From Deltaproteobacteria bacterium (GTDB lineage Bacteria > Myxococcota_A > Polyangia > HGW-17): DNA of 64,000 nucleotides. A model generated the notes under the pieces. The model ran no database searches. It saw nothing but the letters and a program-made list of their open reading frames with translations, and had not been told where the DNA came from. The position numbers were made by a program, and so were the translations under genes. Below are positions 1 to 64,000 of this stretch, one piece after another. Where the stretch lies: assembly GCA_016937155.1 (NCBI GenBank), contig JAFGWM010000032.1, positions 171,422 to 235,421 on the forward strand. Reading direction: 5' to 3'. Positions within the stretch are counted from its first letter, which is position 1. Each line of letters starts with the position of its first letter.

Positions 1-60
1 ATTGATAAATGGACAGTTCCAGGACCATTTGGTTCAAAAACACTCAGGAGGCAGTCATGA
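1..60 (+). CDS. rnfD: RnfD C-terminus (partial, cut by left edge)
   Basis: Frame 1 is open from the window edge to a TGA at 58-60 and encodes the last 19 residues, beginning IDKWTVPGPFG. This resembles the conserved RnfD tail in which a final membrane segment is followed by a Pro-x-Pro/Phe-Gly motif. The stop overlaps the rnfG start as ATGA, the usual coupling inside rnf operons. RnfD is a membrane subunit of the Rnf ferredoxin:NAD+ oxidoreductase and carries covalent FMN. The call rests on position and a very short sequence, so it is tentative. Confidence 0.6.
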   Translation: MDKWTVPGPFGSKTLRRQS

Positions 61-797
61 AAAATATTATTCATATGATTGTTACTCTATCACTTGTCAG
101 TGCTTTGGCTGCCGGAGCACTTGCACTGGGAAACAGAGCTACCAGAGACGGAATAAAGAAGCAGGCAAAACTTAAGGCTGCAAGGGCAGTTAAAAAGATT
201 TATCCGGATTGTATCAAACCTTCAGAGAAGGTTGTTAAAAACAAATCAGGTAATGATATTAAAGTGTTTGAATGCTCAAAAGGTCGTAGATGTTTTATTT
301 TCTCATCCAAGGATGATAATAACGTATCCCGTCCATATAGTGGTACCATAAAGATGATGATTGGTGTCAGTTCCAATGGCACTGTGGATGGAATTCAGAT
401 TATCCAGCAGAGTGAAACCCCCGGACTTGGAGCAAGAATTTCTGAAGAATCATTTGTGAAGAAATTTAAGGGTGTGTCTCTTTCAAGCAAATTGAAAGTT
501 AAAAAGGATGATCCTTCCGGTGCTGTAGACGGAATCAGTGGAGCTACAATTTCTTCCAGAGCTGTTACTTCCATGGTGAAATGTGCATTGGAATTCAACA
601 GGGATATTTTAAGTAAAGGATCCCCATCACCCAGGAAAAAGATTGGTCTCAGTAAGTTGAGCAAGCTAAAAAACAGTGCTATTAAAGCAAAAAAATTGAA
701 GGATTTTAGAAAAAAATATCCCAACAAAAAAAGAAAATATCCACTACCTAAAAGTAAAAAAGAAGTTCGTATGCATGAAGGTGGAGGTAAAAAATGA
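57..797 (+). CDS. rnfG: Rnf electron transport complex subunit G (FMN-binding)
   Basis: RnfG is the periplasm-facing FMN subunit of the Rnf complex, which couples ferredoxin:NAD+ electron transfer to ion pumping. The start is the ATG at 57, preceded by AGGAGG; an upstream in-frame codon at 9 has no ribosome binding site. One N-terminal membrane helix (about residues 4-25) precedes a soluble domain with the family motif [10 protein letters not shown] and the flavinylation motif [10 protein letters not shown], where Thr164 would carry FMN through a phosphoester bond. The protein is 246 aa. After the FMN domain it has a Lys-rich tail of about 50 residues that most RnfG proteins lack. It overlaps both neighbours by ATGA. 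Confidence 0.93.
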
Positions 798-1420
798 GAG
801 CTGTAAAGGAATTTACAAAGGGTTTCTGGAGAGAAAATGCATCGCTTGTTCTGTTGCTTGGAATGTGCCCAACTCTGGCTGTTACCACAAGTGCCTTCAA
901 TGGGCTTGGTATGGGCCTGGCGACAACTGCAGTTCTTCTCGGTTCAAACGTAATTATTTCCCTGATAGCAGGGATTATTCCTAAAAAAGTACGTATTCCT
1001 TCATACATTGTTGTCATTGCAACACTGGTGACACTGGTGGATATGTTTATGGCAGCCTACGCTCCTGATCTTCACAGTGCACTGGGTTTATTTATTCCAC
1101 TGATTGTTGTGAATTGTATCATTCTCGGCCGGGCTGAAGCATTTGCTTCAAGAAACAGTGTTTTTTATAGTTTTCTTGATGCTCTTGGAATAGGGCTAGG
1201 ATTTGCAATAACACTTTTTGTTGTAGGAGCTATTAGAGAAATACTTGGAAATGGTACACTTACTGTTTTTCAGTACAAAGAGACTCTGATTAATTTCGTT
1301 ATTTATCACAAGGAAACTATTAAGCCTATAACAGTTTTTATTCTCGCCCCTGGAGCCTTCCTGACACTGGGATTTTTACTTGCACTTAAGAATTACATCG
1401 ATAATCTGATAAAAAATTAG
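794..1420 (+). CDS. rnfE: Rnf electron transport complex subunit E
   Basis: This integral membrane subunit of the Rnf complex has 208 aa and six hydrophobic segments. Diagnostic RnfE stretches are present: [20 protein letters not shown] near the N-terminus, [20 protein letters not shown], and [20 protein letters not shown] in the middle, plus AIREILGNG near the end. It starts inside the rnfG stop (ATGA), so translation is coupled. In most rnf operons rnfA and rnfB follow or flank rnfE. Here an unrelated DUF1232 gene follows after about 190 bases, so rnfA is not immediately downstream and rnfB must lie upstream of the window or elsewhere. Confidence 0.95.
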
Positions 1421-1610
1421 GTCTTTTTTCAAATATTTCCATATTCGCTTTCTTTTTATTTCCATTTTCTCCTGAAACATTGTAATTGTAATCAATGAAA
1501 ACGCTGGAATAATAGCAGGTTAAACTTTTTGCTTGAGTATTTGTCAACTGCAATCCAGCATTATTGGGATAAACCAAGGCGGCCGTAGTCCGGCACCAGA
1601 AAGGACCAGT

Positions 1611-2162
1611 ATGAGTCAGGAAAAGGATTTTACACCGTATTTTCAACAGTGGATTGACAATTATGCAGATGATATCCGACTCTTAATTTCACTTCTGAAA
1701 GAAAAAAGTGCTCCGGAGGAATTAAGACGCCTTGTTGTGGGTACCCTCAATTATGGATTGAAACAGTTAGATCTCATACCGGATTTCTATACTCCAGTTG
1801 GACTGATCGACGACGCAATGATTATAAGGGTTTTTGCGAAAATTGGTTTGGATTATGTGCTGCAGCTGGAAAATGAAAATTTACGTAATAAATTGATTCA
1901 GTTAGCTGAAGAGGATAAATTCATAAATGAATTTGTTGGTGATGATATTTATCGTGCACTTACCAATTACGTAAAAGCTCAGCCCGATCGAAAAGTTAGA
2001 CAGAGAGATGCTAAAATTGTTCTTGGAAACGACGATATAATGAAGGAGTTCATTGATGATATAAAAGGTGAACTCAGTGGATATGAGGGTGCAAAAATAA
2101 GTGATCCCGTTAATGTACAGAAGGATCTCAAATCATTTTTGAAACTCAAACTTGTGGGTTAA
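1611..2162 (+). CDS. DUF1232 (YkvA-like) family protein
   Basis: The 183-residue protein carries the short DUF1232 signature around residues 45-75: LKQLDLIPDFYTPVGLIDDA, a pattern of two helices with the D-x-IPDF-x-P-x-G-xx-DDA core. The family's function is unknown; many members are predicted membrane-associated. No clear signal peptide is seen here and the flanks are acidic and basic helices. The start at ATG 1611 is chosen because AAGGAC lies just upstream and homologous sequence begins after it. The frame stays open to 1533 but that part looks non-coding. It lies 16 bases before a Ser/Thr kinase gene and is probably cotranscribed with it. Confidence 0.75.
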   Translation: MSQEKDFTPYFQQWIDNYADDIRLLISLLKEKSAPEELRRLVVGTLNYGLKQLDLIPDFYTPVGLIDDAMIIRVFAKIGLDYVLQLENENLRNKLIQLAEEDKFINEFVGDDIYRALTNYVKAQPDRKVRQRDAKIVLGNDDIMKEFIDDIKGELSGYEGAKISDPVNVQKDLKSFLKLKLVG

Positions 2163-2178
2163 TCCGGAAAGTTAATAA

Positions 2179-3573
2179 ATGAACAGGGATACTCACCTTA
2201 AAATAACCAAGAGACTTGATGCCGGCGGTATGGCAGAGGTATTTCTTGGGGAACTTGTTGGGGCTGAAGGAATCAGTAAACGAGTTGCCATAAAAAGGAT
2301 TCTGCCGAATTTGAGCAAGCATGGGAAGTTTGTTGCCATGTTTCTTGATGAAGCCAGACTGGCAATGAAACTGAGCCACGCCAATGTTGTTCAGACATTT
2401 GAAGTTGGTGTGAGAGATGATACTTATTACATTGTAATGGAGTTTATTGAGGGTACTTCACTGAAGGCTCTTATGAATCATTACAAGGATAAGGGAATGT
2501 TTCTTCCGTTAGGGGTTTCCATTTATATCATTATGGAAGCAGCTAAAGGTCTTGGCTATGCCCATAGGGAAAAAGATGGTGATGGTCATCCTCTTAATCT
2601 TGTCCACAGAGATGTTTCGCCTCCAAATATTCTGCTGAGTGTTCAGGGTGAGGTAAAAGTAGTGGATTTTGGACTTGCGAAAGCTGCAAGTCAGATAGAA
2701 GACACAGAGCCAGGAGTGATAAAGGGGAAATTCAGTTATCTTAGTCCTGAAGCGGTAATGGGCCTGGAAGTAGATTCAAGAGCTGATGTTTTCAGTCTGG
2801 GAATTGTTCTCTTTGAACTTCTTTCCAACAGAAGACTTTTTTATGGTGCAACGGATCTGGAGACTGTCCAGTTTGTAGAAAAAGCTTTTGTCCCACGAGT
2901 TAGCGCAATTAATCCGGAGGTTCCTCAGGCTCTTGAAAAAATTCTTCAAAAAGCTCTTTCCAGAGATCGTGAAAAACGATATCAGAAGTGTGAAGATTTT
3001 ATTGATGATCTGAATAGTATTTTATTCACATATGGACTCAAAGTGTCTAACAGGGATGTTGCAAAACTCGTCAGGAAAATAAAAGGTGGATTTGCTGAGG
3101 AGGAGGAATCAGGTTCTAAAGAAGATTTTGATTTCAAAATCAGTGACTTTACCGCAGACCTTTCAGGTGATTTCACGAATAATCCCAAAGTTTCCCGACC
3201 TGAAAATCTTGAAGTTTTTGATGATACTGAAGATCCTCGTAGCTGGCTTGATGATATGGGCCTTGATGGTTTTCTGGATGATTTTGGGCTTGAAGAAAAT
3301 AAAACAGCCATGGAGAGTTCTCCTGAGGAACAAGTAGATGAGGAACTTCTCAGTGATGATCTGATTGAAGAAGTTCTTGAAATTGAACCCGATGAAGAGC
3401 TGGAAATAATGGAGGAGGAGCAAGAAGAAGAGGTTGTTGTCAGTGGGACGTTTGATTCAAGTGTTGTCAGAAAACTCAACGAAGGTGATGAAAAACTTCA
3501 TATTGAAGAGGAAAAGAAGTCTGAGCAGGCAAAGAAAAACTGGTTCAGCAGGTTGTTTGGTGGAGAAAAATAA
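2179..3573 (+). CDS. Ser/Thr protein kinase with acidic C-terminal tail
   Basis: A Hanks-type kinase of 464 aa. The kinase domain fills residues 8-280: glycine loop DAGGMAEVFLG, catalytic Lys39 in VAIK, catalytic loop HRDVSPPN with Asp145, DFG with metal-binding Asp163, and the APE-equivalent SPEAV. The HRDVSPPN form, in place of HRDLKPEN, is typical of myxobacterial kinases. The remaining 180 residues are low-complexity and strongly acidic (runs of Glu and Asp) and end in a basic WFSRLFGGEK. No membrane helix or sensor domain is seen, so it is probably cytosolic with a disordered docking tail. The next gene begins directly after the stop codon. Confidence 0.92.
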   Translation: MNRDTHLKITKRLDAGGMAEVFLGELVGAEGISKRVAIKRILPNLSKHGKFVAMFLDEARLAMKLSHANVVQTFEVGVRDDTYYIVMEFIEGTSLKALMNHYKDKGMFLPLGVSIYIIMEAAKGLGYAHREKDGDGHPLNLVHRDVSPPNILLSVQGEVKVVDFGLAKAASQIEDTEPGVIKGKFSYLSPEAVMGLEVDSRADVFSLGIVLFELLSNRRLFYGATDLETVQFVEKAFVPRVSAINPEVPQALEKILQKALSRDREKRYQKCEDFIDDLNSILFTYGLKVSNRDVAKLVRKIKGGFAEEEESGSKEDFDFKISDFTADLSGDFTNNPKVSRPENLEVFDDTEDPRSWLDDMGLDGFLDDFGLEENKTAMESSPEEQVDEELLSDDLIEEVLEIEPDEELEIMEEEQEEEVVVSGTFDSSVVRKLNEGDEKLHIEEEKKSEQAKKNWFSRLFGGEK

Positions 3574-5547
3574 TTGTTGATTCAACTTATGATTTCAGTC
3601 TTTATCCTTTCAGGTACCGGATCAAAGGATCCCCTGAAATCATTGCCGGAATCTTATATAACAGGCACAGTTCCTCTGCATATCAGATATCTTAGATCTT
3701 TTTTAAATACTCCATTGGGAATTGGGTTTAAAGAGAGTATATCCTCAACCTCAAAAAAAAATGTAATAAGTGCTTCAAATCCGGTATCACTGCAGGTCTG
3801 GTGTTCCACAGGAGGAAAAAGGGAAGCAGAAGAAATAATCAGGCTTATTCCATCTATTAATTCAAAGATTTGGCTTGAAAATGCACTGATAGGTCTGGCT
3901 AGAAATGGTAATACACTGGCACTGAACTATTTGTGGAATAATTTATATTCTTTCAGTATAAGCTCCAACAGTCTTAATCAGATTCTGCAGATTCTTATGC
4001 TTAATGACCCTCATAAAACAGTTAAATTACTCAAATATCCGTCTCTTTCATCCCAACTTATTACAGTTATTAAAGATTTTCCTTTTCCTGAAATAGAGCC
4101 GGATTTAAGGAAGGCTTTGAATGCCAGCCTGATTCAGCCTGATGATTATCTCTATATTCTTGGCAAAATTCTAAAAGGAATTCCCAGAAAGAAAAATGTA
4201 TGTAAAAAAGCCATGGGTTTTCTTGAGTTCAGTTACAGAAAATCCCCTTATTACACTACACTGAAACAATATAGGACTATATTCTCACAATGCGCCTATG
4301 ATAAGTATTTTTTGAATAAATTTATAGCTCTTTTGGGTAATGATTATTGGAAACTTAGTGTTCTAAAAGGGTTAACCAAGGTGAATTTTCCTGTTGATTC
4401 AATGCTTGTTAAACCACTCTCCTCTCTATTAACGGAACATCAGGGTTTATCAGGATGGGAAAAACTTATTATTAAAGTTCTTGGGAATGTTAAGGGATCT
4501 GAAGCCTCAAAAATTATTGCATCTTATGTGATGTCAGCAAACCTGTGGTTAAGGGAACAGGCTCTTGATTCACTTTCGATGGCCTCCGACTATGAATCAG
4601 GAAGAATGCTACATGCGGCAGCTCTTGAAAGTGCCGGAGAGGAGGCTGTACTTTATTTTATTCCTTTTACCTATAATGAAAATTCCAATGCTAAATTATA
4701 TTCAAAAAATCTTATGAAAATTTCATCCAGATATACACGGGCAAAAAATGAACTTTACAGGGTTAATTCATTCTATGCCTGTGCCATTTCAAAAGGAAAC
4801 TTATGTAAAGGGAACTGGAAATCTATAGGAATAAGTATTTTCAACAAATATTTAAAGGAAAAAAAATACAAAGACATTGCAGGACTGATGGAGGCTTTCT
4901 GGAAGATACCATCATTGAGATTAAAACTCCGGAAGCTTGTTTCTTCTGAAAATGATCCGGTAATCAGACTGATGGCTTTTATGTTTCTCGATGGAAAAAA
5001 TTCGAAAAAACAGTTAATGACAATAGCACTGTCTCCATCAAAGGAACTTGCAGTAAATGCCTCATGGAACCTTTCTAAAAGAAATCTTACAATGTCGGAA
5101 TATAGTCTACTGATGAAATCCCCTCATACTGAAGTAAGGGGTAATATTATTCATAGTTTACTACAGAAAAAAGCATCTTCTTCAATTTGTAAGTTTATAC
5201 GAAGAAGTCTTGATATGTTTTACCTCGATATAATTTCAAGAAAGAAACTGTTTAATTATATGAGGTGTAACTGTAAACCGCAATTCAGCAAATTCATGTC
5301 CACTTCGTCCAGCTCTTCATGGTTTGAACTTGCATATGGTTCCACAGAATTTTTACGTGATATACATGATAAAAAACTGAGACTGTATAGAAAAGTTGAT
5401 GCCAGACATATTGGAATTATTGGAGAAAAATTCCGTATGAAACTTTGGGATGGAAGAATTTATTATGGTGTTACAGGAGCAGGTGGAGCTTTACTTATGA
5501 GGTACTCACCTGATGATTCAGCCACGGAATTAACCTGGATTAAATGA
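3574..5547 (+). CDS. HEAT-repeat-like protein of unknown function
   Basis: A 657-residue protein not recognised as a named family. It is mostly alpha-helical with repeated helical pairs such as PVIRLMAFMFLDG, KELAVNASWNLSKR and HTEVRGNIIHSLLQK, which resemble degenerate HEAT repeats. The N-terminus (LIQLMISVFILSGTGS) is hydrophobic and could be a short signal sequence. The start is either TTG at 3574, with GGTGGAG nine bases upstream, or ATG at 3589; both lie in the same frame. The first codon abuts the kinase stop and the end is one base from tcdA, so kinase, HEAT-like protein and tcdA look like one transcript. HEAT arrays usually mediate protein contacts, so a kinase partner is a fair guess but unproven. 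Confidence 0.7.
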   Translation: MLIQLMISVFILSGTGSKDPLKSLPESYITGTVPLHIRYLRSFLNTPLGIGFKESISSTSKKNVISASNPVSLQVWCSTGGKREAEEIIRLIPSINSKIWLENALIGLARNGNTLALNYLWNNLYSFSISSNSLNQILQILMLNDPHKTVKLLKYPSLSSQLITVIKDFPFPEIEPDLRKALNASLIQPDDYLYILGKILKGIPRKKNVCKKAMGFLEFSYRKSPYYTTLKQYRTIFSQCAYDKYFLNKFIALLGNDYWKLSVLKGLTKVNFPVDSMLVKPLSSLLTEHQGLSGWEKLIIKVLGNVKGSEASKIIASYVMSANLWLREQALDSLSMASDYESGRMLHAAALESAGEEAVLYFIPFTYNENSNAKLYSKNLMKISSRYTRAKNELYRVNSFYACAISKGNLCKGNWKSIGISIFNKYLKEKKYKDIAGLMEAFWKIPSLRLKLRKLVSSENDPVIRLMAFMFLDGKNSKKQLMTIALSPSKELAVNASWNLSKRNLTMSEYSLLMKSPHTEVRGNIIHSLLQKKASSSICKFIRRSLDMFYLDIISRKKLFNYMRCNCKPQFSKFMSTSSSSSWFELAYGSTEFLRDIHDKKLRLYRKVDARHIGIIGEKFRMKLWDGRIYYGVTGAGGALLMRYSPDDSATELTWIK

Positions 5548-5548
5548 A

Positions 5549-6310
5549 ATGTCACAAAGGGAAATAAAAAGATTTTCCGGTGGTTCATGCCCACCTGAAC
5601 GTCTGATGAGAGGAAGTGTGCTTTTAGGAAATGCCGGTATTTCGAGATTGATGAACTCAACCGTTTTTGTGATAGGACTTGGTGGTGTGGGTAGCTGGGC
5701 AGCGGAAAGTCTTGCAAGAAGTGGTGTTGGGAAACTTTATCTGATGGATTTTGATAAAATTGAAACATCAAATATTAATAGGCAGATACAGGCTAATCCC
5801 GAAACGGTTGGGCGATCCAAAGCAAATGAACTTGCTGTAAAATTAAATGTTTTTCAAAATCTGGATACTGTTGTTGTTGATAACTTCATTGATGGAGATT
5901 TTCTGGAAAAATTGGGGATACGTCCTGATTATATTGTAGAAGCAATAGATATTATGAATGCTAAATGCTCTATTCTCAACTGGTCCGTAAAAAATAAAAT
6001 TCCCGTGGTTTCCAGTATGGGAAGCGCAGGTAAAATTTCTCCCTGGGAAATTAGAGCGGGTGATCTGAGCAGGGTTCAGGTTTGTCCCATGGGAAGAGAT
6101 GTAAGACGTATTCTGAGAAAATCATATGATTTTCCTATTTCAGGAAATTTTGGAATAAATGCTGTATGGAGTATGGAGAGACCTGTAGCATCAACTGATC
6201 CTTCTATAAAGGGTTCCCTGGTGCAGGTAACAATGGCTTTTGGTGCTGCATTAAGTGCATTTGCCATCAGGGATCTTGCTCTTCCAGAGGATTTCGAAAA
6301 AGATATTTAA
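5549..6310 (+). CDS. tcdA: tRNA threonylcarbamoyladenosine dehydratase (TcdA/CsdL-like)
   Basis: An E1-like ThiF-superfamily enzyme of 253 aa. TcdA uses ATP to cyclise t6A37 of ANN-decoding tRNAs to ct6A. It has the N-terminal RF-x-G element, nucleotide-binding VFVIGLGGVGSWAAESLARS (residues about 32-51), the MDFD acidic strand end, and NINRQIQ with the Asn/Arg residues that contact ATP, followed by a second half matching TcdA (KIPVVSSMGSAGKI). There is no C-terminal rhodanese or ubiquitin-like partner domain. Sequence around residues 170-215 is shorter than in the E. coli protein. It is the last gene of the kinase and HEAT-like transcript. Confidence 0.87.
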   Translation: MSQREIKRFSGGSCPPERLMRGSVLLGNAGISRLMNSTVFVIGLGGVGSWAAESLARSGVGKLYLMDFDKIETSNINRQIQANPETVGRSKANELAVKLNVFQNLDTVVVDNFIDGDFLEKLGIRPDYIVEAIDIMNAKCSILNWSVKNKIPVVSSMGSAGKISPWEIRAGDLSRVQVCPMGRDVRRILRKSYDFPISGNFGINAVWSMERPVASTDPSIKGSLVQVTMAFGAALSAFAIRDLALPEDFEKDI

Positions 6311-6354
6311 AGATATTTAATGATTCTGTTTCGTAAGCTTTTGCTGTCAGGTGT

Positions 6355-6374
6355 TAATTGAAGATTTTTTCAAT
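6355..6374 (+). terminator. Possible terminator hairpin after tcdA
   Basis: AATTGAA and TTCAATT form a perfect 7-bp inverted repeat with a 6-base loop, followed within a few bases by a T-rich run. The stem is AT-only and weak, so it may be only a partial terminator. The 6311-6575 gap holds nothing else that I can support beyond the leader of the next gene. Confidence 0.4.
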
Positions 6375-6575
6375 TGTTATTCTTTTTTTATTCATTATAT
6401 GAAAAAAATAAGAAAAAAGTGTTTTGAATTGCTGGCTTTTTACACTATATTTATTCAATCGGTACAATTACCCCGTGGGGTCGTTCCCATCCCAGTGCCC
6501 AATTTTCAGGATTCGTGATAATTGGATTTTAGAGTTCAATAACAAGTTAATGTGAATTTCACAGGAGATGAAAAA

Positions 6576-8303
6576 GTGAGATTATTAGAATATATTCAGA
6601 AAAGCAATTCAGTTGACAGAAAAGTGGTATCATCACCACATTTTGATAAACTTCTGAATTATCTTGAGGCAGGTATTTCCTTAGCTGAACTTGCTGAAAA
6701 TCAGATTGATCTGCTTAAGTCTATACCAGGACCTCAGTTAAAAAGGCTTTCTGATGCCAGACGCACATGGCTGGAACTTGAGGCGGAAAAGGAAGATTTA
6801 ATTCAGGAGTTTAAGAAAAAAGAGATCATCGTTGGAGATTCTCTTTTCAAAATGACCTTGACCCTGAGAAGAATGGAAGCTTTAAGACACATTGTTCCAG
6901 TTATAGCTCCATCCAAGTATTCCGGAGAGGAAAGTTGGCTGGATGCTATAGGAGCCATTTTAGAAGTATGGACTGGTGCTCTCAATCTGACCCTGAAGAA
7001 GGGGGAAATTCTTGTCACTGAAGAATCCGGTAAGATCGATACTGATTATTCGGATATTATCGGAAAAAAAATGACACTTTCGTCAATAGATGGAGAAATA
7101 TGGGCCAGAATCAGAAGGGCTATGATGAATTTTTCCATTGATATCTCTTATGAGTACTCCATATCATCAATAAGTTCTCATCTGCAGGCTGTAATGCCAA
7201 GACTGGGTTCTGTTGCTTCAGAGTATGAATTAACCGAATTATTAAACATGATGGTTCTTGATCATCTTCCGAAAGCACTCTCTAATAACTTTGATAACAA
7301 ACTTAGAGATGAACTCCTTAAGGAATTCGGTACACAGTATGTAGATATTCTCAGGACACCACCAATAAAGGTTCCTAAAATGGGAGCTTTTTTCCCTAAC
7401 GAAAATGGAACATCCGCAGCGGTAAGTGTGATAAGTGACAAGGGAAGAGTTGTTGCATCAGAAATAGTTTCTCTGGAAAATGAATGGCATGATACTGTAC
7501 GTATATTTTTTGTAAAAAATAAAACAAGCTATATCGCTGTGCCTGTGATGGATGAAGATCACGGGACAGTGGATGTTTTAAGGGAAAAAGTTGGGAATTT
7601 CCTTGTTTTCATTCCGGTGGGAACTTATGGATTTTCTGATTCAACTCTTTTACAGGAAAAATCGTTTGAAAATCTTCAGGAGGATGTGAGTTACAGCGTG
7701 ATCCTTGCCAGAAGACTTTTATTCCCATCACGGGAATTTTCCCATGTTGATCCTCTTGAACTGTTGAACCTTCAGGGTGATGGTGATGAAGAATCCATTC
7801 GAACATATCTGCTGGAGCAAAAGGGTCTGGCTCTTATGGATCCTTCAATTGATAAAATTCCGCCTAGAGTACTTTCTCAATCTCCTGCCAGTCTTATTGC
7901 TATTGGTGCCAAACTGAATCCTGATGTCAAAGGAATTGATGATGTCAAGGTGGGTATGGAACTAACTGGTGTTATTATTAATATCACAAAGTTTGGCGCT
8001 TTTGTTAATATTGGCCTAAGTCAGGAAGCTTTGATTCACGTGAGTGAGATGGCAGATGATTTCGTCAATGATCCTTTTGATATTGTTACTCTCGGACAGC
8101 AGGTTAAGGTTACAGTGGTTGCCGTGGATATGGATAAAAACAGAATAAGTCTGTCTCTGCGGAGCTCACCCAGATTTTTTGAGGGCAAACCGATCAGACG
8201 TAATTATGATGATCGCAGGCCTCGTTCTAAAGATGAAAAATATCAAAGCCCAAGCGCCAGATCTCAGGCTCTGAAAGATTTGGAAAATCTGTTTAAAAAA
8301 TAA
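6576..8303 (+). CDS. Diverged Tex-like protein with C-terminal S1 RNA-binding domain
   Basis: About 575 aa. A clear S1 domain lies near residues 460-530: VGMELTGVIINITKFGAFVN, then IHVSEMADDFVNDP and RISLSLRSS. The F-V-x-DP pattern and its surroundings match the S1 of the transcription accessory protein Tex (YhgF). The region near residues 280-330 resembles a degenerate YqgF/RNase H-like fold (KMGAFFPNENGTSAAVSVIS). The typical Tex core and helix-hairpin-helix motifs are not readable, and the protein is about 200 residues shorter than Tex. The start is GTG 6576 because AGGAG lies 8 bases upstream; an earlier in-frame GTG at 6552 has no such site. The C-terminus is basic. The role is probably RNA or ribosome-associated, by inference. 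Confidence 0.7.
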   Translation: MRLLEYIQKSNSVDRKVVSSPHFDKLLNYLEAGISLAELAENQIDLLKSIPGPQLKRLSDARRTWLELEAEKEDLIQEFKKKEIIVGDSLFKMTLTLRRMEALRHIVPVIAPSKYSGEESWLDAIGAILEVWTGALNLTLKKGEILVTEESGKIDTDYSDIIGKKMTLSSIDGEIWARIRRAMMNFSIDISYEYSISSISSHLQAVMPRLGSVASEYELTELLNMMVLDHLPKALSNNFDNKLRDELLKEFGTQYVDILRTPPIKVPKMGAFFPNENGTSAAVSVISDKGRVVASEIVSLENEWHDTVRIFFVKNKTSYIAVPVMDEDHGTVDVLREKVGNFLVFIPVGTYGFSDSTLLQEKSFENLQEDVSYSVILARRLLFPSREFSHVDPLELLNLQGDGDEESIRTYLLEQKGLALMDPSIDKIPPRVLSQSPASLIAIGAKLNPDVKGIDDVKVGMELTGVIINITKFGAFVNIGLSQEALIHVSEMADDFVNDPFDIVTLGQQVKVTVVAVDMDKNRISLSLRSSPRFFEGKPIRRNYDDRRPRSKDEKYQSPSARSQALKDLENLFKK

Positions 8304-8311
8304 AAGGAAAA

Positions 8312-8651
8312 GGATGGCTGTAAGCCGGGTTCTGTTATCTCAGTTAAGAGATGCAGTCATTCATCTTGACCATCTGTTGCCAGATGGTTCATGCGGCTAC
8401 CCGGAGTATAAATACGGGCAGATAAACTCCTTTTCGCCTTGCTTCAGATGGGGTTTACCATGCGTTTTCTGTCACCAGAAAACCGGTGCGCTTTTACCAC
8501 ACCTTTTCACCCTTACCGGAATAAATTCCGGCGGTATATTTTCTGTGGCACTTTCCTTCAGGTTACCCTGACTGGATGTTATCCAGCATCCCGCCCGTGA
8601 AGCCCGGACTTTCCTCTTGAAAAATTTTTTCCAGCGACTGCTACACCATCC
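8312..8651 (-). ncRNA. rnpB: RNase P RNA (bacterial type A-like)
   Basis: Read on the minus strand, the sequence has the RNase P hallmarks. Near the 5' end is GAGGAAAGTCCGGGC (conserved region I), followed by helix P3/P4 context. The 3' end is ACAGAACCCGGCTTA. Terminal helix P1 is visible as GGATGG at the 5' end (complement of 8646-8651) pairing with CCATCC at the 3' end (complement of 8312-8317), extended by TGTA/TACA. The length of about 340 nt is normal. A U-rich stretch follows the 3' end. RNase P RNA removes 5' leaders from pre-tRNAs. It converges on the Tex-like gene with only 8 bases between them. Open frames inside it on the plus strand are not genes. Confidence 0.96.
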
Positions 8652-8662
8652 CTTTCAATTGT

Positions 8663-8691
8663 TGTTTATCAAAACGCTGTGCAACAATCAA
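8663..8691 (-). promoter_or_regulatory. Candidate promoter for rnpB
   Basis: On the minus strand TTGATT (complement of 8686-8691) is followed after 17 bases by TAAACA (complement of 8663-8668), placed 12 bases before the mature 5' end of the RNase P RNA. The -10 match is poor, so confidence is low; position is the main support. Confidence 0.35.
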
Positions 8692-8815
8692 CTTATAACA
8701 GCAGGTGATTTAGAGTTCACAGAGTTGAGTTTTTCAGTTCAAGGAAAATGGCAGCTTTATCAGGGCTTATTATTGTTGAAATCATTCAAACTCTGTGTAT
8801 AAACATCGTAATCGC

Positions 8816-8838
8816 AAAATACATTTTACATGTATTTT
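8816..8838. repeat. 9-bp perfect inverted repeat upstream of proS
   Basis: AAAATACAT and ATGTATTTT flank a 5-base centre (TTTAC). The element lies in the 243-base gap between the divergent rnpB and proS genes, 57 bases before the proS start. It could be an operator for a dimeric regulator or a weak RNA hairpin. There is no sign of a T-box leader. Confidence 0.45.
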
Positions 8839-8894
8839 ACAGGAATGAAATTATTTGGTTCCTGATTAATTCTTAGGATATTTGGAGGTCAGAT

Positions 8895-10625
8895 ATGAAA
8901 GTATCAAATCTTGTGGGAAAAACTCTTAGGGAGGATCCCAAGGATGCAAAACTGGTAAGTCACAGATTTCTTCTGAGAGGTGCTTATATAAGACAGGTAA
9001 GTACAGGTATATACAGTCTTTTGCCAATTGCAAAAAGGATCGCCTCCAAAATTGAGAGAATAATACGTCAGGAAATGGATCGAATTGATGGACAGGAAAT
9101 TCTTCTTCCTGTGGTAATGCCAAGAGAACTCTGGGAGGAAGCAGGAAGATATCAGTCCATTGGTCAGGAAATGCTTCGTTTCAAGGATCGTAATGACATG
9201 GATATGCTTTTGGGTATGACTCATGAAGAACCTGTAGTGATGCTGGCCAGATCTGAAATTAATTCATACAGACAGCTTCCATGTATGTTGTATCAGATAC
9301 AGACAAAATTCAGGGATGAGGCAAGAAGCAGGGGAGGACTTATAAGAGTCAGAGAATTCACTATGAAAGATGCCTATTCTTTTCATACGGATACTTCTGA
9401 TATGGAAAAATACTACAACAGAGTTCATGAAGCCTATTCCAAAATTTTCAGCAGATGTGGTCTTGAAAAATTCATTGATGTTGAATCTGATACAGGAATG
9501 ATGGGTGGAGGTTTGAGTCATGAATTTATGGAACTGAGTGAAAATGGTGAAGACACCCTTTTTATCTGTGATAAATGTGATTATCGGGCAAATAAAGAGG
9601 TCGCGGGTAGTATAATTGAATACATAAGAGAAGAGGAAAAAAATCTGGAAAAAGTTGCAACTCCGGAAAAGAAAACAATTGAAGAGGTGTCTGAATTTCT
9701 TGGTGTTAAAACTTCTCAGACAGCAAAGGCTGTTTTTTATAATCATGACGAAAAAGGTTTTATTTTTATCCTCATAAGGGGTGATATTGATGTTAACGAA
9801 ACGAAATTATTAAAAATCCTGGGTCCTGGTGAATTAAGACCGGCACATGAGGATGAGATAAAGGAAATTGGCTCTGTACCAGGATATGCCAGTACCATTG
9901 GTCTTAACAGTGAAAAATTTATACTGCTTGTAGATCAATCTGTATCAGATAGTTCTAATCTGGTATGTGGAGCAAACGAGGAAGGCTTTCATTTTAAAAA
10001 CTTTAATTATCATCGTGATAGCGCCCCTGGAACAGTGGTTGATATTTCGACTCCCAGAGAGGGGGATGGATGTACGCAGTGTGATGGTAAGCTCCAGATA
10101 AAGAGAGGAATTGAAATCGGAAATATTTTTCAACTGGGAACTAAATACAGTGAACCGATGAATTGTAATTATCTGGATAGAGATGGTAAAACCAGACCTG
10201 CAATTATGGGTTGTTATGGAATTGGTGTAGGTAGACTTCTGGCGAGTGTTATGGAGGAAAAATACGATGATTATGGTCCATTATGGCCAGTAAGTATTGC
10301 ACCATGGCATGTTCAGATTTGTTCTCTGGATCAGAAGAAAGAAATTGTCAGGGAAGTTTCAGAGCGAATTTATGGAGAATTAATGGCACGGGGTATTGAA
10401 GTTCTGTGGGATGATAGAAATGAAAAAGCAGGTGTTCAGTTTGCTGATGCAGACCTTAGGGGTATTCCTTTCAGAATAATTATTTCCCCTAGGAATCTAA
10501 AAAATGGAAATGTTGAATGGAAGAAGAGAGGCGATTCATCAAGCGAGATGGTTGGAACAGATGATATCGTTGACTGGACTGAGAAGTTGGTAAAAGAAGA
10601 ATTAAAGAAATATGATTTGGCATGA
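8895..10625 (+). CDS. proS: Prolyl-tRNA synthetase (bacterial type, with editing domain)
   Basis: A class II aminoacyl-tRNA synthetase of 576 aa that charges tRNA-Pro. It has an N-terminal catalytic core with motif 1 (residues about 40-75), motif 2 (QTKFRDEARSRGGLIRVREF) and motif 3 (CYGIGVGRLLASVMEE). The INS/YbaK-like editing domain is inserted at about residues 230-385, which marks the bacterial long form, and an anticodon-binding domain closes the protein. TTGGAGG precedes the ATG at 8895. The stop overlaps the next gene by ATGA, so proS and the two following genes are one translation-coupled unit. Confidence 0.97.
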   Translation: MKVSNLVGKTLREDPKDAKLVSHRFLLRGAYIRQVSTGIYSLLPIAKRIASKIERIIRQEMDRIDGQEILLPVVMPRELWEEAGRYQSIGQEMLRFKDRNDMDMLLGMTHEEPVVMLARSEINSYRQLPCMLYQIQTKFRDEARSRGGLIRVREFTMKDAYSFHTDTSDMEKYYNRVHEAYSKIFSRCGLEKFIDVESDTGMMGGGLSHEFMELSENGEDTLFICDKCDYRANKEVAGSIIEYIREEEKNLEKVATPEKKTIEEVSEFLGVKTSQTAKAVFYNHDEKGFIFILIRGDIDVNETKLLKILGPGELRPAHEDEIKEIGSVPGYASTIGLNSEKFILLVDQSVSDSSNLVCGANEEGFHFKNFNYHRDSAPGTVVDISTPREGDGCTQCDGKLQIKRGIEIGNIFQLGTKYSEPMNCNYLDRDGKTRPAIMGCYGIGVGRLLASVMEEKYDDYGPLWPVSIAPWHVQICSLDQKKEIVREVSERIYGELMARGIEVLWDDRNEKAGVQFADADLRGIPFRIIISPRNLKNGNVEWKKRGDSSSEMVGTDDIVDWTEKLVKEELKKYDLA

Positions 10626-11374
10626 CTGAGTTTTTTTCTGATTTAGGGGCACATGGAAGATATTCCCTTAGGATATTTGTTGCAGGGATATTTATTTTTT
10701 CGCTTTTTTCGGGGTTAAAGTATTTCCCGAGAACGAAATATATTCCCGGTGAACCTCTGATGAATCTGGCACTTAAAATTTCTTCTGAATCTTCTCTTAA
10801 AGTTAATCAGGATGAGATTGTAGTTGGTTCTGAACTGAGAGCCGGGGAATATGCTGTATTTTTCCTTGGATCTTCAAATAATAATGGAAAATATGATTTT
10901 TATTTTACCACTGTAAAATTTGGGAAAAATCTGATTCCAATTGAACTATCTAAAATCATAAATATTTCTAATACCGCTGATTACAGTGAAAAAAAGTTTT
11001 CAGTATTTGATAACAGAGCAGTATATTTCGATGGTCACAAATTAATCCTCGCAGATATAAGTTTGGATATGCTGTCCAGCAGTTTGTTGTTTATCCATAA
11101 TTTACTGGAGAGTGTTGAGATATTCAGTATATGGAAAATAAATAAAGTGGATGTATTTTCAGTTCCTGAAAACTGGAAGGGTGTTTTTAGACTTTCATCA
11201 CGGGACAAACTTGAAGTTCTGGATTGTGCTGATACAAAAAAATGGGTGATTATAAAAGATATTTCTCATATTTTTTCATTGTACACAGGACTGCCTTTCT
11301 TTTCTGAGTCATTAGGAGAATCAGAATATAAACGTTTAATAAGTTCTTTGAGTAAGAATATTTTATGGAAATAA
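10622..11374 (+). CDS. Membrane-anchored protein of unknown function
   Basis: A 250-residue protein not assigned to any family. One hydrophobic segment (IFVAGIFIFSLFSGLKYF, about residues 18-36) follows a short charged N-terminus, so the rest is probably outside the cytoplasmic membrane. The remainder is beta-rich with no cysteine clusters, repeats or catalytic motifs that I recognise. It starts in the proS stop (ATGA) and its end overlaps the next gene by 10 bases. The tight packing suggests coordinated expression with proS and the DeoC-like gene rather than shared function. Confidence 0.65.
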   Translation: MTEFFSDLGAHGRYSLRIFVAGIFIFSLFSGLKYFPRTKYIPGEPLMNLALKISSESSLKVNQDEIVVGSELRAGEYAVFFLGSSNNNGKYDFYFTTVKFGKNLIPIELSKIINISNTADYSEKKFSVFDNRAVYFDGHKLILADISLDMLSSSLLFIHNLLESVEIFSIWKINKVDVFSVPENWKGVFRLSSRDKLEVLDCADTKKWVIIKDISHIFSLYTGLPFFSESLGESEYKRLISSLSKNILWK

Positions 11375-12033
11375 CACCACAAAAATTAGCTTCAAGTATA
11401 GATCATACTATTTTAAGAGCTGATACAGATTATGCTTGTGTCGACAGGTTTATCAGTGAAGCTGACAGATATAGATTTGCATCGGTTTGTGTAAATCCAT
11501 GGCATGTTGCCAGAGCTGTTGCAAAACTAAAGGGAACCGGAGTTGATGTGTCAACTGTTATTGGTTTTCCTCTTGGTGCAAATACTTCTGAAGTTAAAGT
11601 ATATGAAGCGGTAAATGCATTTGAATCCGGTGCTGCGAGAATAGGTATGGTTATCAATTCAGGTGCAGTAAAAAGTAATGATTTTGATACTGTATTTGAA
11701 GATATCAAAATGGTCAGATCGGGTATTCCTGATGCTATTTTGGAAGTTATTATTGAGACAGCTCTGCTTTCTGAAAATGAAATAATAATTTCTTCCAAGA
11801 TCTGTATGGAGGCTGGAGTTGATCTGATTTGCAGTTCCACCGGTTTTTCGACTTTGGAAACAAAACTCAGTGATGTTGCACTAATAAGAAGAATTGTAGG
11901 CCTGAAAAAAGGCGTCAAGGCATCAGGGAATTTCAGAAATCTTGATAGTGCATTGAAGTTGTTTGAAGCTGGAGCAGATCGTCTTGGCTGCTCTGGTGTT
12001 GTTATTGTCGATGAAATATCAGGAGTTCGCTAG
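11365..12033 (+). CDS. deoC: DeoC-family aldolase homologue lacking the Schiff-base lysine
   Basis: A TIM-barrel protein of 222 aa with clear deoxyribose-phosphate aldolase ancestry: SSIDHTILRADT, FASVCVNPWHV, VSTVIGFPLGANTSEVK, EVIIETALL and GVKASGNFR all match the family. DeoC normally cleaves deoxyribose-5-phosphate to acetaldehyde and glyceraldehyde-3-phosphate. Its Schiff-base Lys sits in a VKTSTGFST motif, but here the motif reads ICSSTGFST, with Cys156 in place of Lys. The catalytic Asp of the (E)VDMVIN motif is Gly94 here (RIGMVIN). The second conserved Lys, 185, is kept. Ordinary aldolase activity is therefore doubtful. The gene overlaps the preceding one by 10 bases. It could be a non-catalytic paralogue or an enzyme of changed function. 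Confidence 0.85.
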   Translation: MEITPQKLASSIDHTILRADTDYACVDRFISEADRYRFASVCVNPWHVARAVAKLKGTGVDVSTVIGFPLGANTSEVKVYEAVNAFESGAARIGMVINSGAVKSNDFDTVFEDIKMVRSGIPDAILEVIIETALLSENEIIISSKICMEAGVDLICSSTGFSTLETKLSDVALIRRIVGLKKGVKASGNFRNLDSALKLFEAGADRLGCSGVVIVDEISGVR

Positions 12034-12089
12034 GTTTACTTCTGATAGATATTTATCTGCAGTATTTTTTTAAACTCAGGATTAATTTT

Positions 12090-13202
12090 ATGTCACCCCT
12101 TGAATTATCCATAATGGCCAGTGTTTTCCTAGTGGTTTTGATGACTGCATTGACTTTTATGTTCTTTTTTTCCACCACCTGGGACAGAAAAGATGAGGAA
12201 ACATCTGAGTCGGCTGATATCAGTGCTCTGATTTCTGAGATGTATCTGAATTCACAGGAAATTACCAGCCAAACTGGTATTTCTGCTGAGGAACTTGGTA
12301 GAAAATCTGTTTCTGCTTATGAGAGAGGGAATCTGTTAGAATCGGTTTATCTTAATACTGCAAAAAATCTTATGGAAAACAAATTTCCTGAGAGGCCTGA
12401 TAATCTGAGAGAGGTTCTTCTTCCGGATGTGACGAGAATTAATAAATATTTGTCTTATTCTATTTTTCATCAGAATATTGCACATTCAGGTATAAAAAAT
12501 CATCTTACTGTTTTATTTAATATAACATCCGGACCACTTTTAGATCATTACTCTGAAAATCCTGGTAATTTTAATCTTAAACCTGAACATCTTGCAAGAA
12601 ATCACAGAAAGCTTGAAGTTGTCACCGGTTATATTTCTCTGATAAGCAGAGTATTTCTTAGATTTGAGCCTGAAATTTATTATTTACCCGATGGAGAAAT
12701 GCTTTCTATTGCTTCTACAAGGAAAAACTCAAAATGGTTTCCATCCATTGTTATCGGAAAATCATTTTTGAAATTAACTGAAAATCAGATGATTTTCATG
12801 TTAGCTCAGAAAATTGCCTTGTTGAGACCTGAACTAAGATTTGTAACATTGTTTTCTTCTGAAAAAGAATTTACTGAATTTTCAGTTAGTTTTTCCAACG
12901 GTATAACGAAATCACCTTTAATAGAAAAATTTATTGAAATATCCTCCGAAACTAGCAGAGATAATTTCACCCGGATAACTGATAATGTAGACACCATAAC
13001 ATCAGAAGAGATTACTGAATGGAAAAATGGAGTTGTTTACTCAGCGATCAGGTTGGCTTTTATATTTATGTCCAGATGGTATGATGTTGATCAGGTGATG
13101 CAGTTGCAAAAAACACCTGAGTTTACACATGAACTTGTTAAATGGATGATTTCTCCAGAATTTTTCGCCACTCTCAGATTTCTTGATATTATTCCTGATT
13201 AA
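12090..13202 (+). CDS. Membrane-anchored protein of unknown function
   Basis: A 370-residue protein. A strong hydrophobic segment (ASVFLVVLMTALTFMFFF, about residues 10-27) is followed by a largely helical region. From about residue 205 the sequence PDGEMLSIASTRKNSKWFPS, then KSFLKLTENQMIFMLAQKIA and LLRPELRF, resembles a conserved module in large myxobacterial proteins. There it looks like an M48-peptidase-shaped fold, but no HExxH zinc site is present here. No function is assigned. It lies 56 bases after the DeoC-like gene and 70 bases before a histidine kinase gene on the same strand. Confidence 0.6.
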   Translation: MSPLELSIMASVFLVVLMTALTFMFFFSTTWDRKDEETSESADISALISEMYLNSQEITSQTGISAEELGRKSVSAYERGNLLESVYLNTAKNLMENKFPERPDNLREVLLPDVTRINKYLSYSIFHQNIAHSGIKNHLTVLFNITSGPLLDHYSENPGNFNLKPEHLARNHRKLEVVTGYISLISRVFLRFEPEIYYLPDGEMLSIASTRKNSKWFPSIVIGKSFLKLTENQMIFMLAQKIALLRPELRFVTLFSSEKEFTEFSVSFSNGITKSPLIEKFIEISSETSRDNFTRITDNVDTITSEEITEWKNGVVYSAIRLAFIFMSRWYDVDQVMQLQKTPEFTHELVKWMISPEFFATLRFLDIIPD

Positions 13203-13272
13203 TGTTCTACTTTCATGATTCTTTTTGTTGATTCCGATTCAGTTTATAAAAGATGCTTTTAGGTGATGATAA

Positions 13273-15693
13273 ATGATTGATAATCCCGAAAAAATTTTTC
13301 GTAAAAATTTTATTTCGGGTATCACACTTTTTTTAATTGTAACCTATTTATGTCGGATATTTCCTGCTATCCGGAATATCCTGATTTTTTCATCAGGAGG
13401 TATTTTTCTTTTTTCTCTGCCACCGTATTTTTTCCCCCTTGTTCGGAGGAAATGGAAATATATCTATTCACTATTAAGTCTGAGTTTAATTTTTATTAGT
13501 ATACTTGTAAAGAAACCTCTTATAGAAGATAGAATTTTATATTTTTCTATAATGATCTCCATAAGTATTTGGTATTATTATATATCAGAACATATCTACC
13601 TTCTGGAAAGAAAGAATTTTTCATCAACTGGAACATGGAATGAGATCCTGAATGGTGTGTTCAAACATTCACTTGGTATTGCTTTAACTGGAATACTACT
13701 GGGTGTTATAATTTATAGAGAGCTATCAAAAATTCAGATTGATATATTAAGGGAATTGATAATTATCAGTGTTTTTGTTCAGTTAATATCTGTTATATTC
13801 TATTTTCTGCTACTTGACAGATTTTTCAAGCCGGTTAAAAAATTTTTTATCGGCAATGAAGATTCCACAGTAGCAGTTGTTACATTCAGAAGACTCCAAA
13901 TTACCCCATATATTGTTGTTGTTATCAATACCTTATTTTTTTTCCTAGGGATAAGTTTTGAGATTCTGGGAGCTCTTCTTATTTTTTCAATACCGGTTCA
14001 TATCCTTGTTAATATGTCGATATTTCTCTTTATTTTTTTCTGTATGTCCCAATTGTATATGGTGATTGTATTGAGAAAACTCATTACCCCTGTTCTGGAA
14101 AGAATAAGTGTTGAAGAAAATCTGAGGCATTATGTTTTAAGATCACCTTTGTCTCTAAGATTCAAACTAGGAGTGTGGTTTGGAATATTGATTTTTATTG
14201 GAATTTCATTCAGCGCTTTTTTCAGTTATCTTCAATATGGAAATCTTGTGTCGTCATTTCTAGGAAAGAGATCAGTTATAAGACTCGACAGTTTTGAGAG
14301 AAAACTGAATGAAAGACTAAAATCAAGTGGAGGTTCTGATATATATCAGAATATAAATAAACTTATTATTGAGTTTTCAAATCAGGATGATGGCTTTTAT
14401 TACAATCTTCCTGCTTCCGGAAGAATATTTTTTCATTCAAAACCATCAATGCCTTCTATTGATCATTCGATTCGCTTTGAACTCAGAAACAATAGAGAAG
14501 GATACATATCTCTTAGGGATAAAGGATATTTTGGTGCCTACAGGCAGATTTTTTATAAAAACAGGTTCAGAGGAAGTGTTCTCATTTTGTATTCTGATAC
14601 GAGGGCATTAAGAGTTGGAAATGTTTCTACATTCAGTAGGGGTATCTTTTTTTTCATACTTCTACTTATAATAAGTATGATAGGTGTTGGATATTTTGTT
14701 AATGATGTTACTACACCCCTAAAAAGAATGGAACGTCATCTTAGTGCAATTACATCGGGAAAATTAAATGAAATAATACGTCCTGAAGGTGAAGCTGACG
14801 AACTTGGCAGATTAAGTCTGACTTTGGAAATTATGAGACAAAACATCCATGAAAAAATTGCGACCATAGAGGATCTTAATGTTAATCTGGAAAAAATGGT
14901 TGATGTAAGAACAGGAGAACTTGAGAAAGCCAATATAAATTTGAGACAGGCACTTGAAGAGCTTGAAAAGGTACAGGATCAACTGGTTATCACCGGGCGT
15001 CTTGCTGCTGTAGGAAAGCTGCTGGCTGGAATCTCTCATGAAATTAACAATCCGGTAAATGCAATATCAAACACGATAAAACCACTTTCCGAAATTATCA
15101 GCAGTATTGCATCAAATGGTATTTCAGATGAAGATATCGAAGATTTGAATTCACTGGTAAGAATACTTGGTTCAAGCAGCGGAAAAATTCGTGATGTTAT
15201 AGACAGAATAACAAACACAATGGTTCCGAGAGAAAACCCTCCATATCCTGTTAATATCAAGGATATAATAGAAAATACCTTCAGAATTCTTGAACACGCA
15301 ATGAAGGATGTGACAGTATCAGTATCAATAGAACCTGGGTTGAATGTTCTTGCACATAAAACTCCACTTATCCAGGTAATGGAAAATCTTATTTCAAATT
15401 CACTCAGAGCAATGGATAAAAACGACAGAAAACTTTTAACCATAAGTGGTTTAAAAATTGATTCTGAAGTACTATTAACCGTTTCTGATAATGGAAAAGG
15501 TATGGACAGACCGACCGTGGATAAAATTTTTGATCCTTTCTTTACCACCAATGAGGTTGGCAAAGGAATGGGTCTGGGACTTTCAATGGTCCATGATATT
15601 ATAAACCGTTATAGCGGGAGAATTGAAGTTGAATCTGAACCCGGACATGGTACAAGGATGAAAGTATATCTGCCAGTATATTTAGATTCATAA
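13273..15693 (+). CDS. Membrane sensor histidine kinase (HAMP, HisKA, HATPase)
   Basis: An 806-aa sensor kinase. Residues 1-275 contain about seven hydrophobic segments. Another helix near 300 and one near 460 bracket an extracytoplasmic sensing region of about 145 residues. A HAMP linker (about 480-535), a coiled coil, and HisKA with phospho-acceptor His589 in [15 protein letters not shown] follow. The HATPase domain has the N box [10 protein letters not shown], the G1 box DNGKGMD and the G2 box [11 protein letters not shown]. No response regulator is adjacent, so it is an orphan kinase and its partner is unknown. It belongs to the NtrB/ZraS-like HisKA group. Confidence 0.93.
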
Positions 15694-15709
15694 TTGTGGA
15701 GGAGTTAAA

Positions 15710-17686
15710 TTGAAGAATACATCATTTTTTATTTTTGTTTTACTATTGTTTGGATGCGACGATTCAACCTCTGAGAATAATCAGAATAATAATTTAAATA
15801 ACACAAACAATGTTGAACTTCCTCCAATGATTTGTCAGTCAAATCCAAGTTCTCTGATACACTTTGCAGATGTCAGTTCTGAAGTTCTTATAGATCCTGA
15901 TAATCTTCATCTTCTTGGTAACAGGATGGGATCTGTGGATATTAATGGTGATGGATATCCAGATCTTGTAGTTCATAAGGGTAATGGTGCTTTGCGTGAT
16001 GAATCCGGAATTGAAGAGTATGAGAGAGGGAAGAGAATTCTTCTTAATACAGAGGATCCACTGAATCCGGGGAGAAGAATTTTCACAGATTTTACTGCTG
16101 AGTCAGGGTATGATTTGATACCGGAAACAGGAGAACGTGGTCGAGGTGCAAGTTTCGCTGTAGCTGGTGATTTTAACAATGATGGATATGTCGATTTTTT
16201 AAGTGGTGTCTATGCTTCCATTACTGATACTCAGGTGGTTGACAGACCTACAGTTCTTTTAAATGACGGGGAAGGACATTTCTCCAGAGTGGACGTGGAA
16301 CTTCCCTTTGAGGATCTGGACCTGTACAGTGTTACAAGTGCCTCAGTCCTCGATTATAATCTGGATGGAAGACTTGATTTATTCATGGGCCATTTTTATC
16401 TCGAGTTTGGCATTAATCCTCAGCAGGACAGATTATATAAGGGAGCTGGAACTGGAGGATTCAGGGATATTACAGATAGTGTTGAAATAACAACTGTGAC
16501 TGGTGGCGAGGAAGATAATATAAATCATAAACCCACTTATGGTGTAACAACATGTGATATTAACGGAGATGGATATACTGATCTTCTTACTTCAAATTAC
16601 GGGAGGGCATTTAATATGCTTTGGCTGAATCAGGAGGGGGAAGTGTTTTATGATATTGGTGAATCATCCACTTACAGAAGCGATGACAATATGGATTACA
16701 GCGATAATCAGTTTTATGCGTGTCACTGCAGCATTAATCCTGGAAGTGAGTGTGAAGATGTTGAACCGGTTACACCTCTGATTCAGTGTACTTCAGAATA
16801 CTGGAATGTGGGAAATGATGATCAGCCATGGAGAAATGGAGGGAATACCTTCACCACACTCTGCGCAGATTTCAACAATGATGGTCACATGGATGTTTAT
16901 CATGCTGAAATTCGTCACTGGCACATCGGGCAATCCAGTGATCCAAGTCAGATGCTTGTTAATGATGGAGGAGATATTCCTGTTTTCACCAGACCTGGTA
17001 ATGATGTGACAGGGCTGACAAGGGAACATACCATGAGTGACTGGAATGAAGGTGATATTACGGCGGTCACAGGTGATTTCAACAATGATGGAAGGCTGGA
17101 TATTTTTGTAGGTGACAGTGATTATCCAGGAGCGAGAGGTCGATTGTTCATGCAGCAACCGGATGGAACATTTGAAGAATCAGCCGAGGAACTGGGAATT
17201 GACGCTCCACGGGCAGGTGGGGTTACTATGCTGGATTACGATATGGATGGAGATCTGGATCTTGTTGTGGGTTTTTCCACTATGCGGTGTACATCAACAG
17301 ATTCTGACTGCATCTATGACGAACCGAGGGTCAGGCTTTTTCGAAATGAAGGCGGAAGTAATGCTAACAGAATAATTGTGAGACTTGCAGGTTTGGGTGC
17401 TTATCTTTATTCAAATACCAGTGCTGTTGGGGCGATTGTTAAGGTTACCTCAGGGGGAATTACTCAGACAAGGGAGTTGCAGTCTGGTTTTGGGCATTTT
17501 GGTATCCAGACTCCCTTGGAAATAATGTTTGGTTTAGGGGAAGAATGTGAAATAGATAAACTGGAAATAATCTGGCCAACAACTCTGGGTACCACCACTG
17601 TTATTGAGAATTTAAGTGCCAACTATGTCTACTACTTTCACGAAATAGATGGTCTTTCAGGATGGGAAGAACTTCCGGTAAACTGA
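15710..17686 (+). CDS. Lipoprotein with FG-GAP/VCBS repeats and ASPIC/UnbV domain
   Basis: A 658-aa exported protein. The start is TTG 15710, with GGAGG 8 bases upstream. The signal sequence ends in a lipobox, LLLFGC, then an Asn/Thr linker (NNQNNNLNNTNN). At least seven Ca-binding FG-GAP/VCBS motifs follow, such as DINGDGYPDLVV, DFNNDGYVDFLS, DYNLDGRLDLFM, DINGDGYTDLLT, DFNNDGHMDVYH, DFNNDGRLDIFV and DYDMDGDLDLVV, which suggests a seven-bladed beta-propeller. The C-terminal approximately 110 residues match the ASPIC/UnbV module (SAVGAIVKVTSGG, ELQSGFGHFGIQ, KLEIIWPT). Such proteins are surface-exposed binding proteins. Two more lipoprotein genes follow. Confidence 0.92.
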   Translation: MKNTSFFIFVLLLFGCDDSTSENNQNNNLNNTNNVELPPMICQSNPSSLIHFADVSSEVLIDPDNLHLLGNRMGSVDINGDGYPDLVVHKGNGALRDESGIEEYERGKRILLNTEDPLNPGRRIFTDFTAESGYDLIPETGERGRGASFAVAGDFNNDGYVDFLSGVYASITDTQVVDRPTVLLNDGEGHFSRVDVELPFEDLDLYSVTSASVLDYNLDGRLDLFMGHFYLEFGINPQQDRLYKGAGTGGFRDITDSVEITTVTGGEEDNINHKPTYGVTTCDINGDGYTDLLTSNYGRAFNMLWLNQEGEVFYDIGESSTYRSDDNMDYSDNQFYACHCSINPGSECEDVEPVTPLIQCTSEYWNVGNDDQPWRNGGNTFTTLCADFNNDGHMDVYHAEIRHWHIGQSSDPSQMLVNDGGDIPVFTRPGNDVTGLTREHTMSDWNEGDITAVTGDFNNDGRLDIFVGDSDYPGARGRLFMQQPDGTFEESAEELGIDAPRAGGVTMLDYDMDGDLDLVVGFSTMRCTSTDSDCIYDEPRVRLFRNEGGSNANRIIVRLAGLGAYLYSNTSAVGAIVKVTSGGITQTRELQSGFGHFGIQTPLEIMFGLGEECEIDKLEIIWPTTLGTTTVIENLSANYVYYFHEIDGLSGWEELPVN

Positions 17687-17711
17687 TAAATAATTTATAA
17701 CAGGTTGTTTA

Positions 17712-19706
17712 ATGAAAAAACTTTTATCTACATTGATTCTATTGTGTTTGTTTTTTGGATGTGATGACTCGGATAACAGGGAAGAATTATTTGTACCAGA
17801 GTGGAATGATATAAATATCTCGGCGGTTTATCCCACCACAGTGCTTGCTACCTCTGAAGTGGTGATCACGGGTGGAGTTTTTCCTGATTCCAGTTTTGGT
17901 GTAATAGAGTTGACCATTGAAGGCAGTTTTACTACTGGTAGTGGGAATCACCAGTTCAGTTATTCAGAAATTGTGGAAAGAACATCATATGATTCACTTT
18001 TATGGAAATTAACTCCATCAGCCATTGATGTAATCACTCAGGAAAATAACACCGGGATGATTGAAGGAATAATCAGGGTTGATGCCATCAGTTCCAGAAC
18101 GGGAGTCAGATACTCATCAAATCAGTTTACTATCAGTTTAAATTTTGTTTCATCACTTACGCCTGAGCTTAGCGGTGTAAATACTTCCGGTGTAGAATTT
18201 TTAGAAAATCCCATAGAACTTACGGCAGCAAATCTCTGTGTTGATGAAAAAGAATGCAGTGCAGTAGCTGTTTTAAACGGATGTTTTCTTGCATCATCTA
18301 TGACTGGTGATTGTAGTACTAATGGTTTTTCGGTAAGTAATGTGGAAATACCTCTGGTTGATATTTCACCCGTTGACAGAACCGGTGGCAAATTAAATTT
18401 TCCTGTGGAGATATTTGGTGTACATCCGGGAAATTTTCAGGGTGAAGTTTTTCTTAGAAACTATACGACTTCAACTGAGTATTTTGACAGTAATTCAATA
18501 AGTCTGGATATAGAATTGCTGGAGAATTCTTTGGGATATATCAGTACCGACGAGACATCCCTTGGTGGGTATATCAGTATTACCGGAGATGGTTTTGCGC
18601 CACAGGGAGACATCTGTGGTACTCAAATCAGATTTGATGGTTCCTTTGTAAGTGATATTTCTAATGAATCCACAGATGTAACTGTTTTATTTGTTCCTGA
18701 TATTATATCATCCACCAGTGCCAGAATTGTTCTGGAGGAAAATTCCGGATTAGGTGATTTTATTGATTTACGAAATGACAGAGGTTCCCTTGCTGGAGAG
18801 TTTTTCTCTGAGGTTTGCTGTAGTGGATCTTGTGTTTCAGGTACTCCACTTGAGGCAGATATATATATAGATAATCTTAAACAGATTGTGGAACTGGATT
18901 TTCAGGATAGCTATGTAGGAACACTTACAATGATGGGACTACAAAGGCTTGATGCAGAAATACGAGCTAGAGCTCTTGAAACAATTGATTCCATATACAC
19001 AGGAATAAATGTTGAAGTCAGGCTTGAAAAAGTTCTTGATTATGCCCTTTATTCGAGAGTTGAAATACATGGTGCAGATCCAAACGGTCTTAATCTTCTT
19101 GGATATGATAATACCGTTGGCAAGGATACCGGTAACCTTCGATTACACGATGTTCTTGGTGGTGTTAATTCTCAAACTCAGGAGGATGGTTATCCCGGAT
19201 ATGGTGGTGTTTTTCTTGAATCATATTTCGGATTTTCACAGCATCCGCCGGATGGTATTTATAAACTGGAAATGGCAAATGAACTTTTTGATAAGATATT
19301 TGATGAATTGAGACCTGACAGGGGAGGAGAATCTGTCACAATTTCAGAGGTCTCCGAATTTATTCCATCAATGGATGGATATGAGTGTCTGTTGAATTCT
19401 CCCACCAGACGACAGACTGTTTCATGTGCTGTTTACATTCTTGGAACTATGCTAGGTGGAACAATCGCACATGAGCTGGGACATAGTTTTGGCCTGGCGG
19501 AGCCTGCATCGGAAACCATATTTCATAATCCCGGGGATGAGCCATTACGTTTGATGGACAGTGGTGCCATGAGGTCATTTGAGGAGAGATCCGGTTTGTC
19601 AATTGATGGGCTTGAGCGATTTTGCCGTCAGAATTATGATTATTTGAAAACCATTATGAATAAGTCAGATATTCAGGATCCAATTTCATCAAGACCTGGA
19701 TGTTAG
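17712..19706 (+). CDS. Lipoprotein with IPT/TIG-like domains and HExxH metalloprotease motif
   Basis: A 664-aa lipoprotein with signal sequence and lipobox LCLFFGC. Two IPT/TIG-like beta-sandwiches are suggested near residues 35-140 (ISAVYPTTVLATSEVVITGG) and 275-350 (SLGGYISITGDGF), with paired cysteines between. The C-terminal region contains a zinc motif, HELGHSFGLAEP at residues 587-598, and a downstream Met-turn-like LMDSGAM. The pattern is metzincin-like (HExxHxxGxx), but the position of the third ligand, usually His or Asp, is Glu597. The likely role is a cell-surface or periplasmic protease; substrate unknown. It lies 25 bases after the FG-GAP lipoprotein gene. Confidence 0.87.
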   Translation: MKKLLSTLILLCLFFGCDDSDNREELFVPEWNDINISAVYPTTVLATSEVVITGGVFPDSSFGVIELTIEGSFTTGSGNHQFSYSEIVERTSYDSLLWKLTPSAIDVITQENNTGMIEGIIRVDAISSRTGVRYSSNQFTISLNFVSSLTPELSGVNTSGVEFLENPIELTAANLCVDEKECSAVAVLNGCFLASSMTGDCSTNGFSVSNVEIPLVDISPVDRTGGKLNFPVEIFGVHPGNFQGEVFLRNYTTSTEYFDSNSISLDIELLENSLGYISTDETSLGGYISITGDGFAPQGDICGTQIRFDGSFVSDISNESTDVTVLFVPDIISSTSARIVLEENSGLGDFIDLRNDRGSLAGEFFSEVCCSGSCVSGTPLEADIYIDNLKQIVELDFQDSYVGTLTMMGLQRLDAEIRARALETIDSIYTGINVEVRLEKVLDYALYSRVEIHGADPNGLNLLGYDNTVGKDTGNLRLHDVLGGVNSQTQEDGYPGYGGVFLESYFGFSQHPPDGIYKLEMANELFDKIFDELRPDRGGESVTISEVSEFIPSMDGYECLLNSPTRRQTVSCAVYILGTMLGGTIAHELGHSFGLAEPASETIFHNPGDEPLRLMDSGAMRSFEERSGLSIDGLERFCRQNYDYLKTIMNKSDIQDPISSRPGC

Positions 19707-19716
19707 GTTTACTCAT

Positions 19717-20760
19717 ATGTTCTTTGATTTTAAGAAACTGACGATATTACTTTTTCTTTTTTCATTTCAGGGCTGTCAGAAAAAAAATGATCAGAAGAAA
19801 AAAACGTTGATATATCAGAAGACCAGTTTGAGAGAATATACAAGATTGAGCCGTAAGTTGGTCAATAAAAAATTTAGTGGCCTTAATTTCAGTCTCTATG
19901 TTAGTTCGGAAAAAATTTTAATAAGAGATAATACCAGATACAGGGTAACATCCTGGCTTGATAGAGAGAAAAAGAAAAGTATTTTACTTATTGGAAAAAT
20001 ACTTCAGCCAGTAGGAGAAACTCCGGAAATTATTGTTAATGAGTTTGATGGAATAATTGATGAGGTTTATGTTGTAAGGCTTGGAGTTAATCCTGAAAAT
20101 CATCTTATTCTGATAAGCAGGCATGAAAAGAAGGGTGAAATTACGGTTCTTAAAACTGATTTCTGGGATTTTTTTAAAAATCGTCTCACAGTAAAATGGG
20201 CTGTTACCACTCAATATGATACCGATATAAGAGACACATATACTCTTCCGACCTTTCATTACTGGGATAGTGATGATGATGGAATACAGGAAGTTATAAT
20301 TACAAATCCTCCAGGTGAAAAAGGAAAGCCCCTTCCCTGGAAATTAAGATGGGCAGTTTTCCGGTGGGATGTGAAAAACAGAGAGTTTATTCCGTTCAGG
20401 GGTATTGTAATGAATCAGTACAGGGATCAGAATCCTTTGTGGCTTGCCTTTTCTTCGATTGAAGCGGCTCGTTTGAAAAAACCTGATTTGATTCTTCCTA
20501 TGCTAAGAACTCATTCAAGCTGTGATGCTCCAGATGCTTTTACAAAATTACTATTTTTTCGTAGATGGAAATCACCAGATGCCATTAAGGTAACCGGTAT
20601 CAACGGTTCTAATATTGAGGTTACATCTGAACTGCAAGGAAACGATGGTAAATACAAAATAATTTTCAATCTTCACAAAGCAAGATCAGGTTTTTTTAAT
20701 TTTTATAGAATATGTCGAGCAAGACTTTTTAGTTCAAAAAAATCCGGGAAAAATCGATAG
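19717..20760 (+). CDS. Lipoprotein of unknown function
   Basis: A 347-residue predicted lipoprotein. A basic N-terminus and hydrophobic stretch end in FSFQGC (Cys about residue 20), followed by a Lys-rich linker. It contains one FG-GAP-like acidic motif, YWDSDDDGIQEVIIT, around residues 184-198, so it may hold a partial propeller or a single Ca site. No other motif is recognised. It is the last of three same-strand lipoprotein genes, 10 bases after the metalloprotease gene, and converges on the minus-strand kinase gene with 10 bases between stop codons. Confidence 0.72.
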   Translation: MFFDFKKLTILLFLFSFQGCQKKNDQKKKTLIYQKTSLREYTRLSRKLVNKKFSGLNFSLYVSSEKILIRDNTRYRVTSWLDREKKKSILLIGKILQPVGETPEIIVNEFDGIIDEVYVVRLGVNPENHLILISRHEKKGEITVLKTDFWDFFKNRLTVKWAVTTQYDTDIRDTYTLPTFHYWDSDDDGIQEVIITNPPGEKGKPLPWKLRWAVFRWDVKNREFIPFRGIVMNQYRDQNPLWLAFSSIEAARLKKPDLILPMLRTHSSCDAPDAFTKLLFFRRWKSPDAIKVTGINGSNIEVTSELQGNDGKYKIIFNLHKARSGFFNFYRICRARLFSSKKSGKNR

Positions 20761-20770
20761 TACTGATAAC

Positions 20771-21919
20771 TCATCCTGAAATAATAATCAGTTGAACAAA
20801 GATAACCTTACCCTCTTCAACAAGCGGAGTTGTCCAGATTTTCATGTTATGGCTTTCCATCTGAAAGGGTGTTTCAGAAAAAACTACTTTTTCAAAAGAA
20901 TCCATTACTGAATCAATAATATCTGGCATATGGATAGCTATTACATTTTCACCAAAACTCTTTCCAATGATTTCACCAAACATATTAATTGCTGCATTAT
21001 TGGCGAAGTTGATTGTGAGATCTCTCTGGAGAAGCATAACAGGGAATGGATTTTGTTTTACCATCAAAGAAAAAGGAGTACTCAGAGGTAAATCTCCCGT
21101 TGTGGAGTTGTGTTCAATGCAATCAGTAACATACTGGTAAGAATTCTTTGAAGAGACTAGAGTTGAGACAGCATTGTTTCTGTCAGAGATATCGGAAAGC
21201 AATGCCCTGATCAGATTATGCAAGGAAGTATTCTTAAAAATTTCAGGATTGAAAGGAAATTCTCCATTACGGTCCGGTACCGGCAGTTTTCCTGTTAAAA
21301 GCTCATAACCCACAAGGCCGCAGGAATAAAAATCCATCTCTTTAAATGGTGTTTTGGTTGTATGAATAGCTGGATCAAGATATTCCGGTGTAATTCCAGA
21401 TAACTTCCAGTCTTTCCATCTTCTTTTGGGAATAATATCAAGTAGTTTTACTCTGAAATTGTTACTGTCAGGATTAATAATGAATATATTCTCTGGCTTT
21501 ATATCCCCGTGTATAAAATCTATTGAATGAAGATAAACCAGAGTTTTTAAAACTTCATTAAGAATTTTTTCTATTACTGGAGGTGAGAATTCCATATTCC
21601 TTTCCAGAAGTGTGGAAAGGGGTTTGCCATGCAGATATTCCATTACAATGAAAGGACCTTTTTCAGGATCATTTCCAAAATCGATGGTAGTTACTACACC
21701 ACTGTGAACAATATTTTTTGAGATAGATGCTCCAGCAAGAAAATGGCGATCAATTTCGTCGGAGTTGTCAGGTTGAGAATTTCTATGAAGGATTTTTACA
21801 GCAACTTCTGAATCAGTATGAAGATCTTCAGCCTTGTATACAGCTCCCTGTCCTCCGGTGTTGACGAGTCTGATAAGTTTATACCTACTACCTATCAAAA
21901 CATTTTCAGGTTTTTTCAT
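20771..21919 (-). CDS. Ser/Thr kinase-like protein with C-terminal PAS domain
   Basis: A 382-aa protein. Residues 12-265 form a Hanks-type kinase domain: glycine loop NTGGQGAVY, Lys42 in VAVK, catalytic loop HGDIKPEN (137-144) and the DFG position written D161-I-I. The HRD Arg is Gly and the DFG Phe-Gly is lost, while the catalytic and metal-binding Asp residues remain; activity may be altered. Residues about 278-380 look like a PAS domain (PVMLLQRDLTINFANNAAIN). PAS after the kinase domain is uncommon. There is no membrane helix. The start overlaps the upstream glycosyltransferase stop as ATGA, so the two are translated together. Confidence 0.88.
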   Translation of the reverse strand: MKKPENVLIGSRYKLIRLVNTGGQGAVYKAEDLHTDSEVAVKILHRNSQPDNSDEIDRHFLAGASISKNIVHSGVVTTIDFGNDPEKGPFIVMEYLHGKPLSTLLERNMEFSPPVIEKILNEVLKTLVYLHSIDFIHGDIKPENIFIINPDSNNFRVKLLDIIPKRRWKDWKLSGITPEYLDPAIHTTKTPFKEMDFYSCGLVGYELLTGKLPVPDRNGEFPFNPEIFKNTSLHNLIRALLSDISDRNNAVSTLVSSKNSYQYVTDCIEHNSTTGDLPLSTPFSLMVKQNPFPVMLLQRDLTINFANNAAINMFGEIIGKSFGENVIAIHMPDIIDSVMDSFEKVVFSETPFQMESHNMKIWTTPLVEEGKVIFVQLIIISG

Positions 21920-23574
21920 AAGGGTTTGATCCTTTTGATTTCAGGTGCTACATCGTCTCTGATGATGCAACAGTAGTAATTTCTACGTCTACCAGTATCC
22001 GTTGAACTGTATTTTTCAGCAAGACAAAAATATTTGTAGTGTCTCCAGTATTGTAGAACTCTTCGCGCATATTTTACTGATGGAGGTTTTTCTCCAATGG
22101 TTGCAATACCGGGAGAACAAAGTATATCAGGGTTTTTACTTTTTAGGTATTTCCAGGAAGCCTGTTTTAAGTGTCCTGCTTTATAAAACTTTCCTGGTTT
22201 TACTTTTTTTCTTGCAGTAACCGGATCGTTCAATCCAAATGAATCTATAATATAAGAGGATTCAAGGAAATATGAGATTGCTCCAGCTCCACCTACAGCA
22301 ATTTTTAAATTCTTTTGGTTTGTAATTTCCAGAAGTCTTTTGAGCTTTTTTCCTGCTATTTCTCTGTCTCTGACAAAATGGACCATACCAGCCACAGATT
22401 CCATACGATACTGTGTTTTTTCAAAAAATATTCCTTTTTTCAGAACTGTAAAACTACCATAAGCATCCGACAACAGTAAGATACAACCTAAAGTAATGGT
22501 AACCAGATGCCCTGAGTATTTATGAGTCAGGTTTTTTTGAATTGTGATTATTGAATGCACAAGGAGTATTCCTGCTATGGGAAGTGCCGGAAGAAACAGG
22601 CGATGCATTGCCATAAAATCGCCTCCGCTGACCACAATATTTCCTGTCAGGAAAAGTACTGCAGCCGTGAGTGGAAAAAACGGTTTCCATTTTCGATTTT
22701 CAGATAAAAAAGCAGCAGGTATAAATAGTAAGAGATACTGTAAATTATAGTTAAAAATAAAAGATGAAAAATAATATAATCCATGAGAAATTCTAAAATC
22801 AAGTGGAATTTCATAGATTTTTGCATACCAGGTATTCGGAAGTATGCTTCCGTAGTAGATAATGCGGAAAATATTGTGGGATAAGAATATTGTTCCCATG
22901 ATTAAACCCGACAGGAGTATTGATTTAAACTCAAAGGTTTTTTTATCCTTCATCAAAAGGTAATCTGTAAATTTCCATATTCCAGCTATGGCTGCCAACA
23001 CGGCTCCCTCAGGTCTGGTAAGAATACAAAGTCCCCATATGAGCCCATTTTTAACTCCCCATCTTATTCCGGTATTAACATCCAGAGTAGTTTTTAATCC
23101 CCACATGATGAGAAAAGTGAAGAGCATGCTTTCCAGTCCGCCTGTTGTCCAAACAATAAATGTTCCATTCAAAACAAGAAAAAGGGAAAGTATAATTTTG
23201 CCCAAGACAGTTGTGTCGAAATATTTTTCCAGTATTTTTAGTGACTGAAAAATTACCCCGAAAGCCAGTACCAGATTTGCAGAATTCGCACCGGTTTCAG
23301 GATTAATTTTCAGTAGATGAAGCAAAGCAATATAAAGTGTCCACAAGAAGTTAGTGTAGCCCTCAACATATTCATTTATGTTAAAAACAAGTTGTCCTTC
23401 GTAAACCAGATTTCTGGCATATCTGAAACTTATATAGGCATCATCACTTATGAAAAAACCAACTCTTAACAGAATACAACTTAGTAAAAAAAAAGCGATA
23501 AGAGAAATTACAACTGTCTGGTATTTATGGGTTTTATCAATAAAAAATTTGGTTATGTCAGTTAGAATGAGAAT
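21916..23574 (-). CDS. GT-C family membrane glycosyltransferase, probable ATT start
   Basis: A multi-spanning protein of about 552 aa, related to GT-C enzymes of the AftB-like type that use polyprenyl-linked sugars. Family motifs are ISDDAYISFRYARNLV (residues 42-57, with catalytic-type Asp44-Asp45), NEYVEGYTNFLWTL, TRPEGAV, a dozen hydrophobic helices, and a C-terminal domain with GGAGAISYF then DSFGLNDPVTARK. The frame is open from 23589, but there is no ATG, GTG or TTG before TTG 23346, which would cut off the DD motif. ATT at 23574-23572 has GGGAG nine bases upstream and is the best start. It overlaps the end of the FHA-GGDEF gene, and its stop overlaps the kinase start. Confidence 0.75.
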   Translation of the reverse strand: MLILTDITKFFIDKTHKYQTVVISLIAFFLLSCILLRVGFFISDDAYISFRYARNLVYEGQLVFNINEYVEGYTNFLWTLYIALLHLLKINPETGANSANLVLAFGVIFQSLKILEKYFDTTVLGKIILSLFLVLNGTFIVWTTGGLESMLFTFLIMWGLKTTLDVNTGIRWGVKNGLIWGLCILTRPEGAVLAAIAGIWKFTDYLLMKDKKTFEFKSILLSGLIMGTIFLSHNIFRIIYYGSILPNTWYAKIYEIPLDFRISHGLYYFSSFIFNYNLQYLLLFIPAAFLSENRKWKPFFPLTAAVLFLTGNIVVSGGDFMAMHRLFLPALPIAGILLVHSIITIQKNLTHKYSGHLVTITLGCILLLSDAYGSFTVLKKGIFFEKTQYRMESVAGMVHFVRDREIAGKKLKRLLEITNQKNLKIAVGGAGAISYFLESSYIIDSFGLNDPVTARKKVKPGKFYKAGHLKQASWKYLKSKNPDILCSPGIATIGEKPPSVKYARRVLQYWRHYKYFCLAEKYSSTDTGRRRNYYCCIIRDDVAPEIKRIKPL

Positions 23575-24452
23575 AACTGGTTTCTCCCGTTATGCTTTGC
23601 TGCATAAAGAGCTTTGTCTGCGGTTTCTATAATTTCCCTTATGGTGAGTATATTCTGATATGGAATTGAGGCCAGCCCTATGGAAATAGTCACATTGAGT
23701 TTAAGATCTTCCCATTCAAATGGGAAATCACTGATCTGAGATCTGATTCTTTCTCCAAGGATCAAACCATTATCATGTGAGATGCCCCTCGCAATAAGGG
23801 CAAATTCTTCACCACCATATCTTGCAAATACATCTTCGGATCTGATGCTGTTGTGTATCCTTCTGGAAAGTTCAACCAGAACAGCATCTCCACACAGATG
23901 ACCATAAGTATCATTAAACTGCTTGAAGTGATCAAGATCCATCATTAGCAGAGAAAGAGGAAATTTGTGTCTGACCGCATAACTGAATTCGCTGTCAAGT
24001 CTCTCCATGAAATAACGTTTATTATACGCTTTTGTCAGCCCGTCACGTAATGCACTTTCAAACATCTGACGCTGGAAGTCCTCTTCGATTTTATCGTGAT
24101 AGGTAAATTTTAAAATGGAGGTGGAACCAACCTGTATCTTATCACCATCTTTTAGTAGTCTTCTGGAAATTTTTTCGGCATTTACATAGGTTCCATTTGT
24201 GGAGTTAAGATCCTCAAGCATAATTTCTCCACCAGGCAGACTGATAAGACGACAATGGCTTCTTGATACACCATCTTCCAGAATAGGTATACCGTTGGCG
24301 TGGCTTCTTCCAAGAGTAATTTCATCGTTTTCAATTCGGTACATCTGACCAACATTTGAACCGGAAATGACTATAAGACAGGCATATGCCTTTTTTTTAA
24401 GACCGGGTCCCTGAAAATTCAAATTGATAATTTGTGTGGTTTCTTCGGTCAA
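23562..24452 (-). CDS. FHA-GGDEF diguanylate cyclase
   Basis: A 296-aa protein. An FHA phosphothreonine-binding domain lies near residues 25-115 (ITLGRSHANGIPI, DGVSRSHCRL, DLNSTNGTYVN). A GGDEF domain follows near residues 130-292 (DGLTKAYNKRYF, MMDLDHFKQFNDTYGH, active-site YGGEEF, TISIGLAS). It should make cyclic di-GMP, gated by binding to a phosphorylated partner. TTG 24452 is chosen as start because GGAGG lies 6 bases upstream; the frame remains open to 24539 without a ribosome binding site. It is the first gene of a minus-strand operon with a GT-C enzyme and a Ser/Thr kinase, an obvious candidate for phosphorylating the FHA ligand. Confidence 0.93.
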   Translation of the reverse strand: MTEETTQIINLNFQGPGLKKKAYACLIVISGSNVGQMYRIENDEITLGRSHANGIPILEDGVSRSHCRLISLPGGEIMLEDLNSTNGTYVNAEKISRRLLKDGDKIQVGSTSILKFTYHDKIEEDFQRQMFESALRDGLTKAYNKRYFMERLDSEFSYAVRHKFPLSLLMMDLDHFKQFNDTYGHLCGDAVLVELSRRIHNSIRSEDVFARYGGEEFALIARGISHDNGLILGERIRSQISDFPFEWEDLKLNVTISIGLASIPYQNILTIREIIETADKALYAAKHNGRNQLFSF

Positions 24453-24711
24453 GGTATACCTCCATTTACACAAGGAAATATCGTCGTTTAATCCCTGATT
24501 GTTAACCAATAATGCTTCCTTTTCAATCTTTAAATTCAATTTTAGTGATCTGTATTTGAAATATTAAAACCCATAACGGACAAAAAAATACCCAATAAAA
24601 ATATATCAGGCACTATAAATGTAGTGATAATTAGTATATTTTCAATGTGTTAGAAAATTTGTAACTTAGATAAACAGGGGTTGAAAAAAACTTTTTTTGT
24701 GTTTTATTTTC

Positions 24712-24740
24712 TTGACAACCAGAGTGTACTCAGCTATAAA
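24712..24740 (+). promoter_or_regulatory. Strong promoter of the tRNA-tuf operon
   Basis: TTGACA (24712-24717) and TATAAA (24735-24740) are separated by exactly 17 bases, 27 bases before the first tRNA. It lies in the 24453-24767 divergent gap, which is otherwise AT-rich with nothing else recognisable. This is a near-consensus sigma-70 promoter, expected for tRNA and EF-Tu expression. Confidence 0.85.
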
Positions 24741-24767
24741 GCTGAATCACGCACGGTTGCGTACTAC

Positions 24768-24841
24768 GCTGGCGTAGCTCAATTCGGCAGAGCAGCTGAT
24801 TTGTAATCAGCAGGTTGCGGGTTCAAGTCCCATCGCCAGCT
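24768..24841 (+). tRNA. tRNA-Thr (anticodon TGT)
   Basis: A full cloverleaf: acceptor GCTGGCG pairs with CGCCAGC, the D-arm includes TAGCTCAATTCGGCAGAGCA, and the anticodon stem CTGAT/ATCAG encloses loop TTGTA with TGT. The T-arm is GCGGGTTCAAGTCCCAT. The 3' CCA is not encoded. It is the first tRNA in the conserved Thr-Tyr-Gly-Thr-tuf order known from E. coli thrU-tyrU-glyT-thrT-tufB. Confidence 0.96.
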
Positions 24842-24865
24842 CTGTTGGGGTTTTTTCCCTCATCC

Positions 24866-24947
24866 GGTGGGGTTCCCGAGCGGTCAAAGGGAGCAGACTG
24901 TAAATCTGCCGCCGAAGGCTTCGGTGGTTCGAATCCACCCCCCACCA
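24866..24947 (+). tRNA. tRNA-Tyr (anticodon GTA)
   Basis: A class II tRNA with a long variable arm (CCGAAGGCTTCGG region). Acceptor GGTGGGG pairs with CCCCACC, and the anticodon stem-loop CAGACTGTAAATCTG exposes GTA. The T-arm GGTGGTTCGAATCCACC is perfect. It follows tRNA-Thr by 24 bases. Confidence 0.96.
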
Positions 24948-24957
24948 CCGGTTTTTT

Positions 24958-25030
24958 GCGGGAATAGCTCAGTTGGTAGAGCATCAGCCTTCCAAGCTGA
25001 GGGCCGCGGGTTCGACCCCCGTTTCCCGCT
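24958..25030 (+). tRNA. tRNA-Gly (anticodon TCC)
   Basis: Acceptor GCGGGAA pairs with TTCCCGC and anticodon stem CAGCC/GGCTG-type pairing exposes TCC within CTTCCAA. The T-arm CGCGGGTTCGACCCCCG is intact. Unlike the neighbouring tRNAs, the DNA continues with CCA at 25031-25033, so the 3' end may be encoded. Confidence 0.95.
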
Positions 25031-25046
25031 CCAGTTCCTTGGAGCT

Positions 25047-25119
25047 GCCCACGTAGCTCAGGAGGTAGAGCACCTCCTTGGTAAGGAGGAGGTCATCGGT
25101 TCAAGTCCGATCGTGGGCT
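25047..25119 (+). tRNA. tRNA-Thr (anticodon GGT)
   Basis: Acceptor GCCCACG pairs with CGTGGGC. The anticodon stem CTCCT/AGGAG holds the loop TGGTA with GGT, and the T-arm is ATCGGTTCAAGTCCGAT. It is the last tRNA before tuf, which starts 53 bases downstream. CCA is not encoded. Confidence 0.96.
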
Positions 25120-25172
25120 CACCTGATAACTTTAATACATACCCGCCCTTGAGGGCATTTGGAGGACTACTG

Positions 25173-26372
25173 ATGGCTAAGGAAAAATTTGTACGTGATA
25201 AGCCGCATGTAAACATTGGTACCGTTGGACATATCGATCATGGTAAAACTACGCTTACAGCTGCAATCACCAAGTATCTTGCAAGTAAAGGCGGCGCGAA
25301 ATTTATCGCCTTTGACGAAATTGATAAAGCCCCTGAAGAGAGAGAGCGTGGTATTACCATCAATACCGCTCACGTTGAATATCAGACTGAAAAAAGACAT
25401 TACGCACATGTAGACTGTCCCGGACATGCTGACTATATCAAAAACATGATCACAGGAGCCGCCCAGATGGACGGAGCTATTCTCGTTGTAAGTGCTCCAG
25501 ACGGTCCTATGCCTCAGACGAGAGAACATGTTCTTCTCGCAAGACAGGTTAACGTTCCTTACGTAGTTGTGTATCTCAATAAAACCGATCAAATGGATGA
25601 GGATGATGCAGAGCTTATAGATCTCGTTGAGATGGAAGTTCGTGAACTTCTTAGTTCCTACGAATTCCCGGGAGATGATCTTCCTGTTGTTCGTGGTAGT
25701 GCTCTTAAATCACTCGAGTCCGCAGATGCATCGGATGCTTGGAATAACAGTATTCAGGAACTTATGGATGCTTGTGATACTTATATTCCTGAGCCCGAAA
25801 GACAGATTGATAAGGACTTCCTTATGCCTGTAGAAGATGTTTTCACAATTACAGGTCGTGGAACAGTTGTTACCGGTCGTATTGAACGTGGTCAGATTCA
25901 TACTGGCGATCAGGTTGAGATCGTTGGTATTACAGATACAATGAAAACAACATGTACTGGTGTTGAAATGTTCCGTAAGATACTTGATGAAGGTATGGCT
26001 GGCGATAATGTTGGTCTTCTTCTTCGTGGTATCAAGAGAGAAGAAGTTGAGCGTGGTCAGGTTGTTGCTAAACCAGGTTCAATTACTCCTCACAAAAAAT
26101 TCAAGGCAGAGGTTTATGTGCTGAAAAAAGACGAAGGTGGTCGTCATAAACCATTCAAAAATGGATATAGACCCCAGTTCTATTTCAGAACAACTGATGT
26201 TACCGGAATTATCACTCTTCCTGAAGGAACAGAGATGGTTCTCCCCGGTGATAATATTAACATGGTAGTTGAGCTTATTACACCGATCGCCGCTGAGCAG
26301 GGTCTTCGTTTCGCTATCCGCGAAGGTGGAAGAACTGTTGGTAGTGGTGTTGTAACAGAAATTATCGAGTAA
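25173..26372 (+). CDS. tuf: Elongation factor Tu
   Basis: EF-Tu delivers aminoacyl-tRNA to the ribosome as a GTP complex. At 399 aa it has normal length. G1 is GHIDHGKT, G2 is [13 protein letters not shown]3 is DCPGHADY and G4 is NKTD. Domain 2 ([14 protein letters not shown]) and domain 3 ([13 protein letters not shown]) are complete. The start is ATG 25173 with GGAGG upstream; the frame is open far upstream through three tRNA genes, which is not coding. It sits in the tRNA-tufB position, and no second tuf follows fusA in this window. Confidence 0.98.
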
Positions 26373-26383
26373 GAGGATTTCTC

Positions 26384-26539
26384 ATGGGTAACCGCGTTAT
26401 TATAACCCTGGAATGTAAAGATTGCAGAAATCGTAACTATACGACTACAAAAAACAAACGTACAACTCCGGATAAACTTGAGTTCAGTAAGTATTGCAGA
26501 TTTTGTAGAAAGCATACAGTTCATAAGGAAACCAAATAA
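26384..26539 (+). CDS. rpmG: Ribosomal protein L33 (zinc-binding form)
   Basis: A 51-aa large-subunit protein with the pattern [12 protein letters not shown] then KYCRFCRKH. Two CxxC pairs mark the zinc-containing (C+) form of L33. AGAGG precedes the ATG at 26384. It lies 11 bases after tuf, in the usual tuf-rpmG-secE-nusG order. Confidence 0.95.
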
Positions 26540-26635
26540 GGTTTTCGACACGATTCCCGCTTTTCTTCCCATTCCGTCATAATATCCATACATTATAAAA
26601 ACTCTAAAACTGAGTAGATTAATGTATGAAGATAG

Positions 26636-26664
26636 TTGACATATTTATTGGGGGGGTGTATATT
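26636..26664 (+). promoter_or_regulatory. Promoter for tRNA-Trp-secE-nusG
   Basis: TTGACA (26636-26641), a 17-base spacer containing a run of seven G, and TATATT (26659-26664) lie 13 bases before tRNA-Trp. The spacing and boxes are close to sigma-70 consensus. Confidence 0.85.
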
Positions 26665-26677
26665 CACCTCCCTGTTT

Positions 26678-26751
26678 AGGGCAGTAGCTCCAATTGGTAG
26701 AGCAGCGGTCTCCAAAACCGCGGGATGTGGGTTCGAATCCCTCCTGCCCTG
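26678..26751 (+). tRNA. tRNA-Trp (anticodon CCA)
   Basis: Acceptor AGGGCAG pairs with CTGCCCT. Anticodon stem CGGTC/GACCG-type pairing exposes CCA in the loop CTCCAAA. The T-arm GTGGGTTCGAATCCCTC closes the fold. The 3' CCA is not encoded. Its place before secE is the common arrangement in many bacteria. Confidence 0.96.
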
Positions 26752-26780
26752 CCGCCTTGACGGGCTTCGAGGTATATAAC

Positions 26781-27140
26781 ATGGGCGATAGAAAATATAT
26801 TCATCTGGTATTTATGGTTGGGGCTATAGTAATGTCCTGGATCATGATAAACCTAACCGAGTGGATCTGGAGTTATTTTACCAGGCCTGAGAGATTATAT
26901 GTAAATCTTGTTGGTGTTGCAGCAGGTATTCTTATTGTTGGTAAATACTGGATCAGTAAATCAACTTTTGAATGGGTAAGCACAATAGTTAATGAGTTGC
27001 GAAGGGTTACCTGGCCTAATAAACAGGAAACCACCAGTGCCACTTATGTTGTAATTATTACAGTGTTTATCGCTGCAATTATAATGTTTACTTTTGACTG
27101 GTTCTGGTCGCTCGTTACAGACTGGATCTTGTCCAGTTAG
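26781..27140 (+). CDS. secE: Preprotein translocase subunit SecE
   Basis: SecE clamps SecY in the Sec translocon. This 119-aa form has three hydrophobic segments, as in enterobacteria, with the conserved amphipathic element [14 protein letters not shown] before the last helix. ATG 26781 is the start; the frame runs upstream through tRNA-Trp and that part is not coding. nusG begins 19 bases later. Confidence 0.95.
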
Positions 27141-27159
27141 ACTTATCTGGAGAGTAGCC

Positions 27160-27687
27160 ATGGCTATGAAATGGTATGTGGTTCATACCTATGCACAGGC
27201 TGAAGAGTCTGTGAAGGCATCAATCATCGAACGTGTTGCAGCAGAAGGATTTTCTGAACTTTTTGGTCAGATCCTCATTCCTATGGAGAGGGTTATTGAT
27301 ATTAAAAATGGTGAGAAAAGAACTTCATCCCGCAAATTTTTCAGTGGATATATTTTTGTACAGATGGAAATGTGCGAAGACGCATGGCATCTTGTAAAGT
27401 CCACTCCCAAAGTAACAGGTTTTCTTGGTGGACAGGAGCCGGTACCGTTGCCGGAGCATGAGATCGATGCCGTCAGGGCTCAAATTCACGAAGGTACAAC
27501 AAAACCGAAACCAAAGATCTCTTTTGCTGAAGGAGAGAGAGTTAGAGTTACTGACGGACCCTTCAGTAATTTCCAGGGTATTGTAGAAGAAGTGAAGCCT
27601 GAAAAGCAGAAACTCCGCGTACTTGTTTCAATTTTTGGCAGAGCTACTCCCGTCGAACTGGATTTCACACAGGTGGAAAAAAGTTAA
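27160..27687 (+). CDS. nusG: Transcription termination/antitermination factor NusG
   Basis: NusG binds RNA polymerase and links it to Rho or to the ribosome through S10. The 175-aa protein has the NGN domain ([30 protein letters not shown]) and a C-terminal KOW domain ([17 protein letters not shown]). The start is ATG 27160 with GGAGAG upstream; a second ATG lies two codons later. A strong terminator-like hairpin follows the stop. Confidence 0.97.
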
Positions 27688-27741
27688 AAAAGCCGCTTGT
27701 ATTCTCTGTGTATATACAGTATATATGCAGCGGTTTTTTTT
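27686..27741 (+). terminator. Rho-independent terminator after nusG
   Basis: An A-run and GCCGCT are mirrored by AGCGG and a run of eight T, enclosing about 30 bases that contain a second nested palindrome (TGTATATACAGTATATATGCA region). The outer stem plus T-run is a typical intrinsic terminator, dividing the secE-nusG transcript from rplK. Confidence 0.75.
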
Positions 27742-27778
27742 AGTTTATTAACTATATAGCGCTTACAATGGTGATACC

Positions 27779-28201
27779 ATGAAAAAAATTATTGGACAGA
27801 TTAAACTTCAGTTACCTGCTGGCAAAGCAACTCCTGCACCACCGGTTGGCCCCGCACTGGGTCAGCATGGTGTAAACATCATGGAGTTCTGCAAATCATT
27901 TAACGCCAAAACTCAGAAAGAAGATGGAATGATCATTCCTGTGGTTATTACAGTTTTTTCTGACAGGTCATTCTCTTTCATTACAAAGACTCCACCGGCA
28001 GCAGTTCTTCTTATGAAAGCTGCAGGAGTACCAAAAGGAAGTGGAGAGCCTAATAAAAACAAGGCTGGAAAAGTTAAAAGAGAGCAGGTACGTGAAATAG
28101 CACAATTGAAACTGGTTGATCTCAACACAACAGATGTTGAAGCAGCTATGAGAACAATTGAAGGTACAGCCCGTTCAATGGGTATAGACGTACTGGATTA
28201 A
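27779..28201 (+). CDS. rplK: Ribosomal protein L11
   Basis: L11 folds the GTPase-associated centre of 23S rRNA. The 140-aa protein carries the Pro-rich switch [18 protein letters not shown] and the C-terminal RNA-binding domain ([19 protein letters not shown]). It heads the rplK-rplA-rplJ-rplL run and lies 37 bases after the nusG terminator. Confidence 0.97.
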
Positions 28202-28255
28202 TTTTTACTACATACCACCGCGAATGGTCGCAGGTGGGAGGCAAAAGGAGAAATC

Positions 28256-28966
28256 ATGCCGAACCGAGGTAAAAAGTACAAGGCAGCACTGGAAAAAGTG
28301 GACCGCTTAAATCGGTATTCACTCAGTGAGGCTACAGAACTTATCCCAAAACTCTCCTATTCCAAATTCGACGCAACAGTAAATATTGCCGTTAGACTTG
28401 GTGTTAACCCCAGACATGCTGATCAGATGATCAGAGGGGCTGTGGTTTTACCCCATGGAACCGGTAAACCAGTTAAAGTTTTAGTGTTCGCTAAGGGCGA
28501 AAAAGCACAGGAAGCTATTGATGCTGGGGCTGATTTTGTCGGGGCAGAGGATATGGTGGAGAAAATTCAGAAAGAAGGATGGCTTGACTTTGATAAGACT
28601 ATAGCTACCCCGGATGTTATGGCTCTGGTTGGTAGAATTGGTCGTATTTTAGGTACTAGAGGTCTGATGCCTAATCCTAAAGTTGGAACCGTTACCTTTG
28701 ATGTTGAACGTACAGTGAAGGAACTCAAAGGCGGTAGGGTAGAATTCCGCGTTGAAAAAGCTGGTATCATCCACTGTCCAGTAGGAAAAATCAGTTTTGG
28801 TGCGCAGAAGTTAAGTGAGAATATTTTAGCAGTCGTTGATATGCTTATGAAACTCAAACCTTCCACCGCAAAAGGTACTTATGTAAAGGGAATTTCCATT
28901 TCTCCGACCATGGGTCCTGGTATAAAACTTGATGTTTCTCAGGTACTTTCAGCCCTGAATCAGTAA
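28256..28966 (+). CDS. rplA: Ribosomal protein L1
   Basis: L1 forms the mobile stalk at the E site and represses its own operon in many bacteria. The 236-aa protein has the conserved [20 protein letters not shown] and [19 protein letters not shown] stretches. AGGAG lies before the ATG. The 54-base gap after rplK contains CCACC/GGTGG complementary segments that could form part of an L1-binding leader; this is unproven. Confidence 0.97.
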
Positions 28967-28977
28967 AGGGGAGAGAT

Positions 28978-29505
28978 ATGAACAGAGTACAGAAAGACAC
29001 ACAGATAAAGTATTTAAAGGAAGTTGTGGAGGTTGCTCCATCTCTTGTTCTTATTGATTTCAAGGGTGTTGACGTTGAAACAATTACAAGAATAAGACGT
29101 GAGTTCAGAGAAGCAAACTGCGAGTACAAAGTTATTAAAAACACTCTTCTTGCAAATGCTGTTACAGACACTCCGGCTGAAGTATTAAAACCCCTGCTCC
29201 ACGGACCAGTGGCGATTGCCTACTCAAAGGAAGATCCCGCTGCTCCTGCTAGGGTTGCACTTAAGAATGATAAAGAAGTAGAGAGTTTTGAAGTAAAGGG
29301 TGGATGTATTGATGGTGACCTTCTTGACAAAGAGGGTGTTGTAACTTTATCTAAAATGCCATCAAAGCAGGAACTCCGTGCTACTCTTCTGGCTACAATG
29401 CTTGCAGTACCGCAGGGTCTTCTCAGGCTAATGCTTGCTGCTCCGCAGCGCATGCTTTTAGTACTTGATGCTAAAAAAAGACAAATGGAAGAAACTAACG
29501 AATAA
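28978..29505 (+). CDS. rplJ: Ribosomal protein L10
   Basis: L10 anchors the L7/L12 dimers of the ribosomal stalk. At 175 aa it has the N-terminal rRNA-binding half (VLIDFKGVDVETITRIRREF, EYKVIKNTLLANAV) and a C-terminal helix for L12 binding. GGGGAGAG precedes the ATG. Only 11 bases separate it from rplA, so there is no room for the classical L10 leader of E. coli. Confidence 0.97.
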   Translation: MNRVQKDTQIKYLKEVVEVAPSLVLIDFKGVDVETITRIRREFREANCEYKVIKNTLLANAVTDTPAEVLKPLLHGPVAIAYSKEDPAAPARVALKNDKEVESFEVKGGCIDGDLLDKEGVVTLSKMPSKQELRATLLATMLAVPQGLLRLMLAAPQRMLLVLDAKKRQMEETNE

Positions 29506-29542
29506 ATAAATTTAACGTTTTATAATATTTTAGGAGGACAAA

Positions 29543-29920
29543 ATGGCAGTAACTAAAGAACAAGTAATAGAGTTTCTCAGTAACATGACAGTTATGGATA
29601 TGGCTAATCTGGTTAAAGAACTTGAAAACCAGTGGGGCGTAGAAGCAGCACCGGCAGTTGTTGCAGGAGCAGCAGCTCCAGCAGCAGCAGCAGCACCAGC
29701 AGAAGAAGAAAAAACAGAATTTGATGTAATCATCAAATCAGTTGGCGCTAAAAAAATTGAAGTTATCAAAGCTATCAGACAGATCACAAGTCTTGGACTG
29801 AAAGAAGCAAAAGATATGGCAGCCGATGGTGCCACAGTTAAAACTGGCGTAACAAAAGAAGAAGCAGAATCAATTAAGAAGGCAATGGAAGAAGCTGGGG
29901 CAAGTATAGAAGTCAAATAA
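29543..29920 (+). CDS. rplL: Ribosomal protein L7/L12
   Basis: The stalk protein that recruits translational GTPases. The 125-aa protein has an N-terminal dimerisation helix, an Ala-rich hinge (about residues 36-55), and the globular domain with GLKEAKDMA and a typical IEVK C-terminus. A perfect AGGAGG is placed 6 bases before the ATG. Confidence 0.98.
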
Positions 29921-29966
29921 ACTGTTACCTGTCTATATGGCAGGATTTATTAGACCGAAAATTATG

Positions 29967-30014
29967 GGTATCCGACGTTGGAAAAGTGTAACCAGCGTCG
30001 GATATCTTTGTTTA
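29967..30014 (+). terminator. Attenuator-like hairpin between rplL and rpoB
   Basis: GGTATCCGACGTTGG (29967-29981) pairs with CCAGCGTCGGATATC (29992-30006) except for G-T and single-base irregularities, around a 10-base loop, then a T-rich TTTGTTTA. Its place matches the rplL-rpoB attenuator or processing site known in E. coli, which lowers rpoBC expression relative to the ribosomal proteins. Confidence 0.75.
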
Positions 30015-30033
30015 TTAACTCCAGGAGTTGTAC

Positions 30034-33000
30034 ATGTCCTCTCTTATCCAAAGGAATAGCCGTTTCCGGAGAACCTTCAGCAAGATCCACTGCCCAGTTT
30101 CAATTCCCAATTTGATTTCATTCCAGCGAGATTCCTATGAAGCTTTTCTTCAAATGGAAGTGCATCAGGATGATCGCAAGGATTCTGGTCTTCAGGCGGT
30201 TTTCAAAAGTATTTTTCCAATTTCTGACTATCAGGGTGTTTCATCCCTTGAATTCGTCAAATATACCATAGAACCCCCAAAATACGATGTTGAGGAATGT
30301 CGTCAAAGGGGACTTACTTATGAAGCTACTGTTAAAGTAACCATAAGGCTTATAATCTACGATAAGCCTGCAACTGACGAAGAGGAAGAACTTAACGAAA
30401 GTGATACCAGAGAAATTCGTGACTTCAAAGAAGAAGAGGTTTTCTTTGGTACTGTGCCATTGATTACTGATTACGGCACCTTTATGATAAATGGTGTGGA
30501 AAGAGTTGTAGTTTCACAGCTTCACCGTTCTCCGGGTGTTTTCTTTGATCATGACAAGGGTAAGGGGCACGTCAGTAAAAAACTGCTCTACAGCGCAAGA
30601 CTTATTCCTTCAAGAGGATCATGGCTTGACTTTGAATTTGATGCTAAAGATGTACTCTATGTAAGAATTGATCGCCGAAAAAAAATGGCTGCCTCAATAC
30701 TACTTAGAGCTCTTGGTATGAGCACATCAGAAATATTAAACGAGTATTATTTCAGTGAAAAAATCCGTCCTCTCGATGATACAACCTGGAGGAAGGAAGT
30801 TGATCTTGATAAACTGCTTAATTTCAGTTTGAATTATGACATCGTGCAGGCTGAAAGTAGAGAAATACTTATTCCACGAAAGAAAAAACTTTCCAAAAAA
30901 CGAATAAGAGATGCAAAAAAACTTGGTGGTGATGTTCATCTTGTTCCGGATGCTTATCTTCTCGGTAAAGAGGGCTTTACACCAAAAATTATTTCTGAGG
31001 ATATTGTTGATCCTGCAACGGGTGAAGTACTTGCCAGTTGTAATCAGGTTGTTACCAAGGATGTTCTCAAAAAGATTCGTGAAGCCGGAATTGAAGAATT
31101 CAAGACATTCTTTATAGATAACAGGCATGTTCATGAATATATGAGACAGACAGTTACCATTGATAAGGTTACTAGTCCTGACGAAGCAATTCTTGAAATA
31201 TATAAACGGCTCAGACCTGGTGAGCCACCAACACTTGAAACAGCAAAAAGATATTTTGATAGTCTTTTCTTTGATCCGAACAGATATGATCTTTCAAGAG
31301 TTGGAAGAATGAAAATTAATCTGAAGTTTAAGTATAAACCGGTGAAAACCGAGACTATACTGACTCAGGAAGATATCATTGAAACAATCAGGTATCTGTT
31401 AAGATTACGCGAAAATCATGGCTCCATTGATGATATTGATCATCTGGGAAACAGAAGAATCAGAGCGGTTGGAGAGCTTCTTGAGGCTCAATACCGTGCT
31501 GGTCTTGAGAGACTGAAGAGGGCAGTAAGAGAAAGAATGGCCACCAGTGGTGAGATGGAAACATGTATGCCGCATGATCTGGTTAATTCACGTCCTGTTG
31601 CTAGTGCAGTCAGGGAATATTTCAGTTCAAGTCAGTTATCTCAGTTTATGGATCAGACAAATCCACTTAGTGAAATTACTCATAAAAGAAGATTGAGTGC
31701 ATTGGGCCCTGGCGGTCTTACAAGGGAAAGAGCAGGTTTTGATGTTCGTGACGTTCATTCTACCCACTATGGTAGAATATGTCCCATTGAAACACCTGAA
31801 GGACCAAATATTGGACTGATCGCTTCTTTGGCATCACATGCAAGAATAAATGAATTCGGTTTTATAGAGACACCCTATAGAGAAGTAAGGGATCGTCGTG
31901 TAAATAATGATATTAACACCATTAAATATTTTCAGGCTCTCGAGGAAGAAGAGGGTACAATAGCTGAGGCTACTGTTGAGTATGATGATAGTGGTTATAT
32001 AGTTCCAAACTTTTTAAGTGTTCGTAACGGTGGTGAAGTAATAAATGTAGTTTCCGAAGATGTAGATCTTATGGATGTTGCTCCGGAACAGCTTGTCAGT
32101 GTTGCGGCATCACTAATTCCTTTCCTCGAACACGATGATGCAAACCGTGCTCTCATGGGAGCAAATATGCAGCGTCAGGCTGTTCCTCTTGTTAAGACAA
32201 GATCTCCACTTGTGGCCACTAAACTGGAACCAAATATAGCTAGAGATAGTGGTGTAACAGTTGTTGCCAGACGAGATGGAACTGTTGTTATGGTTGACGG
32301 AGCGAGAATTGTTGTTAAACCGGATCTTGATGAGTCGGCAGTGGATTTGGGTAAAAATGTAAAACCTGATATTTACACCCTCGTTAAATTCAGAAGAACA
32401 AATCAGAACACCTGTTATAACCAGAAGCCGATTGTGGATATTGGTGACAGAGTTAAGGCCGGTGATGTTATTGCTGACGGGCCGGCTACTGAAATGGGTG
32501 AACTGGCTCTCGGACAGAATATCGTTGTGGCATTTATGCCCTGGTCAGGTTACAACTTCGAGGATTCAATCCTTGTAAATGAAAAACTCGTAAGAGAAGA
32601 TACTTTCACCAGCGTACATATTGAAGAATATGAGTGTGACTCCAAGGAAACAAAGCTTGGCAGTGAAGAAATAACAAGAGATATTCCCAACGTTAGTGAT
32701 GAAGCACTCAAGGATCTCGATGATTCGGGAATTATTCGTATTGGTGCTGAAGTTAAATCGGGTGATATCCTCGTGGGGAAAGTAACTCCTAAAGGTGAAA
32801 CCCAGTTAACTCCGGAAGAAAAGCTTTTAAAAGCCATTTTTGGTGAAAAAGCTGGGGATGTTAAGGATACCTCCCTTCGTGTTCCTCCGGGAGTGCAGGG
32901 TATTGTAATCGGTGCTCAGATTTTCTCCAGAAGAGGTCAGGAAAAGGACAAGCGTTCCAAGGAGATCGAGGATGATCTGAAGGAAAAGCTTCACACCGAT

Positions 33001-34251
33001 CAGAGTGATGAAATTAGAATAGTATCTCAGAGTTATCATAGTGGGATGAAGAAGCTTCTTCTTGGTAGAGTAACTGCTACCAGACTGATTGATGACTCGG
33101 GTAAAGTTTTGCTTCCTAAAGGAGTTGAGATTGATGATATTAGTCTGAGTAAGGTTCCCAAACGATACTGGACTCTCATACAGATAAAAGATTCAAACGG
33201 CATTGTTGAAAACAAACTGGAAAGCATAGCCAGAAGTCTTGAAGATACTATTCATGATATTGAACTCTATTATCGTGAGAAAATAGCAAGACTGACTAAA
33301 AGTGATGAATTGGGAACCGGAGTTCTTAAGAAGGTTAAAGTTTATCTTGCGATAAAAAGAAAACTCAGTGTCGGAGATAAAATGGCAGGACGTCATGGTA
33401 ACAAGGGTGTTGTTTCCAGAATTCTTCCTGAAGAAGATATGCCGTATATGCCTGATGGTACTCCAGTTGATATAGTGCTGAATCCTCTTGGTGTTCCTTC
33501 CCGTATGAACGTTGGACAGATACTTGAAACTCATCTTGGCCTTGCTGCTTTTGAACTTGGCAGGCAGATTGGTGAGTATATCGAGAGTGTTGATTGGAAT
33601 GCTGAAGTGCTGAGGCATCAATTAAGAAAACTCTATCCATCGGTTCATGCGAATAGATTTATCGATCTCCTGACCGAAAAAGATCTCCTAAAATGGGGAG
33701 AGAAGCTCAGAGAAGGAATGCATTTCTTTACACCTGTCTTTGAAGGTGTTTCAGAAGAGGAAATTAAGGAACTTCTCAAAATGGCTGGTCAGGACGAATC
33801 AGGTCAGATGGTTCTATTTGATGGTCGAACAGGAGATGCTTTCCACCGTCCCGTTACTGTAGGTGTCATGTACATGCTGAAACTTCATCATCTTGTTGAT
33901 GATAAAATTCATGCAAGAAGCACTGGACCATATGCACTTGTTACGCAGCAGCCTCTTGGTGGTAAAGCTCAGTTTGGCGGGCAGCGTCTTGGTGAGATGG
34001 AAGTCTGGGCTGTGGAGGCCTATGGTGCAGCATATTCACTTCAGGAATTTCTGACTGTTAAATCAGATGATGTAGCCGGTAGAACAAGAATGTTTGAAGC
34101 TATTGTCAAAGGAGATAATACACTCAAGCCTGGACTTCCCGAGTCATTTAATGTTCTGCTGAAGGAAATGCAGAGTCTGTGTCTCAATCTGGAAACGATC
34201 ACCGATGATACTGCTGCCAGGACCGAAATACCACTGGTAACGTCCCTGTAG
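30034..34251 (+). CDS. rpoB: RNA polymerase subunit beta
   Basis: The beta subunit, 1405 aa, forms half of the polymerase active-site cleft. The rifampicin pocket is wild type in form ([20 protein letters not shown] and [16 protein letters not shown]), followed by [13 protein letters not shown]; further conserved parts are [34 protein letters not shown] and the C-terminal [18 protein letters not shown]. It is somewhat longer than the E. coli protein. The start is ATG 30034, six bases after AGGAG; TTG 30028 in frame overlaps that site. Confidence 0.98.
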
Positions 34252-34321
34252 TTTTTCGTCCAGGTACTTTTCCGGATCTATAAAACACTTGCCCGGTATA
34301 CCGGGATTGGAGTCTGTCTTC

Positions 34322-37300
34322 ATGAAAGATATTTTCAGTTTCTTCGAACCAACACAGGAAACTAAGGATTTTAATGCAATTCGCATTTCTCTTGCTTCAC
34401 CTGAATCAATCAGAGAATGGTCATATGGTGAGGTAAAAAAACCGGAAACTATAAATTACAGAACTTTCAAACCGGAAAGGGATGGACTTTTCTGTGCTAA
34501 GATTTTTGGACCGGTAAAAGATTACGAATGTAACTGTGGTAAATACAAAAGAATGAAGCACCGCCTTGTTGTATGTGAAAAATGCGGTGTACAGGTAATT
34601 TCATCAAAAGTCAGAAGAGAAAGACTTGGTCATATTGAACTAGCTTCTCCGGTTGCTCATATCTGGTTTTTGAGATCTCTTCCATCCCGCATCGGTAATA
34701 TGCTGGATATTTCAATAAAAAACCTGGAATCCATACTTTATTGTGAGGCATATATTGTCACTGATCCATTGGGTACCAATATTGAAAAAGGTAAGATCCT
34801 CAAGGAAAGAGAGTATCAGGATTTATCTGATGAATTAGGATATGGAAGTTTCAGAGCTGAAACTGGTGGGGAAGCTATATATGAACTACTCACTCAGGTT
34901 GATGTTGAGTCTTTAGGTATTCAACTCAAGGATCAGATGCAAACTGAGAAAAATGATGCAAAGCGGAAAAAGCTGGCAAAAAGACTTAAAACTATTAATG
35001 CGTTCAGAGCCTCAAAAAATAAGCCTGAATGGATGATGGTAAAGGTCCTTCCTGTCCTTCCTCCTGATCTTAGACCTTTAGTACCCTTGGATGGTGGTCG
35101 TTTTGCCACATCAGATCTGAATGATTTGTACAGAAGGGTTATCAACAGAAACAACAGGTTGAAAAAACTTATTGAACTGACAGCACCTTCAATCATTATC
35201 AGAAATGAAAAAAGAATGCTTCAGGAAGCAGTTGATGCTCTTTTCGATAATGGCAGAAGATCCAAATCGGTTACCGGTAGCAATAAACGTCCTTTGAAAT
35301 CACTAAGCGACATGCTTAAGGGTAAACAGGGTCGATTCAGACAGAATCTTCTTGGTAAACGTGTGGATTACTCAGGAAGAAGTGTTATTGTTGTTGGTCC
35401 TGAGTTACGTCTGCATCAATGTGGACTTCCCAAGAAAATGGCTCTTGAGCTCTTTAAACCATTTATTTATCACGAACTTGAAAGACAGGGACATACTACA
35501 ACCATTAAAAACTCAAAGAAAATGGTTGAATCTGAAAATGATGTGATCTGGGATATTCTCGATCAGGTGATCAAGGAGCATCCCGTGCTGCTGAATCGTG
35601 CACCTACTTTGCATAGATTAGGACTTCAGGCATTTGAACCGGTACTGATTGAAGGAAAGGCGATTCAGTTGCATCCACTTGTGTGTGTTGCATTTAATGC
35701 TGACTTTGACGGTGATCAGATGGCAGTTCATGTTCCTCTGTCAATCGAAGCTCAGATGGAAGCCAGAGTTCTGATGATGTCCACAAACAATATTCTCGGT
35801 CCTGCAAACGGCAAACCGATTATTGTTCCCACACAGGATATTGTTCTTGGACTTTATTATGTTACCCGTGAAAGACCATTTTCAAAGGGTCGATTCAGAA
35901 CAGATGTCGAGAACGCTCCTTTTATTGGAATTTATGATGGTATTGATGAAGTAAGAATGGCATATGATCAGGGTGAAGTTGAGCTTCATGCGAACATCAA
36001 AGTCAGACTCACCTCCTATGATGAATGGGGAACACCTGTTGTAAAATATTTTAGAACCACTACAGGTAGAGTTCTTATATATGATCTGCTTCCTCCGGGA
36101 ATGCCTTTTGAAAGTGTAAATAAAGTACTTAATAAAAAGGCACTGGCTGCTCTGGTGGATAAGTGCTACCGACTAAAGGGTGAAAAAGCCACCGTTCTTT
36201 TAGCTGATAACCTCAGAACTTTCGGATACAAATATTCCACAATCGCTGGAATTTCTATCGGAATCAATGATATGCATATTCCGTCAAAGAAAAAAGAGAT
36301 GCTAGCTGAAGCTGAAAAAGAGCTTGAAAGTATTATCCAGCAGGAAAGCGAAGGTCTTATTACTATAGGTGAAAAACACAATAAGATTGTGGACTTGTGG
36401 TCAAATAAATCCGAAGAAGTCGCTGCTGAAATGATGAAGGAGATTGAAGAAGATGTTGTGGTTAACTCTGAGAACGGAGAAGAGATCGTAACAGGTTCAT
36501 TTAATCCTATTTACATTATGGCCGACAGTGGTGCAAGAGGTAGTGCTCAGCAGTTGAGGCAGCTTGCCGGTATGCGTGGTCTTATGGCAAAGCCATCCGG
36601 TGAGATTATCGAAACTCCAATCACCACAAATTTCCGTGAGGGATTGACTGTTCATCAGTATTTTACTTCAACTCACGGTGCTCGTAAGGGTTTGGCAGAT
36701 ACCGCACTTAAAACGGCAAACTCCGGTTATCTCACAAGAAGGCTTGTTGACGTTGCGCAGGATGCAATTGTTACTGAGAATGATTGTGGAACCACTAAGG
36801 GTATTGAGCTTTCAAAACTTACTGATGGTGGTCGTACAATTGAGGAACTCGGTGAACGTATTTTAGGCCGTGTTGTTCAGGAAGACGTTGTAGATCCTTA
36901 TACTGATGAGGTTATCATTTACAATAACGAGATTGTAGATGAGGAAAAAGCTGAAAGGGTCAAGCAAGCTGGTATCGACAGAGTGAAAATCAGAAGTGTT
37001 CTAACCTGTGAAGCTCTTCGAGGTGTTTGTGCTGCCTGTTATGGTAGAGATCTCGCCAGAGGACAAATGGTTCAGATCGGCGAAGCAACCGGAACAATTG
37101 CGGCACAGTCAATTGGGGAACCTGGAACACAGTTGACAATGAGAACTTTCCATATCGGTGGTGCTGCCATCGCAAAAGGTGAGCAGTCATCCATTGAAAG
37201 TCAGACACGTGGAACAGTTCATCTGGAAAAATGCAAATATGCTGAGCGTTTTGATTCAGAAACAGGTGAACTCTTTGAAAGAGTAATTATCAACCGTAAT

Positions 37301-38518
37301 GCCCAGTTAATAATCAGAGATGAAGCTGGACGTGAAAAAGAAACCTATGATCTTGTTTATGGTGCCAGACTTCTTGTGGAAGATGGTGATCCAATAGAGA
37401 AAAATCAATCACTCAGTGAGTGGGATCCCTATTCCGAAACTTTCCTCGCTGAGGTTAACGGTTTTGTGCAGTTTTTAGATCTTGAAGAAGGTCAGACTAT
37501 GAGTGAAACCATTGACGAAGGTACTGGACTTTCAAGAAAAATGGTTACTGAGTCCAAAGATGCTGCCCTCAAACCAAGGTTGAGGATAGTTGACAAGGAT
37601 GGAAAGCAGATTAAAGTTCCCGGTCAGAATCATTTTGTGGAATTACGACTTCCTGCGAAGGCATATGTTCTTGTTAATGATAAGGATGAAGTCAAGATGG
37701 GGGATGTTCTGGCAAAACTTCCAATTGATACAGCGAAGATGACCAAGGATATCACCGGTGGTCTTCCAAGAGTTGTTGAACTTTTTGAAGCAAGAAAACC
37801 AAAAGAACATGCAATTATTTCCGAAATTGATGGCACTGTAAGTTATGGACCGGATGTTAAAGGAAAACAGAGAGTTATAATTACTCCTCCCAAGGGAGAA
37901 CCAAAGGAATATCTGATTCCTAAGATGAAACATGTGAAGGTTCGTGAAGGTGAATACGTTCATGCAGGTGATGCCCTCATGGAAGGACCTCCAAATCCAC
38001 ATGATATTCTAAGAGTACTTGGTATTGAGAGACTTGCTAAATATCTGGTTGAAGAGATCCAGCAGGTCTATCGTGTTCAGGGTGTTGTTATCAACGATAA
38101 ACACATTGAGATGATAGTTCGTCAAATGATGAGGAAGGTAAAAGTTATTGAGCCCAATGACAGTGATTTCCTTATAGATGAGCAGGTTGATAAGGTTGTG
38201 TTTGAACTTGAAAATCTGAAACTTGCAAAGGACGGAAGAAAACCTGCACGTGCAGAACCACTTCTTCTTGGTATTACAAAGGCTTCTCTTTCAACTGAAA
38301 GTTTCTTTGCTGCCTCTTCATTCCAGGAAACAACAAGAGTGCTGACTGAAGCTGCCATCTGGGGTAGAGTTGATTATCTCAGAGGTCTTAAGGAAAATGT
38401 TATTATCGGAAGACTGCTTCCTGCTGGGACTGGACTTGCGGCATATAACAGACTTACTTATGCAGTTGAGGATACCGAGAATGAAATGGAAGATACTGAT
38501 GAAGAGATCACATATTAA
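34322..38518 (+). CDS. rpoC: RNA polymerase subunit beta'
   Basis: The catalytic largest subunit, 1398 aa. It has the N-terminal zinc ribbon ([20 protein letters not shown]), the lid/rudder region, the active-site motif [12 protein letters not shown] with three Mg-binding Asp, the second zinc site ([19 protein letters not shown]) and the trigger loop/bridge region around [19 protein letters not shown] 34322 is chosen because sequence upstream of [10 protein letters not shown] is not conserved and GGAG lies 9 bases before it. It follows rpoB by 70 bases. Confidence 0.98.
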
Positions 38519-38605
38519 GATCGCTTTTTCGGTGAAAAACCCCTTCAAAACTGAAAAATATGATCAGTTTTAGCAATTTTAATGCGTTTTAATGGAATTA
38601 TGGTG

Positions 38606-38633
38606 TTGACACCAGTGCGTGCTTCCCTATAAT
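38606..38633 (+). promoter_or_regulatory. Consensus promoter of the str operon (rpsL)
   Basis: A perfect TTGACA (38606-38611) and a perfect TATAAT (38628-38633) are separated by 16 bases, 60 bases before rpsL. Its position after rpoC separates the str operon from rpoBC. It is the best sigma-70 match in the window. Confidence 0.88.
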
Positions 38634-38693
38634 ACCCTGCGATTCTCCCTAAGCGGGAGTTAATTTAACTTTTTAAGGATATGAGCTTGTAAT

Positions 38694-39068
38694 ATGCCGA
38701 CTATTAATCAGTTGATCAGAAAAAGAAGAAAACTCATCAAAGCTAAGAGTACAGCTCCAGCACTGAAATCATGCCCTCAAAAAAGAGGCGTGTGTGTTCG
38801 TGTTTACACAACTACTCCGAAAAAGCCTAATTCGGCTCTTCGTAAGGTTGCCCGTGTCAGACTAACCAACGGGATGGAAGTTACTACTTATATTCCGGGA
38901 GAATCTCATAATCTTCAGGAACATAGTGTTGTTCTTATCCGTGGTGGTCGTGTTAAGGATCTTCCCGGTGTAAGGTACCATGTTGTAAGAGGTACTCTTG
39001 ATACCGCTGGTGTTGGAGATCGTCGTCAGAGTAGAAGTAAATACGGAACAAAGAAGCCAAAGAAATAA
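38694..39068 (+). CDS. rpsL: Ribosomal protein S12
   Basis: The 124-aa decoding-centre protein. The [20 protein letters not shown] loop holds the Lys whose change confers streptomycin resistance; it is wild type here. [20 protein letters not shown] is also canonical. It is first in the str operon, followed after 12 bases by rpsG. Confidence 0.98.
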
Positions 39069-39080
39069 AGAGGTACTAAT

Positions 39081-39569
39081 ATGTCACGCAGAGGCCGTGC
39101 CCCTGAAAGAAAAGTAATACCGGATCCTAAATATAAGGATGCTCACTTTGAAATGCGTCAGCAGATCACCCGATTTATCAACAGAATAATGCTGGATGGT
39201 AAAAAAAGTACTGCCGAGCGTATAGTTTACGGCGCTTTTGATATTATACAGGAAAGACTCAAGGAAGAGCCTCTTTCAGTTTTTGATAAAGCACTGAATA
39301 ATGTCAGACCAAAAATAGAAGTTAAATCAAGACGTGTTGGTGGTAGTACCTATCAGGTTCCGATTGAGGTTAGATCAAAACGTGCTTATGCTCTCGCAAT
39401 GAGATGGCTTATTGGATATTCCAGATCACGCGCTGAGCACTCAATGAGAGAACGTCTTGCAGCTGAACTGATTGAAGCAGCCGAAAATCGTGGGAACTCT
39501 GTTAAAAAGAGAGAAGATACCCACAAAATGGCAGAAGCAAATAAAGCTTTTGCACACTATCGTTGGTAA
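39081..39569 (+). CDS. rpsG: Ribosomal protein S7
   Basis: S7 nucleates the 30S head. This 162-aa protein starts [20 protein letters not shown] and has the [15 protein letters not shown] and RALAMRWL-type segments. AGAGG precedes the ATG. A structured 116-base gap follows before fusA. Confidence 0.97.
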
Positions 39570-39582
39570 TTAATAACACAAA

Positions 39583-39609
39583 ATCCTGAACCGGGTCTCT
39601 CTTCAGGAT
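39583..39609 (+). promoter_or_regulatory. Hairpin in the rpsG-fusA intergenic region
   Basis: ATCCTGAA and TTCAGGAT form a perfect 8-bp stem with an 11-base loop. A second GC-rich imperfect hairpin (CAGG...CCTG near 39622-39642) follows. No T-run is present, so this looks more like a regulatory or processing structure ahead of fusA than a terminator. Confidence 0.5.
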
Positions 39610-39685
39610 CACTTCTCGCCAGGCGCCTTTTGCGAACCTGCGAATGTGTTTACGGGGATCCTTGCGTTTTGAAACGGCAGTTAAT

Positions 39686-41800
39686 ATGAGTGGTAATGAT
39701 TTGAAAAACCAGCAAAGCGGATTCGTCAGTCCATTAAGGGACTGTCCGATTGAAAACGTCCGTAACATTGGAATTATGGCACATATTGATGCTGGTAAGA
39801 CCACTGTAACTGAACGAATACTGTATTATACCGGAGTTACGTACAGAATAGGTGAGGTCCATGAAGGAACTGCCACCATGGACTGGATGGAACAGGAACA
39901 GGAAAGAGGGATCACTATAACAAGTGCTGCCACAACCTGTTACTGGAAAGATCATAGAGTAAACATCATTGATACACCGGGACACGTCGATTTTACAATG
40001 GAAGTCGAAAGATCTCTTAGAGTGCTTGATGGTGGAGTTGTGGTTTTCTGTGCTGTAGCAGGAGTTCAGCCTCAGTCGGAGACGGTATGGAGGCAGGCGG
40101 ATAAATATAAGGTTCCACGTATTGCTTTTATAAACAAGATGGATAGAAATGGTGCTGATTTCGATCGTGCTGTTGCTACTATGAAGTCGCGACTTGGAGC
40201 TAATCCTGTTATTCTGCAGCATCCGATTGGCAGTGAGTCTGAGTTTGAAGGTGTTATTGATATAATTTCAAGAAAAGCACTGATTTGGACCAAGGACATC
40301 ATTGGTGCTTCATATGAAGTACATGAAATTCCGGAAATTTATAAGGAAGTTGTTGAAAAAAGAAGGCTTGAACTCATTGATGCACTGGCTGATGTGGATG
40401 AAGATTTCATGATGCTGGCACTTGAAGAGGATAGTCTTACTGAAGAAGATCTTCGCAATGCTGTGAGGAAAGCTACTTCATCTCTGAAAGTTACACCTGT
40501 TGTTTGTGGTAGTGCATTTAAAAATAAAGGTGTTCAGCCTTTACTGGATAATGTGATCGAGTTTCTTCCTTCTCCGATGGATAGATTTGAAATTCCCGGA
40601 AAAACTGAGGAAGGCGAAGATACAGTATGCAGAGCTGCAGATGATGAGCCTGTGAGTGCTCTGGCCTTCAAAATAATGACAGATCCCTATGTTGGACAAC
40701 TGACATTTATAAGAGTTTACTCCGGTGTTTTGAAATCCGGAGATACAATATATAACTCATCCAGACAGCGAAAGGAACGTATTGGCCGGCTTTTGCGTAT
40801 TCATGCCAATAAACGTGAAGATGTGGATGGAATTGTCGCAGGTAACATCGGAGCCGCAGTAGGATTGAAACTTGCCTCCACCGGTGATACATTATGTGAT
40901 TCAAAATCTCCTATTATACTGGAATCTGTGGATATTCCTGAGACTGTTATTTCTGTTGCTGTGGAACCCAAAAGTACTGCAGATGCTGAAAGACTTGGAG
41001 TTGCCCTCGGTAAATTATCCAGAGAAGATCCCACTTTTAAAGTGCACACAGATGCTGAAACAGGACAGACGATACTTTCCGGGATGGGCGAGCTTCATCT
41101 GGAAATTATTGTGGATCGTCTCACCAGAGAATTCAGAGTTGAATCAAGAGTTGGACAGCCTCAGGTTGCTTACAGAGAGACTCTTGCCCGCAGTGCAACG
41201 AATATTACCGGTAAATTCGTCCGACAGAGTGGAGGACGGGGACAGTACGGTCACGTTGTTATTAATGTGGAGCCTGGTGAACGTGGCAGCGGTTTTGTCT
41301 TTGAATCTGCGATCGTGGGTGGGTCAATTCCAAGAGAATACATACCTGCAGTTGAAAAAGGAGTCGCTCAGGCAATGGATCGCGGAATAAAAAGTGGATT
41401 TCCGATGGTGGATATCAAAGTTATTCTCACTGACGGATCATACCACCCCGTGGATTCTTCTGAGCTTGCTTTTACTGTAGCCGGCTCAATGGCTCTTCAG
41501 GAAGCTGCGTCCAAAGCTGGTGTTATTATTATGGAACCAGTGATGGATGTAGAAATTGTAACACCTGAAGAATACCTTGGTGACGTTCTTGGTGACGTTC
41601 ATTCAAGGCGAGGAAAAGTGCTTGGTTTGGAAAACAGACCAGGTGTTCAGATAATTAATTCAGAAATACCCTTGGCAACAATGTTCGGATATGCTACACA
41701 GCTGAGGTCACTTTCACAGGGTCGTGCGACCTACACCATGCAGTTTGCAAATTATCTGCCGGTGCCACAACATGTGAATGATGAATTAAAAAAGAATTAG
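39686..41800 (+). CDS. fusA: Elongation factor G
   Basis: The translocase EF-G, 704 aa with all five domains. G1 is [10 protein letters not shown]2 is [13 protein letters not shown]3 is DTPGHVDF and G4 is NKMD. Domain IV contains GGRGQYGHV and [12 protein letters not shown]; domain V contains [22 protein letters not shown] 39686 is the start, with about 20 extra residues before the conserved [11 protein letters not shown]. The ribosome binding site is weak. No tuf follows, unlike the usual str operon. Confidence 0.97.
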
Positions 41801-41838
41801 GTTGTTGAAATATTTGTAGTTTTAATTTAGGAGCAGCG

Positions 41839-42147
41839 ATGCAGATAAGTAGAATCAGAATCAAGTTAAAGGCTTACGATCATAAACTTCTTGATCAGTC
41901 AGCATCGGATATCGTGAATACAGCGAGATCTACCGGCGCCAGGATTGCGGGACCAGTTCCTCTTCCCACAAGAATATCCAGGTACTGTGTTCTCCGTTCA
42001 CCCCATGTTGATAAGAAATCCAGGGAACAATTTGAGATCAGGACTTACAAACGTTTAATCGATATACTCGATTATACTCAGCAGACAGTTGATGCTCTCA
42101 TGAAGCTAGACGTTGCTCCGGGTGTGAACGTTGAGATTAAGACCTGA
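41839..42147 (+). CDS. rpsJ: Ribosomal protein S10
   Basis: The 102-aa S10, also NusE in antitermination. It has [29 protein letters not shown] and [25 protein letters not shown] lies before the ATG. The next gene is rplD, 24 bases on; the rplC gene expected between them is absent. Confidence 0.98.
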
Positions 42148-42171
42148 TAATAGGGTATAGGAGAATTCATT

Positions 42172-42804
42172 ATGCCGAACTTTGATGTATATAATAAAGA
42201 TGGTCAGAAAGTGAGTGAAGTCACTCTGTCCGAAGATATCTTTGGAAGTGAAGTGAAACAGCATGTAATGTGGCTGGTAGTCAAAGGACAACTCGCTGCA
42301 AAAAGAGCTGGTACTCATAAGGCAAAAACCAGAACTGAAGTACGTGGTGGCGGTAAAAAACCCTATAAACAGAAGGGTACCGGTTGGGCCAGACAGGGTT
42401 CTAGTAGAGCTCCAAACCATGTTGGTGGTGGCAGAGCACATGGACCAAAACCGAGAAGTTATGCCCTTTCTATTCCCAAAAGAACTAGAAGGGTTGCTCT
42501 TATTAGTGCACTCAGTCTTAAAGCTTCCGAAAAGAAGATCTACATTATTGATGATCTCAATATGGGAAGTATTAAAACTAAGAATATGGCTGCAATGATT
42601 AGTAATTTTAATGCAAAAAAAGCATTGATCATTGAGTCAAAAGAGAATAAAGAAGTTGTCCTGTCTACGCGAAACCTTGAAAAGCATAAATGGTTACCCC
42701 CAGAAGCTGTCAACGTGTACGACATCCTCAAACACGACACTTTGATTATGAATGTGTCGGTTGCACAGGAACTGGATTCCAGACTTGCAAAACCGGTGAG
42801 GTAA
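42172..42804 (+). CDS. rplD: Ribosomal protein L4
   Basis: L4 lines the exit tunnel and, in E. coli, regulates the S10 operon. This 210-aa protein has the tunnel-loop motif KPYKQKGTGWARQGSSRAPN and the N-terminal NKDGQKVSEVTL start. TAGGAG precedes ATG 42172. It directly follows rpsJ. Confidence 0.96.
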   Translation: MPNFDVYNKDGQKVSEVTLSEDIFGSEVKQHVMWLVVKGQLAAKRAGTHKAKTRTEVRGGGKKPYKQKGTGWARQGSSRAPNHVGGGRAHGPKPRSYALSIPKRTRRVALISALSLKASEKKIYIIDDLNMGSIKTKNMAAMISNFNAKKALIIESKENKEVVLSTRNLEKHKWLPPEAVNVYDILKHDTLIMNVSVAQELDSRLAKPVR

Positions 42805-42808
42805 TAAA

Positions 42809-43114
42809 ATGACTTTTGCAGAAGATATCATTATTCGCCCAATTATGACGGAAAAAGCCGTCAATATGCAGGATAACGAGCGCAAATACGTGTTTGAAGT
42901 ATCCATGGATGCAAATAAAATACAGATTCGTAACGCTGTAGAAAAACTTTTCGATGTAAGTGTTATGGCCGTGAATGTTCAAAGAAACATGGGCCGTTAC
43001 ATTATTAGAAGAGTAAAGCGTTCCAGAGTTATGGGAAAAAAAGCTAACTGGAAGAAAGCAGTTGTGACTTTGAAAGAAGGTCATGAAATTAATTTCTTCA
43101 AAGATGCTATGTAG
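42809..43114 (+). CDS. rplW: Ribosomal protein L23
   Basis: L23 sits at the tunnel exit and docks SRP and trigger factor. The 101-aa protein has IIIRPIMTEKAVNMQD, KYVFEVSMDANKIQIRNAVE and VNVQRNMG. It begins 4 bases after the rplD stop and is translated from a GGTGAGG site. Confidence 0.96.
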   Translation: MTFAEDIIIRPIMTEKAVNMQDNERKYVFEVSMDANKIQIRNAVEKLFDVSVMAVNVQRNMGRYIIRRVKRSRVMGKKANWKKAVVTLKEGHEINFFKDAM

Positions 43115-43129
43115 GCAGGAGAGATCATC

Positions 43130-43966
43130 ATGGGTATAAAAAAATATAATCCTACATCCCCTGGTAGAAGAAATATGAGTAGTAATGACTTTGCCGATCT
43201 TTCAAAAGATTATAAGGTGGAGAGAACACTACTAAGGAAAAAAACTTCAAAAGCAGGTAGAAATAATTATGGTCGCATCACCGTACGATTCAGAGGTGGT
43301 GGACATAAACAGAAATATCGTGTGATTGATTTCAAAAGAAACAAGACCGGTATTCCAGCTGTTGTTGACAGTATTCAGTATGATCCAAACAGAACAGCAT
43401 TTATTGCTCTTCTGAAATATGCTGATGGCGTTAAAACATACATTCTTTGTCCCGATGGATTAAAGGTTGGTGACAGAGTCGTCAGTGTCAATAGTGCTAG
43501 TGCTGATATTCTTCCAGGGAATTCAATGCCTTTAAAATTCATTCCCGATGGTACAATAGTACATAATGTAGAGATGCACATTGGCCATGGTGGACAGCTT
43601 GCTCGCAGTGCTGGAAATGGAATTCAGGTGATGGCAAAAGAAGAAAAAAATGCTCTCATCAGAATGCCTTCAGGTGAAGTGAGAAAAGTAAATGTCAACT
43701 GTCGCGCTACAGTAGGTGTAGTATCAAATACCAGCCACTCAAATATTAAGATCGGTAAGGCCGGACGTAAAAGGTGGATGGGTAAAAGACCACATAATCG
43801 TGGTGTTGCAATGAATCCTGTCGATCATCCAATGGGTGGTGGTGAAGGAAGATCCTGTGGTGGTCGTCATCCTTGTACTCCCTGGGGAGCTCCCACAAAG
43901 GGCTACAGAACCAGAAAGAACAAGAGAACAGATAAATTTATTATTAAGAGAAGAAATTCTAAATAA
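43130..43966 (+). CDS. rplB: Ribosomal protein L2
   Basis: L2 supports the peptidyl-transferase centre and subunit joining. At 278 aa it has normal length with [12 protein letters not shown] at the start and the C-terminal loop [20 protein letters not shown] containing the conserved His. AGGAGAG precedes ATG 43130. Confidence 0.98.
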
Positions 43967-43982
43967 TTGAGAGGATACTAAG

Positions 43983-44261
43983 ATGGCTCGTTCTAGAAAC
44001 AAGGGACCATTCGTTGATCATCATCTTATGGGAAAGGTTCTCAAAGCTCAGGAAGAAGGTTCACGCAAGGCCATTCAGACCTGGTCAAGAAGATCTACTG
44101 TTATTCCTGATATGATCGGACTTAATATTGCTGTTCATAACGGCAGAAAATTTATACCAGTATACATAACCGAGGAAATGATTGATCATAAACTCGGTGA
44201 GTTTGCTCCCACAAGGACTTTCTACGGCCATGCAGCCGACAGAAAAGCCAAGAAACGCTGA
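43983..44261 (+). CDS. rpsS: Ribosomal protein S19
   Basis: The 92-aa head protein that contacts A-site elements. It has [28 protein letters not shown] and [13 protein letters not shown]-like [12 protein letters not shown] sequence. AGAGG lies before the ATG, and rplV follows after 11 bases. Confidence 0.97.
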
Positions 44262-44272
44262 GGAGATAAATA

Positions 44273-44662
44273 ATGTCACTTTATACTAAAAATAAAGTCA
44301 AGAAGGTTAGATACGAACAGGATAGAAAAGACAATCCACGTGCTATCCTGAGAAACCTCAGAGTCGCACCCAGAAAAATGCGTATTCTTGCTGACATGAT
44401 CAGAGGTAAAAGTATTGAAGAAGCAATGGCTCTTTTGACTTTTACTCCTAAATCCGGTGCAAAAATTCTCCAGAAACTGGTGATGAGTGCTGTGTATAAT
44501 GCTGAAAACCAGGGTATGGATGACTCAGAAAGCCTGAAAATTGAAAGAATTTTCGTTGATGACGGTCCTATCATGAAATGGAGAAGACCAAGATCAAGAG
44601 GTAGAGCATTCAGAATTAACAAAAGAACAAGTCACATAACTGTTATAGTTGGTGAATTTTAA
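44273..44662 (+). CDS. rplV: Ribosomal protein L22
   Basis: The 129-aa L22 lines the exit tunnel. It has [20 protein letters not shown], the beta-hairpin region [18 protein letters not shown] and HITVIVGE at the end. An N-terminal basic extension of about 20 residues precedes the usual core. GAGGAG precedes the ATG. Confidence 0.97.
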
Positions 44663-44673
44663 TAGGAGTTACC

Positions 44674-45330
44674 GTGGGACAGAAAGTTCATCCAATAGGT
44701 ATGAGACTGGGTATCGTAAGAACCTGGAACTCTAAGTGGTACGAAGAAGCACAGTATGCAAAATGGCTTAAGGAAGATCTCAAAATCCGAAAGTTTGTTG
44801 GAAAGAAAATGCCTGAAGCTGGTATCGCAGGTGTTGAAATAGAGCGTCGTACTTCTGAAAAAATTAAAGTTACAATAATCACTTCCAGTGCCGGTAAGGT
44901 TATTGGCAAGGGTGGTGCAAATGTAGAAAAACTTCGCAAGGATCTGCAGAAACTCACTCAGAGTGAAATATATGTAGATATACAGGAAGTTAAAAGATCA
45001 GAAACAAATGCTCAACTAGTAGCTGAAAATATTGCAAGACAGCTTGAAAGAAGAGTGAATTTTCGTAGAGCTATGAAAAAAGCGATTCAGACTTCAATGA
45101 GCATGGGTGCCAAGGGAATTAAAGTTCATCTTGCTGGTCGTCTTGGTGGAGCTGAAATGGCCAGGCGTGAATGGTATATGGAAGGCAGAGTTCCTCTTCA
45201 TACTCTTCGAGCTGACATTGACTACGGTTTCACGGAAGCAAGAACTACATATGGCGCTATTGGCGTTAAATGCTGGATTTACAAAGGTGATGTTCTCGGA
45301 GAACGGGAAAATACCGATCGTAATCAGTAA
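44674..45330 (+). CDS. rpsC: Ribosomal protein S3
   Basis: S3, 218 aa, lies at the mRNA entry. It starts at GTG 44674 after AGGAG, with [20 protein letters not shown]. The KH domain motif [18 protein letters not shown] and the C-terminal [20 protein letters not shown] are intact. Confidence 0.98.
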
Positions 45331-45353
45331 TATGAAGGAAAGCAGGTTTTAAA

Positions 45354-45770
45354 ATGCTGAGCCCAAAGAAAGTTAAACACAGAAAAGTAATGAAAGGTCG
45401 TATGACCGGCAGGGCAAAGGGTGGAGATACCGTTTCCTTTGGTGAATATGGTATTCAGACCGTGGAATGTGGCAGAATTACTGCCAGACAGATAGAAGCA
45501 GGCCGTATTGCAATCACGAGATATATAAAGCGTGGTGGCCAGGTATTTATACGCATTTTCCCACACAAACCAATTTCAAAAAAGCCCGCTGAAGTTAGAA
45601 TGGGTAAGGGAAAAGGCGCACCGGAAGAATGGGTGGCAATAGTAAAGCCAGGACATGTGCTTTATGAAGTTGTCGGAGTTACTGAAGAACAGGCTAGAGA
45701 GGCTTTTCGACTGGCTCATCATAAAATGCCTGTTAAAACAAGATTTGTAAAGAAAGAGGCAGTTATATGA
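45354..45770 (+). CDS. rplP: Ribosomal protein L16
   Basis: L16, 138 aa, sits by the A-site tRNA. It begins [17 protein letters not shown] and has [16 protein letters not shown] and [14 protein letters not shown]. Its last codons overlap the rpmC start by ATGA, so translation is coupled. Confidence 0.98.
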
Positions 45771-45994
45771 AAGACTCACCATACAAAACTGCACAGCTTA
45801 AGGAAAGATCTGCTGATGAACTCAGGGGTTTACTGGCAGAACTTAAAAAAGAGATGTTTGACCTGAGAATTATGGCTGCAACAAGTCAGTTGAAGGATAC
45901 AAACAGAATAGCAGCAAACAGAAGGAATATTGCCAGAGTTCTTACTGAAGTGAGCACCAGAAAGGCAAGCCGCAGGAGAAACGACAATGAGTAA
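45767..45994 (+). CDS. rpmC: Ribosomal protein L29
   Basis: L29, 75 aa, near the tunnel exit. It has a helical hairpin with [17 protein letters not shown] and [11 protein letters not shown]. It overlaps rplP by 4 bases and rpsQ by 8 bases. Confidence 0.95.
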
Positions 45995-46253
45995 CGAACG
46001 CGGAAATAACAGAACATTACTGGGCGTCGTGAAATCCGCCGGTAAAATGGATAAGACGGTTACTGTTCAGGTAGAACGTCGAGTTCGTCATCCTCTTTAC
46101 AGGAAGTTTATTACGACTCATAAAAAATACCTTGCTCACGACGAGAGAAATGAGTTTCTTGAAGGTGATAAGGTTTTAATTACAGAATCCAGGCCTCTGT
46201 CCAAATCAAAAAGATGGAGAGTCCAGAAACTCGTTGAACGGAAACCTGGATAG
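45987..46253 (+). CDS. rpsQ: Ribosomal protein S17
   Basis: S17, 88 aa, an OB-fold 16S-binding protein. It has [20 protein letters not shown] and [19 protein letters not shown]. The start lies inside the rpmC 3' end. It closes the S10 operon in the classical scheme, but the spc genes follow after 21 bases. Confidence 0.97.
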
Positions 46254-46274
46254 ACCAGGGTGTGAGGTGTTACG

Positions 46275-46643
46275 ATGATCCAGATGCAAACAGTATTGGA
46301 CGTCGCTGATAACAGTGGAGCAAAAAAAGTTTCCTGTATTAAAGTGCTTGGCGGTTCTAAAAGAATGTACGCTTCCATTGGCGATATTATAGTTGTTGCT
46401 GTAAAAGAAGCCATTCCCACCGCAAAAGTTAAAAAAGGCGATGTACTCAAGGCTGTAATCGTTAGAACAGCTAAAGAGATTTCCAGAAAAGACGGTAGTT
46501 ACATTAAGTTTGATAACAATGCTGCAGTACTTTTGAATGCTGCAATGGAGCCAATTGGTACTCGTATCTTTGGACCGGTTGCAAGAGAACTTAGAGCCAA
46601 AAAATTCATGAAAATCATTTCACTGGCCCCGGAGGTGCTCTAA
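46275..46643 (+). CDS. rplN: Ribosomal protein L14
   Basis: L14, 122 aa, at the subunit interface. It has [19 protein letters not shown] and the [18 protein letters not shown] segment typical of the family. Its TAA shares a base with the ATG of rplX (TAATG). Confidence 0.98.
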
Positions 46644-47017
46644 TGTTAGCAAGAATTAGAAAGGGTGATCTCGTGAAAGTAATTACCGGTAAGTACAAAG
46701 GAAAAACCGGTAGAGTTCTTAAAGTGCTCACAAAAGCAGAAAAAGTTATTGTTGAAGGTATCAATATTGTTGTAAAAAACAATAAACCAACTGGTGATAG
46801 CCAGAAGGGTACCCAGACAAAGACTGAAGCACCTATTCATATTTCTAATGTACAGCCTGTTGATCCTGCTACTGCATCACATGCCGGTGGCAAGGATGAA
46901 AAGAAATTAGTAAAGGGCACCAGAGTTGGTACCAAGGTACTACCTGATGGCCGCAAGGTAAGAATAGCACGTGGTACAAAGAACAGTGGCGACGTCATTG
47001 AGAACGATAAAGCCTAG
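46643..47017 (+). CDS. rplX: Ribosomal protein L24
   Basis: L24, 124 aa, an early assembly protein with a KOW motif: [20 protein letters not shown], then [13 protein letters not shown] and [14 protein letters not shown]. The C-terminal tail is somewhat longer than in E. coli. Translation is coupled to rplN by a one-base overlap, with GGAGG upstream. Confidence 0.97.
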
Positions 47018-47036
47018 AGTTTGAGGAGGATGAGCT

Positions 47037-47666
47037 ATGGCCAAATCTAAAGGTCAAAAAGGCGATGCCGGTAAAGGCAAAAAAGCAAAAGAAAAGTTTC
47101 AGAATGAACCGATAAAAAGAGACAATCCGCCCAGACTGCAGGTTAAATTCAATGAAACAATTTCAAAGAAATTGCAGGAAGAATTCGGTTACAAGAATGT
47201 AATGGAAATTCCAAGATTGAAAAAGATTGTTCTCAACGTTGGACTCGGAGATGCAATTCAGAATCCAAAATTAATTGAAAGTGCATTTGAAGAGATCAAA
47301 ATCATCACCGGTAGAAAACCGGTTATTACAAAAGCAAAGAAATCTGTAGCTAACTTCAAACTGAGAGAAGGTATGAAGATTGGCGTTATGGTTACACTTC
47401 GTCGTGAAGCCATGTACGAATTTCTTGACAGGCTTGTTGCACTTGCGCTTCCCAGAACCAGAGACTTTAAAGGAATTAGCGCAAAAGGCTTCGACGGCAG
47501 AGGAAATTATACTCTTGGCATCAGAGAGCAGATAATTTTCCCTGAAATTAATTATGATAACATTGAAAAAATAAGTGGCCTTAATATTACAGTTGTTACG
47601 ACTGCCAAAACTGATGATGAGGCCAGGGCATTGTTGAGACACTTTGGCGTGCCCTTCAGGAAGTAA
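47037..47666 (+). CDS. rplE: Ribosomal protein L5 with basic N-terminal extension
   Basis: L5 binds 5S rRNA in the central protuberance. The core from about residue 40 onward is standard ([58 protein letters not shown]). Total length is 209 aa against about 180, owing to an extra Lys/Gly-rich N-terminus ([19 protein letters not shown]). GAGGATGAGCT lies before the ATG, so the extension is likely translated. Confidence 0.96.
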
Positions 47667-47680
47667 CAAGGAGGAACAAA

Positions 47681-47860
47681 GTGGCCCGTTTATGTAAAAT
47701 GATTCCACAGAAACCAAAGTTCAAAGTGAGACACCGCAACAGATGCCCCCATTGTGGTAGAGCAAGGGGTTATTACCGTAAGTTTGACATGTGTCGACTG
47801 TGCTTACGCAAACTGGCGCTGGAAGGTATGATTCCCGGTGTAATCAAGGCAAGTTGGTAG
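47681..47860 (+). CDS. rpsN: Ribosomal protein S14, zinc-binding type
   Basis: A 59-aa S14 starting at GTG 47681 after AAGGAGG. The zinc ribbon is CPHC...CRLC, with [20 protein letters not shown] and [16 protein letters not shown]. This short zinc form contrasts with the roughly 100-aa Cys-free form of enterobacteria. Confidence 0.95.
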
Positions 47861-47872
47861 GGAGAGACTGAT

Positions 47873-48271
47873 ATGTCAATGACAGATCCTATTGCTGATT
47901 TTTTGACTCGTATTCGTAATGGTATTAAAGCCCGCAAGAGCACTGTCTCTATGCCTTCATCAAAGATGAAAGTGCATTTGAGCGAAGTACTCAAAAAAGA
48001 GGGTTACATTAATAATTTTTCTGTGACTGAGGATAATGTCTTCAAGACACTTACTGTAGAGCTCAAGTATGATAGTGAAAATCAGAGTGCTATTGAAGGT
48101 CTGAAAAGAATTTCTAAGCCTGGTCAGAGAATATACGCTAAAAGGGATAACATTCCTCAGGTTCGCTATGGCCTTGGTATTTCAATTATTACCACAAGCC
48201 GTGGTGTGATGACTGATAAGGAAGCAATCAAAAATAACGTTGGCGGGGAAGTAATCTGCGCCATATGGTAA
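47873..48271 (+). CDS. rpsH: Ribosomal protein S8
   Basis: S8, 132 aa, a key 16S-binding protein that in E. coli also represses the spc operon. It has MTDPIADFLTRIRNGI at the start and GISIITTSRGVMTDKEA near the end. It is 12 bases after rpsN. Confidence 0.98.
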   Translation: MSMTDPIADFLTRIRNGIKARKSTVSMPSSKMKVHLSEVLKKEGYINNFSVTEDNVFKTLTVELKYDSENQSAIEGLKRISKPGQRIYAKRDNIPQVRYGLGISIITTSRGVMTDKEAIKNNVGGEVICAIW

Positions 48272-48287
48272 CTGAAGGAGGCTGAGG

Positions 48288-48827
48288 GTGTCTCGTATAG
48301 GAAAACTACCAATTTCTATTCCCAAGGGAGTAGATGTTAAAATAACAGACAAGGCTATTCTGGTTAAAGGAAAACTGGGTGAGCTCAGTGAAACTATTCC
48401 TTCAGGCGTTAATGCCGTAGTGGACAATGATACACTGAATTTCACCAGAGTTGATGATCAGAAACAACATCGTATCAATCATGGTATGATTAGGTCTATT
48501 GTATCCAATATGGTTAAAGGTGTAAGTGAAGGTTTCACCAGAAACCTTAATATTATCGGTGTTGGTTACAGAGCAGAAATGAAGGGAAATTTCCTGGTGC
48601 TTTCACTCGGTTATTCCCATCCGATATATTATGAATTGCCTAAAGGCGTCACTGCAGAAGTTCAGGAGAGAGGTGTGCTTATAGTTCTTAAGGCATACGA
48701 TAAAATTGTACTTGGACAGACTGCTAGTGAAATTCGTGCCTTCAGACCTCCGGAGCCCTACAAAGGTAAAGGTATCAGATACCAGGGTGAAAGAGTTCGT
48801 CAGAAGGAAGGAAAAGCCAAAGGCTAA
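48288..48827 (+). CDS. rplF: Ribosomal protein L6
   Basis: L6, 179 aa, binds the sarcin-ricin loop region. It starts at GTG 48288, following GGAGG. It has [18 protein letters not shown], the two repeated L6 domains and the C-terminal [20 protein letters not shown]. Confidence 0.98.
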
Positions 48828-48850
48828 ATTCTGAGAAGGTTGGTATTGCC

Positions 48851-49213
48851 ATGAAACGTACTAAAAGTGTAATGAGAAAAATCCGTCAGGTTAGGGTACG
48901 GAAAAATGTAACTGGAACTGAAGAAAGACCAAGACTGAATATCTTTCGAAGTTCAACCCATTTTTATGCACAGATTATTGATGATGTAAAAGGGGTTACT
49001 CTTGTGAGTGCGTCAACTCTCCTGAAGGGTTTGACCGAAGAGCTCAAAGGTAAAAACAAAAAAGAACAGGCCAAATTAGTAGGTAAAAAATTGGCCGAGC
49101 TCTGCACTGAAAAAAGCATAAAAAAAGTTGTTTTTGACAGAGCAGGATTTATTTATCATGGAAGAGTCGCCGCTTTTGCAGAAGGTGCAAGAGAAGGTGG
49201 ACTCGATTTTTAA
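48851..49213 (+). CDS. rplR: Ribosomal protein L18
   Basis: L18, 120 aa, carries 5S rRNA with L5. It has [20 protein letters not shown] and [20 protein letters not shown], both typical. It starts 23 bases after rplF. Confidence 0.97.
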
Positions 49214-49238
49214 CCGGAGAATATAAGAGGATTCCGTG

Positions 49239-49730
49239 ATGCACAGTATGCCAGAAGGAAATAGTGAATTAATAGAAAAGTTGGTGTATATCAACCGCGT
49301 AGCAAAGGTTGTAAAAGGGGGACGTCGTTTCAGTTTTGCAGCTTTGGTTGTCGTCGGTGATGGTCAGGGAAAAGTTGGTTTTGGTCTCGGTAAAGCCAAC
49401 GAAGTTCCCGAGGCTCTCAGGAAAGCAACAGAAAAAGCAAAAAGAACCATGATCAGTATTCCTTTATCAGGAACAACTGTGCCTCACGAAATAGTGGGTA
49501 ATTATGGTGCTGGAAAAGTTCTTCTCAGACCCGCTGCAAAAGGTACCGGCGTGATCGCTGGTGGAGCAGTGAGGGCTGTTATGGAAGCCGTTGGGATCCA
49601 TGATGTTCTGACTAAATGTATTGGCTCTAACAACCATCATAATGTGTTGAAAGCAACGTTTGAAGCTCTTAAAGAGATGAGCAGCCCTGCGGATGTGGAA
49701 CGCAAACGTGGTATTGCAACTGAAAATTGA
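49239..49730 (+). CDS. rpsE: Ribosomal protein S5
   Basis: S5 shapes the mRNA channel and decoding fidelity. The protein is about 163 aa with [36 protein letters not shown] and [24 protein letters not shown] is followed by GTG 49236 and ATG 49239 in frame; the ATG has the better spacing. Confidence 0.97.
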
Positions 49731-49754
49731 TGTATATATAAGCAGGAGTTTGAA

Positions 49755-49952
49755 ATGGCTACCTATATTAAAATAACACAGGTTCGTAGCACCATTGCTA
49801 GGCCTGAGAAATTTCAAAAAATACTCGAAGGACTGGGACTCAGAAAAACCGGTAAAACCAGTATTTTGAAGGATACACCTGAGATTAGGGGAATGATTAG
49901 AAAAGTTTCCCATCTCGTTGAAATTGAACCATATGAGAAGGAAGGGGAGTAG
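49755..49952 (+). CDS. rpmD: Ribosomal protein L30
   Basis: L30, 65 aa. It has [30 protein letters not shown] and [19 protein letters not shown] precedes the ATG, and rplO starts 3 bases after its stop. Confidence 0.96.
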
Positions 49953-49955
49953 GCT

Positions 49956-50888
49956 ATGAGCATACTGTCCAGTTTAAAACCAAATAAAGGATCCGTTAAA
50001 AACAATAAAAGACTCGGTCGCGGTCGCGGAAGTGGACGTGGAAGTAGTGCCGGTAAAGGTCTTAAAGGCCAGAAGCAGAGAACTGGTGGCAAAATCAGAC
50101 CTGGTTTTGAAGGTGGTCAGATGCCACTTCATAGAAGAATTCCAAAGAGAGGATTTAATAATCACTTTATGAAAGACTTCTGTGTGGTATCGCTTGAAGA
50201 CCTCTTGAGGGTTCTTCCTGATGGCGGCGAAGTAAATCTTTCAAGCATGGTAGCTGTAGGGCTGGCATCTGAAAGAGATACCCTGCTTAAAATCATCGGA
50301 AATTCTGAGATTAAAGGAAAATATAATATTACTGCTGATAAAGTGACAGAAACCGCCTGGAAACTTATTGAAGAAAAGGGTGGCAATATCACTATTAATC
50401 AGAATGTAAATGAGTATGCCACTGTTACTCTTGGTATGATTTCAAGAAAATTCCCCAAAAAGACAGATGGCCCTGTTAATGTGGATTTTGAAGCAATGAA
50501 ATCTGCTGGACTTATTCCAGAGGGAAAAAGTAAAGTAAGTGTTATCGCTGTAGGTCAACTTGCAGGTAAATATAATATCAGTGCAAATAAAATATCTAGG
50601 GAAGCAACAAAAATTCTTCAGAATAAAGGTTGTAAGGCTATTGTAAGTGACCCTGTGAATTTTTACCGAAAAGTTGATTTTTATGATCTTGAAAAATGGT
50701 ATCCACGGGGTGGACAGGTTACCATAGAAGATCTCCGTACCAGAGGGATTCTCAAAGTTGGTCAGAAAATGAAACTCGCTGGAGATGGCAGAGTAAAAGC
50801 TCCCTATCAGGTCGAGACTCACAAAGTATCCGCAATCGCTCGCAAAAAGCTTGAAGCATTTGGTGGAAAAATCCAGTTATTAGACTAG
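49956..50888 (+). CDS. rplO: Ribosomal protein L15 with triplicated C-terminal domain
   Basis: L15 is a late-assembly 50S protein, normally about 145 aa. The first 65 residues are the usual basic Gly-rich arm (RLGRGRGSGRGSSAGKGLKG, QMPLHRRIPKRGF). After it come three tandem copies of the globular domain: residues about 66-147, 151-232 and 233-310. Matching positions read GKYNITADKVT, GKYNISANKIS and APYQVETHKVS. Each copy has the beta-element after a DLL/MISR/DLE helix, a VNLSSM, VDFEAMKSAGL or TIEDLRTRGI segment, and a closing helix. The frame is uninterrupted and followed by secY, so this is a real 310-aa product unless it is processed. The extra two domains are unexplained. Confidence 0.93.
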   Translation: MSILSSLKPNKGSVKNNKRLGRGRGSGRGSSAGKGLKGQKQRTGGKIRPGFEGGQMPLHRRIPKRGFNNHFMKDFCVVSLEDLLRVLPDGGEVNLSSMVAVGLASERDTLLKIIGNSEIKGKYNITADKVTETAWKLIEEKGGNITINQNVNEYATVTLGMISRKFPKKTDGPVNVDFEAMKSAGLIPEGKSKVSVIAVGQLAGKYNISANKISREATKILQNKGCKAIVSDPVNFYRKVDFYDLEKWYPRGGQVTIEDLRTRGILKVGQKMKLAGDGRVKAPYQVETHKVSAIARKKLEAFGGKIQLLD

Positions 50889-50960
50889 TTGCTTTTTTCC
50901 AGAAAATGTATATTAATCTGACCGCGTAAAATTTTTTATTAAAAGGAACAGTATTTAAAT

Positions 50961-52289
50961 ATGGCAAGCGGATTCGGAAATATTCCAAAAATACCAGAAT
51001 TAAGAAAAAGATTACTACTTACTTTACTTCTCCTTGCAATATACCGTATCGGTGTATTTGTAACAGTGCCGGGAGTTGACAGAAACGTAATGAAGCAGAT
51101 CATGTCTGGTGCCAGTGGCACATTCCTTGGTTTGTTCAATATGTTTTCGGGTGGTGCTCTTAAACAGTTATCTATTTTTGCACTGGGAATAATGCCTTAC
51201 ATCAGTGCCTCCATCATTATACAGTTGCTCACTGTGGTAGTTCCACATCTTGAGCAACTTAATAAAGAAGGTGAAGCTGGAAGAAGGAAAATCAACCAGT
51301 ACACCAGATATGGCACAGTACTGCTTTGTATCATTCAGGGTTATTTCATGGCAACCTGGTTTGAGAGTCAAAACAGGATGTATCCTGGGCTGGTTTTAGG
51401 AGCAGGCTTGGGTTTCCGCTTGATGACAGTACTTACTCTGACCTCTGGTACAATATTTATTATGTGGCTCGGTGAGCAGATTACCGAAAGAGGAATTGGT
51501 AATGGTATATCACTGATAATATTTGCAGGTATCGTAGCAAACATGCCTGATGCAATTATCAAGCTTTATCGTCAGTTCCATCGTGGCGATATGGGAATTC
51601 TAAATCTTGCGATAATTGTATTTATTGTTGTTGCCGCAATTGCAGTAATTACATTTTTCGAACGGGCATACAGAAAAATTCCGGTTCAGTATGCAAAAAG
51701 AGTTGTTGGGCGGAGAATGTATGGTGGTGCCTCATCCCATCTTCCTCTGAAAGTGAATATGGCCGGGGTTATCCCACCGATTTTTGCATCCTCCTTACTG
51801 ATGTTCCCGGCACAGATTGCCAGTTTTACGGATTCCGATACGATCAGAAGGTTTATACAGCCCCTTTCAAATCCAGCTGACTGGAGATACAATCTTGTAT
51901 ATGTAACACTAATCATATTCTTTGCATTTTTCTATACTGCAGTGACATTCAATCCAAAAGATGTTGCTGACAATATGAAAAAGCAGGGTGGTTTTATTCC
52001 TGGAATAAGACCTGGACAGAGAACCGCAGAATACATTGACAGAGTTTTAACAAGAATTACTTGGGGTGGTTCGATCTATGTTTCACTGGTTTGCGTTTTA
52101 CCGAACCTTATGCAGGCAAGGTTTAATGTTCCTTTCTACTTCGGTGGCACTTCACTTCTGATTGTTGTTGGTGTGGCACTGGATACAGTACAGCAGATTG
52201 AGGGACATCTCATCACCAGGCACTATGAAGGCCTTGGTGGCGGTGGTGGAAAAGGTGGTCCTAGAATTCGTGGTCGCAGACCAGCATAA
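50961..52289 (+). CDS. secY: Preprotein translocase subunit SecY
   Basis: The channel subunit of the Sec translocon, 442 aa with ten hydrophobic helices. It has [10 protein letters not shown] in the plug region, [18 protein letters not shown] and [17 protein letters not shown], and [20 protein letters not shown] in the cytosolic loops. AAAAGGA lies before the ATG. The Gly-rich C-terminus ([15 protein letters not shown]) is typical. Confidence 0.98.
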
Positions 52290-52301
52290 GGAAAATTTAA
52301 A

Positions 52302-52946
52302 ATGTCACGATTAATCTTATTAGGTGCTCCTGGCTCAGGAAAAGGAACTCAGGCAACACGACTTACTGCGAAATTAGGTGTTCCACAGATTTCTACCGGA
52401 GATATGCTTAGAGAAGCAAGAAAAAAGGGAACTCCTATGGGTAAACAGGCTGCTCAATACATGGATGCTGGCGGTCTGGTTCCGGATGAAGTTGTGATTG
52501 GCATTGTAAAGGAAAGACTTCAGTTAAAGGATGTGGAAAACGGATTTATTCTAGATGGTTTCCCAAGGACGATTCCACAAGCTGAAGCACTTGACGTGGT
52601 TTTGGGTGATCTTAATATTAAACTGGATCATGTGGTTGAAATTGCTGTTCCAGACGAGATAATAGTGCCCCGGATAACAGGGAGAAGATCTTGTCCATCC
52701 TGTAAAAGGCCATACCACGTAAAATTTATGAAACCAAGAGTGGAAAATTACTGTGATGATTGCAACACAGAGCTTGTACAGCGAAGTGATGATACTGAAA
52801 TAGCAGTAAAACAGCGATTAGATGCATATAAAAAACAAACACTGCCCCTCGTAAATTATTATGAAAACAAACACTTAGTTCGCAAGGTGGATGGCAGTGG
52901 TGAATTAAATGAAGTATTTGACAGAATAATTAAAATTCTGTCTTGA
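52302..52946 (+). CDS. adk: Adenylate kinase (zinc-LID form)
   Basis: Interconverts ATP + AMP and two ADP. The 214-aa enzyme has P-loop GAPGSGKGTQ, AMP-site STGDMLREA and GFILDGFPRT. The LID contains a four-cysteine zinc site, CPSC...CDDC. It follows secY by 12 bases, the common secY-adk-map order. Confidence 0.98.
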   Translation: MSRLILLGAPGSGKGTQATRLTAKLGVPQISTGDMLREARKKGTPMGKQAAQYMDAGGLVPDEVVIGIVKERLQLKDVENGFILDGFPRTIPQAEALDVVLGDLNIKLDHVVEIAVPDEIIVPRITGRRSCPSCKRPYHVKFMKPRVENYCDDCNTELVQRSDDTEIAVKQRLDAYKKQTLPLVNYYENKHLVRKVDGSGELNEVFDRIIKILS

Positions 52947-52970
52947 TCAAAAGAAAGAGATCAACTATTA

Positions 52971-53741
52971 ATGCTCGTCCAGTTGAAGTCCGAGAAGGAC
53001 ATCGAAAAACTTAGACATGCCAATCTGATTGTTTCAGATGTTCTTGATATATGTCAAGACATGGCAAAGCCTGGTGTGACTACTTGGGATATGGAAGTTG
53101 CTGCCAGAAAATACCTTGATAAGGTGGGTGCAAAATCTGCGTTTTTGAATTATGCCCCATCATATGATCTTGATCCATATCCTGCGGTGCTTTGCACTTC
53201 CAGGAATGAGAGAGTTGTTCATGGCATTCCTTCTGAAGACGAAGTTCTTGAGGAGGGTGACATTCTCAGTGTGGATTTTGGAGCTTTTTATAAAGGTTTT
53301 TGTGGTGACAGTGCCCGTACCTACGAGATCGGGAAAGTGAGTGACGCTGCTCATACTCTTTCAGAGGTTACAAAAAAGTCTCTTGAAAAAGCTATTGAGC
53401 AGATGATCCCCGGAAACAGACTTGGAGATGTTTCCAATGCTGTTCAGACTTGGGTTGAATCTCAGGGTTTCAGTGTTATTAGGGATTTTGTTGGTCACGG
53501 AATCGGTCGAAGCATGCATGAACCTCCACAGGTACCCAATTATGGGCCAAAAGGTCGTGGAATGATCTTGAAACCCGGGTTAGTGCTTGCTATAGAGCCA
53601 ATGGTCACTGAGGGCAGTTGGCAGGTTGAGGTTTTAGATGACGGATGGACGGTGGTTACGAGAGATCGGAAACTGGCAGCACATTTTGAGCACAGTGTTG
53701 CAGTAACTGAAAAAGGACCAATAGTCCTTAGCAGGAGATAG
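52971..53741 (+). CDS. map: Methionine aminopeptidase, type I
   Basis: Removes N-terminal Met from nascent proteins. At 256 aa, the five metal ligands are readable in [17 protein letters not shown] (two Asp), [18 protein letters not shown] (His), AIEPMVTEG (Glu) and EHSVAVT (Glu). Start ATG 52971. rpmJ follows after 2 bases; infA, often found here, is absent. Confidence 0.97.
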
Positions 53742-53743
53742 AT

Positions 53744-53857
53744 ATGAAAGTTCGTGCTTCAGTTAAGAAAATTTGTGATAAATGTAAAGTAATTAAAAGA
53801 AAAGGTATCGTCCGAGTTATCTGTGAAGATCCAAGACATAAACAGAGACAAGGTTAA
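53744..53857 (+). CDS. rpmJ: Ribosomal protein L36
   Basis: A 37-aa protein: [20 protein letters not shown], then [12 protein letters not shown]. Two Cys in CDKC plus Cys and His later form the zinc site of the standard form. GGAGATAG before ATG 53744 overlaps the map stop. Confidence 0.96.
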
Positions 53858-53896
53858 CAAGACTTAGGGTATTTTACCGTTAGGAGGATAGTTAGG

Positions 53897-54277
53897 ATGC
53901 CGCGTATTGCCGGTGTAGACCTTCCAAGAAACAAGAGGATGGAAATCGCTCTTACTTATATCTACGGAATTGGTAGAAAAACTGCCAGAGATATTCTTGC
54001 CGAAGCAAATATTGATTTTGGTAAGAATTCCGATGAATTGAACGAAAATGAGGTTAGAGTTATTCGTGAAATCCTCGATGCTAAATTTAAAGTCGAGGGT
54101 GATCTCCGCAGAGAGATCAACATGAATATTAAAAGACTCATGGATCTCAAATGTTATCGTGGACTTCGTCACATGAGAAATCTTCCTGTGCGAGGACAGA
54201 GATCACATACCAATGCCAGGACCAGAAAAGGTCCCAAACGTGCAACCGTTGGCAAGAAGAAAAAGGCAGGTAAGTAG
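53897..54277 (+). CDS. rpsM: Ribosomal protein S13
   Basis: S13, 126 aa, in the 30S head at the subunit bridge. It has [31 protein letters not shown] and the basic C-terminal tail with [24 protein letters not shown] precedes the ATG. It begins the alpha operon part. Confidence 0.98.
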
Positions 54278-54279
54278 TA

Positions 54280-54669
54280 ATGGCAGCTCCGAGACGAAGA
54301 GGTGGTAAGAAGAAGGTTAAGAAAAATATACAAAGTGGTGTTGCCCACATAGTTTCAACCTTCAATAACACAATAGTTACAATTACTGACTTGAGTGGAA
54401 ATGTTATTTCCTGGTCAAGTGCAGGCCTGAGATTCAAAGGCAGTAGAAAATCTACTCCCTTTGCAGCACAGTTGACTGGTGAAGATGCAGCTAAAAAGGC
54501 CGTTGAACACGGAATGAAAAGTTGTATTGTTAATCTGAAGGGACCTGGGGCAGGGCGAGAAAGTGCTCTTAGAGCTATCGCTGCAGCTGGCATCAGAGTA
54601 ACTATGGTTAAAGATGTTACCCCCGTTCCCCATAATGGTTGCAGGCCTCCAAAACGTAGAAGAGTCTGA
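54280..54669 (+). CDS. rpsK: Ribosomal protein S11
   Basis: S11, 129 aa, of the 30S platform. It has [37 protein letters not shown] and the C-terminal [17 protein letters not shown]. It begins 2 bases after rpsM. rpsD, usual after rpsK, is absent, and rpoA follows after 96 bases. Confidence 0.98.
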
Positions 54670-54765
54670 TTTTCAATAAATTTAACCCCGATTGCTGTCA
54701 TATACGGGTGCTATTGGGAGTGGATTCCGAGACAGCCGGAAGTGGTTCCCAAGTAGAGGTATTGT

Positions 54766-55803
54766 ATGTCCAACTCTAATTATAGCTGGGTAGCTAAAAA
54801 CTGGCGTGATATGATTCGTCCTCAGTCCATAAGGCCTGATGATGATTCTATGACGAGATCGTATGGAAAATTCATATGTGAACCTCTTGAAAGAGGATTC
54901 GGTATTACCCTTGGAAATTCACTGCGTAGAATTATGCTTTCATCACTTCAGGGTGCTGCTGTTACAGCAGTGAAGATAGACGGTGTGGTGCATGAATTTT
55001 CATCAATTCCTAATGTTGTTGAAGACGTGACTGACATGATTCTGAACATTAAGGGAGTGAGATTCAGGAAACCGAATCCAAAGCCGGTAATTCTTAACCT
55101 GAATATTACCGGGCCGGCAAGAGTTACCGCCAGTGATATCGAACTCGTTGATGATATGGAAATAGTAAATCCGAATCATCATATCTGCACGATCAGTGAA
55201 GGCGGACATCTTAGGATGCAACTGAGCGTCAGAACCGGGAAGGGCTATATCAGTGCTGAGATACACAAGGACTCAACTCTGGGAGTTGGAAGTATTCCGG
55301 TGGATGGAATTTACTCTCCTATCCGAAAAGTGAATTACACTGTTTCCAATGCACGTGTTGGACGCAGAACAGACTATGACAAACTTGTTCTTGAAATTTG
55401 GACTGATGGAACTATTCATCCTAAGGATGCTCTTTCCTTCAGTGCAAAGATTATGAAAGAACATCTTCAGATTTTCATTTCCTTCGATGAACAGGATGAA
55501 CCTGTTGATGATGGCGAAGGTTCCAGTGAATCTGAAATCAATCAGTTCCTCTTCAAGAGTGTTGATGAACTCGAATTGAGTGTCAGGTCAGCTAACTGTC
55601 TCCAGAACGCCAACATTAAGTATATTGGCCAACTGGTACAGAAAAGTGAACAGGAAATGCTGAAGACTAAAAACTTCGGTAGAAAATCCTTGAAGGAAAT
55701 TAAAGAAATACTGAGTGAGATGGGTCTGACCCTCGGTATGAAAATTGACTGGTGGCCCGCAGATGGTCCTCCTCCAAAAGGAGCTGGAGCACCAAAAAAA
55801 TAG
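54766..55803 (+). CDS. rpoA: RNA polymerase subunit alpha
   Basis: The alpha subunit, 345 aa. The N-terminal assembly domain has [20 protein letters not shown] and [17 protein letters not shown]; the C-terminal domain (about residues 262-330) has [17 protein letters not shown] and [15 protein letters not shown] for UP-element and activator contact. It is preceded by a 96-base leader with no rpsD. GTAGAGG lies upstream of ATG 54766. Confidence 0.98.
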
Positions 55804-55827
55804 TTGACCTCATCAGGAGTTTTTGAA

Positions 55828-56277
55828 ATGAGACACAGACATACCGGTAAGATATTAGGTAGAAATTCAAGCCATCGCAAAGCCATGTATAGAAATATGG
55901 TGAGTGCACTTATAGAACACGGCAGAATCACCACAACAGTTGCAAAAGCAAAAGAGCTCAGAAGATTTGTCGAAAAAACAATCACCTGGGGTATCAGTTT
56001 AGGTGAGATTCTCGGAAAACCAGTAGAGGAACTCACTGCTGATCAGAGAGCTAAACTTGTTCATCATTACAGAATGGCTGCACGACTGCTTCCAGACAAA
56101 AACCTTTTAACTAAACTGTTCAGGGAAGTTGCACCATCTCTTGCACAAAGAGAAGGCGATGGCGGTTATACAAGAATTATTAAAAGTTATCCCAGAAGAG
56201 GGGATAATGCTCCTATGGCACTCATAGAGCTTGTGAATTATGAAAAGAAAGTTCCTGTTGAAGAAACTGAAGAATAG
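55828..56277 (+). CDS. rplQ: Ribosomal protein L17
   Basis: L17, 149 aa, closes the alpha operon. It has [40 protein letters not shown] and [18 protein letters not shown] 55828 with AGGAG 8 bases upstream is the start; codons before it are not conserved. The middle region (about residues 55-80) is longer than in E. coli. Confidence 0.97.
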
Positions 56278-56294
56278 TTACGGGTTTGTAACGA
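56277..56294 (+). terminator. Possible weak terminator after rplQ
   Basis: GTTAC-GGGTTT-GTAAC forms a 5-bp stem just after the rplQ stop, followed by a T-rich stretch. It is short, so only tentative. The rest of the 56278-56398 gap is AT-rich with no other clear element. Confidence 0.3.
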
Positions 56295-56398
56295 ATATCT
56301 TTTCTAACATCTGCTTTATTATTTTTTTGTGCTATATAAATGCATGACTATCACTCTTATAATTTTTTTATCTTTTTTTAATCACAAGGAGTAAAACT

Positions 56399-58018
56399 AT
56401 GAAGACCATGAGATTTCTAATTTCTCTAATGGCTGTACTGTCTTTGTCTTTCAGTGCATGCAGAGATGATGACGAAAACAACAGTAATAACACTACTAAC
56501 AATACTAACTGCACAAACAACTGCAATACAGATGATGACAATATCTATGCTGTTCAGAACCCTGATCATTCAAATTTTATTCAGGTTGGGGATACAGTTG
56601 AGTTTGAAGATGTGATCGTTGTCGCAGTTGATAAGAGTGGTTCCTACATGGGTAACTTTTGGATAATGGAACCAAATGGTGGGGAATACAGTGGTGTTAT
56701 GGTTTATAATAATGATGCCACTGCTCCATGGTGGGATGATTTGAAAGCCGGCGATCTTATTGATTTAAGTGGTATCAAAGTTGAATATAACTACAACGAT
56801 GAATTCGACGACAGTGTTACTGAAATCGAATCTCCTTCCGTTACAATTAAGGGTACTGCAAGTGTTCCTGCAGCAGAAGAACTTGAGGGTAGCGATCTTC
56901 TTTCTATTGACACTGCGGAACCATGGGAAGGAGTTCTTGTAACAATTAATAATGTTAGAATTTCATCCATTACTGAAAGAAGTGGCAGGCTTGAAGTAAA
57001 TCTGGTGGGCAGTACAAAGGCTCAAGACGACCTTATGGATCTATCAACTTACGCTGAAGGAACATGTCTTGGAAAAGTTACAGGCGTTTTAACATATTTC
57101 TATGGCTATTATATACTTCCTAGATCAGCAAGTGATATTGAAATAGCAACTAATGACTCCGATTGTCCACAGCCAACAGCAGAAGTTTGTGATGATGGTG
57201 AAGACAACGATTTTGATGGTTATACGGATTGTGCTGACTATGACTGTAAGGATGATCCATCATGTGTAGAGACAGACTGTACTGATGGTGAAGATAATGA
57301 TAATGACGGAGATGCCGATTGTGAGGATTCAGATTGCATTGGTACCGAAGACTGTCCCGCAAAAGTAGAAAACGATGATGAACTTTGTGCTGACGGAGAG
57401 GACAATGATGAAGATGGACTTACAGACTGTGATGATCCTTCCTGTTATGGCCATCCGGATGTAATAGTTTGTATGGAAACAAGCTGTGATGACAACGCTG
57501 ACAATGATGGTGATGGTTATACAGATTGTGAAGACTGGGATTGTAGTGAAGATTCTGCATGTGCAACATATTTTGAACAGAACTGCACTGATAATACAGA
57601 TGATGATGATGATGGGTATATAGACTGTGAAGATAACGATTGCAGTGATGATCCAGCATGCATTGAAACCAATTGTACTGATACAATAGATAATGATGGT
57701 GACGGATACACCGATTGCGCTGACTTTGACTGTCTTTACAATGATGCATCCTGTCAGGAAGGTAAAGAAGTTACTGACGAAACATGTAGTGATGGAGTGG
57801 ATAATGATGGTAATACTTATGTAGACTGTCAGGATAATTCATGCCGTTATAACCCGAACATCACCGTCTGTGATGGTAGTGCAGTGAGCTGTGCTGATGG
57901 TCTTGATAACGAAGGTAATGGTTATGTTGACTGTTCTGATTTTGCTTGTAAATATTGTGGCGCCACAGCAGATGAGGATAGGGTTGTGTCAACATGTCCA
58001 CCATGTGTTCATGAGTAA
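56399..58018 (+). CDS. Lipoprotein with OB-like domain and eight Cys/Asp-rich repeats
   Basis: A 539-aa exported protein. The signal sequence ends in lipobox LSFSAC, then an Asn/Thr/Cys linker. Residues about 50-250 look like one or two OB-type beta-barrels ([37 protein letters not shown]), similar to domains attached to bacterial surface nucleases, but no catalytic domain is present. From about residue 262, eight repeats follow the pattern C-x-D-x-x-D-N-D-x-D-G-x-x-D-C-x-D-x-x-C, four Cys each, with many Asp. Such repeats occur in myxobacterial surface proteins; the Asp spacing suggests Ca binding, and the Cys pairs suggest disulfides. Function is unknown. Confidence 0.85.
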
Positions 58019-58107
58019 ACTATAATCTGCCTTTTATAAAAATCTGCGTTTCAAAATTCTACTGGTTTCATTTCTATATTTTGATTTTATTGTAAAAAAT
58101 TCTGGCG

Positions 58108-58137
58108 TTGATCTTTTTGTAGTATATTTACTATGAT
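58108..58137 (+). promoter_or_regulatory. Candidate promoter for the small lipoprotein gene
   Basis: TTGATC (58108-58113) and TATGAT (58132-58137) are separated by 18 bases, 31 bases before ATG 58169. A moderate sigma-70-like match. Confidence 0.45.
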
Positions 58138-58168
58138 TTTATGTAAATATATCCAAAAGGAGTATAAA

Positions 58169-58669
58169 ATGGCAAGATTCACATTTCCTGTTATAACGTT
58201 GGTTTTCTTATCATTTTCAATTTCATGCGACGCAAAAAAAAATACAAATACTAAAAACAAATCTCTTGGGTATTTTGCACAGACATTACTTGATTCACTC
58301 ACAAGAAATGACTTCAACTATGCGATGAAGATTATCCCCACTGAAAATGAACTGAAACTACTTGGATATAATCTTAAGAAAAGTGAATACACCAGATTTT
58401 TAGAAAAAAGAAAACGTGGGTTTAAAAGAGTACACAGGAAATTTTTAAAAAAAATTAATAAACTTAAATCTATAGGGATAGTATGTAAAAAAGTGGAAAT
58501 TATCGAAATTAAGAAAAAAGGTGAAAAAACAAGAAATGGAATAAAATATTATACAAGTTTAGACTTGTTTGCCTACTGTGATGGGAAGAAAGAAACAAAA
58601 TTCTGGTTCGCTGATCCGGATGGGATTTTTCCTGGAAATAACGGCTGGAAGCTACTGGAATTTAATTGA
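58169..58669 (+). CDS. Small lipoprotein of unknown function
   Basis: A 166-aa protein with signal sequence MARFTFPVITLVFLSFSISC and a Lys/Asn/Thr linker. ATG 58169 is selected because AAGGAG lies 6 bases before it. The mature part is basic and has no recognised motif; two later Cys (about 124 and 145) may pair. It precedes the lipoprotein-type methyltransferase gene on the same strand. Confidence 0.65.
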   Translation: MARFTFPVITLVFLSFSISCDAKKNTNTKNKSLGYFAQTLLDSLTRNDFNYAMKIIPTENELKLLGYNLKKSEYTRFLEKRKRGFKRVHRKFLKKINKLKSIGIVCKKVEIIEIKKKGEKTRNGIKYYTSLDLFAYCDGKKETKFWFADPDGIFPGNNGWKLLEFN

Positions 58670-58740
58670 TTTCCTGTGAGATTAAAATAAAAAAAACTGT
58701 TTCCCACTGGTAAGAAAACCACTTTTTCACGAGGTATGAA

Positions 58741-59778
58741 ATGAAGTATGGATTGACTGTTTTATTTATAATTTCATCACAAATATCGTGTTCAGAATCT
58801 GAGGAGACTGGAAGTGAAAATCCAGTTTTAGCTGTAAAAAGTGATCTACCTAAAAAAAAGATTACTGAAAAATCCATACATAATAATAAGGAAAAACTGC
58901 CGACTCAGATAATTCCAAAAAATCCAGGAAGAAAAGATACAGGGAATATAAAGGAATTACCACCCCTGAAAACAGGAGAAAAACTTCACCTTGATGTTGG
59001 TTACGGTCCGGCCCCTTATAAAGTGGTGGAGGTCATGGTGGAAGAGGCTAAGATTAAAAAGAGTGATTTATTGTATGATCTCGGATGTGGAGATGGAAGA
59101 ATAGTAAATATTATTTCCAAAAAAACTGGCTGCACCGGAGTTGGTATAGATCTTGACCCTAAAAGAGTGGAGCAGAGCAAAAAAAACGCCATCCGAATGG
59201 GACTTACTAACACCGTGAAAATATACAGACAAAACATATTCAATATAGATTTATCTTCTGCCACAGTGGCTGCGATGTATCTCAACCAGAAAACTAACCT
59301 AAAAATCAGAAGTAAAATCCTGAGGGAAATGCGCCCGGGAACCAGGATTATTTCACTTAATCATACAATGGGGGAATGGAGATCTGATATTCGAAGGAAA
59401 GTCGGTCGTCACAGGGTTTTGATCTGGTTTATTCCAGCAAATGTATACAATGAATGGGAATATATACTAGACTGGAATAAAGAGCTAAAGAGAATTAAAC
59501 TGAATATATATCAGGATTTTCAGGAATTCACCGGTAATGCTCTGATTAATGGGAAAAAATATAAGTTATATAATAGAAGTTTACAGGGAAAGAAAATCGC
59601 TTTTTCTGTTTCAATTCCCGTTGAAGGTAAAAAATCAAAACTTTTATTTAGTGGAACTGTAGAAGGCTCTAAAGTTGTGGGTATATTTAAAACAAATGAT
59701 AAAACGCACAGTTTTATCGGTACAGCAATGGGAAAATTCAGGAAATTTTACAAAAATCTTAAACAGAAAAAAAGTTAG
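58741..59778 (+). CDS. SAM-dependent methyltransferase-like protein with export signal
   Basis: A 345-aa protein. The first 17 residues (LTVLFIISSQISC) look like a lipoprotein signal with Cys17, followed by a charged linker of about 60 residues. Residues about 85-245 form a class I methyltransferase fold: LLYDLGCGDGRIV (motif I, Asp113-Gly119), GVGIDLDPKRVEQSKKNA (motif II) and AAMYLNQKTN, then ILREMRPGTRIISLNHTMGE. The C-terminal 95 residues are beta-rich and unknown. Homologues with signal peptides exist in other bacteria. The signal is atypical (Gln at -3), so a plain membrane anchor is possible. Substrate is unknown. Confidence 0.8.
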   Translation: MKYGLTVLFIISSQISCSESEETGSENPVLAVKSDLPKKKITEKSIHNNKEKLPTQIIPKNPGRKDTGNIKELPPLKTGEKLHLDVGYGPAPYKVVEVMVEEAKIKKSDLLYDLGCGDGRIVNIISKKTGCTGVGIDLDPKRVEQSKKNAIRMGLTNTVKIYRQNIFNIDLSSATVAAMYLNQKTNLKIRSKILREMRPGTRIISLNHTMGEWRSDIRRKVGRHRVLIWFIPANVYNEWEYILDWNKELKRIKLNIYQDFQEFTGNALINGKKYKLYNRSLQGKKIAFSVSIPVEGKKSKLLFSGTVEGSKVVGIFKTNDKTHSFIGTAMGKFRKFYKNLKQKKS

Positions 59779-59864
59779 GAGAATATTTACTCAGAGATCT
59801 ATGATGAATCAACAGAATTGCCGGAGTGGAAAAATCTGGTGAATATTTCAGGAAGGACTGTTTT

Positions 59865-61271
59865 ATGACGTCAGAATTAACTTTTTATGGCGCAGCAAAG
59901 AATGTTACCGGAAGCTGCTCTCTGCTAAGTATTGATAAAACCACAGTTGTTATTGATTGTGGCATGTTTCAGGAAAGGAAACTTCAGTATCGAAACTGGA
60001 TAGATTTTAATTTTAATCCGTCCTCTATAGATGTTGTTTTGCTAACACATGCTCATCTGGATCACTGCGGAAGACTTCCAAAGCTTGTCAAGGATGGATT
60101 TAGGGGAAAGATTGTTTCAACAGGTCCGACACTGGAAATTGCAAAAATTCTATTATATGACAGTGCTTATCTGCAACTGGAAGACATTAAACGGAAAAAG
60201 AAAAGACACCAGAAACAGCAAAAAGTGAGTCCACATCCGTATGAACCACTTTATACAGAGGAAGATGTTGATAAAACAGTTGCTCTTTTTCATCCGGTGG
60301 GATTTGAAAAGCCCTTTTCGATAAACTCAAATGTAAATGCTACATTTTTTGAGGCAGGGCATATTTTCGGAAGTGCAATGATTCAGATTGACTATAAAAA
60401 AAATGATATCTCAAAGAGAATAATTTTTTCTGGGGATGTCGGGAGATGGGATCTTCCAATCATCAGGGATCCTCATCAATTTGACAGAGCTGATTTTGTG
60501 GTGGTGGAATCCACTTATGGTGACAGATTACATGGTACAACAGCTTCTATTCCTGGAGAGCTTGAACGGGTGATAAATGATACTTTCAAGCGGGGGGGAA
60601 ATATAATTATTCCAGGGTTTGCAGTGGAAAGAACTCAGGAAATTCTCTACCATCTTACTAGTCTGATGAAAGAGAAAAGAATTCCTCCAATTCATACTTT
60701 TGTTGATAGCCCCATGGCTGTGAGTGTGACTGAGATTTTTAAAAATCATAGAGAACTTTTTGATGACGAAACAAGAGTTCTGATAGAATCAGGTTCTTCT
60801 CCATACGATTTTCCGGGATTGACAATGAGCAGAACCAGTGAACAGTCCAGGGCAATAAATAACATAAGGGGTGTCTGTATTGTTATTGCGGGTTCCGGGA
60901 TGTGTACCGGTGGAAGGATTAAACACCATCTGGTCAATAATATAAGAAGAAAAGAAAGCACAATTTTATTTGTTGGTTATCAGGCAGTTGGAACTCTGGG
61001 CAGACAGATACTGGAAAAACCTGATGAAATAAGAATATTTGGAGAATTTATTCCTGTAAAAGCAAAAATTGAGAAAATTTCTGGTTTCAGTGGACATGCT
61101 GACAGGGATGAACTGGTAAGATGGCTTGGTTCAATTAAAAATCCACCTGAAAAAATATTCATAAACCACGGTGATGAAACCAGTGCTGAAAGTTTCCGAA
61201 AAACACTGGAAAATAGATTTTCCTGGAAATGCGAAGTAGTTGAATACGAAAAAAAATACAATTTGAGTTAA
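59865..61271 (+). CDS. Metallo-beta-lactamase/beta-CASP RNA-processing-type hydrolase
   Basis: A 468-aa enzyme related to CPSF73/YSH1-like nucleases. It has the zinc motif THAHLDHCGRLP (HxHxDH), metal ligand regions EAGHIFGSAM and SGDVGRWDLP, the beta-CASP motifs DFVVVESTYGDR, IPGFAVERTQE and GSGMCTGGRIKHH, and the final FSGHADRDEL and INHGDETSAE. It probably cleaves RNA in the cytoplasm. ATG 59865 follows AAGGA; upstream in-frame codons to 59826 look non-coding. Confidence 0.92.
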   Translation: MTSELTFYGAAKNVTGSCSLLSIDKTTVVIDCGMFQERKLQYRNWIDFNFNPSSIDVVLLTHAHLDHCGRLPKLVKDGFRGKIVSTGPTLEIAKILLYDSAYLQLEDIKRKKKRHQKQQKVSPHPYEPLYTEEDVDKTVALFHPVGFEKPFSINSNVNATFFEAGHIFGSAMIQIDYKKNDISKRIIFSGDVGRWDLPIIRDPHQFDRADFVVVESTYGDRLHGTTASIPGELERVINDTFKRGGNIIIPGFAVERTQEILYHLTSLMKEKRIPPIHTFVDSPMAVSVTEIFKNHRELFDDETRVLIESGSSPYDFPGLTMSRTSEQSRAINNIRGVCIVIAGSGMCTGGRIKHHLVNNIRRKESTILFVGYQAVGTLGRQILEKPDEIRIFGEFIPVKAKIEKISGFSGHADRDELVRWLGSIKNPPEKIFINHGDETSAESFRKTLENRFSWKCEVVEYEKKYNLS

Positions 61272-61324
61272 GTTAAAAATATCGTAATGATAAAAACAAC
61301 ATCTGATAATTTTATGGAGTATTG

Positions 61325-62470
61325 ATGAATTTATTATATATTTCTCCGGATTTTCCAGTAAACTTCCAGCAGTTTGTAAAAGCACTCAGTAAAAAGGGAG
61401 TAAATGTTTTTGGTGTTGGGGAGGCTGATTTTTTTTCAATGCCAACTGATGTAAGAGATGCTTTAAAGTACTATGAAAAATGCAATTTACATGATTTCGG
61501 GGAAGTAAAACAGTTATCTGAAAAAATGCTCAGGGAATTTGGTAATACAGAGGGATATCAGATTGTTGAGAGCCACAATGAATTCTGGATACCTCTGGAA
61601 GTGGAGTTAAATGAGTATTTTAACTGTGATGGCTTCAGAAAGAGCACTGTTGATTCAGTAACCAGAAAAAGTTCAATGAAAAGAATTTTTGAATCTGCCT
61701 TAATTCCTTATGCCAGTGGAGAAATGCTTACTTCTCTCGAACAGGCGAAAAAATTTACAAATCAGCATGGTTATCCGGTAATTTTAAAACCGGACAGAGG
61801 AGTGGGGGGTACTGGAGTTTATAAAATAAACTCCACGCAGGAACTTACTGATGCATATTCAAAAATTAAGGTTCCATATGTAATAGAAAATTTCATTAAG
61901 GGAAAAATTAAGACTTATGATGGACTGACTGATTCAACTGGGAAAGTAGTTTTTGAAAGTTCTCTTCAGTTAAGTGCTGCAATACTGGACTATATAAATG
62001 GTGAAGATATTGTTTTTTTCACTGACAGAAATATAGAAGAGGATCTCCGGAGTATGGGGAAAAAAATTATTGATAAAGTCGGGTTAAAAAGAAAATTTTT
62101 TCATATTGAGTTTTTTCAGACTGATGAAGGTTTTATTCCAATTGAGATAAATGCGAGACCACCAGGGGGGATAATTCTGGATATGATGAATTATTCATCT
62201 GATATTGATCTCTACAGTTTATACAGTGACATTGCAGTTGAGGGCAGTGCAGAAATTTCCCAACATAAAAAATATTACTGTGCCTATGTCAGTCCCAGAA
62301 GTAAATTTATTGATCCGGAAATTTTTTCAAAAGAATATCCTGAGGAATTTATTTCATTTGAGGAGAATCCTCCTCTTTATCATGAAGCTATGGGTAGATA
62401 CAGATTTTTGATCAGGACACCGGAACAATCCACTATGATGAGTCTTATTGAAAAAATACTAATTTTATAA
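61325..62470 (+). CDS. ATP-grasp domain protein (carboxylate-amine ligase-like)
   Basis: A 381-aa enzyme with the ATP-grasp layout: N-terminal Rossmann-like part (LLYISPDFPVNFQQFVKAL), central YPVILKPDRGVGGTGVYKI with the ATP-binding Lys and Gly loop, and C-terminal FIPIEINARPPGG carrying Mg-binding Glu and Asn. Family members join a carboxylate to an amine or thiol; the substrate is not clear. ATG 61325 follows GGAG by 6 bases. Confidence 0.85.
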   Translation: MNLLYISPDFPVNFQQFVKALSKKGVNVFGVGEADFFSMPTDVRDALKYYEKCNLHDFGEVKQLSEKMLREFGNTEGYQIVESHNEFWIPLEVELNEYFNCDGFRKSTVDSVTRKSSMKRIFESALIPYASGEMLTSLEQAKKFTNQHGYPVILKPDRGVGGTGVYKINSTQELTDAYSKIKVPYVIENFIKGKIKTYDGLTDSTGKVVFESSLQLSAAILDYINGEDIVFFTDRNIEEDLRSMGKKIIDKVGLKRKFFHIEFFQTDEGFIPIEINARPPGGIILDMMNYSSDIDLYSLYSDIAVEGSAEISQHKKYYCAYVSPRSKFIDPEIFSKEYPEEFISFEENPPLYHEAMGRYRFLIRTPEQSTMMSLIEKILIL

Positions 62471-62601
62471 CCTCATTAAAAATATACAGAATTATTGTAA
62501 TATAGGAAAAAAAGTAACTTAATACCAAAATAATCAGCATACATGGTTGACCAGGGAAAAGGGGTGATTATACTGGCATAAGCTAACAAAGGAGTTTTGA
62601 A

Positions 62602-63294
62602 ATGGAACAGAATGAAAACACAGAAAATGCAGTAAGAATACCTCTGATCGGTGAAAAGGCACCATCCTTTAAAGCCGCTACCACCCAGGGACCAATAAAT
62701 TTTCCGGATGATTACAAAGGAAAATGGGTAATTCTTTTTTCTCATCCTGCTGATTTTACCCCTGTATGCACTACAGAGTTTATGACTTTTGCAAAAATGG
62801 AAGATGAATTTAAGGCTCTTAACACAGAGTTGATTGGTTTAAGTATTGATAGTCATTACAGTCATATTGCATGGCTCAGAACAATTAAAGAAAAGGGTAA
62901 ATTCCGGGATATGCAGAATATGGAAGTTAAGTTTCCAGTAATTGCAGATCTTAAAATGGATGTAGCCAAGGCTTTTGGTATGGTGCAGCCGGGAGCAAGT
63001 GATACTCAGGCTGTCAGGGCAGTCTTCTTTATTGATCCTGAATCAAAAATTCGTGCCCTTGTTTATTATCCATTATCAAACGGAAGAAATTTCCAGGAAA
63101 TAAAACGCTTGCTTATGGCTATGCAGACAAGTGATAAGCATGGTGTTGCCACTCCGGCTGACTGGGTACCCGGTGAAGAAGTTATAGTTCCTCCCCCAGG
63201 ATCATGTGGGCAGGCAAAGGACAGAGTTGATAATGCCGGTGAAAAGTATCGCTGTGTTGACTGGTTCCTTTGTTTTAAGGATCTTAAGGAATAG
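62602..63294 (+). CDS. Peroxiredoxin (Prx6/1-Cys-like)
   Basis: A 230-aa thiol peroxidase. The active site is FTPVCTTEF with peroxidatic Cys56 and a nearby Thr and Arg; the C-terminal domain has VATPADWVPGEEVIVPP, typical of the Prx6/archaeal group. Additional Cys in SCGQAK, YRCVDW and FLC near the C-terminus may act as resolving residues. AAGGAG precedes ATG 62602. It reduces H2O2 and alkyl peroxides. Confidence 0.95.
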   Translation: MEQNENTENAVRIPLIGEKAPSFKAATTQGPINFPDDYKGKWVILFSHPADFTPVCTTEFMTFAKMEDEFKALNTELIGLSIDSHYSHIAWLRTIKEKGKFRDMQNMEVKFPVIADLKMDVAKAFGMVQPGASDTQAVRAVFFIDPESKIRALVYYPLSNGRNFQEIKRLLMAMQTSDKHGVATPADWVPGEEVIVPPPGSCGQAKDRVDNAGEKYRCVDWFLCFKDLKE

Positions 63295-63302
63295 TTTTTG
63301 AC

Positions 63303-63359
63303 AATCCCTTCACTTCTTTTATTTTGCATACAATAAAAAACTTTTTAAGGGATTTTTTT
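63303..63359 (+). terminator. Terminator after the peroxiredoxin gene
   Basis: AATCCCTT (63303-63310) pairs with AAGGGATT (63347-63354), which runs into a T-run. A nested TTTTATT/AATAAAA stem lies inside the loop. The shape is an intrinsic terminator, though the stem is AT-rich. Confidence 0.6.
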
Positions 63360-63369
63360 GTGATATACT
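63342..63369 (+). promoter_or_regulatory. Candidate promoter for the right-edge lipoprotein
   Basis: A TATACT box (63364-63369) lies 30 bases before ATG 63399, with a poor -35 TTTTTA at 63342, spacer 16. Weak; it overlaps the preceding terminator. Confidence 0.35.
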
Positions 63370-63398
63370 TTCCTTTATGACAAAAAAGGGAGGTCATC

Positions 63399-64000
63399 AT
63401 GAAAAATATTAAAAGAATTCTTTTATCCGCTGTTTTGATCGTCTCATTTTCCGCTGTGATGAGCGGATGTGATGACGATACATCTTCTTCAAACAATACT
63501 GTTAATAACGCCACCAATAACACAACAAATAATATGACCAACAACGCCACCAATAACACAAACTGTTTTGATGTTGGTATGGAATGCGAACTTCCTGAAG
63601 ATTGTTGCAGTGAAAGATGTGAAGACGGAATCTGTCTTGGAAACACTGGCCTCTGTTATGACATTGGTGAGGAATGCCTTGTTTCTTCAGAATGCTGTAG
63701 TGGCAGATGTGAACTGACTCCTTCAGGAATAAGAGAATGTGTTGCAGGTGGATGTGCAGGGGCAGGTGAGGAATGTAACCTTGGGGTTGACTGTTGCAGT
63801 ATGGGATGTGTGGATGGATACTGTGTTGAAGATGTAATGTGTTTTGTCGCATATAGTGAGTGTGAAAATGATTCTGACTGCTGTTCAAACAGCTGTTCTG
63901 ATGGAAGTTGCGATGAAAGTATTTCCATGTGTACAGTGGCGGGAGAGTTATGTGGAGATGACAGCAGTTGCTGCAGTAACAACTGTGAGGCCATTGGTGA
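63399..64000 (+). CDS. Lipoprotein with tandem six-cysteine knottin-like modules (partial)
   Basis: At least 200 residues, running off the right edge. The start ATG 63399 follows GGGAGG. The signal ends in lipobox VMSGC, then a linker of Asn/Thr repeats (NNATNNTTNNMTNN). It is followed by at least five modules of six cysteines. Each module has the spacing C-x(5-6)-C-x(5)-CC-x(3)-C-x(3-9)-C, with a shared ECCSxxC-like core (EDCCSERC, SECCSGRC, VDCCSMGC, SDCCSNSC, SSCCSNNC). C-C-CC-C-C is the inhibitor-cystine-knot framework, also seen in Dickkopf-type Cys-rich domains. It is likely a disulfide-rich surface protein; role unknown. Confidence 0.85.
   Translation, partial: MKNIKRILLSAVLIVSFSAVMSGCDDDTSSSNNTVNNATNNTTNNMTNNATNNTNCFDVGMECELPEDCCSERCEDGICLGNTGLCYDIGEECLVSSECCSGRCELTPSGIRECVAGGCAGAGEECNLGVDCCSMGCVDGYCVEDVMCFVAYSECENDSDCCSNSCSDGSCDESISMCTVAGELCGDDSSCCSNNCEAIG

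Follow-up and report, generated by a model that had tools for sequence, protein, structure and literature searches.

Why is rplC, the gene for ribosomal protein L3, missing from between rpsJ and rplD, and where is L3 encoded instead? The gene order rpsJ-rplC-rplD is often regarded as near-universal in bacteria. The stretch analyzed here (the window; 64,000 nucleotides, C76:171422-235421) comes from a 4.1-Mb draft genome in 85 contigs, G000. Only 24 nt separate rpsJ from rplD, and neither open reading frames nor family models place any L3 there; the gap holds nothing but the ribosome binding site of rplD (Table 1). The earlier note had described both the missing rplC and the 24-base gap with its ribosome binding site, and its description was borne out, the absence by open reading frames and NCBIfam models and the gap by direct reading. 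According to the family models, the locus resembles the canonical S10 operon (rpsJ-rplC-rplD-rplW-rplB) in having genes for S10, L4, and L23 in order with EF-G ahead, and differs from it in having rplD directly after rpsJ and no rplC in the window. Promoter-like sites in the window were overall no more numerous than in shuffled sequences (17 found, versus a mean of 19.5), and the site ahead of the str-operon genes is the only one to match the sigma-70 consensus at 12 of 12 positions. This site would drive the str-S10 genes.

Table 1. Features of the window and of the related loci discussed in the text
Feature	Position	Strand	Evidence or loci
tuf (EF-Tu), only full copy in genome	25173..26369 (C76:196594-197790)	+	735 bits
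Perfect 12/12 sigma-70 consensus site, before first str-operon ORF (38694)	38606..38633	+	
fusA (EF-G)	39644..41800	+	ORF; TIGR00484, 1056 bits
rpsJ (S10)	41839..42147	+	ORF; NF001861, 161 bits
rpsJ-rplD junction, usual place of rplC	42148..42171	+	ORFs; same junction in 30 class genomes
rplD (L4)	42172..42804	+	ORF; TIGR03953, 231 bits
rplW (L23)	42809..43114	+	ORF; NF004363, 104 bits
rpsK-rpoA junction, usual place of rpsD	54670..54765	+	ORFs; rpsK ends 54669, rpoA starts 54766
Hairpin of family f29 (candidate leader)	about 60 nt before rplC		L180, L284, L286-L301, and other f29 loci

With PF00297 and TIGR03625 as queries, the entire genome yields no L3 on the window's contig and a single one elsewhere, at C82:44345-44998 on the minus strand. 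Its product is intact (217 amino acids) and aligns over profile positions 1 to 202 of 202 with 272 bits against TIGR03625, above the curated cut-off of 142.9, as expected of a full-length bacterial L3. Loss of L3 is ruled out by this gene. The earlier note had reasoned that L3 must be encoded elsewhere and had proposed a full-genome search for rplC and its neighbors, which led to this gene and to an RlmE-like gene downstream of it. The note had also proposed reading the gap in sister genomes, and had named a deletion or collapse of the assembly at 42147-42172 as the alternative to a real change. The draft state of the genome, in 85 contigs, is the only circumstance that could be set beside such an artefact, in favor of which nothing was found. 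In 30 genomes of the class read at the junction, the S10 and L4 domains lie 5 to 105 nt apart with no L3 between them, so that independent assemblies agree, and another contig of the same genome carries an intact rplC. Since the junction is common to the sister assemblies, a local collapse is excluded, and we regard an assembly artefact as vanishingly improbable. The absence of rplC from the S10 operon is a real rearrangement that is ancient and lineage-wide.

To define the extent of this rearrangement, 39 genomes were covered at the level of the window's own genome, genus, family, order, and class. L3 was found in 37 of these, L4 in 37, and S10 in 36, and neither S10 nor L4 was near rplC at any of the 37 L3 loci. 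A further 60 Myxococcota from outside the class were drawn from 138 L3-positive genomes of a phylum sample (loci L180-L249, minus 8 duplicates, G000, and G058). Neither S10 nor L4 lay beside L3 in 59 of them, and where the S10-L4 junction was read directly (8 of the 60) the gaps were 18 to 138 nt and held no L3. For example, in the single-contig genomes G044 and G119, L3 and L4 are megabases apart. At least 80 named-genome loci matching the L3 alignment served as controls. Among the matches listed, L3 stood directly before L4 at 73 of 80 and S10 directly before L3 at 72 (locus L148 begins at L3, so its S10 side is not included), and rplC stood directly before rplD at all 73 loci from other phyla. 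The seven loci without S10 or L4 nearby among those matches (L100-L103, L105, L107, and L150) are all Myxococcota: five are titled Myxococcales, Myxococcota, or Paraliomyxa, and the other two, titled as a proteobacterium (L105) and an uncultured bacterium (L150), fall among Myxococcota L3s in the L3 tree. In that tree, the L3 of Paraliomyxa miuraensis belongs with f10, one of the families in the window's class. The phylum of the window is thus Myxococcota, and the class is probably GTDB's Polyangia. The move of rplC thus spans almost all Myxococcota read and is not peculiar to the window's lineage.

The lone exception outside the class is G045 (family f22; locus L211, G045:C28), which has S10-L3-L4-L23 in the canonical order in a genome with 6% contamination. 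Its S10-L4-L23 group with those of the Myxococcota genome G039 (support 91), but its L3 falls with those of Thermodesulfobacteriota (93/81). The canonical order in G045 may be the ancestral state, or it may reflect re-acquisition or reversal. In the tree of S10, L4, and L23 together, Myxococcota do not form one clade, and three rows (f30, f32, and f39) fall with the outgroup; such small trees are therefore weak at this depth.

The organization of the S10-spc-alpha cluster was reportedly surveyed by Coenye and Vandamme in 2005. Departure of a ribosomal protein gene from its operon is a known kind of event; the case of L3, its spread, and its rlmE partner were not found in the literature searched, and among open-licence papers none was found to describe a relocated rplC in Myxococcota. 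The phylum is a large-scale exception to an order often treated as fixed, and it means that L3, an essential protein of early 50S assembly, can be balanced without co-expression from the S10 operon. The moved rplC is also a useful marker of Myxococcota ancestry.

At its new site, rplC has a preferred companion within the class. A gene for an RlmE/FtsJ-type methyltransferase is next downstream on the same strand at 35 of 37 class loci, and is not next at the other 2. Outside the class it follows rplC in 19 of 60 Myxococcota and not in 41, and the other neighbors of rplC vary from family to family. Adjacency to rlmE across the phylum accordingly failed as a general rule, and because it is not universal, the moved arrangement does not depend on the pairing. 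The protein of the window's genome scores 161 bits against 24.1 for PF01728, which places it in the FtsJ fold family. Its best NCBIfam match is TIGR00438, over the full length at 180 bits; this is under the cut-off of 300, and the protein is therefore named RlmE-like. It is predicted to be the methyltransferase of U2552 (Um2552) in 23S rRNA. The genome has just one other FtsJ match, on contig C11; its neighbor is an S4-domain match, an arrangement like that of TlyA, and it is probably TlyA. L3 reaches toward the peptidyl-transferase center near the A-loop. According to PMC11194073, the A-loop methylation Um2552 is introduced by RlmE at a late stage of 50S assembly, and among the 23S modification enzymes RlmE is the only one whose loss by itself slows Escherichia coli strongly. 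The rplC-rlmE pair of the window's family is usually continued by two further genes, one with no Pfam match and one read as MutS2 from its sequence. A TsaC/Sua5-type gene lies near rplC-rlmE at nine class loci (e.g., L066, L068, L069, L071, L073, L087, L089, and L095); that of L066 scores 208 bits against TIGR00057.

Promoters were sought as pairs of TTGACA-type and TATAAT-type elements in the 260 nt before rplC, with dinucleotide shuffles for comparison. A sigma-70-like site better than 95% of shuffles (P < 0.05) precedes rplC at 23 of 37 class loci; the other 14 have none below P of 0.05, and 8 of these have no promoter-like site at all. In the window's genome the site is TTGACA/TATTAG, matching at 10 of 12 positions (P = 0.03). 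Because a separate promoter-like site precedes rplC in most class genomes, balance with the S10 operon must be reached differently, as the earlier note had proposed; that proposal holds in spirit. Between rplC and rlmE of the window's genome no terminator-like site was found, and the gap is 178 nt, a length that makes co-transcription of the two genes only plausible. In three genomes of the window's genus and family (G000, G001, and G002; loci L061-L063), a small hairpin was seen by eye downstream of the promoter-like site and ahead of the ribosome binding site of rplC, reading GAAGCC...GGGTTTC in G000.

We consider it highly probable that rplC left the S10 operon early and became an independent unit, in the class usually rplC-rlmE. 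The departure would date from early in the history of Myxococcota, the window's genome having inherited that state, and rpsJ and rplD would have become direct neighbors in the S10 operon; the move would have been made by gain of a second rplC copy followed by loss of the one in the operon. Elsewhere in the genome, rplC would be transcribed from a sigma-70-like promoter of its own, and in the window's class it would normally head an rplC-rlmE unit. L3, a protein of the peptidyl-transferase center, would thereby be produced along with the methyltransferase that completes the neighboring A-loop at U2552. A hypothetical advantage of the pairing is that co-expression would couple two determinants of the peptidyl-transferase/A-loop region. 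The rplC promoter, rather than a place in the S10 operon, would set the supply of L3, perhaps joined in at least one family by a hairpin of the mRNA at the ribosome binding site of rplC.

That family, f29, belongs to the same phylum as the window and to another class. L3 was found in 27 of its 30 genomes, and in 23 of these 27 a hairpin lies directly before rplC, abutting the ribosome binding site and occurring once per genome. Its flanks, CGCGA.G and CCAATCCG, are invariant. Folded singly, all 23 sequences adopt the same plan of stem, internal loop, and stem. Pairing holds in 92.0% of cells, versus 80.3% in shuffled and 17 to 53% in slid controls, and covariation is 0.282 versus 0.098 in shuffled sequences, with none of 500 shuffles as high as the observed value. 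Ahead of a ribosomal protein gene, the hairpin thus shows both a conserved structure and compensatory changes, the combination that marks a ribosomal leader RNA. A model built from the f29 sequences gave 21 matches over 329 genomes of the phylum, 18 of them in f29, each single and 12 to 18 nt before the L3 match; the scores are not independent of the sequences from which the model was built, and the single site per genome is independent of them. The three remaining matches are weak and lie in other families, at loci where a profile search found neither L3 nor any S10-operon gene. Against 100 sources comprising the window's rplC and other L3 loci, the model gave four weak matches (best E value, 0.53), and the window's rplC was unmatched.

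Like the ribosomal leader RNAs treated in PMC7247131, the f29 element is a short covarying hairpin directly before a ribosomal protein gene; unlike them, it is absent from Rfam and has no counterpart in the passage covered of that source's ribosomal leader table, where rplC appears solely with an archaeal L4 leader and no bacterial L3 leader is given. In Rfam, the seven loci searched matched eukaryotic families alone, in three weak hits with E values up to 5, and a simple scan of E. coli 23S rRNA for the loop motif found no copy. Mimicry of rRNA binding sites is common among leader RNAs and not universal. The conserved fold makes the hairpin a candidate autoregulatory leader RNA for L3. Its ligand is likely L3 itself, because rplC is the only ribosomal protein gene downstream, and L3 would then control its own synthesis. 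With a promoter of its own, pairing with rlmE, and a candidate L3 leader RNA in one family, the moved rplC offers a natural test of how ribosomal protein stoichiometry is restored.

Other genes of the region have histories of their own. The earlier note had listed rpsD, infA, and tuf as displaced along with rplC and had concluded that the lineage relocated several genes. For rplC and infA this stands, the single infA of the genome being on C34. It is literally true that tuf is absent after fusA, but tuf did not leave the region: it lies upstream in the window, just downstream of four tRNA genes, and a relocation out of the region is ruled out by this tRNA-tuf locus. The rpsD gene is indeed absent between rpsK and rpoA, but it did not share in the rplC move. 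In G000 it lies at C84:191704-192303 (locus L323) and encodes a zinc-free S4, and the window's family (L323 and L325-L327) has only this type, outside the alpha operon. Most members of the class keep S4 in the alpha operon, as in G009 (L328), where S13-S11-S4-rpoA includes a Cys-rich, zinc-type S4, and in two genomes of the class, G022 and G030, S4 is encoded twice, each time by a full-length gene. The rpsD change is a family-level replacement by zinc-free S4, much younger than the move of rplC, and no single relocation event covers rplC, rpsD, infA, and tuf together. PMC3087516 describes a known class of event in which zinc and non-zinc S4 are exchanged through gene transfer and the copy in the operon is lost; with the rpsD copies seen in the class, a route of displacement is therefore visible there for one ribosomal protein. 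As in that system, an essential ribosomal protein gene here lies outside a conserved operon whose remainder is unperturbed. The S4 exchange involves many phyla and two S4 types, whereas the L3 change spans most of one phylum, and no such description of it was found in the literature searched.

Moved L3s also differ in sequence from canonical ones. In the loop before GSIG, HGxHE occurs in 98 of 103 distinct moved L3s and in 2 of 73 canonical L3s (Auribacterota L127 and Cloacimonas L173). These counts come from a simple pattern, which caught an earlier HG in at least the moved misses L210 and L248 (L210 has THGTHE in the alignment) and mis-caught the canonical row L143 like L210; the other moved misses are L191 and L235, which may be further such cases, and L107, which has HGTSE. 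The L3 of G045, in the canonical position, has no HGxHE loop. Taken together, the loop and the G045 pattern suggest, at the level of sequence, that moved L3 is a distinct type that displaced the operon copy rather than a native copy that was transposed. In this more specific version of the explanation given above, an rplC of a different type, either taken from a different lineage or kept as an ancient duplicate, would have been gained at another position, and the copy in the operon deleted.

Such a displacement falls slightly short of an even chance in our judgment. The one canonical Myxococcota genome lacks the loop and has an L3 that groups with Thermodesulfobacteriota, and the class shows the same path for rpsD, with G022 and G030 having two copies of the S4 gene and family f1 having just the zinc-free S4 outside the operon. 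However, L3 trees of about 210 columns, which used 62 of 188 L3 rows, leave standing not only a clade of moved L3s (AU P = 0.25) but also one that includes G045 (0.14) and one that includes G045 and Thermodesulfobacteriota (0.24). No donor was found, G045 is the genome with the contamination given above, and HGxHE could have arisen by mutation later and become fixed along the phylum's stem. A simple transposition or inversion that carried native rplC out of the operon, with the loop diverging later, has nearly, if not quite, an even chance. Vertical descent is not rejected by the trees, and among the matches listed the L3 of the window's genome is 47 to 55% identical to L3s of Desulfuromonadales. 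On the other hand, transposition predicts neither the clean closure of the junction nor the fixed loop difference, and the S4 precedent favors displacement.

A bolder extension of the displacement reading, which we hold to be unlikely as a whole, is that Myxococcota swapped their native L3 for the HGxHE type and rebuilt its supply as an rplC-rlmE unit, with one family placing it under the first L3-specific autoregulatory leader RNA. The HGxHE loop would then lie in the part of L3 near the peptidyl-transferase center. If true, an essential ribosomal protein of early assembly was exchanged and rewired at the base of a phylum.

Two further features of the window concern other genes. The rplO product (49956-50888) is an L15 of 310 amino acids in which three stretches match TIGR01071, suggesting repeats of the C-terminal domain, and an RNase P RNA of bacterial class A lies at 8305-8654 on the minus strand.

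Follow-up and report, generated by a model that had tools for sequence, protein, structure and literature searches.

The rplO frame of the 64,000-nucleotide stretch analyzed here (the window), which belongs to a lineage of uncultured Myxococcota, encodes about twice the usual length of uL15. Core ribosomal proteins are held almost frozen in architecture, and the locus raises the question of whether this gene is a genuine uL15 and, if so, what its additional sequence does on the ribosome. The features of the locus are listed below.

49755..49952, + strand: rpmD (uL30), upstream neighbor, ordinary (lengths compared across the order)
49956..50888, + strand: rplO (uL15), the genome's sole copy, 310 aa versus the usual length of about 145 to 165
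49956..50171, + strand: single basic N-terminal arm, residues 1 to 72, pI 12.0 (from alignment; TIGR01071 match starts at residue 4)
50172..50402, + strand: L15 C-terminal domain copy 1, residues 73 to 149, PF00828 43.8 bits, acidic (pI 4.8)
50403..50651, + strand: L15 C-terminal domain copy 2, residues 150 to 232, PF00828 33.3 bits, basic (pI 9.7)
50652..50885, + strand: L15 C-terminal domain copy 3, residues 233 to 310, PF00828 50.6 bits, basic (pI 9.9)
50961..52289, + strand: secY, downstream neighbor, ordinary

The 310 codons ran without interruption, predicting a product of 33.9 kDa, with a Shine-Dalgarno-like sequence (AAGGAAGGGGAG, 49938-49949) 5' of the gene and a normal spc operon order around it (L30, L15, SecY, Adk, and Map). 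A sequence-only reading had proposed 310 residues where about 145 is usual, arranged as one arm followed by three repeats of a domain in one frame; both points were borne out. The whole protein matched PF00828 in three stretches (4.4e-32), and all three copies, scored after being cut apart, exceeded the curated cutoff of 21.5 bits, copies 2 and 3 thus being recognized by the L15/L18e profile alone. The arm carried the canonical GFEGGQMPL.RR.PKRGF motif, and the score against the bacterial L15 equivalog TIGR01071 (NCBIfam rplO_bact) was 196.8 bits (1.4e-58; curated cutoff, 77.95 bits), with the best stretch at residues 4 to 145. Local alignment scores between copies (98, 81, and 62) were not reached in any of 2,000 shuffles (maxima, 58, 51, and 47). 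A search for a second L15 gene across the whole draft genome (85 contigs) found none, so this locus is the only one from which uL15 can be supplied to the ribosome. The window gene is a genuine and sole uL15 whose C-terminal domain is present in three tandem in-frame copies.

An assembly error, which the same reading had named as one of two findings that would undo its proposal, or a pseudogene has a negligible probability. The draft state of the genome leaves some room for such an artifact, but eight further genomes, each assembled separately, had the tripled frame, which makes an assembly error untenable. The copies shared 26 to 30% identity in protein and only 60 to 63% in DNA, which excludes a collapse or chimera.

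Structures were predicted with AlphaFold2 from the window protein and eight homologues. Three successive domains with an identical order of strands and helices (E-H-E-H-E-E-H-E) were obtained, running from E75-79 to E144-147 in copy 1 and from E154-158 to E228-230 in copy 2, with pLDDT mostly between 80 and 91. The predicted fold of each copy is that of L15, and the top Foldseek matches were bacterial uL15 proteins. Copies 2 and 3 modeled alone had a mean pLDDT of 89.6, and 9qt5_L was matched with an rmsd of 1.2 over 74 columns, a superposition that covers one of these two copies, as Foldseek gives one alignment per target. The arm had low confidence, as expected away from the ribosome. The pTM was low (0.43 and 0.56), and the placement of domains relative to one another in the models is not informative.

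The linkers between domains were short in the model (about 6 residues). Short linkers weigh against a polyprotein that is processed to release an ordinary uL15 together with one or two separate L15-like (eL18-like) products, and no cleavage motif was evident short of a systematic search. The occurrence of eL18 as a separate protein of the same fold in archaea and eukaryotes (PMC11354259) would fit such processing, but it is very improbable here.

The distribution of multidomain L15 was examined at several taxonomic depths. Among 13 genomes of the order, three-domain L15 was found in all eight genomes of the window family, spanning four genera, and in G009, the only genome of a sister family, with lengths of 309 to 315 aa wherever the gene was complete (the frame of G003 ends at a contig end). 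The remaining four genomes, from two other families, had single-domain L15. In the class, 315 genomes with completeness of at least 60% were searched; L15 was present in 272, and three L15 matches were found in 9 of these, all belonging to the window family or being G009. Two class genomes had two L15 matches each, on separate contigs. Tandem L15 candidates in G371, G415, and G572 were rejected, as the paired matches sit on separate contigs. Across 379 evenly drawn genomes of the phylum (331 with L15), two L15 domains in one frame were found only in G041 and G046, besides window-family genomes. These two represent two genera of one family in another class of Myxococcota, and their L15 is about 224 aa long, with a basic and very divergent second domain (PF00828, 26 to 42 bits; G041:C391 and G046:C28:33500-38500). 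A scan of 84,980 species (one genome per species) with one motif, from the alignment of copies 2 and 3, gave eight matches, labeled Myxococcota, Deltaproteobacteria, or Polyangiaceae and corresponding to G001 to G007 and G009; with a single motif, cases in other lineages may have been missed. No chain with more than one L15 domain was found among the best 60 distinct PDB sequences matching the domain profile. The sequence-only reading knew of no described tripled L15; likewise, no description of a multidomain L15 was found in the literature searched, with most subscription journals lying outside the search.

In a species tree built from neighboring operon proteins, the nine tripled genomes formed one clade (support, 100/100), which indicates a single origin of the tripled L15. 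A tree of 69 single domains (78 columns) placed every tripled copy within one clade (99/96). Copies 2 and 3 were united (95/94), and both families were brought together within copy 2 (99/83) and likewise within copy 3 (94/90), with copy 1 of G009 branching first. This grouping indicates orthology of the copies between the families and a source of all three in the L15 of the lineage itself. The simplest reading of these trees is two successive in-frame tandem duplications of the lineage's own domain, both predating the split of the two families, in agreement with the earlier suggestion that the event is not recent. A second domain would have arisen first and then given rise to copies 2 and 3. 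Stepwise copying in this order is probable, with moderate evidence for the order because the domain is short. The two-domain L15 of G041 and G046, which occurs in another class amid single-copy relatives, is probably a separate event; common ancestry with the tripled form was not rejected by the domain tree (p-AU, 0.16 to 0.25).

All three copies are under purifying selection. Among the close relatives G004, G006, and G007, dN/dS was about 0.02 to 0.13 per copy and 0 to 0.04 in the arm, and dN was far below dS in each copy (G004-G007 dN/dS values of 0.036/0.477, 0.031/0.284, and 0.017/0.328 for copies 1, 2, and 3), supporting the proposal that the copies have been retained by selection. Between families, identity was 45 to 56% for copy 3, 35 to 45% for copy 1, and 32 to 45% for copy 2. 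These values bear on a neutral elaboration, in which the copies are tolerated in solvent and kept by the demands of folding and solubility, with no use in translation. The copies do evolve faster than the arm, and the second lineage with two copies indicates that such events are tolerable elsewhere. However, exactly three copies were kept in 9 of 9 genomes, dN/dS was low in every copy, and the better conservation of copy 3 than of copy 1 between families is unexpected for a free appendage. We consider such a neutral elaboration unlikely.

In each of the eight genomes measured, copies 2 and 3 were basic (pI, 9.2 to 11.0), whereas copy 1 had a pI of 4.8 to 8.7 and was acidic (4.8 to 5.6) in four. 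Against a profile of the ordinary L15 domain, copy 1 scored 43 to 62 bits in the window family, 88 bits in G009, and 94 to 100 bits in the single-copy relatives of the order. In the window species, copy 3 kept 15 of 23 conserved L15 positions and copy 1 kept 12. The weakening of copy 1 suggests that its contacts were partly taken over by the other copies or were relaxed. The residue equivalent to position 120 of E. coli L15, mostly Leu in ordinary L15, was aromatic (mostly Tyr) in almost all tripled copies; the trait was common to all three copies and to all tripled genomes.

We infer that the intact 310-aa chain is most likely incorporated into the 50S subunit. Because related species have retained each of the three copies, two protein domains beyond the usual set are probably present on these ribosomes. 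The arm passes into copy 1 as it does into the single domain of ordinary uL15, an arrangement that directs copy 1 to the canonical site, where the arm and this copy most likely remain. Copies 2 and 3, which are basic, conserved, and held on short linkers, would then most likely adjoin the uL15 site at the outer surface of the 50S and would engage rRNA or protein in contacts specific to this lineage. The sequence-only reading had likewise suggested that two additional domains might lie near the central protuberance, or that the protein might serve a second purpose. The L15 fold would be used three times per ribosome in this lineage versus once in other bacteria. A tandem-domain uL15 of this kind, with copy 1 in the canonical site and lineage-specific contacts made by copies 2 and 3 on the adjoining surface, is the reading that we consider reasonably likely.

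Some uncertainty attaches to the seating of copy 1, as this copy has drifted in the window family and conservation is highest in copy 3. The main structural rival is a swap, in which copy 3 (or copy 2) occupies the canonical uL15 pocket and copy 1 is a spacer or a new surface domain. The drift and frequent acidity of copy 1, together with the basic charge of copy 3 and its larger share of conserved positions, fit such an exchange; the continuity of the arm with copy 1 does not, and copy 1 of the sister family (G009) is clearly the most L15-like of its three (88 bits versus 46 and 57). A swap is distinctly improbable. A further alternative assigns the extra domains to a job outside the ribosome core, such as binding to another RNA (for example, the protein's own mRNA) or to another protein (for example, the translocon or a factor in assembly or hibernation). 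Basic domains with an RNA-binding fold would suit such a job, but the gene neighborhood was ordinary and neither a linked gene nor a specific partner emerged, and we consider this quite improbable.

Other components near the uL15 site were searched for in the order. The interface of uL15 with its partner bL35 has been tabulated (PMC4881015), and bL35 was present in 12 of 13 order genomes. Replacement of a lost bL35 by the extra copies was therefore rejected: with bL35 present, the additional L15 domains do not compensate for its loss. An Rfam model of 23S rRNA matched 0 of 13 order genomes, and in the control 4 of 14 genomes went unmatched as well. BLAST with the E. coli 23S rRNA recovered the final 320 to 405 bases only, in three order genomes, a region that leaves the L15 site uncovered.

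Several other ribosomal proteins encoded in the window also differed in length. uL24 (46643-47017) was 122 to 124 aa long in the tripled-L15 lineages versus 105 to 107 aa in the single-L15 sister families of the same order, and uL22 (44273-44662) was 129 to 131 aa long, with an N-terminal extension, versus about 110 aa in the single-L15 sister families. Throughout the order, uL5 (47037-47666) carried about 30 lysine-rich residues as an N-terminal tail, to which the frame of one family (f2; G008 and G011) adds very roughly 60 to 110 residues with PKAEA/PKGG-like repeats.

The window protein resembles ordinary bacterial uL15 (TIGR01071/PF00828) in its arm, first domain, place in the operon, and status as the sole gene, and differs from it in having two domains beyond the single C-terminal one. 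The two-domain L15 of G041 and G046 shares a tandem L15 domain placed after an ordinary uL15, but it has two domains and a very divergent second copy. Repeated domains are also known from the ribosomal protein bS1. They likewise occur in eS4 and eS1 (PMC11354259). All three share internal domain repetition with the window protein but are different proteins of the small subunit and are far older. A parallel in fold is eL18 (archaeal L18e), which is placed under the CATH fold of domain 2 of ribosomal protein L15 (PMC11354259) and puts the uL15 C-terminal fold to use a second time on the large subunit. Archaea and eukaryotes use the L15 fold twice, as uL15 and eL18, but there eL18 is a separate protein, and the domain tree joins the window copies in a single clade that falls within bacterial L15 domains. 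An origin of the copies from L18e was rejected on the basis of this tree and of the score against the L18e model (30 bits, below the cutoff of 85).

uL15 is expressly counted among the ribosomal proteins that gain no extensions (PMC11354259). A bolder version of the favored reading, which we hold tentatively and with some doubt, is a remodeled 50S whose rRNA carries a three-bead protein patch made by one tandem-repeat uL15; with two copies, another class of the phylum would have come to such an expansion anew. If true, it would mean that a universal core ribosomal protein has been expanded by domain repetition. In archaea and eukaryotes the uL15 fold is used again in eL18, and the tripled L15 offers a counterpart to this in bacteria. 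It also has a practical consequence: ribosomal-protein trees built from concatenated sequences include uL15 among their markers, and the wrong copy may be aligned. A universal ribosomal protein whose domain was tripled once, with the copies conserved since, constitutes a natural experiment on new ribosomal protein surface, and it bears on whether such surface is functional or neutral.
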